Shown here one piece after another: positions 1 through 29,867 of a stretch of 29,867 nt of DNA (the first letter of the stretch is position 1; each line of letters opens with the position of its first letter). The notes below the pieces were generated by a model. That model did not search any database and was not told the origin of the DNA. It worked only from the letters and a program-made list of their open reading frames with translations. A program made the translations under genes and the position numbers. This DNA comes from a virus, in the IMG/VR virus record IMGVR_UViG_3300027985_000252, positions 1 through 29,867 of that record; one strand, written 5' to 3'.

Positions 1-1941
1 AGAGTCTTCAACTTTAAATGTAATATTATTTGTTGTCATATCTGATATAGAAGTTGCATTTGTGGTATCACCACCAATATGCTGAAATTGTGATGTAGTA
101 AGAACTGTAGTTCCTAGAAGTATATCTATATCAATAGTTACAGTATTCCCTGTCCCAGGATTTGTAATTACAAGATCAAATATCTGTGCATATAAGATCA
201 TATCTGTTTCAGAGGTAGTAATAACAACTGGTAAAGATTTCCCATTTATTACACCAGAATAACAAGCTTCAGCCGAAAATTGCGATGAATTTTGTGTAGC
301 TAGTCTATACCCATTAGTGTTTACGGTAGACGAATCAAATGCAAATATTCTTAATGGAATAGTTTTACTATATGGAAGTGATGATACTATAAAACCTCCA
401 TTGCCACCAAAAACAGTTTGGTGAAATGTTCTTGTAGGATATCCAGCAATAGTAGTAACTTCTATATTTCCTACATTTAGGTTGGCACCTACGATATAAG
501 AGCCATAAATAGAGCTGCCAACAATATTATAAAAATCACCTGCATTATTAGGATCTTCAATACCATTTGCTGATAATGCAAATCCATTAGGACCTACTGT
601 AGTAGTCCATTCGAAAGGATTAGTTCCTCCTGATTGTACATTACCACTAATCCAAACAGTATCAGCTTTCATGTTTACAGCATCTACTGAACCTGTTACT
701 AATGTGCTTCCATCAATATACGTTCCACCAATCCAAGACCAACTACCAGCTCCATTAGAAATCCAATGATCGTACACAGTAGTGCTTGGTACTCCATTAA
801 TACTTTTAGAGATTTCTTGTCTCCAAATAGTATTCTCTGGGTATACCTCGGTAGTTGGAGCATACGTAAATGTAACAACCTCTGGAAAATATGTACTTAT
901 AGTAGTTATTTGACCATCTGTGTAGGTATTAGCATTACTTTCAGCAGTAGAGGCGTAACCTTGTGCATTAGAATCTACAGTTGAATCTTTTGTATCGATA
1001 GTAGTACCATCATATGTACCAATACCGGTAGGGGTTACTGAACCACTACCTGCATTATTTAATGTACCATCTGCGTTGATACTAATATTTGTATTGGTAT
1101 AAGAAGTCATATTAGTGTTACTAAAAGACACTACGCCGTCAAATAAAACTCTATTTGGTGTACCTGTTTGAATTGTAAATGGTACATTTGCTAAATTAGT
1201 ACCGTCTGATACTTGAAAGTTTTGAGTATTAATCTTGAAATAACTTTGTGTATTACTTCCGTCAGCAAATTCCCATCCAGTAATAGAACCATCAGGTGCA
1301 GTAATTAATTTACTAGCAGATGCTGCCCATTCATTACCTTCAATAGCAATCTGTTCTACTGTGTTTATCTGTACTTGTTGATCACCATAAGCAGCACTAA
1401 GCGTATTAATATCTTGAACTACAGCACTATTATCATCTACAAAAGTGTATGCAATAGAACTAATATAAGCATCGATATCGCCACCAAATGAAGATGAAAC
1501 TACGCTGGCAGCAATCGCAGTAGCCTCTGTACTTGTAACTTTGGTAGCCTCTAAAGTAGCTATGCCTGCCTCGTTTGTATCAAGACGTGCTACTACAGTA
1601 GTTTCTAACGCCGATAGGCTAGTATTTACATTTTGAATATTAGTTATATTCTGGTTTACACCAACTTCTACTTGAGAAATTCTATCTGTTAGTACAGCAA
1701 TTACAGGATCCATATCTGTCGATATAGCAGAACTTACATAATCTACTAACCATGAAGGGTATCCATCAATTAGTTTGCCTGTGTATATGCCTTGACTAGT
1801 AAGATAATATTCAACTGGATCTACAAATACGGTTGATTCAATATTTTCGTTTGATACTACTTCGACAGTATTCTCTGTTACACTAATACTGTTAGTAACT
1901 AAATCTACATTGTCATTTGTATTAATAATAAAATCAGACAC
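1..1941 (-). CDS. Large tail protein, DUF1983/host-specificity-like (C-terminus missing)
   Basis: This minus-strand frame is open from a GTG at 1941 to the left window edge, 647 codons with no stop. The GTG has AGGAG six bases upstream and overlaps the stop of the preceding gene by 8 nt. An ATG two bases upstream is out of frame. The N-terminal part is followed by a helical, heptad-like stretch (about residues 85-150), and then by a segment with the pattern SITGWEFADG...YFKINTQNFQVSDG. That pattern matches the DUF1983 region of lambda gpJ-like host-specificity proteins and of central tail proteins in other phages. The rest is Thr/Ser/Asn-rich beta structure typical of tail tips and fibres. 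By inference it is a tail-tip or receptor-interaction protein. It is last in the capsid operon within this window. The family call is from sequence pattern only. Confidence 0.7.
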   Translation of the reverse strand, partial: MSDFIINTNDNVDLVTNSISVTENTVEVVSNENIESTVFVDPVEYYLTSQGIYTGKLIDGYPSWLVDYVSSAISTDMDPVIAVLTDRISQVEVGVNQNITNIQNVNTSLSALETTVVARLDTNEAGIATLEATKVTSTEATAIAASVVSSSFGGDIDAYISSIAYTFVDDNSAVVQDINTLSAAYGDQQVQINTVEQIAIEGNEWAASASKLITAPDGSITGWEFADGSNTQSYFKINTQNFQVSDGTNLANVPFTIQTGTPNRVLFDGVVSFSNTNMTSYTNTNISINADGTLNNAGSGSVTPTGIGTYDGTTIDTKDSTVDSNAQGYASTAESNANTYTDGQITTISTYFPEVVTFTYAPTTEVYPENTIWRQEISKSINGVPSTTVYDHWISNGAGSWSWIGGTYIDGSTLVTGSVDAVNMKADTVWISGNVQSGGTNPFEWTTTVGPNGFALSANGIEDPNNAGDFYNIVGSSIYGSYIVGANLNVGNIEVTTIAGYPTRTFHQTVFGGNGGFIVSSLPYSKTIPLRIFAFDSSTVNTNGYRLATQNSSQFSAEACYSGVINGKSLPVVITTSETDMILYAQIFDLVITNPGTGNTVTIDIDILLGTTVLTTSQFQHIGGDTTNATSISDMTTNNITFKVEDS

Positions 1942-2311
1942 ATGTTACTCCTGTTGGAGCTACACAAATCCCTTCTACGATAGCATTTCTTGTAGGTGTA
2001 CTATCTGTAAATTTTACTGTAAGTTTACCTTGGTATACAGGTTTTAGATAATAACCGTCTACTTTATCACCACGCTCGTATGTAAGAGAACTAGTCAATG
2101 TCTCATCTAAATCTACTTGCAATCTACCATTAATAGCATCAATTACAGTAATTGTCGTAGTACCTGCAGTAACAGTACACAGGTCTGCAGCTTTATACAA
2201 AGTAAACGTCGTATTTGCTAAATCGATAGCGGTAAGATCTTGAGGTAAGAACGAATCTACAGCATTAATTGTGACAATAAAACTGTAAGCTGAACCTTGG
2301 GGGATTGTCAT
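1934..2311 (-). CDS. Beta-rich virion-associated protein, 125 aa
   Basis: This small protein has no family I can name. It is almost entirely alternating hydrophobic/polar strands with many Thr and Val, no membrane segment and two cysteines near the C-terminus, as in small tail or head-decoration proteins. The ATG at 2311 follows AAAAGGAACGAAA, a good ribosome binding site. Its last codons overlap the GTG of the downstream tail protein, so the two are likely translationally coupled. A promoter-like site and hairpin lie just upstream (2333-2362). The position between a head protein and a DUF1983-like tail protein suggests a connector or tail-assembly role; this is inference from context. Confidence 0.75.
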   Translation of the reverse strand: MTIPQGSAYSFIVTINAVDSFLPQDLTAIDLANTTFTLYKAADLCTVTAGTTTITVIDAINGRLQVDLDETLTSSLTYERGDKVDGYYLKPVYQGKLTVKFTDSTPTRNAIVEGICVAPTGVTCV

Positions 2312-2332
2312 TTTCGTTCCTTTTATAAATTT

Positions 2333-2362
2333 AGTATAGGAGTCCTAAGACCCCTATGTAAA
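2333..2362 (-). promoter_or_regulatory. Promoter-like site with a hairpin in its spacer
   Basis: On the minus strand TTTACA (2362-2357) lies 18 nt from TATACT (2338-2333). The spacer is almost filled by a 9-bp inverted repeat with a TTAG loop (2336-2357). The repeat is perfect on the minus-strand RNA if one G-U pair is allowed. It could be a promoter for the 125-aa and tail genes with an operator-like palindrome, or simply an intercistronic RNA hairpin. There is no U-tract, so a terminator is less likely. Confidence 0.4.
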
Positions 2363-2363
2363 C

Positions 2364-2873
2364 CTATTTAGCTTTTGCTTCTAGATCAGTTTCATATTGG
2401 ATAGTGTAACGCTGACGCATTACGGTCTTACCAGAACCACCTGGAGTGTTAACATGCATAGGAATACGAACTTCCTTAAGTACGTCAATAAACCCTTTAG
2501 GGATTTGTACAGGAGCATTCAATGGAATAACACGCGTACCAAGATCATGATATTGGTTAGACCAGTTTGCTTTACATGTAGTTGTCTGGTTATTAACACG
2601 TTGGTCATTATCAATAATTGTTACAACTACAGGTTCTTTTGCTCTTTCGTAGATTTCTCTAGCGCGTTGTGCTACAGTTTTTTTACCACTCACAACAGAT
2701 TTCTCTTCAGATTTTTCCTCAGCTTCTACAGCTTCTAGGAGTTCTTTACCTGAAGTCTCTTGAGACTCGTAATACGCATCGATCTTTTCTTGTAGTTTTG
2801 TTTCTCCGATATTCGGATTAAACTTAATACCAAGATCTGCAGCTTCTGATTTCAGTTCATCTAATGTTGTCAT
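2364..2873 (-). CDS. Head-associated protein with N-terminal HeH/LEM-like domain
   Basis: 169 aa. Residues 1-35 (LDELKSEAADLGIKF...KLQEKIDAY) resemble the HeH/LEM or SAP-like helix-extended-helix fold often found at the start of phage head proteins encoded next to the capsid gene. A charged Glu/Lys-rich linker (about 40-80) follows. The C-terminal half (VVVTIIDNDQRVNNQ...) looks like a beta domain, with a conserved-looking RIPMHVNTPGGSGK stretch. The ATG follows AAGGATTTAGAAAA. It lies after two tandem terminators that follow the capsid gene, so its mRNA is reduced relative to capsid or arises from read-through. A head-completion or decoration role is an inference from position. Confidence 0.7.
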   Translation of the reverse strand: MTTLDELKSEAADLGIKFNPNIGETKLQEKIDAYYESQETSGKELLEAVEAEEKSEEKSVVSGKKTVAQRAREIYERAKEPVVVTIIDNDQRVNNQTTTCKANWSNQYHDLGTRVIPLNAPVQIPKGFIDVLKEVRIPMHVNTPGGSGKTVMRQRYTIQYETDLEAKAK

Positions 2874-2908
2874 TTTTCTAAATCCTTCTTAGGTTGTTTA
2901 GTATAAAG

Positions 2909-2941
2909 TTAAAAACCAAGCGTGCTTGCAGAGGCTTGGTT
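2909..2941 (-). terminator. Rho-independent terminator, second of a tandem pair
   Basis: On the minus strand an 8-bp perfect stem, AACCAAGC pairing with GCTTGGTT (2941-2934 with 2921-2914), has a 12-nt loop. It is followed by a short U-tract (TTTTTAAC). It lies between the major capsid gene and the HeH-domain gene. Confidence 0.7.
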
Positions 2942-2963
2942 ACATACAACGTAATTATACGTT

Positions 2964-2992
2964 AAAAAAGATTAGAGGAGCCTTAGCCCCTC
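2964..2992 (-). terminator. Rho-independent terminator after the major capsid gene
   Basis: Six bases after the capsid stop codon, GAGGGGC pairs with GCTCCTC (one G-U pair) around a TAAG loop. TAATC and six U residues follow. This is the strongest terminator in the window and fits the need to accumulate capsid mRNA. Confidence 0.85.
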
Positions 2993-2997
2993 AGAGA

Positions 2998-4197
2998 TTA
3001 GTTGCGTGCAGCAACAAGAACTTTCAGCAGACATTCTTCGCGAAGGATGATACCTGCGTAGAAGAAGTTGTAGCTGAAGAAGCCTTTTGTTCCGTAAGGG
3101 TTGATCAGTTCAACTTGAGCCGGAGACTTAGCGTTAAACTTGATTTTGTCAAAACCTTTAAGACCAACAGTTGCGAAAGAACCTTCAGTCGGGAACAGAA
3201 TCGGGAATACGTCGAATTTAGCATCTGTACCTAGAGTACCAGTATACTGCAGACTTCCAACGTAAGTAGCCGGTACATCAGCACCTTCTCCACGATAAAC
3301 CATTGCAGCTTCAGATTCAATGAAACGAATTTCATGCATTGCACCAACTTCACCTTCAGCAAGAGTACCTTGTGAAGCATATTTGTGAACCGGAATGTAA
3401 ACGAATTCTCTTTCGTAACTTGTACCACGTGTCAGTGTTTCAAGGTCAGATTTGACATCAGCACCGATGATTGCGTAGTAAGCAGAAGCAACAGGTTGAG
3501 TACCAATTTTGTTGGCACCGGTAACAATTGTTGAGTTTCTCTTAGCACGGTTACGTACTAGTTTACGAACAGCTTTACGGGCAAGATCGTAAGACATAAC
3601 CCAATCAGCATCTTCAGAACCATCAACAGCAATACCTACACCAATATCAGCGTTAGTTGCAGCAGCACCAGCACCCATTACAGTAGCAGTTGCGAGCATA
3701 TCACGTTGAATAAGGTCTTCGTAACGAGAGTTTGCGAGTTCACCAAGTTCTTCACGGTAACGAACTTGAATATAGTCTTCAGACCAGATATCAACTTCAT
3801 CAGTGTACTCCAGCATTTCACCATAACGGTTGAAATTAGTTTCGTAAGTAACTTTTTGCAGTGTACGTTGGTTAGTAGAACCAGCACCTTCAGTAAGACC
3901 AGCACCTGTACCATCAGTAGCATTAAGCAGTGTATTTACATCTGCCCAAGAACGTGCAGTAAGGAAACCGTATGTACCGAAATCGGCGTCGTTCATTGAA
4001 CGGTCATACATGTGCTCGAAACGAGAAATTTTAAACGCTTTACCGTATTTTGTAGGCATAGATCTACGGTCAGCGAACTGTCCATAAACGTTAACGCGGT
4101 TTGCTGCTTTAACACCCGCACGGTCGTAATAATGTACAATCGTATTAGCACCAGCCGATGCTGTAGTTGTACCATTTCCATAAACTTGAGTAGCCAT
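2998..4197 (-). CDS. Major capsid protein, N4-gp56 family-like
   Basis: 399 aa. The middle region (YETNFNRYGEMLEYTDEV, then DIWSEDYIQVRYREELGEL and a basic ...RKAVRKLVRNRAKRN helix) and the aromatic C-terminus (GFFSYNFFYAGIILREECLL) have the layout of N4-gp56-type HK97-fold capsid proteins. Those proteins end with a hydrophobic strand that places a Trp or basic residue near the last beta strand. The length is normal for the family. The ATG at 4197 follows AAAGGTAAATAG. It sits directly downstream of an acidic scaffold-like gene and upstream of a strong terminator, the classic position of the main coat gene. The identity rests on pattern and context, not on an alignment. Confidence 0.85.
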   Translation of the reverse strand: MATQVYGNGTTTASAGANTIVHYYDRAGVKAANRVNVYGQFADRRSMPTKYGKAFKISRFEHMYDRSMNDADFGTYGFLTARSWADVNTLLNATDGTGAGLTEGAGSTNQRTLQKVTYETNFNRYGEMLEYTDEVDIWSEDYIQVRYREELGELANSRYEDLIQRDMLATATVMGAGAAATNADIGVGIAVDGSEDADWVMSYDLARKAVRKLVRNRAKRNSTIVTGANKIGTQPVASAYYAIIGADVKSDLETLTRGTSYEREFVYIPVHKYASQGTLAEGEVGAMHEIRFIESEAAMVYRGEGADVPATYVGSLQYTGTLGTDAKFDVFPILFPTEGSFATVGLKGFDKIKFNAKSPAQVELINPYGTKGFFSYNFFYAGIILREECLLKVLVAARN

Positions 4198-4239
4198 CTA
4201 TTTACCTTTTAATTAGATTTAGAGTTATACAAGACAATC

Positions 4240-5433
4240 TTATAGACTGTCCTGCAGATTTTTGTACCACTCTTCAAAACTATCATCTGATGCATCTAAG
4301 TAGTCAACTACTTTAGTGCTTGTGGACTTATTTTTTGTTGGAGCAGCTGCCTTACGTTTTGTTGAAGCCTTTTTAGTAGCTACACGTTTTGCGGATTGAG
4401 CTTTTACTTTCTCAATACGATTACGTTCAGCTTGCTCGTCTTCACGTTTAGCCGAAGCTACACGCTGAGCTTCTAGTCGGGCTTCTTCCTGAGCCTGATT
4501 ATCAAAGTACTGTCTAGCAGCTTGTTTGTAGTAGTCTAGGTCACTTTGACTACCACCATCGTAAACTTTAAGTTTTTTAGCGAGAGGAGCGATTGTATCG
4601 TACATTCCAGTCTTAACGTCAATGTGTAGTTGACGAATCAGTTCTGGTTTTTTGATAAACTCTTCTCTACTATTAGAGTCCCACTGTTCTTCAAGAATGT
4701 TGTATGTAGTTGCATACTCTTTATCACTCTTGATTTCATTTACGATATCTTTAATATCAAGTTCGGTATCGTTCCGACCATAATCCTTCGGTACATAATT
4801 AGTATTCTCAGTATCTAAATCGAGAGCATCAGTGCCTGTTCGTTTTATCAACTCAGCAATAGCATTCTTATCACCCTTCAGTACGTCAATCGCTAGGTTA
4901 ATGTCCTCATGAGTCAACTTAGCCTGTTCGATTGCATCAATGGTTTTACGCCAAGGCTTGATAGCCTGCATCTTCTGAGTGTAGTTTGCAGCTTGTCCAA
5001 AAATCTGTCCAAACTTTTCAAAAATTTCATCATCAGAAAATTCGTATTCTTGACCATTAGCGCGATATTTACGCTTCTGTACTGGTTGTTCATCGTCATC
5101 AGATTCATCTTCTTCGTCATCAAGAGTTTCTTCGTCTTCTTCAGAGTCTCCGTCGAGATTGTCTTCATCAGCTTCCGAATCTTCTTCAGATTCATCTTCT
5201 TCGTCAGTTTCAGAACTAGTATCATCATCGGAATCCTCGTCGGGTTGTTCCAAATCATCAACTTCTTCATCTTCTTCAACTTCAACTTCTTCATCATCAT
5301 TAAAGGAGTTGTCGTCTTTTACATCTTCTTCGAAGTCAGACTCAGGAGAAGTATCCTGAGCTTTGGCTTCAGCGAAGGCTTTTTCTAAGTCTTCATCACT
5401 AAGATTAAACAGTTCTTCGTCTGTGTAATTCAT
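4240..5433 (-). CDS. Scaffolding-like protein, very acidic N-terminus
   Basis: 397 aa. Residues about 15-120 are extremely rich in Asp, Glu and Ser. The middle is helical, and the C-terminus (about 320-370) is a Lys/Arg/Ala-rich helix-forming tail (KREDEQAERNRIEKVKAQ..., then Lys-rich repeats). An acidic body with a basic coiled-coil end, encoded immediately before the major capsid gene, is typical of phage scaffolding proteins, which guide procapsid assembly and then leave. Its Shine-Dalgarno (GAGGAG) lies in the last codons of the upstream gene, 3 nt away. The skewed composition creates long spurious frames on the other strand. No protease domain is seen. Confidence 0.75.
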   Translation of the reverse strand: MNYTDEELFNLSDEDLEKAFAEAKAQDTSPESDFEEDVKDDNSFNDDEEVEVEEDEEVDDLEQPDEDSDDDTSSETDEEDESEEDSEADEDNLDGDSEEDEETLDDEEDESDDDEQPVQKRKYRANGQEYEFSDDEIFEKFGQIFGQAANYTQKMQAIKPWRKTIDAIEQAKLTHEDINLAIDVLKGDKNAIAELIKRTGTDALDLDTENTNYVPKDYGRNDTELDIKDIVNEIKSDKEYATTYNILEEQWDSNSREEFIKKPELIRQLHIDVKTGMYDTIAPLAKKLKVYDGGSQSDLDYYKQAARQYFDNQAQEEARLEAQRVASAKREDEQAERNRIEKVKAQSAKRVATKKASTKRKAAAPTKNKSTSTKVVDYLDASDDSFEEWYKNLQDSL

Positions 5434-5436
5434 CTA

Positions 5437-5775
5437 TTACTCCTCGACGTCTTCGTCATCTTCAGGAGGAATAGTTCCAAGACTTTTAATCGTCATGAAG
5501 TAATCTTCTAGTTGAGAGATAGCTACAAGTTGTTCCATAATATCCGGACGTAGACCATTACGTTTTACATGGTCAACAGCCAACATACTTACACCATTGA
5601 TTGCTTTATCTTTAAAATATCCCTGAAGGATAACACGTTTGAACCGCGGATCATCTTCTAGACTACGCAGATCGTTGGCCAGGTCAACCCAATATTGGTT
5701 CTCAACCTTCATAATTTCTTCATCTGAAGTTACATTCTTTTCATCTACAGTAACTTGCGCTTGGTTAATCAGCAT
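5437..5775 (-). CDS. Small head-module protein of unknown function, 112 aa
   Basis: An acidic protein with no recognised family name. It has a mixed helical core (YWVDLANDLRSLEDDPRF, then FKDKAINGVSMLAVDHV and LVAISQLEDYF) and a terminal run of Asp/Glu. The ATG has AAAAGGAATCAA upstream. It starts the scaffold-capsid transcription unit and ends 3 nt before the scaffold gene, so it is likely co-translated. A possible promoter lies at 5828-5850. It is most likely an assembly or internal head protein, by position only. Confidence 0.7.
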   Translation of the reverse strand: MLINQAQVTVDEKNVTSDEEIMKVENQYWVDLANDLRSLEDDPRFKRVILQGYFKDKAINGVSMLAVDHVKRNGLRPDIMEQLVAISQLEDYFMTIKSLGTIPPEDDEDVEE

Positions 5776-5827
5776 TTGATTCCTTTTTGCATTGGTTAAT
5801 TTAGTAGTTACATTTATAACTTCAGTA

Positions 5828-5850
5828 ATTTTAGCGACTATAAGTTTAAA
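5828..5850 (-). promoter_or_regulatory. Possible phage promoter for the scaffold/capsid operon
   Basis: On the minus strand a TTTAAA box is followed, with the same 17-nt offset as the four sites listed elsewhere, by TAAAAT as -10 (5833-5828). It lacks the TAG extension of the others, so it is the weakest member. It lies in the only clear gap (5776-5875) upstream of the capsid operon. Confidence 0.4.
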
Positions 5851-5875
5851 TTCAGCTTAATTTATAATTAAACTG

Positions 5876-6271
5876 TTAACTAAGTTCGCGTAGCAGGTAC
5901 AGAGTTTTAAGGTAAAGACCTTCAATCTCGTCAATAATATTCATAAGCGCACGATTAGAACAACCTCTAGCGGCAGATAGAACACTTTCCATATGTGATT
6001 CCATTGCTTGAATCGGTTTATCTACATTCCCACTCATAGGAATTACGGGAATATCAAGCTTACCAAATTTACCTTGACCAGCTTCAGCTAAACAATCAGC
6101 AATACCTACAACGTCATCATAAAAACCATTCAGTGCTTTATGCGCTGCAAAACTAGGAGTTTTAAGATGTGCCATATGTGCATATGTACGACTCATAAAA
6201 AGAATACCAATAACTTCGGCAACTGCTTCTCCACCAGATTTCATTTTAATTCCTTTGGCTAGACCTTCCAT
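5876..6271 (-). CDS. DUF5856-like ferritin-fold phage protein
   Basis: 131 aa. The segment with H32, H35, H44, YDD (51-53), D59 and E63 (HMAHLKTPSFAAHKALNGF, then YDDVVGIADCLAEAGQG) matches the pattern of DUF5856, a phage family with a Dps/ferritin-like four-helix arrangement. Members have His/Asp/Glu residues that could bind metal or act structurally. Two starts are plausible. The ATG at 6271 has GGAAAG upstream, and the one at 6244 has AAAGGA seven bases upstream. It sits in the head gene block after a short basic protein, suggesting a virion or internal head protein, although the family's role is unproven. Confidence 0.7.
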   Translation of the reverse strand: MEGLAKGIKMKSGGEAVAEVIGILFMSRTYAHMAHLKTPSFAAHKALNGFYDDVVGIADCLAEAGQGKFGKLDIPVIPMSGNVDKPIQAMESHMESVLSAARGCSNRALMNIIDEIEGLYLKTLYLLRELS

Positions 6272-6273
6272 TT

Positions 6274-6471
6274 TTACTTTCCTTTATTCCATGATTTAGC
6301 ATTACGAGCAAAATTTGCTCTCTTTCTTACAGCAGCACTTTTACTTGCCAAGCCATCTTCGATACACTCACCAGTAACTCCACCGTAGCCTTTAGACTTG
6401 CAATAAGAAGTAAATTTACCCTTATTTTCTGGTTTAATATGAATACCAGATTTTTTCTTTTTTTCCGCCAT
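6274..6471 (-). CDS. Short basic protein, 65 aa, head-module type
   Basis: A strongly basic protein: Lys run at 4-7, GIHIKPENKGKFT at 9-21, two cysteines, and a C-terminal ANFARNAKSWNKGK. The pattern of IHIKP...KGKFT followed by A-x-FA-x-NA-x-W recurs in small proteins of large phages and viruses that are thought to be DNA- or capsid-associated. The ATG has AAGGTATAATT upstream. It lies two bases before the ferritin-like gene. A role in binding DNA inside the head is inference. Confidence 0.65.
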   Translation of the reverse strand: MAEKKKKSGIHIKPENKGKFTSYCKSKGYGGVTGECIEDGLASKSAAVRKRANFARNAKSWNKGK

Positions 6472-6480
6472 AATTATACC

Positions 6481-6642
6481 TTATTTTTTAGGTTTAGTAC
6501 CAGATTTCTTTTTACAAGCCATCTTAGATCCTTTGCAATTAGATTTTTTTGACCTACTAGGTGTGGAACTTGCACCACCGTAGTAATGTGAAACTACGGC
6601 TGATTCAGCTAATCCACCTTCTCCACTATATGTTTCCATCAT
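6481..6642 (-). CDS. Very small basic Ser/Gly-rich protein, 53 aa
   Basis: This short frame runs from tandem ATGs (6642 and 6639) to TAA at 6481. The N-terminus is METYSGEGGLAES. The C-terminal half is Lys/Ser-rich with two cysteines (SKKSNCKGSK, then ACKKKSGTKPKK). The first ATG overlaps the stop of the upstream gene as TAATG. The second has TAGG seven bases upstream, so it may be the true start. Its basic tail resembles that of the next gene, hinting at a pair of small DNA-associated head proteins. No known family. It fills the whole gap between two genes, which supports its reality. Confidence 0.6.
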   Translation of the reverse strand: MMETYSGEGGLAESAVVSHYYGGASSTPSRSKKSNCKGSKMACKKKSGTKPKK

Positions 6643-6989
6643 TACCTACCGTATTGTTGTGCAAGACCTGTATCCGGTGCAGCACCAATACCACCTTGCA
6701 TTTGTTGAAGCGATTTTAGCCGTCTAAAGTATAGCACATCTTCCATTGTAGGATTCTTAACTCCAGCTGAAAGTAGTTCTTGCATTTCAGCATTTGACAC
6801 TTGATCTTGCTGAGGTATACCTCTCGGCTCTTGCGGAGGCACTTTAGCAGCTTGAATATACTCTCGTTCTTTATCAGCCAGTCCTTGTTCATAGATAGAA
6901 CGTTGTTCAGCTCGTTTAGCCATATCATCATAAGCAGCAGCTTTATTACGCATTAAATCATTTTCTTTCATACTATCTAAAAATCCCAT
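6642..6989 (-). CDS. Small helical protein downstream of portal, 115 aa
   Basis: A mostly helical, Gln/Glu/Arg-rich protein (MRNKAAAYDDMAKRAEQR, then ADKEREYIQAAKVPPQEPRG) with a C-terminal Gln/Gly segment. No recognised domain. It starts 1 nt after the portal stop region, with AGGA upstream of the ATG, and is translationally linked to portal. Such proteins next to portal genes are often internal virion or portal-associated proteins; this is inference from position. Confidence 0.65.
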   Translation of the reverse strand: MGFLDSMKENDLMRNKAAAYDDMAKRAEQRSIYEQGLADKEREYIQAAKVPPQEPRGIPQQDQVSNAEMQELLSAGVKNPTMEDVLYFRRLKSLQQMQGGIGAAPDTGLAQQYGR

Positions 6990-6990
6990 C

Positions 6991-8961
6991 TTATTTTCCT
7001 ACCCCTATATTTTTGTCTTTAGCAGCAATTTGCATTTTTACTAAATCTTTTTGGTGTTGACGTTCTTTCTCTTTTTCAATTTCTTGACGAGATTCTTCAT
7101 GTCCTTCGTCTTTCATCAAGAAATCTAGATCCATCTTGTCAGCTTCACTACCAAGTTTTCTAGCTTTTGCAGCTTCTACTTGAGCTTTTCTCAGTTTCAA
7201 CTCACGATCTACTTCATTCTCACCAGCTCTTGCATATTTATCCGCAATATCAGCATCCATCTTTTCAATTTCTTTTTGCAGTTTAAGCATTTGCAGTTGT
7301 GCAAGTTGTTGTTGCATAGGATCAGGTTGCGGTTGATATTCTCTAATTTTCTTAGCTTGATCAGGCATACGCATAAGTTCCATGATCTGTGCCATAATTT
7401 CACGACGAATTGCTGGATCTTCGTTTGGACCTACGGTTTGTAGTAAGAAACTCAGTTCTTGTGATTTGGCTGCGTTATCTTCTGCAGTACTAATACTGAT
7501 TTCAATATCTACTTTACCAGAAAGATCGTCTCTACGAATTGGTACATATTCTTCGTTAGTTACACGAATTACTTCTTCTTCCTCTAAGAATTCAGCATTA
7601 TATGCCATCCATTTACGCATAAGAGGTTTAATTAAGTTTTCAGATATGTTTCTGACAATGTTTAATCTACGTGTAGCTGTAGCATCAAGAGCACCTCTAG
7701 CTCCTGTAGCAGTAGATCCAAGTGCTGTACCACTAATACCACCACTAAATGATTTTACACCAGTTTGAGACTCAATTTCGTTATTCATAAGTGAAAGCAT
7801 GTTGAATGCACTAGAAGGTAGTTCATTATAGTTACCTTGGTAAAAGTCGCTCATACTACCATTATATTCAAAATTATTACCATTAAGGAAGCGCTTCTTA
7901 TTAGTAGCATCTAATGCACCTTTACGCATACCTACTTGCCCGTTATTGCTCTTAGCCATATTATCGATAAGACCACGTGTAATAGCAGTTTTTACTTTCT
8001 GATTATCGCCTATGTTTTCAGCAAGAGCTTCACCAAACAGTTGAAACGGAACTGCATTGAATGGTACTACAATAAATGGAGGTCTCTTATCAGGGTATGG
8101 ATTAGATTGTAGCCTAATAATGGTATCATGTACCCATGCACACACAATAGGTTCTACTTCACCGTCACCATCAATATCATAATTACCCCAATACTCGTTG
8201 ATAATAAATTTCTTTCTAGGGGCATCTTTAAACTCGAAGTAGGTAATATCTTCACGGTAGTATTCAGGAGTATCTACAAGTCCTGGTCTGGCAGCAGCAA
8301 TCTTATCAAGATTCTTGTATCTACCATCAGCTCTAAGTGTTGCCAAATCTGTTTCATATCTATGAATAACGAATTGGCATTTATCTAAATCATCCATACA
8401 AGTAGGATCAATAAATATATCTTCATTACGACATACTATAGCAGTAGGTTGATTCCTGATTACTTTAGTCTCTATTACCGTAGCTGTATCAATATACTCA
8501 TTGCCATATTCGTCAAGAAATACCTGTTCAACATCGACCTCTACTTCTTCATCTTCATAATCCCATCCAGTTTGTACAATTACAGTACCTTCAGATGCTA
8601 AGACTCTGGCAGCTTTCATAATAAAGTTATATCGATTAAATTTTCGAGTAAACTGAGTATTAAGCAGTAGTTCATTTTGTCTAGCTGACGGAGCATCTTC
8701 AAATGTTACAGGACTACACTTTATTACATCATTTGAACTTAAAAATGGGTCTGTAATACTAGGTAACATCCATTCGAGTTGTTTCTTTATATCTTTTGAT
8801 ACAATAGCAGATTTACCTTTTTCCTCATTGCCGTAAGGTTTACCGTAAGTTTCTGCCAACCACTCTTCACGTTTTACAAGCCATTCTTTTTGAAGACGTT
8901 CACTTTCACGTAAATCAGCTTTAAGTGCTTTGAGTAGTTCATTCTTTGCAATTTTAGCCAT
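6991..8961 (-). CDS. Portal protein, podovirus (P22-like) type
   Basis: 656 aa, the usual size for P22-type or podoviral head-tail connector portals. Features: N-terminal helical region with KREEWLAETYGKPYGNE; a long portal core with TQFTRKFNRYNFIMKAARVL and SEGTVIVQTGWDYE (around residues 100-135); the motif RNEDIFIDPTCMDDLDKCQF; a stretch ALAENIGDNQKVKTAITRGL; and the GVKSFSGGISGTALGSTATG/RGALDATATRR wing-crown segment. The C-terminus is a long Gln/Lys/Glu coiled-coil barrel-like helix. The portal forms the dodecameric ring at the packaging vertex and binds terminase. The ATG at 8961 has AAGG upstream. An 82-nt AT-rich gap precedes it, with no promoter that I can define. Confidence 0.85.
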   Translation of the reverse strand: MAKIAKNELLKALKADLRESERLQKEWLVKREEWLAETYGKPYGNEEKGKSAIVSKDIKKQLEWMLPSITDPFLSSNDVIKCSPVTFEDAPSARQNELLLNTQFTRKFNRYNFIMKAARVLASEGTVIVQTGWDYEDEEVEVDVEQVFLDEYGNEYIDTATVIETKVIRNQPTAIVCRNEDIFIDPTCMDDLDKCQFVIHRYETDLATLRADGRYKNLDKIAAARPGLVDTPEYYREDITYFEFKDAPRKKFIINEYWGNYDIDGDGEVEPIVCAWVHDTIIRLQSNPYPDKRPPFIVVPFNAVPFQLFGEALAENIGDNQKVKTAITRGLIDNMAKSNNGQVGMRKGALDATNKKRFLNGNNFEYNGSMSDFYQGNYNELPSSAFNMLSLMNNEIESQTGVKSFSGGISGTALGSTATGARGALDATATRRLNIVRNISENLIKPLMRKWMAYNAEFLEEEEVIRVTNEEYVPIRRDDLSGKVDIEISISTAEDNAAKSQELSFLLQTVGPNEDPAIRREIMAQIMELMRMPDQAKKIREYQPQPDPMQQQLAQLQMLKLQKEIEKMDADIADKYARAGENEVDRELKLRKAQVEAAKARKLGSEADKMDLDFLMKDEGHEESRQEIEKEKERQHQKDLVKMQIAAKDKNIGVGK

Positions 8962-9043
8962 TTGTTACTGCCTTATTATATACACTATATACTAACATAT
9001 ATTCTATCTCATTTTATCTTAGATTAAACTTATCTTCAGAATT

Positions 9044-9364
9044 TTATAAGAAACTTGCTGCATATACATCACCTTTTGTAGATAGATTATCTACATACCC
9101 ACCAAAAATAAATTTACCATATTGTTTTTCAGAACCGTCTGTCATAATGTACGAAAGATGTACAGGAGTTGTAAATGTATCAACAATGTCTTCAGTAAAA
9201 AACTCAAATAGCCCTGATTCAACTTCAGATTCTTTGCATACATTAGAAGTTACATTAATTAATACATCTCCAGTCTTTTTAGGCCATACTATAGTAATAG
9301 TTACTGAAGAACCTGTACCAAACACACCACCAAGGAAGGTATTTTCATTAGACTGATATCTCAT
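9044..9364 (-). CDS. Small beta-rich structural protein, 106 aa
   Basis: An all-beta protein (FLGGVFGTGSSVTITIVWP, then SYIMTDGSEKQYGKFIFGG) without a named family. I chose the ATG at 9364, which overlaps the upstream stop as TAATG and has GGAG eight bases upstream. A GTG nine bases further upstream is possible and would add three residues. It is the last gene before portal in the string of small proteins that follows the lysis cassette. Possibly a fibre-associated or decoration protein. Confidence 0.7.
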   Translation of the reverse strand: MRYQSNENTFLGGVFGTGSSVTITIVWPKKTGDVLINVTSNVCKESEVESGLFEFFTEDIVDTFTTPVHLSYIMTDGSEKQYGKFIFGGYVDNLSTKGDVYAASFL

Positions 9365-10542
9365 TATTCCCACTCCATAAATCTTTGTTTATTTACAACA
9401 ATTGGTGTACCAGCGTCAGGTAAATCATCAATATCAAGACATATTCTAGCATGTAAGTTAAAACCTACAGATGCTTCTGCATACCGTACATAGATAACTT
9501 GTTTTATAAAATCACTTACCATAGGCATGTTAGCATCAATGTATCTATTATAGATTACTTGCTTTTGGTAATCACCAATAGCAACTATACTTGACGTATA
9601 TGTAGGTTTGATGAGTGTTAAACTTCTATCAGCGTATATTTCTGAACTTGCTGATGCAGGTACTTTAACAATTGTTTTATCTACAGTAGAAGTTGCTGTA
9701 ATATTTGCTTCACTACCGAACATAAGCAGTTTATTAACAGATGTAGATTCTACAATAGATCCAGTAACTGTTCTGTACCATCTAACAAACTTACTAAAAT
9801 CACTAAGAAGTATATTTGTTGCAGTTACCGATTTATCAAGTAATTTATCAACTGCTGCTAAAACAGAAGCACTCGACGTAGCATCTTCCAAGTATAGTGA
9901 TTTAAGACCAAGATTAGGCAGTGTAACTGTAATACCTGCAGCCACCCCTGTTTCAATTGTAATAACTGAGTTTGTAGTACCACCAAGAACTGCAGAAGTA
10001 GCAGCTGAAGTAATTCGAATAGCTACATGAAATGTTTCACCAGGTTGAAATTCGATAATAGGTTGAGAACTAGTTGCAGTTAAAGTACCACTACCAGCAG
10101 CAAGTGATGCAGTTAACGTATTAGAGGTAGCTGTGAATAGTAGTGTTCTAGTACCTCCACCAGTAGCTACCCGATACACAGAATATTCTGCAACGATAGT
10201 ATAACTAGCAAGAAGTGCTGGTGCTGTATAACTAACATTCGTTGCCAATGTCCATGTACCAGATTGAGAGTATCTATGCACTGTAGATGTAGATCCCATA
10301 CTATCAGCAGATGTAGATGACTCATTTAATGCCCAACCATAGTTAGTCCTATTATCAGTAGTAGATGCATTCTCAGTTACATATGGTTTTATAGTATGTG
10401 TAACAGCACTAGTACTTGTATATGTAATAGCAAATGATGTATCTGCAGCACTTGTACCTGATAATTGTTTTACACTAGTACCCCAAGTTTGGTCTTGATC
10501 AACATTCCTAGGATATAACAGTGCTCCATTAAATAATGCCAT
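9364..10542 (-). CDS. Ser/Thr-rich structural protein, probable fibre or appendage
   Basis: 392 aa, unusually rich in Thr, Ser and Ala with regular beta-strand periodicity (for example SQSGTWTLATNVSYTAPALL and GSGTLTATSSQPIIEFQPGE). No membrane segment or catalytic motif is seen. The second half is less repetitive (VRWYRTVTGSIVESTSVNKL). It overlaps the stop of the upstream 175-aa gene by 14 nt and the next gene by 1 nt. Composition and position argue for a virion appendage or baseplate-like protein. I do not recognise a family. Confidence 0.65.
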   Translation of the reverse strand: MALFNGALLYPRNVDQDQTWGTSVKQLSGTSAADTSFAITYTSTSAVTHTIKPYVTENASTTDNRTNYGWALNESSTSADSMGSTSTVHRYSQSGTWTLATNVSYTAPALLASYTIVAEYSVYRVATGGGTRTLLFTATSNTLTASLAAGSGTLTATSSQPIIEFQPGETFHVAIRITSAATSAVLGGTTNSVITIETGVAAGITVTLPNLGLKSLYLEDATSSASVLAAVDKLLDKSVTATNILLSDFSKFVRWYRTVTGSIVESTSVNKLLMFGSEANITATSTVDKTIVKVPASASSEIYADRSLTLIKPTYTSSIVAIGDYQKQVIYNRYIDANMPMVSDFIKQVIYVRYAEASVGFNLHARICLDIDDLPDAGTPIVVNKQRFMEWE

Positions 10543-11056
10543 ACGATTCCACCATTGCCATTACATAAGTTAAGTGAGTATCACCAACATATACAATATC
10601 GTTTAACTGAAGTTTTATTTCATCACTAATAGCTGAACCTACGAATAAAAGACATAAAGCATATTCCGCGAATAAATCTTTATTAGTTTCAGATGCCATT
10701 AATACTAAAAGACGTTCAATAGTTGCTGTATCGTTTACAGGACTTCTTCCCCAATCTGTTGCATAAAAAATACTATGGGTCAAATAATATCCTGATAATG
10801 TAGAATCTATAGCAGGAAATATGGATGATCCAGACAACTTAGCGTGAATCCATTCACCTTCAGCGTGACCCATTATCTCAAATTCGTTATTATATGTAAC
10901 TAAATCAACTTGATTTGCGAATGCAGCGTAAATTAAATCTATATTAGCAGTACCGCTACTAGTAAACGGTACGCTATTATCTACTTGCAGAGAACGAACT
11001 AACAGAACTTCTGGTGATTCTGGCATTGCCAGTACAATATCAATAGCTCCTGCCAT
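10529..11056 (-). CDS. Structural-region protein of unknown function, 175 aa
   Basis: A mixed alpha/beta protein, slightly acidic, with repeated aromatic-hydrophobic segments (DLIYAAFANQVDLVTYNNEF, FYATDWGRSPVNDTATIERL, YALCLLFVGSAISDEIKLQL). No signal peptide or family recognised. AAAGGATAACGA precedes the ATG. It sits among small proteins of the virion block and overlaps the downstream Ser/Thr-rich gene, so both are probably expressed together. Confidence 0.65.
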   Translation of the reverse strand: MAGAIDIVLAMPESPEVLLVRSLQVDNSVPFTSSGTANIDLIYAAFANQVDLVTYNNEFEIMGHAEGEWIHAKLSGSSIFPAIDSTLSGYYLTHSIFYATDWGRSPVNDTATIERLLVLMASETNKDLFAEYALCLLFVGSAISDEIKLQLNDIVYVGDTHLTYVMAMVESYGII

Positions 11057-11069
11057 TCGTTATCCTTTA

Positions 11070-11450
11070 TTATTCGCTAGGATCTTTAGGTTCTACTGTT
11101 ACAGTATAACGTGCAATGTCACCAGTTTCGATGTTTAACAAAGCATGAATCCATCTAAGAGCCAATGTATCATTACCATTAAGGTAAATACCAGCTTCTT
11201 GGACTGTTCTATTAGCTGTAGCTTGAATTTCGAACAGTAATTGTAAAATACCTGCACTAGGTTGCGTTACCGTACAAGCAACACGTGTTTCAGGGTTTTC
11301 AGCAATAAGGTTAGTTTGTGCAACACTCAATGCAGTATTATCACTACCCCATGCACCTTTATAGTCTAGCACTACACCACTAGTAGTTGCAGGATCTAAT
11401 AGATCTACAACTTGTTCTTGGTAATAATTTGTTACAACTGCGACTGCCAT
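11070..11450 (-). CDS. Tail-fibre-associated-like small protein, 126 aa
   Basis: A beta-rich protein with the segments SAGILQLLFEIQATANRTVQ, EAGIYLNGNDTLALRWIHAL and ETGDIARYTVTVEPKDPSE. The EAG(I/L)Y...N..LA...I pattern is reminiscent of phage fibre or collar N-terminal domains, in which a strand motif of this kind precedes a shaft. Here there is no shaft, so it may be a separate adaptor that holds a fibre. GAAGGAAATAAAC precedes the ATG. It overlaps the upstream 86-aa gene by 19 nt. Function by resemblance only. Confidence 0.6.
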   Translation of the reverse strand: MAVAVVTNYYQEQVVDLLDPATTSGVVLDYKGAWGSDNTALSVAQTNLIAENPETRVACTVTQPSAGILQLLFEIQATANRTVQEAGIYLNGNDTLALRWIHALLNIETGDIARYTVTVEPKDPSE

Positions 11451-11692
11451 TGTTTATTTCCTTCCTGAATAATTTTAGACTCAACATCATAAAATTCTTG
11501 TTGAAGCATTGCCATCTCTTTAAGTAAGTCATTACGTAATTCAAGTAATGCTCTAATTTCATCAGTTACAATGATTTCAAGATCTTTAGTTTCATCTACT
11601 TTAGTAAACTCATTAGAGTTATATTTTTTAACTTCTACAGATACACTTACTTTTAGTTTATCTACAGATCTAGTTTCGCTAAGATGTTTCAT
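11432..11692 (-). CDS. Small coiled-coil protein, 86 aa
   Basis: The N-terminal half is a beta-like, charged segment (KLKVSVSVEVKKYNSNEFTK). The C-terminal half is one predicted amphipathic helix (ALLELRNDLLKEMAMLQQEF, then YDVESKIIQEGNKQW) suited to coiled-coil formation. No named family. AAGGAAATGT precedes the ATG. Part of the tightly packed run of small structural genes. Confidence 0.6.
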   Translation of the reverse strand: MKHLSETRSVDKLKVSVSVEVKKYNSNEFTKVDETKDLEIIVTDEIRALLELRNDLLKEMAMLQQEFYDVESKIIQEGNKQWQSQL

Positions 11693-11700
11693 ACATTTCC

Positions 11701-12045
11701 TTAACTTTCAGTTTTTGTAATTTGTGTAGGAATACCGTCAACCCAGTTTGCTAGTGTAGTAGTAGTAGTAATACTATCATCTACATTTGTAGAAACAACG
11801 GTACTAGGTACACCATTAAGCCAATTAATAGTAATATCAAATAAAAGATTGGTCTTTGTATCATCTTCGTACTTATATACTCTAGTAGGTACACCATCTG
11901 TAACTACAAGTTCTGTATACATCTGCTTATAGTTTACTTGCGTACCAGTATTCTGCTCAATTATATTTACAGTAGTAGGAGATAATTCACCTGAACCGCT
12001 TACAATTGAACGTAAATCTAATGCACCATACACTCTATGAATCAT
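11701..12045 (-). CDS. Beta-rich small protein with internal repeats, 114 aa
   Basis: It contains repeated units with a common core: VTDGVPTRVYKYEDD, then INWLNGVPSTVVS and ANWVDGIPTQITK. Each is a strand followed by a (N/D)G(V/I)P turn and another strand, about 35-40 residues apart, suggesting a small repeat-based beta fold such as a fibre cap or a surface protein. The start overlaps the upstream stop by 4 nt (ATGA) and has AGGATTACACG before it. No family recognised. Confidence 0.65.
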   Translation of the reverse strand: MIHRVYGALDLRSIVSGSGELSPTTVNIIEQNTGTQVNYKQMYTELVVTDGVPTRVYKYEDDTKTNLLFDITINWLNGVPSTVVSTNVDDSITTTTTLANWVDGIPTQITKTES

Positions 12046-12278
12046 CGTGTAATCCTGATAGAACCCTCAGCAGGAAATTTTTTAGCTCTAATGTATACAG
12101 TTTCATCTGCCATTATTGTTTCACCGTCTTCAAATGGCATACCGTAACTAGTTGACAATGCGCCAAATCTAATAAGGCATTCTCTATTAGATGCATTATG
12201 TACAACTATGTCTGTTGTTATAGGAACTACAGCAATCCATGATCCATCAACAGGTAAGTTTAAATCTTCAGTAAGCAT
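12042..12278 (-). CDS. Small beta-sandwich-like protein, 78 aa
   Basis: A compact all-beta sequence: WIAVVPITTDIVVHNASN, then CLIRFGALSTSYGMPFEDGE, then VYIRAKKFPAEGSIRITR. The layout resembles small phage decoration or fibre-associated proteins of 70-80 residues in which the chain ends on a strand with basic residues. AAGGAAATAAAT precedes the ATG. It ends with a 4-nt ATGA overlap with the next gene. Specific role unknown. Confidence 0.6.
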   Translation of the reverse strand: MLTEDLNLPVDGSWIAVVPITTDIVVHNASNRECLIRFGALSTSYGMPFEDGETIMADETVYIRAKKFPAEGSIRITR

Positions 12279-12280
12279 AT

Positions 12281-12529
12281 TTATTTCCTTACTACAAACG
12301 CAGTAATTTCATTACCTACACTTTTAATAACAGACTTTAAAATAAGCTCAGCTGTAGCTTTATCAATAGATGAAGTAGTTCCTTGCACAATATCATCTAA
12401 AAGAAGTATAATAGCTTTTTTCTTATCAGCATCAGACATAAGCAGTAGATCTACATCTTTTTCTAGAAAAGCTGCTTTCTTATCATCTTTCATTTTATTG
12501 TAACAGTATGTAGTAAGACCATGCCACAT
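12281..12529 (-). CDS. Small protein of unknown function, 82 aa
   Basis: A Lys/Asp-rich, helical protein with a WHGLTTYCYNKMKDDKKAAF start and a hydrophobic LLLDDI patch. No transmembrane segment or known domain. The ribosome binding site TAAGG lies immediately after the second copy of a 10-nt repeat (see 12543-12586), so translation may be sensitive to RNA structure there. It lies directly downstream of the holin gene. Confidence 0.6.
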   Translation of the reverse strand: MWHGLTTYCYNKMKDDKKAAFLEKDVDLLLMSDADKKKAIILLLDDIVQGTTSSIDKATAELILKSVIKSVGNEITAFVVRK

Positions 12530-12542
12530 AATAAATCCTTAT

Positions 12543-12586
12543 AGTTAACTTACAATTCTAACATTAAGAACCTTGAAGTTAACTTA
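12543..12586 (-). repeat. Two copies of a 10-nt palindromic repeat, TAAGTTAACT
   Basis: TAAGTTAACT occurs twice in the same orientation, 34 nt apart (start to start), at 12586-12577 and 12552-12543. Each copy contains the 8-nt palindrome AGTTAACT, so the copies can also pair with each other in RNA. One copy spans the holin stop codon. The other abuts the ribosome binding site of the 82-aa gene. It may be a protein operator or a translational control hairpin. Confidence 0.5.
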
Positions 12587-13165
12587 ATGCTTTTTTCGGA
12601 AATCTCTAGCACCTTGACGATCCATAAACCAAAACTGGGTAGCAGCAGTAAGAACATATACTATGGCATCAATAATCATCATAAGTATTGCTGTTTTTTC
12701 TTTTGTATCAATTGTAACAAATACAGGCGCAAAAGTGTATGCTAGCATACCAATAGCAGCAAACGATGCTGCAGTAAGTACAGGTCTAACCAATCCTCTA
12801 ATTACGTCAACCTGAGCAAGCTGCACAGCAATAAAGGTACCAAAAAAACGAGCAATAACTCCTCCATCAAGCAGCCTTTCTAAAATACTCGTAGGTATAA
12901 TATTTTTATTAATTTCAGCAACTGCTTGATTAAATCCTTTTGATTCTTGTATAAGAAGTTGTCCTTCAGTCTGTACTTCAGTGACTTTAATGCTCGCTTC
13001 TATTTCAGCCATCGCATGTTCATGGTCTTGTTGTTTAATCTCTTTTTCAAGACGCATTTTGTCCAATTCAAAAGAACGTCTTTCTCGTTCTTCCTTTGAT
13101 TTAAACCAATGACCAACTACACCGGATAAACTACCTAAGAAACTACTAGCTATCGTTGTCCACAT
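12584..13165 (-). CDS. Holin of the three-TM (GTA_holin_3TM) type
   Basis: 193 aa. The N-terminus has a short hydrophobic segment and a long charged coiled-coil (residues about 20-75). The second half has hydrophobic stretches at about 105-125, 135-155 and 160-182. The core contains VIRGLVRPVLTAASFAAIG, and the protein ends FWFMDRQGARDFRKKH. This RP-x-(I/L)T...FWF-x-DR layout is that of phage and gene-transfer-agent three-TM holins, which make lesions in the inner membrane. It overlaps the DUF5675 gene by 20 nt, forming part of a lysis cassette. It has AAAGGATTTTT upstream. Confidence 0.75.
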   Translation of the reverse strand: MWTTIASSFLGSLSGVVGHWFKSKEERERRSFELDKMRLEKEIKQQDHEHAMAEIEASIKVTEVQTEGQLLIQESKGFNQAVAEINKNIIPTSILERLLDGGVIARFFGTFIAVQLAQVDVIRGLVRPVLTAASFAAIGMLAYTFAPVFVTIDTKEKTAILMMIIDAIVYVLTAATQFWFMDRQGARDFRKKH

Positions 13166-13598
13166 AAAAATCCTTTATAACTAAAGTAAAATCGTTTTTG
13201 TCTAAGAACTCTTCAAACCTATTGATAGCTTCACGAGATCTACCAACACATTCTTGTATATTTCCATATTTATTTTTTGCTAATGCTGTGACGCATCCTA
13301 AAGTAATACAACCCTGTAGATGTGATTGCCATCCTTTTTCTACATCACCAGCAAAGTTAGCACCGTGGATTAAAATAGAAGATCTTCCGTTAACGTTTTT
13401 TACCCAATACGTTTCTTTCTTAAAACTAGGAGAATATCTTCTAACTACGTCATACGTACCTTCCGGTATACATGAAATGTTAGATTTATTATTTCTCCAA
13501 GGTAATTCCAGTGTATGCAACCAAAAGTCATCATAGAATATAATACCAAATGTGCCTTGATCACTAGATTTATATCTATATAAGTTAAGGAGTTTCAT
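13146..13598 (-). CDS. DUF5675 family protein, candidate lysis enzyme
   Basis: 150 aa, full family length. Motifs: ELPWRNNKSNISCIPEGTYD (31-50), NVNGRSSILIHGANFAGDVE (69-88) and LQGCITLG (94-101). The His78/Asn81 and Gly-Cys97-Ile pattern matches DUF5675. The H...GC arrangement is reminiscent of L,D-transpeptidase/YkuD-like active sites, so a role in cutting or modifying peptidoglycan is plausible but unproven. It sits between a membrane coiled-coil protein and the holin, and no other endolysin is seen here. Its ATG overlaps the preceding gene by 14 nt with GGAG very close to the start. Confidence 0.7.
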   Translation of the reverse strand: MKLLNLYRYKSSDQGTFGIIFYDDFWLHTLELPWRNNKSNISCIPEGTYDVVRRYSPSFKKETYWVKNVNGRSSILIHGANFAGDVEKGWQSHLQGCITLGCVTALAKNKYGNIQECVGRSREAINRFEEFLDKNDFTLVIKDFYVDNDS

Positions 13599-14067
13599 GC
13601 TCCACTGCCTCTACATTTTTACTTACAAGTTCAAGTATTAAAAACCCTTCATGGTATAACCAATAAAACATAGAAGTTATTAAACCTGCACCTGCAACAG
13701 TCCATACAATACGGTTTATATGTTTTTGAGCCCATCTAACCCATGTAGTATTAGCATCGGTTTCTTCTTTAGTTCTAGTAACCACTTCTGCTATCTTTAA
13801 AACAGTAGTGTTTAAACTGCCTAAGCTATCTACTATTTTTTCGTTGGTAGCTTCTTGAGAATCCATACGATGATGTAATGCTTTTATACTAGCTTCTACT
13901 TTTGTTTCTGAAATAATAGATCGTTCTTCGTGTGACTTAAGATCTTTTTCTAAATGACGAACATCTCCTTCAAGGTGTTCTACTCTTGTTTCTATTGAAA
14001 TCAAACGTTGTCTGATTTTATTAACATGATTTGTCACAGTTTCTGAACATTCTGGACAATTCTCCAT
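13585..14067 (-). CDS. Coiled-coil membrane protein of the lysis cassette, 160 aa
   Basis: Residues 1-12 carry a CPEC motif. Residues 15-100 form a long heptad-repeat coiled coil (IETRVEHLEGDVRHLEKDLK and following). A single membrane segment lies at about 119-137 (IVWTVAGAGLITSMFYWLYH), with a short tail. The layout resembles XhlA-like or spanin/holin-accessory proteins of phage lysis cassettes, with the helix on one side of the membrane. No exact family assignment. AAGGGCCTAAG precedes the ATG. Overlap with DUF5675 suggests coupled expression. Confidence 0.65.
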   Translation of the reverse strand: MENCPECSETVTNHVNKIRQRLISIETRVEHLEGDVRHLEKDLKSHEERSIISETKVEASIKALHHRMDSQEATNEKIVDSLGSLNTTVLKIAEVVTRTKEETDANTTWVRWAQKHINRIVWTVAGAGLITSMFYWLYHEGFLILELVSKNVEAVEHETP

Positions 14068-14077
14068 CTTAGGCCCT

Positions 14078-14314
14078 TTATAGTAAATTGATACCTAGTA
14101 CTACAAAAGTACCTGTAACTACACCAGCTGCATCAGCTACAATATCGTAAAAATCAGCAGTACCGGTTCCTGAAATTTTATCATAAATTTCTTTCAAAAT
14201 GCCGATACTTATTGAAATAATAGCTCCAATAATAGGAGTAAATATTAACCCAAATACTATAGCCAGTATAGCACTCCCTAGGAAGTGCTTCTTTTTATCA
14301 TCTGCTATCTGCAT
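14078..14314 (-). CDS. Small two-TM protein, DUF2279 (YfiM)-like
   Basis: 78 aa with two hydrophobic segments (about 12-38 and 58-77). The sequence has DKKKHFLGS at the start, ILKEIYD in the middle and DFYDIVADAAG before the second segment. DK-x-x-HF, KE-x-x-D and D-x-x-AD-x-x-G are the signature spacing of the DUF2279/YfiM group, small membrane proteins common in phage lysis regions. It starts 1 nt overlapping the long fibre gene stop (TAATG). It is the first gene of the probable lysis cassette; whether it acts as an accessory holin is unknown. Confidence 0.65.
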   Translation of the reverse strand: MQIADDKKKHFLGSAILAIVFGLIFTPIIGAIISISIGILKEIYDKISGTGTADFYDIVADAAGVVTGTFVVLGINLL

Positions 14315-16797
14315 TATTTAACCTTTCTGAAGTACGGTAACTTAATTTGTTTCTGTCCAACGAGTACAACGTTGGCATTATTATCTGTCGTAGTAGATAC
14401 ATTATCTACAATATTAAACTTAGAGTCATCTCCCCATGTAGTAGCATATTTCATCTCTTTAAAGATAAGGTTTAATGCGTATCTTCCATCAACTACAGTA
14501 GGATAAATCATAGTTTTAACTGCTGGATTAGAAGTACCTAACGCAATAGTACTGTGTGCTGTATCTGAGTAGTACGTACCACTAGCTACTAATTTTCTAT
14601 TTAAATCATCGTACCCAATAGAGTCAAGTTTAGTTCTCCATGTGAGAATCCCTATAGAACCAACTGGAACCTTTCCAATTAGAGAATTGCAGAGATAAGC
14701 ACCATAACTTCCGCCATTCCTATTACCAGCCCATACACCATCAATAACATCATCAGTAGCTACAGAGTTTACTGCTGCATTAGCCATAGTTGTGCGAGCT
14801 AAATAGAAGTGCATGGCAATAGTTCCAGTTACATATGAGTTAGTAAAACTATTTGTAACCGTAGAAAATGTTGTAGTATATGCAGTCCAAGTAACCCCAT
14901 TATCTGTAGAATAGATTGATAATAATGGAGTACTAAGAGCTTTCTTACTAAGCTTGTATGTCTTAGCAGTACCGTCAGGGATATAACTAGTACCTTCTTC
15001 CCCTACTAAAAGCATAGTTCCTGCTACACCTGTCTGCCATAAGGCAGGGTAATTTGCTGGGTCTCCTATAATATCACAATGCAATAGCGTATTAGACTTT
15101 TTGCGTTTACTTGATGCACCACTAATTAGGTAGGTATTAGCCGATTTACTGATAGTGGAGTCGATAGTTAACGTATTACCTGATATAGATAATACTACAA
15201 ATCTACCCTTAACAGTAGAGGCTGTAAGGTCGTAAATTTGTACTACTGCACCAGATTTATACTTAGTTCCATCACCTACTTCAATAGTAGCAACTGTGCC
15301 AGTAGTTATCTGTAGAGCAGCTTCCGTATATTTCTCACCCTCTTCACCACGAATTTTACCGGTTACTGCTTTATTAAATTCAGCAATAATTTCTGTAGCT
15401 GATTTTTCATGTGCTGACATACGAAGATCAATAATATCCCCTTCGTGGATTTGGTCGTAGAATAAGCCGTCTGGTCTTGCAATTTCAGTGCTTCCTATAG
15501 CTCCGTTACCAGAAGTAGAAGCATCTTGAAGAACACCAGAGTTAGAGTATTTAGTAAACATACTTGCAATGGAAGTAGCGTTTTCAGAAATAGCATCACC
15601 GTCATACCAAGGCTTACTTCCATCATTGTACGCATTCCTATGATTAGCACTTCCATTAGCATTGAACACAGGGTGATAAGCTCCCTGATTCCGTCTGTGG
15701 ACAAGAGCCACTGGAAGGGCATAACATTTACCTTCGTAGGCTACAGAAGTGTTAGAAGATTGCCAAGCACCCTGTGCTTGCCCGTAAGTATCTGTTCCAG
15801 CGAAATAGTAAGTAGACTGAGCTAAATCTGTAGAAATAGTTGTAAGTTTTCCTTTTGGATTTACTTTAAAAGCAGTAGAATATTGTAAAGTCCCAAAACC
15901 GCCTAGCTCATAATTATTCCACTCGTCACCAAATCCTAATACAACTCTGGTTCTAGTGCGTGTTTGGATGGGAATATTACCATCCCACTTAATTTTATTA
16001 GCAGGATTAGAGCAGAAGGCAACTTTCTGTAGAATATTTAGAGCTGACCATACATACCCTTTACCAACTAGAGCACTAGCAGATTGCCAGTTGCCGAATA
16101 AAGAATAAGTAGATGCTCCTGTAAAGGTTCCAGCCGCGATGCCTGTAAGACCGTCTATATCAGTACCAAGGTATTGTGTATTACCGTATGGATATACAAA
16201 ATCTTTCTCAGTAATATCCTCTTCCCAAGTTTCAGTAAAAATAAGATCAGTACGTGATACTTCATTTCTACTAAGGAAATACGCTGTATTTGTTAGTAAA
16301 ATACCAACAGTAGAATCTGCAATACAGATATACACAAAATCTGTAGAACTATCCACAATAAACTCGCCGATTGAGTGTACTGAAGTAGTTGTAGTAGAAT
16401 CTAGTACGGCAGTAGGAGCTACAGGCAGTTCAACTACTTGACCATTCTGAGTGGTAGCAGCCTCATACCCGTGTGTAAGACCAAAATTAGAGTTTGTGAA
16501 AATCCTATTTCCAATAAAAGATGAAATTAATGTACCATTAATATTGTTAATAGCATTTAAAACAGCAAATCTATTAACGTTAGTCCCACCTATGGCAGGG
16601 GAGATATTTACAGATTTAGCAGTAACGATACCGTCATTAACCTTATCACCGTCACCAGCATTTGATATATTTGTAGTGATATACCCACTACCTGCGTAAC
16701 GATCGCGATTATCACGTGCAATAGCATCAAAAGCGGCAATACTCATAGAAGAGTCATATATACCCTGTAATTCAGATGATCTAATTGTATATTCCAT
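14314..16797 (-). CDS. Large tail-fibre / receptor-binding protein, 827 aa
   Basis: A beta-rich protein, full length in the window. The N-terminus (MEYTIRSSELQGIYDSS...) is probably the virion-attachment part. The middle has a segment found in phage fibres and appendages (HPVFNANGSANHRNAYNDG, about residue 375) that is often followed by a carbohydrate- or receptor-binding region. The C-terminal half is Thr/Ser-rich with TGVAGTMLLVGEEGTSYIPD and YSTDNGVTWTAYTTTF, patterns of fibre and sialidase-like beta structures. No catalytic triad is evident. TTAAGGATTAGTAA precedes the ATG. It lies right after another fibre gene, so the two probably form one adsorption apparatus. Confidence 0.7.
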   Translation of the reverse strand: MEYTIRSSELQGIYDSSMSIAAFDAIARDNRDRYAGSGYITTNISNAGDGDKVNDGIVTAKSVNISPAIGGTNVNRFAVLNAINNINGTLISSFIGNRIFTNSNFGLTHGYEAATTQNGQVVELPVAPTAVLDSTTTTSVHSIGEFIVDSSTDFVYICIADSTVGILLTNTAYFLSRNEVSRTDLIFTETWEEDITEKDFVYPYGNTQYLGTDIDGLTGIAAGTFTGASTYSLFGNWQSASALVGKGYVWSALNILQKVAFCSNPANKIKWDGNIPIQTRTRTRVVLGFGDEWNNYELGGFGTLQYSTAFKVNPKGKLTTISTDLAQSTYYFAGTDTYGQAQGAWQSSNTSVAYEGKCYALPVALVHRRNQGAYHPVFNANGSANHRNAYNDGSKPWYDGDAISENATSIASMFTKYSNSGVLQDASTSGNGAIGSTEIARPDGLFYDQIHEGDIIDLRMSAHEKSATEIIAEFNKAVTGKIRGEEGEKYTEAALQITTGTVATIEVGDGTKYKSGAVVQIYDLTASTVKGRFVVLSISGNTLTIDSTISKSANTYLISGASSKRKKSNTLLHCDIIGDPANYPALWQTGVAGTMLLVGEEGTSYIPDGTAKTYKLSKKALSTPLLSIYSTDNGVTWTAYTTTFSTVTNSFTNSYVTGTIAMHFYLARTTMANAAVNSVATDDVIDGVWAGNRNGGSYGAYLCNSLIGKVPVGSIGILTWRTKLDSIGYDDLNRKLVASGTYYSDTAHSTIALGTSNPAVKTMIYPTVVDGRYALNLIFKEMKYATTWGDDSKFNIVDNVSTTTDNNANVVLVGQKQIKLPYFRKVK

Positions 16798-16807
16798 TTA
16801 CTAATCC

Positions 16808-18112
16808 TTAAGGAGTTACTATTGTAATCGTACCATCTGCATTAAATGTAATGGATGTTACAGCAGTATTATTAATTTTATTAAGTGTAGTTTTTTCTGC
16901 ATCGGTATATGCATTAGTATTAGTATTACTTTCATATAAAGACTTTATATCAGCAGCTGTTAACGTATTACTTACCATAGCGTATACTGAACCGGTCCAT
17001 CTATAAGAGGATGTATCTCCACCACTATTTTCATCAGAAACTACAATATAGATTTTACCCAACTCACCTGTAACAGGAAGTGCCGAATATGTAGCTACCT
17101 CAATAACATCATCCACATAGCTAGGAAGATACATAGCATCTATTTGTCCAACTGCATTTAATGGTGTAATACCTAATGGTTGGCCTTTAGAATCTATAAT
17201 AGCTTTACCTTGAGTAGCAGTTAGTGCTTTAGTACTATCAGAAGTAGTTAAGTTATCTACTAACTGTACATATCCACTGCGAGTTGTACTTGCAATGTAT
17301 TTAGGTTCTGTAAACTCTACGAGCATCGTCCCTTGCGTTGCGTGTTGTCTTGTAACAACAGCACAAGCCTGATACCACCCCGAAGTGGGTTTTGTACTTG
17401 TCAATCCACCAGTGTCATTCGGGTATAATAAAGTACCGGCTACCCAAGATGATGTATCTACTATATTGATACATACACCTGTATTAATTACCAGTCCAGA
17501 TGCATTATTAGCTAAAGTAGCATGCAGAATACCTAATGCAATTTGAGTTTGTGAGTTTGTAATAGGTTCAATAAGTAAATAGTCAGAACCTGGTTGAGTA
17601 GCTGAAGCATGAACTACAGTACCAGCTAAAATCTCAGCACCAGATGAATTACGAACAGCATAGTGGATATGATTTGCACCGATATAGTTTGTAATGCTGT
17701 CTAATGTTTTATTAGTGAGTGTAGCTGCCGTAGTCTCGCCAATTTGTGCTGACCAAGCTGTACCATCCCAGATATACAAAGTAGATACTACAGTATTCCA
17801 ATACATAGCACCAATTACTAATGGATTACCGTCGTTATCTGTTGTAGGAACTATAGCTTTCGCACCTAAAAACCTATCATCGAATAGATCGTACAATGCT
17901 GTAACAATAGCTGCATTATCATCAGCAATAAGTATTTCGGCGATATTAGGAATGACTTCTGTAGCTACTGCAGTAACATCGGCGATATTATCAGCAACAG
18001 ACACAACAGAATTAATATTATCACCTACTGCAACTACAGCTTGGTATTTATCATTACTGATTTTTCTTTCTACAAGATTATCAATACTATGAAGTGAGGT
18101 ACTGCGTCTCAT
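16808..18112 (-). CDS. Tail fibre protein with NI/VA repeat N-terminus, 434 aa
   Basis: Residues 25-70 contain a repeated VAVGDNI / VVSVADNIADV / VTAVATEV pattern, like the repetitive collagen-like or coiled N-terminal stalk seen in many podoviral fibres. The middle has SGYVQLVDNLTTSDSTKALT, the phage fibre repeat that ends in (A/T)...ATQGKA. The C-terminal part contains GELGKIYIVVSDENSGGDTS, a common module near fibre tips. The ATG overlaps the upstream stop as TAATG. It likely joins the tail to the receptor-binding protein encoded next. Confidence 0.75.
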   Translation of the reverse strand: MRRSTSLHSIDNLVERKISNDKYQAVVAVGDNINSVVSVADNIADVTAVATEVIPNIAEILIADDNAAIVTALYDLFDDRFLGAKAIVPTTDNDGNPLVIGAMYWNTVVSTLYIWDGTAWSAQIGETTAATLTNKTLDSITNYIGANHIHYAVRNSSGAEILAGTVVHASATQPGSDYLLIEPITNSQTQIALGILHATLANNASGLVINTGVCINIVDTSSWVAGTLLYPNDTGGLTSTKPTSGWYQACAVVTRQHATQGTMLVEFTEPKYIASTTRSGYVQLVDNLTTSDSTKALTATQGKAIIDSKGQPLGITPLNAVGQIDAMYLPSYVDDVIEVATYSALPVTGELGKIYIVVSDENSGGDTSSYRWTGSVYAMVSNTLTAADIKSLYESNTNTNAYTDAEKTTLNKINNTAVTSITFNADGTITIVTP

Positions 18113-18771
18113 TATGCAAATCCTCTTTGTTCAAATTTCTTATCCATTTCAATATCATCAGGAGCAATTCCAACCCCAAATGTACGAACTCTTTCGCAAG
18201 CTGCCTCAAATCTACTATAGTGTACATTACTTTCAGTTTGCGCTTCAGAATCCATTGAGCTATGTGCCATATAGCCGATGTAATGTAAAATTGGTTCTAT
18301 GTATACTTCAGAAACATATAACTCGTTATCAAGAGTAGCTGATGTAACTTTAGTTGGGGATGATACGTAGATAATACTTACAAAAGCTCCTGGGGTTACC
18401 AAAGGAATTTGAATCTTATTAAAACTAATAGTATTAATACTAAAATCATTATCTTCAACGTTAATAGGAAGTATCATATCATTATTAGAGTAGTCAGTAG
18501 TGTCTTGACCTTCGCCATAGGCAGCAACTAAGTACAAATATGTTCCTTCTCCCATCTCTACATCAGGATCAGTACCATCAAGCTTATATATAGTTTTGCC
18601 ATCTACTAGAGTGATCATAGCTTCATCAGTCTCTAAAGCAAATCTTTTATATAACTCGATCATCCCTAGATTTAGAAATCCAATAAGAGCTGTAGTATTA
18701 TTTTTAATAGCATCGCCAAGTTGACGAAGAGGGCCAACTTTAGCTAGTTCAATTACTTCATTTGCCGTCAT
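18112..18771 (-). CDS. Head-tail adaptor-like protein
   Basis: 219 aa from the ATG at 18771, which has GGAG seven bases upstream. An ATG four codons earlier (18783) has no ribosome binding site. The N-terminus (TANEVIELAKVGPLRQLGDA...NLGMIELYKRFAL) and VILPIN/IQIPLVTPG segments resemble phage adaptor proteins of the gp4/DUF6682 type. The C-terminus (EPILHYIGYMAHSSMDSEAQ) ends in a helical region. Such proteins bind below the portal and connect the head to the tail tube. A promoter lies at 18796-18818, and the gene starts the fibre operon. The family is uncertain. Confidence 0.6.
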   Translation of the reverse strand: MTANEVIELAKVGPLRQLGDAIKNNTTALIGFLNLGMIELYKRFALETDEAMITLVDGKTIYKLDGTDPDVEMGEGTYLYLVAAYGEGQDTTDYSNNDMILPINVEDNDFSINTISFNKIQIPLVTPGAFVSIIYVSSPTKVTSATLDNELYVSEVYIEPILHYIGYMAHSSMDSEAQTESNVHYSRFEAACERVRTFGVGIAPDDIEMDKKFEQRGFA

Positions 18772-18795
18772 AATACACTCCATAAAAATACTACT

Positions 18796-18818
18796 ATTAT
18801 ACTAATAGGAGGCTTAAA
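18796..18818 (-). promoter_or_regulatory. Phage promoter (shared motif) for the adaptor/fibre operon
   Basis: On the minus strand TTTAAG (18818-18813) is followed at 17 nt by TATAAT (18801-18796), with CTATTAG directly upstream of the -10. The 13 bases CTATTAGTATAAT are identical to a site at 23246-23234. The same TTTAA spacing recurs at 26093 and 27195. It lies between the terminase stop and the adaptor start. Confidence 0.6.
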
Positions 18819-18824
18819 TATGAC

Positions 18825-20516
18825 TTAAAAAACAGTACTGCTATTATAGTTATCTTTTTCGTCTTCAAAGCTAGACCATATATCAGAATCTACAGGGAAT
18901 TCATCTCTAAGATCTGGTACATCAGCACTTGGTTTATATGCATCGATTTCACTTAACATACTAATAGTATCAGCTACGTCATCGTGCTTACTTTTAAATC
19001 CTTTTTTAGATACATTACTTAGTTCATCAACTAGTTCATTACCGTAAGGAGTATTTTTTAGTGCTTCAGCAAACCATATTTTTTTAGCTTTAATCATAGG
19101 AAGAATTTGGTTAAATCTAACAAGTTTATCAGCTACTGGTCTGATACCAGGATCACCGCTGTTTTTACTAGAAGCAATATTAAAAAATATATTTCTAGTT
19201 ATCATTTCATTGTTGATCCATCTAATAAAACCACCTTGTTGTCCAGATACTTCTATACCTACTCCTAACGGTTTGTACATACTTACAAGCCTAAATAGGT
19301 CATTAATATTCTGATCCATCAACTGCTGTTTACAAACACCATCGACTAGCATCCAGTCACCATTATTATTATACGCCCATACACTAATAACGCTATAGTC
19401 AGCACCCTTTTTTGCACTTGTTGCAAAGTCTGTAGTTACATAAAAGTTATATGAATCTTTATTTTCAAGTACTTTTCTTCTATCAAACCATACAATATCA
19501 TCGTCTTGTACAAGTCTATCTTCTTCAGACATAATACGTAACATAAGTTCTTGGTTAAAGTTTTCTGGTTTATGTAGATCCATTGCTTCTTCATATTCAG
19601 CTTTTACATACTCATATGTAAAACGGTCTTCCCAACTGCCTCTAAACTCTTCTCTAGTAACAGGGAACTTAACACAAATAGGAAATACACTTACGGTCCA
19701 TGCTCCTGATTCTACTGCTTTATACAAAGGATCATTAGCATTAAAAGGAGTACCGATAAATACCATCTTCTGTCTAGTAGGGTGTAAAGCTTTAGATACA
19801 GCTTTGTAAATCGTATTTTCAATAGTCTCTACAATAGTAGTCGATCTAGCATCTTCATCTGAAATCAAGTCGTCAAGAATTGCAAGTTGTGGACGTTGTC
19901 CTAATTCTTTAGCACCACGAACACCAGTCTTTGCACCATATCCTTTTACAATAAGTCTATGTCCTTTATTGTTCATAAACTCAAGACGAATATCTGTAAA
20001 TTTACGACCACCAGCTACTTGTACTTCATACTCATCTAAACCTACGAATCCTTCGCCTTCAGTACCGACTTTGATACTTTGGTTAGGGATAATGTGTTGA
20101 AGAAATTCAGATTCCTGATAACGGTACTCAACGTTACGGCGTAAGTTTTTTACACCATTCTCAATAGAGTCTGTTACATATAACATAAGGTTTACTTTAC
20201 CAAATCCAGGCATATATCCAAAAGCTGCCATATACAAGATTAAGTATTCGGCAAATAGTGTAGTTTTACCAATACCACGATGACACATGATAGCACATCT
20301 ACGGTCCTGATTAAATACCCGTTCCATCATAACAAGGTGAACAGGAGGGGTTTTATTCTCTTCCTCACCACCATTTACTGCTTTAATAAAGTTAACAAAG
20401 CGTAAAGCTTCTTCTGTTGGCATATAACCAACAAAATCATAATCTACTAGGTTAAGCCATTCTTCTACGGTGTGTTTAACTTTTCCAGGATTAACAATTA
20501 ACTCTTGATCATTCAT
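18825..20516 (-). CDS. terL: Terminase large subunit (packaging ATPase/nuclease)
   Basis: 563 aa, normal for the family. The N-terminal ATPase has a Walker A CHRGIGKTTL at 79-88 and a Walker B-like LAILDDLISDEDA around residue 210. The C-terminal RNase H-like nuclease has TTDFATSAKKGADYSVISVW around 350-370 and KHDDVADTISM near 525, giving the acidic metal ligands. TerL docks on the portal, drives DNA into the head with ATP and cuts the concatemer. The ATG follows the small-subunit stop by 1 nt, with GGAGAAATAAT upstream. Its stop lies 7 nt from the next promoter. Confidence 0.92.
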   Translation of the reverse strand: MNDQELIVNPGKVKHTVEEWLNLVDYDFVGYMPTEEALRFVNFIKAVNGGEEENKTPPVHLVMMERVFNQDRRCAIMCHRGIGKTTLFAEYLILYMAAFGYMPGFGKVNLMLYVTDSIENGVKNLRRNVEYRYQESEFLQHIIPNQSIKVGTEGEGFVGLDEYEVQVAGGRKFTDIRLEFMNNKGHRLIVKGYGAKTGVRGAKELGQRPQLAILDDLISDEDARSTTIVETIENTIYKAVSKALHPTRQKMVFIGTPFNANDPLYKAVESGAWTVSVFPICVKFPVTREEFRGSWEDRFTYEYVKAEYEEAMDLHKPENFNQELMLRIMSEEDRLVQDDDIVWFDRRKVLENKDSYNFYVTTDFATSAKKGADYSVISVWAYNNNGDWMLVDGVCKQQLMDQNINDLFRLVSMYKPLGVGIEVSGQQGGFIRWINNEMITRNIFFNIASSKNSGDPGIRPVADKLVRFNQILPMIKAKKIWFAEALKNTPYGNELVDELSNVSKKGFKSKHDDVADTISMLSEIDAYKPSADVPDLRDEFPVDSDIWSSFEDEKDNYNSSTVF

Positions 20517-20517
20517 A

Positions 20518-21270
20518 TTATTTCTCCACCTCTACATCAATAATCTCATCTTTAGCACTATTGATAATAGACATATTAGTTACTTCATGTAGATCTTTAC
20601 CTAAAGCAATCTGTTCCTTTTGATGTGCTACAAGATCACTGATCATGGCTTCATATCTATCAATAATATTATCCTGTTTAACACCAATGTCAAGTTCAAC
20701 TTTCATATTTTCAGGTGGTTTAACATGCTCAAGAATTGTTTTAGCAGCATTGATACGATCTCTACTTAGTGCTGCAGTTTCCATCTCATCTACAAGTATA
20801 GATACTGCTGAATACCTTGCCCCTTGAAACATAAGATATAATGGCATTTCAGCTTGTGTGAGTATATCACGTACCATAGGGGTTTTTCTATACCTACTAG
20901 CAGCATTAGTAAGTTCTCTGTAACCAACACTATCTTTAGGCAGATTTGCTCGTGCCAGTACAAATTCATCATTTGCTCTAGCACGTTTATATGCTTCTGT
21001 ATAGTTATTTACATCAGCTTCAAGATACGCACAGAATTTAAGAGCATTAATATATTCTGGAAGACTACCGCTATTTTTATACATAACATTCTGATAAGTC
21101 ATCATATTTTCTATAAACTCATCACCATTAAATTCTGGATCGTTATTGGCTTGGTTAATAAGGTCTACAACTTCATCAGTAATAGTATTCTTTTTAGATG
21201 GAAATCTATGTCGAAGTTCATTAACAGTAATATCAGTTTTTCCTTTTTTTACAATACCGAGTCCTGCCAT
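20518..21270 (-). CDS. terS: Probable terminase small subunit
   Basis: 250 aa, mostly helical. The N-terminus (DITVNELRHRFPSKKNTITD) could be a DNA-binding helix-turn-helix. The rest contains KTPMVRDILTQAEMPLYLMF, then YSAVSILVDEMETAALSRDR, typical of helical oligomerisation regions of small terminases, and an acidic C-terminus. It lies 1 nt before terL and shares its operon. Small terminases bind the packaging site and hand DNA to the large subunit. The identification is mainly from position and size; sequence similarity is weak. Confidence 0.65.
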   Translation of the reverse strand: MAGLGIVKKGKTDITVNELRHRFPSKKNTITDEVVDLINQANNDPEFNGDEFIENMMTYQNVMYKNSGSLPEYINALKFCAYLEADVNNYTEAYKRARANDEFVLARANLPKDSVGYRELTNAASRYRKTPMVRDILTQAEMPLYLMFQGARYSAVSILVDEMETAALSRDRINAAKTILEHVKPPENMKVELDIGVKQDNIIDRYEAMISDLVAHQKEQIALGKDLHEVTNMSIINSAKDEIIDVEVEK

Positions 21271-21273
21271 TAT

Positions 21274-21426
21274 TTACCTTCCTTTATTAGCGCGTAATTG
21301 TAGTTCGATATATTCTTCAGTCAGTATTTTAATAGTCTCACTAAGAGTCTTAGTACCCATCAGACCTTTTACAATCTGTAATTTTTGATGGGTGCTGTGT
21401 TCAATTTTCATTGTAATTTTGCTCAT
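21274..21426 (-). CDS. Ribbon-helix-helix (Arc/CopG-like) DNA-binding protein, 50 aa
   Basis: This short frame begins MSKITMKIEHSTHQKLQIVK and continues with GTKTLSETIKILTEEYIELQ. The beta-strand start (KITMKIE), then helix, then a (T)LSETI turn and a second helix, is the hallmark of 45-50 residue RHH repressors, which bind operators as dimers. The start is firm: GGAGG lies five bases upstream of the ATG, which overlaps the metallophosphoesterase stop as ATGA. It sits between that gene and the small terminase, so it could control the packaging operon. An alternative is a helper of the small terminase. Confidence 0.8.
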   Translation of the reverse strand: MSKITMKIEHSTHQKLQIVKGLMGTKTLSETIKILTEEYIELQLRANKGR

Positions 21427-22565
21427 AGTACCTCCACATTGCACGTAATACGAAGGTCTTCACCACGATTTTTATCATATACAATCGCTTTCATTGTTCC
21501 AGCACCTCTACCATATCCATGATCAGCAGCCCATGCATTTAACGGTGCAATATTACGATGACTTTCTGCTTTACATAAACGACCATCGTATACAGCGTCT
21601 TTGTGAGTATGTCCAAAGTGGTAATAACGATTTTTTGTCTCACCCCAAATATTTTCATTATGCATTGCCATTACTTCACCGGCATCACGCATCTTAAGAG
21701 CATCACCATGAGCAAAACCTAAGAGAGTAGATCCGAACTGAAAGTACTTCTGTTTTGCAGGACTCTCATCTACAACTACCCTGCCTTCATCCCTAAACCA
21801 AGCTGCTACAAAAGCTGTAATAGCATATCCAGTAGAGATATCGTGATTGCCACTAATATTAATGAAGCGTACAGTTTGGTGTTTTTCAAGAGCACGTTCT
21901 ACAAAATATACCATACAATTCATTGCAACTTTAAGTACTTTGCTATATCTACCATCAACATCAAGAATATTACCAGATTTAGGTGTCATGTTTTTAAAAT
22001 CGTCCATCTCTGTCAAGTCGCCTAAGTCTACGACAACACATTCTTCAGTTGCAGGAGCACGAGCTACTAAGTTATTGATAGCATCTTTAAACGCTTTTTC
22101 AGCGGTAACTAAATCCCAATCTCTATCACGTGTTTCAGTCTTCCACATAAGAGCCCCAAGATGAACGTCGTTAGATTCATACATAGTCAACTTATCTTTA
22201 TATGTAACTGAAGACGTGAGTGATACCGGACGATATTGTGATTCTACTGTTCCAAGAATTTCGTCGATAGCTTCTTTTACAGCCGCAGCTTTATCATTTA
22301 CTTTTTCTTTTACCCATTGTAAACGAACATTACCTTCAGCATCCAATAGAGTAGATGTAGCAGTAACTGTAGGTGCGGCAGGTACAATGCCTTTTAACAG
22401 GTCATTAATTTTATTTTTATTACGATAGAAATACCAAGCATTAACTTTATACTTGTCACAGTACACTCTAAGTTGTACACCTTTCCCAATACTACCTGTA
22501 GGTAGATCGAGAAGTTCTTTAATTTGCTGTAAATCTTCTTGCGTTACTGTATCAATAGCTGCCAT
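21423..22565 (-). CDS. Calcineurin-like metallophosphoesterase
   Basis: 380 aa. All five metal-binding motifs are intact: D133-x-H135 (NDVHLG), GD (182-183), GNH (239-241), H286-G-D288, and GHTH (318-321). These define a two-metal phosphoesterase acting on nucleotides, nucleic acid ends or cyclic nucleotides. Residues 1-60 form an extra helical region (RVYCDKYKVNAWYFYRNKNK) like a small HTH DNA-binding domain, which favours a nucleic acid substrate. The stop overlaps the RHH gene, and the gene follows a VWA protein by 9 nt. Substrate unknown. Confidence 0.85.
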   Translation of the reverse strand: MAAIDTVTQEDLQQIKELLDLPTGSIGKGVQLRVYCDKYKVNAWYFYRNKNKINDLLKGIVPAAPTVTATSTLLDAEGNVRLQWVKEKVNDKAAAVKEAIDEILGTVESQYRPVSLTSSVTYKDKLTMYESNDVHLGALMWKTETRDRDWDLVTAEKAFKDAINNLVARAPATEECVVVDLGDLTEMDDFKNMTPKSGNILDVDGRYSKVLKVAMNCMVYFVERALEKHQTVRFINISGNHDISTGYAITAFVAAWFRDEGRVVVDESPAKQKYFQFGSTLLGFAHGDALKMRDAGEVMAMHNENIWGETKNRYYHFGHTHKDAVYDGRLCKAESHRNIAPLNAWAADHGYGRGAGTMKAIVYDKNRGEDLRITCNVEVL

Positions 22566-22574
22566 CTTTAAACC

Positions 22575-23213
22575 TTACTTATTAATAGATGCATCAGCAT
22601 CAGCAAGGTAAGAAGCCATAGCACGGAGATCAAGACCTGCTTTAATATCTTTAATACGAGCACTTGTAGCGGAATAAGCAGCTGTAGTTGTAGAATTGCT
22701 ATAGTCTGCAAGTTTATGTGCAGCAATACCAATATTATTATTTGAACTGAATGCAGAAGCATTAGCACCTAAATATACAATATCCCAGTTATATTTTTCT
22801 TCTTGATGTTTAATCATATCTTGAATCTGGGTATTAGTAAACTCACGAGAACTATTTTCTTCCCCGTCTGTTTGAATGACTACAATAACATTTTCAGGAC
22901 GTTCAGTTTCATCCATATCGGATAAACGTTTGCCTAAACGATTAATAGTAGAACCAACAGCATCGAGTAGTGCAGTAGAGCCACGTAGTTTATAGTCTTC
23001 ATTAGTAAATTCTTTTATCTCGCTGATAGGTTTTGATGTAAATACTTCATCTACTTCATGATCAAATTGAATTAGTGTGAGACGTGTATCGTCGTTATCT
23101 TTTTTCTGATCCTGTACAAAACTATTAAACCCACCTAAAGCATCAGCGTACATATAACACATGGAACCACTTTTATCCCAAATAAATGCAATTTCTGTAT
23201 ATCCTGCTTTCAT
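22575..23213 (-). CDS. VWA-domain (MIDAS) phage protein
   Basis: 212 aa forming one von Willebrand factor A-like domain. It has an intact metal-ion-dependent adhesion site: DKSGS at 13-17, T80 in LRGST and D116 in QTDGEEN. Alternating beta/alpha segments fill the rest, with a small C-terminal helix. VWA domains mediate protein-protein contacts through a bound Mg ion. Similar intracellular VWA proteins occur in many phages near packaging and replication genes without known roles. AAAGGAATAAC precedes the ATG. It is the first gene after promoter 23234-23255. Confidence 0.85.
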   Translation of the reverse strand: MKAGYTEIAFIWDKSGSMCYMYADALGGFNSFVQDQKKDNDDTRLTLIQFDHEVDEVFTSKPISEIKEFTNEDYKLRGSTALLDAVGSTINRLGKRLSDMDETERPENVIVVIQTDGEENSSREFTNTQIQDMIKHQEEKYNWDIVYLGANASAFSSNNNIGIAAHKLADYSNSTTTAAYSATSARIKDIKAGLDLRAMASYLADADASINK

Positions 23214-23233
23214 GTTATTCCTTTGTCGAATTA

Positions 23234-23255
23234 ATTATACTAATAGTACTATAAA
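23234..23255 (-). promoter_or_regulatory. Phage promoter (shared motif) for the VWA-terminase operon
   Basis: TATAAT at 23239-23234 (minus strand) with CTATTAG immediately upstream, identical over 13 nt to the site at 18808-18796. TTTAT begins 16 nt upstream of the -10, one base closer than at the other sites. It lies 21 nt upstream of the VWA start and is well placed to transcribe the VWA, metallophosphoesterase, RHH and terminase genes. Confidence 0.6.
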
Positions 23256-23299
23256 TAGTCTTAATATGTTCTTAATGTTTTATAGGTTACAATAACCAA

Positions 23300-23370
23300 A
23301 GTCTGTATGACTAACTGTACATAAGTACGGAGTCGGTTCAACAGGAAAACTATATAAAGTCATGCAGACT
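23300..23370 (+). ncRNA. Candidate structured RNA, 71 nt, plus strand
   Basis: A 13-bp outer stem (23300-23312 with 23358-23370) encloses a 6-bp hairpin with an ATAA loop (CTGTAC/GTACGG) and a T-rich remainder. Both stems contain one U-G wobble on the plus strand; on the minus strand these become A-C mismatches, so a plus-strand RNA is favoured. TACAAT (23288-23293) lies seven bases upstream of the first stem base, and TTTCTT follows the stem. The right arm overlaps the HAD stop codon by 2 nt. No standard RNA family fits. Confidence 0.4.
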
Positions 23371-23749
23371 AGTCTTTCTTAAACGGTTTCTTTATATATG
23401 AAACAAATCTATCTTCTTCCCAATTCCACAAAATATGTTTATTCTTGTACCCTTGGTGTAATGCATCCCCAGGTTTTGCATGAGGTTCACCGTCTACAAA
23501 ATCACAACATAACGTAACAGGACTATCATCAATCCATATATCAGCTCTTACAACTGCTGCTTTTGCTTTACCTGCTGTATAGATTATACCATCAAACAAT
23601 GATAAATCTTTTTCTATAGGAGCGTAGGTTTTATCTCTTGCTGTAACTATATATACAGTATGTCCTTTACTTTGAAAAATAGTTCTTAGTATATCAAACT
23701 CATCAGGAAAAGATGAATACGTATCGTCATAGTCTATTGCTAATACCAT
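23369..23749 (-). CDS. HAD-superfamily phosphatase-like protein, 126 aa
   Basis: The start DYDDT (6-10) is the HAD nucleophile motif I (D-x-D-x-T). TAR (36-38) supplies motif II Thr, a Lys near residue 61 (GKAKAAVV) motif III, and WIDDSP (about 72-77) motif IV. It is short, with no clear cap domain, like small phage HAD proteins and the polynucleotide-kinase 3'-phosphatase group. It may remove phosphates from nucleotides or RNA/DNA ends; substrate unknown. AAAGGATATAC precedes the ATG. It lies between the tRNA array and the packaging operon. A role in RNA end repair is conceivable next to tRNAs but unproven. Confidence 0.75.
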   Translation of the reverse strand: MVLAIDYDDTYSSFPDEFDILRTIFQSKGHTVYIVTARDKTYAPIEKDLSLFDGIIYTAGKAKAAVVRADIWIDDSPVTLCCDFVDGEPHAKPGDALHQGYKNKHILWNWEEDRFVSYIKKPFKKD

Positions 23750-23853
23750 GTATATCCTTTATATAATATACATAATGATATCTTCTATACGGTTAATGGT
23801 AGCTTAGTAAGTAGGTGTAATTGAATGATAAAGAAGTATGATTTTATGAGAGA

Positions 23854-23940
23854 TGGAGGATAGTACAGGAGTTGAACCTGTGTCCGTGTTACCGGGCCAT
23901 TCCTTAGCAGGGAAGCCTATTACCGCTCTAGCAACTATCC
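23854..23940 (-). tRNA. tRNA-Ser (GCT)
   Basis: Acceptor GGATAGT pairs with ACTATCC, long variable arm, anticodon loop CTGCTAA, encoded CCA. It is class II, as expected for Ser, reading AGC/AGU. The discriminator is U rather than the G usual in enteric tRNA-Ser. It is the last gene of the array in transcription order. Confidence 0.9.
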
Positions 23941-23942
23941 AA

Positions 23943-24033
23943 TGGTAGAGAGCTGAGGTGTCGATCCCCACCCGTATTCCTACGAGCCCACTGCTTTCAA
24001 GGCAGGTCTAGAGGCCGCTCTAGATAACTCTCC
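23943..24033 (-). tRNA. tRNA-Ser (TGA)
   Basis: A class II tRNA with a long variable arm, anticodon loop CTTGAAA, acceptor GGAGAGT/GCTCTCT (with a G-U at 1:72 and U-G at 7:66), encoded CCA. It reads UCN codons, mainly UCA. Confidence 0.9.
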
Positions 24034-24044
24034 ATAAATAATAA

Positions 24045-24122
24045 TGGTCCGAGCATTAGGATTTGAACCTAAAACCCCTTCTGCCCAAGAGAAGTGCGCT
24101 AACCAGATTGCGCTATACTCGG
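24045..24122 (-). tRNA. tRNA-Pro (TGG)
   Basis: Starts with C1, acceptor CCGAGTA/TGCTCGG, D-arm GCGC...GCGC, anticodon loop CTTGGGC, T-loop TTCAAAT, discriminator A, encoded CCA. Confidence 0.9.
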
Positions 24123-24126
24123 ATAA

Positions 24127-24203
24127 TGGTACACGATGTAGGAATCGAACCTACTCCCTCTACCTTGTAAGGGTAGCGAAATCCCATTCTTCTTCAATCG
24201 TGC
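24127..24203 (-). tRNA. tRNA-Val (TAC)
   Basis: Acceptor GCACGAT/ATCGTGT, anticodon stem CTACC/GGTAG with loop CTTACAA, T-loop TTCGATT, discriminator A and encoded CCA. Reads GUA and probably GUN. Confidence 0.9.
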
Positions 24204-24204
24204 A

Positions 24205-24280
24205 TGGAGCCCCCAGCAGGATTCAAACCTGCGACGTAATGGGTAGAAGCCATTTGCTCTATTCACTGAGCTATGAGGGC
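24205..24280 (-). tRNA. tRNA-Arg (TCT)
   Basis: Acceptor GCCCTCA/TGGGGGC, anticodon stem AATGG/CCATT with loop CTTCTAC, T-loop TTTGAAT, encoded CCA. Reads AGA/AGG, which are common Arg codons in AT-rich phages. Discriminator U. Confidence 0.9.
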
Positions 24281-24283
24281 GTA

Positions 24284-24355
24284 TGGAAGCCCTATGAGGA
24301 ATCAAACCTCATCATCGAAGTTCGTAGCTTCAAGTCCAGATTCACTGGTAAGGCC
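24284..24355 (-). tRNA. tRNA-Arg (ACG)-like gene overlapping a protein gene
   Basis: Acceptor GGCCTTA/TAGGGCT (one G-U at 1:72, one U-G at 5:68), anticodon loop CTACGAA (the same as enteric Arg-ACG) on a stem TGAAG/CTTCG, T-stem TGAGG/CCTCA, encoded CCA. The D-arm region is about four bases short: CCAG/CTGG is the only D-stem, leaving no bases at positions 8-9. The 63-aa gene 24302-24493 ends inside its T-loop, so one strand serves both. It may be a functional truncated tRNA or a decaying one. Confidence 0.6.
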
Positions 24356-24493
24356 ATCAAGAATACAATCGTAAACTCTGTTACGGTGTTTATCAAATTT
24401 TCTTAGTTCAACTAAGTATGCAGGTGCTGTCCAATTATCAGCATATTTTTTGCTTATCTTCTTAGAAGTTTTGCGTACACGTTTAAAGTTCAT
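24302..24493 (-). CDS. Small basic protein whose 3' end is a tRNA gene, 63 aa
   Basis: The N-terminus is very basic (MNFKRVRKTSKKISKKYADN). The middle has YLVELRKFDKHRNRVYDCIL, and the last ~17 residues (TSESGLEATNFDDEV) are encoded by the Arg-ACG-like tRNA. The ATG has AAAAGGATTACA upstream, the same ribosome binding site context as the GIY-YIG gene at 28027. Codons outside the tRNA look normal, and the stop lies in the T-loop of the tRNA. No known family; the basic N-terminus suggests RNA or DNA binding. It sits in the middle of the tRNA operon and would be translated only from uncut transcript. Confidence 0.6.
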   Translation of the reverse strand: MNFKRVRKTSKKISKKYADNWTAPAYLVELRKFDKHRNRVYDCILDGLTSESGLEATNFDDEV

Positions 24494-24513
24494 TGTAATC
24501 CTTTTAAACTTAT

Positions 24514-24587
24514 TGGTGCGGGATTAGGGACTCGAACCCTAGACTTTAGTTTGGAAGACTAATATGTTACCACTACACTAATCCAGC
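24514..24587 (-). tRNA. tRNA-Gly (TCC)
   Basis: Anticodon stem TTAGT/ACTAA with loop CTTCCAA, T-loop TTCGAGT, encoded CCA, discriminator A. Acceptor GCTGGAT/ATCCCGC has one T-C mismatch at position 3:70, unusual for a Gly tRNA. Confidence 0.85.
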
Positions 24588-24588
24588 A

Positions 24589-24664
24589 TGGAAGCCCTAG
24601 CAAGACTCTCACTCGCAATCTCCGGGGTTGCAATCCGGTGCTTTATATATTTAGCTATAGGGCC
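24589..24664 (-). tRNA. tRNA-Cys (GCA)
   Basis: Acceptor GGCCCTA/TAGGGCT, anticodon loop TTGCAAC, discriminator U73 (a Cys identity base), encoded CCA. The T-arm is divergent: loop TGAGAGT instead of TTCRANY, stem GCGAG/CTTGC, and there is an A-C mismatch at the base of the anticodon stem. A partly degenerate gene is possible. Confidence 0.75.
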
Positions 24665-24669
24665 ATAAT

Positions 24670-24753
24670 TGGTAGCGACGGAGAGATTTGAACTCTCAAT
24701 TCCTAAGACGCTGGTTCCTAAGACCAGTGCGTATACCGTTCCGCCACGTCGCC
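24670..24753 (-). tRNA. tRNA-Leu (TAG)
   Basis: A class II tRNA: acceptor GGCGACG/CGTCGCT, anticodon stem CTGGT/ACCAG with loop CTTAGGA, extra arm GCGTCTTAGGAAT, T-loop TTCAAAT, discriminator A (required for LeuRS), encoded CCA. Confidence 0.9.
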
Positions 24754-24758
24754 ATAAA

Positions 24759-24834
24759 TGGTGCCGAATGTAGGACTTGAACCTACACCCTTTAGTTTAC
24801 AAAACTACTGCTCCGCCAATTGAGCTAATCCGGC
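24759..24834 (-). tRNA. tRNA-Thr (TGT)
   Basis: Acceptor GCCGGAT/ATTCGGC, D-arm GCTC...GAGC, anticodon loop TTTGTAA, T-loop TTCAAGT, discriminator A and encoded CCA. Outermost anticodon stem pair is G-A. Confidence 0.85.
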
Positions 24835-24836
24835 AT

Positions 24837-24910
24837 TGGTTCCGGGTACTGGAATTGAACCAGTCTAGGCAGCTTATGAGACTGCTGAGTTGCCACTACT
24901 CTAACCCGAA
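24837..24910 (-). tRNA. tRNA with CAT anticodon (Met, or Ile2)
   Basis: Acceptor TTCGGGT/ACCCGGA, anticodon stem GCAGT/GCTGC with loop CTCATAA, T-loop TTCAATT, encoded CCA. The paired 1:72 and the lack of three G-C pairs in the anticodon stem argue against an initiator. Elongator Met is most likely, but Ile2 (lysidine-modified) cannot be excluded from sequence. Confidence 0.85.
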
Positions 24911-24915
24911 TTAAA

Positions 24916-25001
24916 TGGTGGGTCGTATAGGATTCGAACCTATTCGGCATTAAACCACGGATTTACAATCCGCTGCGACTCTCCCACTTCGCAGACAACC
25001 C
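24916..25001 (-). tRNA. tRNA-Tyr (GTA)
   Basis: A class II tRNA with long variable arm, acceptor GGGTTGT/ACGACCC, anticodon stem CGGAT/ATCCG-type with loop TTGTAAA, T-loop TTCGAAT, discriminator A, encoded CCA. The long variable arm with GTA is the bacterial Tyr pattern. Confidence 0.9.
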
Positions 25002-25003
25002 AT

Positions 25004-25083
25004 TGGTGGAGAACCTGGGCATCGAACCCAGCTGTTTTTCTTCAGTGCAAGTGAAGTGACCACCCCTAGCAGTCCCGTTCCCC
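25004..25083 (-). tRNA. tRNA-Ala (TGC)
   Basis: Acceptor GGGGAAC/GTTCTCC contains the G3-U70 pair that defines Ala for AlaRS. Anticodon stem CTTCA/TGAAG with loop CTTGCAC, T-loop TTCGATG, discriminator A, encoded CCA. The D-arm is long for an Ala tRNA. Confidence 0.9.
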
Positions 25084-25091
25084 ATTATAAT

Positions 25092-25176
25092 TGGTGCATC
25101 CACTTGGAATCGAACCAAGTCTGCCATAAAGCTCCTGATTAAAAGTCAGGCCTCATCCCATTCGAGTCATAGATGC
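25092..25176 (-). tRNA. tRNA-Lys (TTT), with a long variable region
   Basis: Acceptor GCATCTA/TGGATGC, anticodon stem CCTGA/TCAGG with loop CTTTTAA, T-loop TTCGATT, discriminator A, encoded CCA. The variable region is about 14 nt, much longer than the usual 5 nt of Lys tRNAs, and closer to class II. The anticodon assigns Lys, but LysRS recognition could be altered. Confidence 0.8.
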
Positions 25177-25177
25177 A

Positions 25178-25252
25178 TGGCACTACTGACGGATCCTGAC
25201 ACCGCAACCTTCTGTTCGACAGACAGATGCTCTTCCTTTGAGCTACAGTAGT
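25178..25252 (-). tRNA. tRNA-Asp (GTC)
   Basis: Acceptor ACTACTG/CAGTAGT, D-arm GCTC...GAGC, anticodon stem TCTGT/ACAGA with loop CTGTCGA, discriminator G73 (Asp identity), encoded CCA. T-loop is somewhat unusual (AGGATCC region). Confidence 0.85.
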
Positions 25253-25263
25253 ATAGTAAAATA

Positions 25264-25338
25264 TGGTCCTGGGTACAAGAATCGAACTTGTATCAATCGC
25301 TTATCAAGCGACTACTCTAACCGTTGAGCTAACCCAGA
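25264..25338 (-). tRNA. tRNA-Ile (GAT)
   Basis: Acceptor TCTGGGT/ACCCAGG, D-arm GCTC...GAGT, anticodon stem GTCGC/GCGAT with loop TTGATAA, T-loop TTCGATT, discriminator A, encoded CCA. Directly abuts the 3' end of the Asn tRNA. Confidence 0.9.
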
Positions 25339-25416
25339 TGGCTCGGGTAACAGGAATCGAACCTGTCTCTATGCTGGTTAACAGCCAGCCGCATTCACCT
25401 TGATTGCTATACCCAA
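25339..25416 (-). tRNA. tRNA-Asn (GTT)
   Basis: Acceptor TTGGGTA/TACCCGA, anticodon stem GCTGG/CCAGC with loop CTGTTAA, T-loop TTCGATT, discriminator G73 and encoded CCA. No spacer to the Ile tRNA. Confidence 0.9.
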
Positions 25417-25426
25417 ATATAATTAA

Positions 25427-25503
25427 TGGCAAGATTGTCTGGAATCGAACCAGAGTACTATGGCTTTGGAGGCCAAGCGATTTCCATTTATCTTTACAAC
25501 CTT
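25427..25503 (-). tRNA. tRNA-Trp (CCA)
   Basis: Acceptor AAGGTTG/CAATCTT, anticodon stem TTGGC/GCCAT with loop CTCCAAA (the standard bacterial Trp loop), T-loop TTCGATT, discriminator G73, encoded CCA. D-arm is A-rich. Confidence 0.88.
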
Positions 25504-25508
25504 ATTTA

Positions 25509-25586
25509 TGGTAGGTAGATGAGGAATCGAACCTCAACCTCTTGGGCTTCAACCAAGCGAACAATCACCAGATATTCGATCTACCT
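25509..25586 (-). tRNA. tRNA-Phe (GAA)
   Basis: Acceptor AGGTAGA/TCTACCT, anticodon stem CTTGG/CCAAG with loop TTGAAGC, T-loop TTCGATT, discriminator A73, encoded CCA. Confidence 0.88.
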
Positions 25587-25596
25587 ATATTTATAT

Positions 25597-25672
25597 TGGC
25601 ACTTCGTAAGGGAGTTGAACCCTTCTCTACAGGTTGAAAACCTGTTGACCTTAACCGATAGTCGAACGAAGC
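25597..25672 (-). tRNA. tRNA-Glu (TTC)
   Basis: Acceptor GCTTCGT/ACGAAGT, anticodon stem ACAGG/CCTGT with loop TTTTCAA, T-loop TTCAACT, discriminator G73 (Glu identity), encoded CCA. Confidence 0.9.
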
Positions 25673-25678
25673 ATTAAT

Positions 25679-25752
25679 TGGTGTGGCTACTGAGAATTGA
25701 ACTCAGATGCGCTGATTCACAGTCAGCTGCGTTACCTTTACGCCATAGCCAC
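25679..25752 (-). tRNA. tRNA-His (GTG), A73 discriminator
   Basis: Acceptor GTGGCTA/TAGCCAC, anticodon stem CTGA/TCAG with loop CTGTGAA, T-loop TTCAATT, encoded CCA. The template has a G just 5' of G1, but position 73 is A, not the C that pairs with G-1 in enteric His tRNAs. A73 is typical of alphaproteobacterial tRNA-His, a weak host hint. Confidence 0.85.
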
Positions 25753-25762
25753 CATATGTACA

Positions 25763-25836
25763 TGGCTGAGACGGCGGGGCTCGAACCCACAATAACAGAG
25801 TCAAAGTCTGTGGTGTTGCCATTACACTACGTCTCG
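25763..25836 (-). tRNA. tRNA-Gln (TTG)
   Basis: Anticodon stem CAGA/TCTG with loop CTTTGAC, T-stem GTGGG/CCCGC with loop TTCGAGC, discriminator G73, encoded CCA. The 1:72 position is C-A (unpaired), compatible with GlnRS's preference for a weak first pair. First tRNA of the array in transcription order. Confidence 0.85.
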
Positions 25837-25859
25837 AAAGACATTAATAAGTTTTATTC

Positions 25860-25898
25860 AAAGAGGAACTTGAGTGGGAAGAATTCAAGAACCTCTTT
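25860..25898 (-). other. Long RNA hairpin at the start of the tRNA array
   Basis: AAAGAGG and CCTCTTT (7 bp) continue through a symmetric AA/AA internal loop into a 5-bp CTTGA/TCAAG stem with an 11-nt loop. No U-tract follows on either strand that would make a good terminator. Just upstream of the tRNA-Gln 5' end, so it may be a nuclease processing site that separates the leader from the tRNAs. Confidence 0.55.
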
Positions 25899-25900
25899 TC

Positions 25901-25924
25901 GAGATCCTTGAAAATAAAGATCTC
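25901..25924 (-). other. Second hairpin in the tRNA leader
   Basis: GAGATC/GATCTC stem (6 bp), then one mismatch and two more A-T pairs around a 6-nt loop. It is next to the longer hairpin and starts at the stop codon of the 42-aa frame. Confidence 0.45.
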
Positions 25925-26052
25925 TAGAGAGTATTCCCCTCAATAGCCATATGATTCCATTGGCTAAAGAGTACGGAATTTAGGGCATACGAATCCGCAG
26001 TACTAAAACAGCGATCAACAATTGTATGTCTTGGCGTCTTATATGCTTTCAT
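25924..26052 (-). CDS. Possible 42-aa leader protein of the tRNA operon
   Basis: Short frame beginning MKAYKTPRHTIVDRCFSTAD with two in-frame ATGs (26055 and 26052). The second has AAAGGA six bases upstream. The start MKAY is also found in a small gene at 29378 (MKAYQQLAFIAN), a slight hint of relatedness. No family. It follows a probable promoter by about 40 nt and precedes two hairpins and the tRNAs. It may be a real small protein or a chance frame. Confidence 0.4.
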   Translation of the reverse strand: MKAYKTPRHTIVDRCFSTADSYALNSVLFSQWNHMAIEGNTL

Positions 26053-26092
26053 CATATTTCCTTTTAGAGTATATCTTTTAGTAAGATAAGTA

Positions 26093-26115
26093 ATTGTACT
26101 ACTACTAAACTTAAA
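26093..26115 (-). promoter_or_regulatory. Phage promoter (shared motif) for the tRNA operon
   Basis: TTTAAG (26115-26110) and TACAAT (26098-26093) are separated by 17 nt counted from the first T of the box, with TAG directly upstream of the -10. The 10 bases GTAGTACAAT are identical to the site at 27204-27195. This is the only candidate found upstream of the tRNA array. Confidence 0.55.
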
Positions 26116-26150
26116 GTATTATTAATTAGTGGTACAAAAACCTTAAATTT

Positions 26151-26372
26151 TCAATCTACTTCAATAATTGCTTCAGGTGCGGGTAGACGTAATACTCTTC
26201 TAGACAGTACGATAAGATACATAGTCATACTTCCCAGTTGTTCGGCTAAATCATCCTTCTCTTCTTGAGGTAGTTCTTTATATTTATCTGAAACTACGAA
26301 TGCTCTTAGTTTCTCAACTTTCTTGTTCAAATCACTAAACTCTTCTAGCAGTCTTTTTTTATAATCTTCCAT
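26151..26372 (-). CDS. Small helical protein, crAss001_48-related family-like, 73 aa
   Basis: Starts MEDYKKRLLEEFSDLNKKVE and continues with KLRAFV, then LPQEEKDDLAEQLGSMTMYL. This is the pattern of small phage proteins of the crAss001_48-related group: RL..E...L..K..KL..F, then a loop ending in L...QL..M..Y...L..R. They are two-helix proteins of unknown function spread across many phages. AAAGGAATAAA precedes the ATG. Last gene of the small cluster. Confidence 0.65.
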   Translation of the reverse strand: MEDYKKRLLEEFSDLNKKVEKLRAFVVSDKYKELPQEEKDDLAEQLGSMTMYLIVLSRRVLRLPAPEAIIEVD

Positions 26373-26373
26373 T

Positions 26374-26802
26374 TTATTCCTTTAGTAGTTTTGGACTTAT
26401 AATGCCATATTTTACTTTAACTTGCCTGTCATTATGCTTAGTATATCTATATACAATACCAGTAAAAAGTATTCGACATTGCCGATAACAGAACTTTAAC
26501 TTACGTCTATCTTCTGTACTAAACTTAACCCACATATGATCTACATATTCATCATCTACGTATACGTGTTCAAGTAAGGAAGGAGCAAACGGATCTTTGC
26601 CATTAACAAATACTAGTTCAGCACTAACTATAACTTCTTGTCCAGAATATTTAGCAATTCCTTCTCTATTAGTATCTGTATCTACATCATACTCTTTCTT
26701 ACTTTGCTTCTTAGTATGTTTTAATCTACGGGCAAGTTTATCAAGTTTCTTATTGCGGTTTCCAATACCACCTTTAAAACTAACACCCTTAGAATTACTC
26801 AT
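26374..26802 (-). CDS. Basic protein with beta-rich core, 142 aa
   Basis: I chose the ATG at 26802 (MSNSKGVSFKGGIG), which overlaps the upstream stop by 8 nt and has AAGAAG about nine bases upstream. A longer in-frame start at 26847 lies inside the upstream gene. The N-terminal 40 residues are strongly basic (KKLDKLARRLKHTKKQSKKE). The rest has beta-like strands (QEVIVSAELVFVNGKDPF and KFCYRQCRILFTGIVYRYTK) that could form an OB-like nucleic-acid-binding fold. No family recognised. Confidence 0.6.
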   Translation of the reverse strand: MSNSKGVSFKGGIGNRNKKLDKLARRLKHTKKQSKKEYDVDTDTNREGIAKYSGQEVIVSAELVFVNGKDPFAPSLLEHVYVDDEYVDHMWVKFSTEDRRKLKFCYRQCRILFTGIVYRYTKHNDRQVKVKYGIISPKLLKE

Positions 26803-26989
26803 CTGATAATTCTTCTTCGTAAATAAAATTAAACAAGTCCACTCCATGTAGTTTCAAGAGCTGTTTGACTGACGTTTCAAATATTTCAACCTTTACCGCT
26901 ACAGCACCTTCCGCACAGTGTTGAAATAAAACCATATCTTTAGAATCGTATGGTTGATACCAATCATTTCTTTTAATTAGTATTCTCAT
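26795..26989 (-). CDS. Small acidic-tailed protein, 64 aa
   Basis: Begins MRILIKRNDWYQPYDSKDMV. The middle has EGAVAVKVEIFETSVKQLLK, and it ends with several Glu/Asp residues. No known family. ATG overlaps the upstream stop by one base (TAATG), and the next gene starts inside its 3' end, so the four genes of 26151-27177 are tightly coupled. Confidence 0.6.
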   Translation of the reverse strand: MRILIKRNDWYQPYDSKDMVLFQHCAEGAVAVKVEIFETSVKQLLKLHGVDLFNFIYEEELSDE

Positions 26990-27177
26990 TATTTACCTTT
27001 AAACTCTGTACATGCTGGAGTATTTTTATTTCCGTATCTTGCTTCAACCGCTGAAGTAGTACATTTACTGTCAAAAAACTTACATTGACCACAATAGGCT
27101 TCTACTACTATTCCTGGACTAGGAGTATACTGATACATTTCTTTCCAAACTGTATCAAAACTTTTTGTTTTATCCAT
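26989..27177 (-). CDS. Small Cys-rich protein, possible zinc ribbon, 62 aa
   Basis: Has C-x2-C (YCGQCKFFD), then SKC seven residues later and a fourth Cys near the end (NTPACTEFKGK). Four cysteines in this spacing could coordinate zinc. The rest is charged, without a membrane segment. AAAGGTATCAT precedes the ATG. First gene after a promoter at 27195-27217. Function unknown. Confidence 0.6.
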   Translation of the reverse strand: MDKTKSFDTVWKEMYQYTPSPGIVVEAYCGQCKFFDSKCTTSAVEARYGNKNTPACTEFKGK

Positions 27178-27194
27178 ATGATACCTTTTCTTTT

Positions 27195-27217
27195 ATTGTA
27201 CTACTTTTACTATTAAA
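27195..27217 (-). promoter_or_regulatory. Phage promoter (shared motif) for the small-gene cluster
   Basis: TTTAAT (27217-27212) and TACAAT (27200-27195) with a 17-nt offset; GTAGTACAAT is identical to the tRNA-operon promoter. It lies 17 nt upstream of the Cys-rich gene's ATG. Two A-tract 13-mers lie just further upstream (27235-27271). Confidence 0.6.
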
Positions 27218-27234
27218 GATTCCTTAGCAGATAC

Positions 27235-27271
27235 TGCTTATTTTTTATACAATTAAGTTGCTTATTTTTTA
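27235..27271 (-). repeat. Two direct 13-nt repeats upstream of a promoter
   Basis: TAAAAAATAAGCA occurs at 27247-27235 and 27271-27259 on the minus strand, 24 nt apart (about two helical turns). The first lies 17 nt upstream of the TTTAA box of the promoter at 27195-27217. May be an activator-binding pair or an UP-like element. Between 27272 and 27363 I see only AT-rich sequence with scattered TATACAA motifs. Confidence 0.5.
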
Positions 27272-27363
27272 ATCACTTACCTGTATACTATTTCATCATA
27301 TTGTTGATTATTATTTATACAATATATTCTAAATAACTGATTAAAAGCTATACAACTAATTCC

Positions 27364-27392
27364 TTGACTTTTTCTCAACTATATGTTACGAT
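27364..27392 (+). promoter_or_regulatory. Sigma70-like plus-strand promoter
   Basis: TTGACT (27364-27369) and TACGAT (27387-27392) separated by exactly 17 nt. It is in the opposite orientation to neighbouring genes and points into an ORF-free stretch, so the product is probably an RNA. Confidence 0.6.
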
Positions 27393-27500
27393 TAGGGAAT
27401 CGCTTAGATGGGTTAACGACTGGGAGAGCATCGACTGGAACAAAAGCGACTAAGCCCTAGTGGCGTCTGAACGTAAACAACATTCTCTATACTTTTAATC
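27393..27500 (+). ncRNA. Candidate non-coding RNA of unknown type
   Basis: A predicted transcript from the promoter at 27364-27392. UAGGG (27393-27397) pairs with CCCUA (27455-27459). Inside, UCGCUU (27400-27405) can pair with AAGCGA (27444-27449), or alternatively CUUAG with CUAAG, two exclusive folds. The interior has repeated CGACUGG (27417 and 27432) and a tRNA D-loop-like CUGGGAGAGCA, but no T-loop or anticodon arm. No plus-strand frame of any length exists here. Boundaries are guesses; the 3' end may be anywhere from 27460 to the palindromic zone near 27507. Confidence 0.4.
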
Positions 27501-27506
27501 CTCTCA

Positions 27507-27577
27507 CAACCTTCGGTTGCTCGTACTTCACTCGTAGATCTATCGCTTCGCTCTATGGAGCTACGCTACGATCTACT
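27507..27577. repeat. Palindrome-rich segment with CTTCG/CTACG words
   Basis: CAACC/GGTTG hairpin (27507-27519) is followed by GTAGATC ... GATCTAC (7 bp, 27534-27575) with inner CGCTTCGCT and GCTACGCTA palindromic words. This lies 3' of the GIY-YIG gene (minus) and 3' of the RNA candidate (plus). Could end transcripts from both sides by structure, though U-tracts are lacking, or serve as a protein target. Confidence 0.45.
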
Positions 27578-27586
27578 CACTCAGTA

Positions 27587-28027
27587 TCAAAATAACACTT
27601 CTCCTAAAGTATCTTCTTCTTTATAAGCATCCAGGTTAAACTCTAAACCTTTTAAGCTACCTAAACCATTTTCTAGCAAATAATCATACACATCTACAGC
27701 AGCTTCATACGGTATTACAAAGCATTCTGAACTACCATCAAAAGTTATCTTAGGTTCAAACCTATAATCTCTAAAGAACTCGTGTAGTTCAGCTTCATAC
27801 TTGAATACATCATTATCAATAGCTCTATCACGTTTGATATGGCAGATAAATGTTCTTCGGTACTTCATAAAGTAATCTCTCATAATCTGCATCATCCTAT
27901 CTACGCTATCTTTACCGGAACTCTTACCGAACTTTACAATATGCAATCCACTCTCTAATCGTATCAACAGTAAATATAATCTATCAACTTGTTTCTTCGT
28001 TACGCAACTATCTAATTTAAACTTCAT
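27587..28027 (-). CDS. GIY-YIG/T5orf172-like nuclease-domain protein, 146 aa
   Basis: Residues 17-35 (LYLLLIRLESGLHIVKFGKS) give the GIY-YIG-like first strand and K-x-G turn (K32, G34, K35). R44 (DRMMQIMRDY) and the E78/E80 helix (KYEAELHEFFRDYRF) follow, then FDGSSECFVI. This order and spacing match the T5orf172/MUG113 subset of GIY-YIG domains. Phage members may be nicking, repair or homing nucleases. AAAAGGATTACA precedes the ATG. A -10-like TATACT (28056-28051) lies upstream. Confidence 0.65.
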   Translation of the reverse strand: MKFKLDSCVTKKQVDRLYLLLIRLESGLHIVKFGKSSGKDSVDRMMQIMRDYFMKYRRTFICHIKRDRAIDNDVFKYEAELHEFFRDYRFEPKITFDGSSECFVIPYEAAVDVYDYLLENGLGSLKGLEFNLDAYKEEDTLGEVLF

Positions 28028-28064
28028 TGTAATCCTTTTATGGAACTTAAAGTATACCCTATTT

Positions 28065-28092
28065 TTGCAGCTATTAATAGATTAGGTATAAA
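28065..28092 (+). promoter_or_regulatory. Sigma70-like promoter for the plus-strand genes
   Basis: TTGCAG (28065-28070) and TATAAA (28087-28092) with 16 nt between. Opposes the minus-strand -10 at 28056-28051, so 28028-28092 is a divergent promoter region. It would start RNA near 28099, just before a strong Shine-Dalgarno. Confidence 0.55.
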
Positions 28093-28105
28093 TTAAGATT
28101 CATTT

Positions 28106-28139
28106 AAGGAGGACTCATGTAGGAAATTTTGTAAAATTT
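28106..28139 (+). promoter_or_regulatory. Perfect Shine-Dalgarno followed by ATG-TAG, then a palindrome
   Basis: AAGGAGG (28106-28112), four bases, then ATG (28117-28119) and TAG (28120-28122): a start codon followed at once by a stop. AAATTTT-GT-AAAATTT (28124-28139) follows as a 7-bp palindrome. A ribosome would load here and be released or stalled, suggesting a regulatory leader or a relic of a lost gene start. Confidence 0.55.
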
Positions 28140-28179
28140 GTATCAAGGCAGTACTCGTCGGAATCTTCTCTACTCAAGG

Positions 28180-28203
28180 GTATCCCCCCCGATACTTCTT
28201 TTT
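28180..28203 (+). terminator. Weak hairpin plus U-run in the plus-strand leader
   Basis: GTATC/GATAC stem (5 bp) with a six-C loop, then TTCTTTTT. Downstream (28221-28258) AGCCT/AGGCT/AGCCT and TACAG/CTGTA can form mutually exclusive hairpins. Together this looks like an attenuator-type leader between the promoter at 28065 and the gene at 28336; evidence is structural only. In 28204-28335 I see no convincing gene. Confidence 0.35.
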
Positions 28204-28335
28204 AAGCATCCTTTTTTCAGAGCCTTTCTACGCTACAGGCTACTGTACTCCACAGCCTACCACTATCTCAGCCTTCATGTCATGGTAGCATCCAGCCAAG
28301 AGGTGCTACAATACTACAATATACAAGGAGATATC

Positions 28336-28644
28336 ATGGCACGTACTACTCGTAATACTCAAGAGGTGCAGGAACAACAAGACATTGGTGAGATTCAGGA
28401 GACACGCTGGTTGTCTCGTGCTGAACTCAATGACTACGCACTGATGGCTCGGAAAGAGGACTGGTCTCTGGATGACCTGTTCGCAATCTTCGATCAAGAT
28501 GAAGCAGGATACCATCTCAACGGTATGCGCATCAATGCCAAAGTCTTGTCTGGTATGTACTACCAACAAGGTCGTCGTGCAGAAATGCAAGCTCGTATGA
28601 TGCGGGCAAAAGCCGAAGCCAAACGCCAAAACGAAGGTAAGTAA
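28336..28644 (+). CDS. Small protein of the high-GC plus-strand cluster, 102 aa
   Basis: Begins MARTTRNTQEVQEQQDIGEI with AAGGAG five bases upstream. A longer in-frame reading from a TTG at 28138 has no ribosome binding site and covers the structured leader, so I reject it. Middle: RAELNDYALMARKEDWSLDD, C-terminus a Met/Arg/Lys helix. Composition (more G/C, codons CTG, GAC, CGC) differs clearly from the AT-rich genes around. No recognised family. Likely an early, host-interaction type protein, by position at a strand switch. Confidence 0.65.
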   Translation: MARTTRNTQEVQEQQDIGEIQETRWLSRAELNDYALMARKEDWSLDDLFAIFDQDEAGYHLNGMRINAKVLSGMYYQQGRRAEMQARMMRAKAEAKRQNEGK

Positions 28645-28875
28645 ATGGAACTCATCGTCAGCCTAATCGCACTGTTAATCGTTGCATTCTGGATTACAGG
28701 GATTTTCCGGAAATCTAGTACATCCAGTTTGGCATCAGAAGCTTCCGATTACATCAGCACCCAAATCAGGGCAGCAAAAGCGGATAAGCTGATCGAGACA
28801 AAAGTAGGGCTTGATAAAGCAGAGGTAGGTATTACCGAACTTGTTGCATTCAAGAAAGAGTTGGATCTGATCTAA
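28645..28875 (+). CDS. Small single-TM membrane protein, 76 aa
   Basis: ATG directly after the upstream TAA. Residues 3-20 (LIVSLIALLIVAFWITGI) form one membrane segment at the N-terminus. The rest is a charged helical domain (SDYISTQIRAAKADKLIETK). No lipobox. GC-richer than the phage average, like its neighbours. Topology suggests an inner-membrane anchored protein with a soluble tail; function unknown. Confidence 0.65.
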   Translation: MELIVSLIALLIVAFWITGIFRKSSTSSLASEASDYISTQIRAAKADKLIETKVGLDKAEVGITELVAFKKELDLI

Positions 28876-28883
28876 CTTTGTAG

Positions 28884-28904
28884 CTGAACCTCTTGTAGGT
28901 TCGG
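28884..28904 (+). promoter_or_regulatory. Hairpin upstream of the 93-aa gene's ribosome binding site
   Basis: CTGAACCT/AGGTTCGG stem (8 bp with one U-G) and a CTTGT loop, then TTACTACTAAGGAG. No U-tract follows, so it is not a standard terminator. It may shield or expose the ribosome binding site, or be an RNA processing site. Confidence 0.4.
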
Positions 28905-28925
28905 TTACTACTAAGGAGAATTCTC

Positions 28926-29207
28926 ATGAGACCCACATTGGTACAAGGCGAACATGAAGTTGTTACTACATGCGCATACGGTAACGATTTCACAGTCAAA
29001 TTTAAGACAACCATCGGCAATGGTATGGTAGTTACGGAGGACTACGGTATCTATGAAAAAGGAGCTTGGCAGTGTAAAGGCTTTGCTAAGTTCGACGGCT
29101 TAAGACAGCGTGTTGAAGAGCAGGTTGTACAAACTCTGTTCAAACAACAACAAAACCGTAACCGTCAGCATTCAGTTGCAGGCATTATGGTAGTTTTCGG
29201 TGACTGA
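28926..29207 (+). CDS. Small beta-rich protein of the high-GC cluster, 93 aa
   Basis: TAAGGAGAATTCTC precedes the ATG. N-terminus beta strands (PTLVQGEHEVVTTCAYGNDF, then TVKFKTTIGNGMVVTEDYGI), followed by a helix with Gln-rich QTLFKQQQNRNRQH. No family known. Third of the GC-richer genes. Its end overlaps the hairpin of a possible terminator. Confidence 0.6.
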   Translation: MRPTLVQGEHEVVTTCAYGNDFTVKFKTTIGNGMVVTEDYGIYEKGAWQCKGFAKFDGLRQRVEEQVVQTLFKQQQNRNRQHSVAGIMVVFGD

Positions 29208-29240
29208 TCTTTCGGGGTCAGCTGCTGAAGTTTTTATTTT
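29204..29240 (+). terminator. Possible terminator after the high-GC cluster
   Basis: CTGATC/GGTCAG stem (6 bp, one U-G) starts at the stop codon of the 93-aa gene with loop TTTCGG. A T-rich run (TTTTTATTTT) begins nine bases later, so efficiency is doubtful. The following 29241-29377 has three TTCACAC-like repeats and repeated GAGAACC words but no gene. Confidence 0.4.
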
Positions 29241-29377
29241 ATTCACACTTTCACACCTTCACACTCTCGGAGAGAACCGCAGAGAACCACTCTCAGCTCA
29301 TCGGTTGATCAGTTCTCCTGCCTTGATGTCATGGACTTCGTCCTCAGCAATATATATGTATTAAGGAGAATATTTAG

Positions 29378-29557
29378 ATGAAAGCATATCAACAACTTGC
29401 GTTTATCGCTAACGAGTCGGAAGAAAGTTTTCAACAAGCATTTTACATGTGGTGTGATCTTATAGGTTATACACACGAAGAAGCAGAAAAATATTTGTTT
29501 ACTTTGCCAAGCGATGTAGCAATTACAATATTGAAAAATTATGTAAAAAAGCAATAA
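29378..29557 (+). CDS. Small AT-rich plus-strand gene, 59 aa
   Basis: Starts MKAYQQLAFIANESEESFQQ and continues with FYMWCDLIGYTHEEAEKYLF, then LPSDVAITILKNYVKKQ. Helical, slightly acidic, no domain known. AAGGAGAATATTTAG precedes the ATG. Returns to AT-rich composition after the GC-richer cluster. Ends in a palindrome/direct-repeat region (29551-29585). Confidence 0.65.
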   Translation: MKAYQQLAFIANESEESFQQAFYMWCDLIGYTHEEAEKYLFTLPSDVAITILKNYVKKQ

Positions 29558-29585
29558 AAATATTGCAAATTGCAATAAAAATATT
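29551..29585. repeat. 14-nt direct repeat and 17-nt palindrome
   Basis: GCAATAAAAATATT occurs at 29551-29564 and 29572-29585 (21 nt apart). Between and overlapping them is TATTGCAA-A-TTGCAATA (29561-29577), an 8-bp perfect palindrome. Operator-like, near a possible -35 of the promoter at 29570-29599. Confidence 0.55.
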
Positions 29586-29599
29586 TCATGTAGTAGAAT
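29570..29599 (+). promoter_or_regulatory. Possible promoter upstream of the last gene
   Basis: TTGCAA (29570-29575), 18 nt, TAGAAT (29594-29599). The -35 overlaps the palindrome at 29561-29577, so repressor binding there would block it. A second -35-like TTGACA starts at 29611 but lacks a good -10 at the right distance. Confidence 0.45.
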
Positions 29600-29706
29600 A
29601 GTATGACAAATTGACAGGAAAATACTCCGTAATTTCAAAAATCTGACAACTTGCCTAAAAACTATTCAAAATTACAAACATACACCAACATACACAAGGA
29701 GTTAAA

Positions 29707-29867
29707 ATGACAACATACGAAAGTATTAAAGCACAAGGTTATGAAATTAAAGTGAGAGTAGCTTCAAAAACTGTAAACAACACATCAGTAGTTCTAGAGT
29801 TTTACAATGATCCAATAGAATGTATCCAACGGTATACAGTAATACGAGTAAATACAAGTCTTAGAGA
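29707..29867 (+). CDS. Small plus-strand gene, cut by the right edge
   Basis: MTTYESIKAQGYEIKVRVAS and following beta-like residues. ACACAAGGAGTTAAA gives a strong ribosome binding site. 53 codons seen, no stop before the window edge. No recognised family. Confidence 0.65.
   Translation, partial: MTTYESIKAQGYEIKVRVASKTVNNTSVVLEFYNDPIECIQRYTVIRVNTSLR

Follow-up and report, generated by a model that had tools for sequence, protein, structure and literature searches.

Why would a phage carry, within 2 kb of DNA, tRNA genes for all 20 standard amino acids, and what could such a set do? To our knowledge, what phage tRNAs do has gone without agreement for decades, though more recent studies tie some of them to defense evasion. 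The window analyzed here is a 29,867-nt stretch of viral DNA in which phage structural genes adjoin a tRNA array.

The array and its genes

The array comprises 22 tandem tRNA genes on the minus strand in 1983 nt (23854-25836), and all 22 end in an encoded CCA. ARAGORN, Rfam and manual cloverleaf inspection thus bear out the initial annotation as to gene count, strand, CCA ends and compactness, and its anticodon list matches every gene. It had also described spacers of 0-20 nt and one gene insertion; the insertion is real, and the spacers measure 0-11 nt save for a single 158-nt gap. This gap holds most of a 63-aa open reading frame (ORF; 24302-24493), the 3' end of which overlaps tRNA-Arg(ACG) by 54 nt and for which homologue searches gave no relatives. 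The ARAGORN run that had been proposed as a check called 18 of the 22 genes by default. Rfam placed 19 genes above its cut-off, gaining Cys and Asp relative to ARAGORN and missing Ala, and the union of the two (20 genes) already covers 20 of 20 amino acids, which upholds the claim of at least one tRNA for each. The hand-found genes, Ser(TGA) and Arg(ACG), are both second isoacceptors. An array arising by chance is excluded, since 200 dinucleotide shuffles yielded no default ARAGORN call. Matches to sigma-70 promoters around the array showed no excess (8, against 8.7 in shuffles); there were five terminator-like matches, against 1.8 in shuffles, and four of these sit within tRNA stems on the opposite strand. 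The features are as follows.

25763-25836, minus: tRNA-Gln(TTG); ARAGORN; Rfam 57.2 bits; C1.A72 mismatch, G73
25679-25752, minus: tRNA-His(GTG); ARAGORN; Rfam 67.4 bits; A73
25597-25672, minus: tRNA-Glu(TTC); ARAGORN; Rfam 54.1 bits
25509-25586, minus: tRNA-Phe(GAA); ARAGORN; Rfam 50.3 bits
25427-25503, minus: tRNA-Trp(CCA); ARAGORN; Rfam 31.9 bits
25339-25416, minus: tRNA-Asn(GTT); ARAGORN; Rfam 47.4 bits
25264-25338, minus: tRNA-Ile(GAT); ARAGORN; Rfam 63.2 bits
25178-25252, minus: tRNA-Asp(GTC); Rfam 49.3 bits and structure; no ARAGORN call
25092-25176, minus: tRNA-Lys(TTT), class II, A73; ARAGORN; Rfam 48.9 bits; structure
25004-25083, minus: tRNA-Ala(TGC); ARAGORN and structure; odd D arm
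24916-25001, minus: tRNA-Tyr(GTA), class II; ARAGORN; Rfam 41.6 bits
24837-24910, minus: tRNA-Met(CAT); ARAGORN; Rfam 52.5 bits; mixed initiator features
24759-24834, minus: tRNA-Thr(TGT); ARAGORN; Rfam 65.6 bits
24670-24753, minus: tRNA-Leu(TAG), class II; ARAGORN; Rfam 58.2 bits
24589-24664, minus: tRNA-Cys(GCA); Rfam 51.9 bits (24592-24664); ARAGORN at relaxed threshold
24514-24587, minus: tRNA-Gly(TCC); ARAGORN; Rfam 66.4 bits
24302-24493, minus: 63-aa ORF within the array; SD-like AAGGA upstream
24284-24355, minus: tRNA-Arg(ACG); manual cloverleaf only; reduced D arm
24205-24280, minus: tRNA-Arg(TCT); ARAGORN; Rfam 63.5 bits
24127-24203, minus: tRNA-Val(TAC); ARAGORN; Rfam 42.8 bits
24045-24122, minus: tRNA-Pro(TGG); ARAGORN; Rfam 62.3 bits
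23943-24033, minus: tRNA-Ser(TGA), class II, A73; Rfam tRNA-Sec model 43.9 bits; structure
23854-23940, minus: tRNA-Ser(GCT), class II, T73; ARAGORN; Rfam 50.3 bits
18825-20516, minus: terminase large subunit (N4 gp68-like); PHROG 38, E=3e-94; tblastn
2998-4197, minus: major head protein; PHROG 1357

The array genes form cloverleaves with identity elements; three of the 22 have damaged arms and seem partly degenerate, namely Asp, Cys and Arg(ACG). In Asp the T loop, GTCAGGA, has lost T54, A58 and the 53-61 pair; in Cys the T loop reads TGAGAGT and the D loop lacks GG. No tool calls Arg(ACG), which by hand shows seven acceptor pairs, a five-pair T stem and a five-pair anticodon stem with the canonical loop CU-ACG-AA. 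Ser(TGA) scores below the 47-bit cut-off of the tRNA-Sec model; ARAGORN at a relaxed threshold returns its exact bounds with the anticodon misread, and it has a counterpart in the nearest relative, described below. Ala lacks U8 but retains G3:U70, and similar tRNA-Ala genes occur in other phages (relatives L109, L139 and L154). The initial annotation had also worried that the CAT tRNA might be Ile2. Neither E. coli IleRS signature (U12:A23, C29:G41) is present in it, whereas the Ile(GAT) of the array has both, so by E. coli identity rules it is predicted to be Met. Its initiator features are mixed (A11:U24, a weak T1-A72, no GGG/CCC anticodon stem).

Placement of the phage and coverage of its codons

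The window encodes an N4 gp68-type terminase, a portal and head proteins, the combination that marks the Schitoviridae (N4-like phages); no vRNAP-sized ORF occurs within its 29.9 kb. The terminase sequence places the phage as Schitoviridae-like (N4-like, short-tailed). A search with it for the host through 84,980 bacterial and archaeal genomes gave no relative. The nearest relative, L001 (IMGVR_UViG_3300001765_000035; 80 kb), has a terminase that is 81% identical in amino acids. The two arrays are syntenic, upstream of exonuclease and terminase in both phages, but that of L001 holds 12 tRNAs (ARAGORN, relaxed threshold) against 22 here, and its repertoire differs. L001 carries a few more tRNAs outside its array, lacks those for Ala, Cys, Gly, Lys, Pro and Val at the default threshold, and has a Leu(TAG) with a short variable arm whereas that of the window is class II. 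Only three tRNAs of these syntenic arrays look like clear orthologues, at identities of 0.83 for Thr, 0.80 for Glu and 0.75 for Leu, so the site has been retained as its tRNA content turned over. Such fast turnover, like the three degenerate genes and the ORF that overlaps Arg(ACG), is what a decaying or accidentally accumulated array of little function would leave behind. We consider this reading quite improbable, because anticodon and T arms are intact in 19 of the 22 tRNAs, every gene has its CCA, identity elements are retained and the position is common to L001.

Family members sampled have 0-6 tRNAs each, and the array is the largest tRNA set found among the Schitoviridae examined. Searches for further phages with this array, through the exonuclease and through the gene adjoining the array (23369-23749), turned up none that had tRNAs. 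Complete phage tRNA sets are, on the other hand, already known elsewhere, and the initial view that they are uncommon even among tRNA-rich phages did not survive: all 20 amino acids are covered in 10 of 67 viral contig stretches with at least 18 tRNAs, a sample biased by its selection on tRNA patterns, and also in the published Xanthomonas phage XacN1 (PMC5852040). None of the ten is as compact as the window array. XacN1 is a jumbo myovirus with 26 canonical tRNAs per 66-kb terminal repeat, plus translation genes (PMC5852040), whereas the window, from an N4-like phage, packs its 22 tRNAs into 2 kb. The tRNA array units found in mycobacteria and in their phages and plasmids (PMC5966550) likewise combine a high density of tRNA genes with a phage or mobile genome; they belong to other hosts and replicons, and are likened here by description.

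Completeness by amino acid is not completeness by codon. UUA and UUG (Leu), AUA (Ile) and CGG (Arg) have no decoder among the window tRNAs. Uncovered codons make up 4.3% of those in window genes with superwobble or 10.5% with normal U34 modification, the latter figure also including codons such as GGU; the array thus covers 89.5-95.7%. Host tRNA is required by 33 of the 34 window genes. These gaps rule out a self-sufficient decoding set, unless further tRNAs lie outside the 29.9-kb fragment, as they could in the rest of the genome. The earlier proposal that the phage keeps translating when host tRNAs are depleted is therefore tenable only in part: the array may back up each amino acid, but leaves UUA/UUG, AUA and CGG to the host.

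The one window gene free of codons unreadable by the array encodes the major head protein (P about 6e-8 against genome frequencies). Array-matched translation was rejected as the cause: AGA, which the array reads, is also avoided, which points to ordinary expression bias. The same gene bears on codon compensation, in which the tRNAs would correct a codon mismatch between an AT-rich phage (36.7% GC) and its host. The phage does prefer A/T-ending codons, most wobble-type anticodons begin with T, and the XacN1 authors argued for compensation in XacN1 (PMC5852040). We nevertheless regard it as unlikely here, as about one tRNA for each of 20 amino acids is unlike targeted compensation, UUA and AUA, AT-rich codons in frequent use, go without a tRNA, and the head-protein gene shuns these and the covered AGA alike, as under expression-level codon bias.

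Variable arms and the class II tRNA-Lys

By the textbook rule, a long variable arm is tied to tRNAs for Leu, Ser and Tyr. The Ser and Tyr synthetases need this arm; LysRS recognizes mainly the anticodon. The Lys(TTT) of the array has a normal anticodon loop and a class II variable arm of 14 nt with a three-pair stem. Class II tRNA-Lys with UUU was found in 103 phage sequences; relative to shuffles, the stem score reaches a z of about 12. In viral contigs the pattern gave at least 120 matches, and 77 of the 80 checked were tRNA-Lys, on which basis a chance match was rejected; of 50 matches from the collection of bacteria and archaea, only about 15 were such tRNAs, most of them in phage-like arrays, and a bacterial trait was rejected as well. 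Long tRNA-Lys genes, of 88 and 91 nt, also occur in phiCbK-like Caulobacter phages, which have genomes of 205-280 kb and tRNAs for 13-16 amino acids; they stand without remark in the matched passages of the phiCbK-like genome paper (PMC3556154).

Phage tRNAs depart from the variable-arm rule both by losing and by gaining the arm. In samples biased by the patterns that collected them, as are all our variable-arm and isotype counts, 97 of 225 phage tRNA-Leu (43%) lack the long arm, and some phage Lys, Asn, Cys, Thr and Ile(UAU) tRNAs have gained one. Base 73 tracks the amino acid of the anticodon whatever the arm class: A73 is present in 128 of 128 long-arm and 95 of 97 short-arm Leu tRNAs, U73 in 8 of 8 long-arm Cys, G73 in 14 of 16 long-arm Asn, and A73 or U73 in class II Lys, as against the G73 of Ser. 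The bodies drift, yet identity elements persist, as seen in the G3:U70 of Ala, in base 73, and in the long arm that phage Ser and Tyr tRNAs retain.

A class II tRNA-Lys might instead be misacylated with Tyr, Leu or Ser and miscode at AAA and AAG, in the manner of nematode nev-tRNAs, the long-arm forms of which take Leu in vitro (PMC4300185). The body of the window tRNA-Lys is nearest to a phage tRNA-Tyr, at 71% identity. We hold misacylation to be very unlikely, given the agreement of base 73 with the anticodon in class II Asn, Cys and Lys and the reliance of LysRS on the anticodon.

Host decoding, defense and the probable role of the array

Our preferred explanation, which we consider probable, is that the array provides host-charged backup tRNAs, with relaxed or defense-driven bodies, that supplement host decoding; replacement is contradicted by the lack of a phage decoder in the window for UUA/UUG, AUA and CGG. 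From the single strand and the 0-11 nt spacers we infer that the 22 genes are co-transcribed as one block. Host enzymes would cut the transcript into tRNAs in which CCA is already encoded, and host synthetases would charge them. Each amino acid would then have a backup whenever degradation, stress or a tRNA-cutting defense makes host tRNAs scarce. The genes, their structure, the codon gaps and the retained identity elements are observed; expression, charging and a benefit under defense are predicted from them.

The anticodon-nuclease idea fits published work on T5 and SP15, where T5-like regions carry a dense tRNA block, as does the window, and where rescue from defense has been shown for Tyr and Lys, and in T5 also for Thr and Asn (PMC11555353, PMC12409363). 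Against retron-Eco7 and PrrC, rescue comes from tRNA-Tyr and tRNA-Lys that the phages encode, among them the tRNA-Tyr of phage KpP_HS106 (PMC11555353), which our analysis assigns to the Schitoviridae. The variable loop of tRNA-Tyr is where retron-Eco7 and Septu cut, and the variable loop of T5 tRNA-Tyr makes that tRNA resistant (PMC13096335); AriB cleaves Lys, Thr and Asn tRNAs, and the T5 versions of all three rescue (PMC12409363). These precedents, and the recurrence of class II Lys and Asn across many phages, raise the possibility that evasion of anticodon and variable-loop nucleases is the main selection on the array, altered bodies such as the class II tRNA-Lys included, although we would not call it likely. 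In the window Lys(UUU), positions 36-41 read UAAUCA, leaving the AriB motif UAAUC|A unchanged: it has a long variable arm and none of the AriB-resistant anticodon-stem changes of T5 tRNA-Lys (substitution at U39 or A41), nor any other known escape change in the anticodon arm. Position 39 differs only in the window Thr (UAAAC|U) and Asn (UAACC|A). Long arms are found on other isotypes too, the T5-like phage S147 having a tRNA-Asn of 83 nt. Of RNA-repair genes, neither a T4-type RNA ligase nor RtcB turned up in the window or the 80-kb L001, in a search whose PF09511 model was also matchless in controls. Neutral drift would account just as well for the loss of the arm in 43% of sampled phage tRNA-Leu. 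Only tentatively, then, might re-bodied phage tRNAs, that of the window Lys included, reflect anticodon-based charging combined with selection for escape from tRNA-cutting defense.

Nuclease evasion as the main selection is a sharper form of the host-charged backup explanation, and the two are compatible.

A complete and compact set in a family of about 75-80 kb phages that is usually tRNA-poor makes a test case of manageable size. A direct experimental handle comes from the class II tRNA-Lys and from the wider failure of the variable-arm rule: since nature puts an identical anticodon arm on two bodies, the two can be set side by side for charging, decoding and resistance to nucleases.

Gene content and decoding capacity of the array

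The features discussed here are as follows.
2998-4197, minus strand, major head protein gene
23854-25836, minus strand, array of 22 tRNA genes
24302-24493, ORF of 63 aa
25004-25083, minus strand, tRNA-Ala gene within the array
25924-26055, minus strand, ORF of 43 aa preceding the array
27587-28027, MUG113/T5orf172-like protein (Pfam E=8e-5), possibly with a GIY-YIG-type nuclease domain

ARAGORN called 18 of the array tRNAs and Rfam placed 19 above its cut-off; their union is 20 genes representing every one of the 20 amino acids, as the initial annotation had proposed. Shuffled arrays gave no default ARAGORN calls. Ser(TGA) falls slightly below the tRNA-Sec model cut-off and folds into a good class II cloverleaf (long paired variable arm), and Arg(ACG), recognized by hand only, has seven acceptor pairs, a complete anticodon arm, a good T arm, CCA and a reduced D arm. 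CCA is encoded in 22/22 tRNAs, spacers are 0-11 nt except for one 158-nt gap, and the footprint is 1.9-2.0 kb. The gap contains most of the 63-aa ORF, whose 3' 54 nt overlap Arg(ACG); homologue searches with this orphan found no relatives. RNase P cleavage of Arg(ACG) would take away the stop codon of the ORF.

Reading the CAT tRNA as Ile2 would have broken the set. Its structure lacks the Ile signatures that Ile(GAT) of this array carries, so that under established rules of tRNA identity it would be Met. Since UUA, AUA, UUG and CGG (22.7, 12.7, 6.6 and 1.1 per thousand codons in the window genes) have no decoder, the array is complete by amino acid and incomplete by codon, reading 89.5% of phage codons with the usual modifications and 95.7% if every U34 can pair with any of the four bases. 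As the genome is incomplete (the record, 29,867 bases long, covers part of a virus contig), further tRNAs may lie elsewhere in it. The head-protein gene is the sole window gene free of all four codons and, unlike the other genes, mostly shuns AGA too.

Relatives and rarity of complete sets

The minus strand also encodes a tape-measure-type protein, portal, DNA-repair exonuclease and terminase large subunit, the last ~55% identical to those of Schitoviridae (N4-like) phages of Klebsiella, Pectobacterium and Vibrio and 81% identical to that of L001, an 80-kb viral contig. Bacterial and archaeal genomes searched with the terminase yielded no relative. L001 carries a syntenic array of 12 tRNAs, with a few elsewhere; clear orthology to window tRNAs is apparent for Thr, Glu and Leu alone, so array position is kept while tRNA content changes quickly. 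In both phages a short ORF, possibly a leader, precedes the array (about 32 aa at about 4801-4899 in L001), and the two show no evident similarity.

Among 17 sampled Schitoviridae and close N4-like phages, Rfam found no tRNAs in eight and 1-6 in the rest, and four Schitoviridae phages are listed with 2-9 each in a published table (PMC13015707). The suggestion that complete sets are uncommon even among tRNA-rich phages did not hold: outside Schitoviridae they are not rare, with all 20 amino acids covered in 10 of 67 viral stretches carrying at least 18 tRNAs (the most compact spanning 3.8 kb vs 1.9-2.0 kb in the window) and in the published phage XacN1 (PMC5852040).

Class II tRNA-Lys and other altered bodies

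Bacterial tRNA-Lys is class I (short variable arm); in the window Lys(TTT), by contrast, the variable arm is 14 nt long and forms a stem. A class II tRNA-Lys pattern matched at least 120 times in viral contigs, and ARAGORN confirmed 77 of 80 checked. A pattern open to both arm lengths gave, among 120 viral stretches listed, 113 new loci, all class I, and seven class II. Across 84,980 bacterial and archaeal species, only ~15 of 50 matches were truly class II tRNA-Lys, mostly in phage-like arrays. The stem scored ~12 standard deviations above shuffles (103 distinct sequences), and the published isolates RcXuper and phiCbK carry such a tRNA. Literature searches covering few subscription journals found no description of class II phage tRNA-Lys; an earlier report is possible. 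Three Frankiales MAG contigs (L316, L319, L320) carry near-identical class II tRNA-Lys(TTT) with few other tRNAs nearby; these may be chromosomal.

T loops are altered in tRNA-Asp and tRNA-Cys. In tRNA-Cys the D loop is also missing the GG pair, which ordinarily docks in the T loop. The odd tRNA-Ala retains G3:U70. Decay was rejected for it, because its D arm (GGGACTGCTAG-GGTGGTC) and variable loop (ending AACAG) recur in L109, L139 and L154, making it a phage type common to several phages.

Variable arms and defence

In tRNA-rich viral stretches, where the way loci were found inflates the counts for Lys and Ile, a long arm occurs in 165/167 Ser, 68/69 Tyr and only 128/225 Leu tRNAs, in some Lys, Asn, Cys, Thr and Ile(UAU), and in no Val or Asp. 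The other 97/225 Leu tRNAs are class I (e.g., L001 5313-5388). Base 73 tracks the anticodon's amino acid irrespective of arm (Leu A, Cys U, Asn G). Because of this, and because Ser and Tyr keep the long arm, phages retain the features that host synthetases need while other parts vary, which argues that the re-bodied tRNAs are charged and used.

In phage tRNA-Ile(TAT) (e.g., L085, L099, L126; pattern loci L357-L475) the variable arm is 22-25 nt long and has a covarying stem, and the long-arm pattern matched at least 120 viral stretches. The loop of this arm is CAGATTA in 8/9 long-armed cases in a sample not chosen for this feature (CGGATTA in the ninth), a conservation that points to a specific binding partner.

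Retron-Eco7 and Septu attack tRNA-Tyr by cleaving its variable loop (PMC13096335), PrrC cuts tRNA-Lys (PMC11555353), and AriB targets Lys and also Thr and Asn tRNAs (PMC12409363); phage tRNAs rescue from such defences (PMC11555353, PMC13096335, PMC12409363). KpP_HS106, source of the tRNA-Tyr in published rescue work (PMC11555353), is a Schitoviridae phage. The AriB motif (UAAUC|A) is retained in the window Lys, and the window Thr and Asn have another base at position 39. Defence evasion by the array is plausible rather than demonstrated by the window sequence alone, and the changed tRNA bodies may be either neutral or selected by defence.
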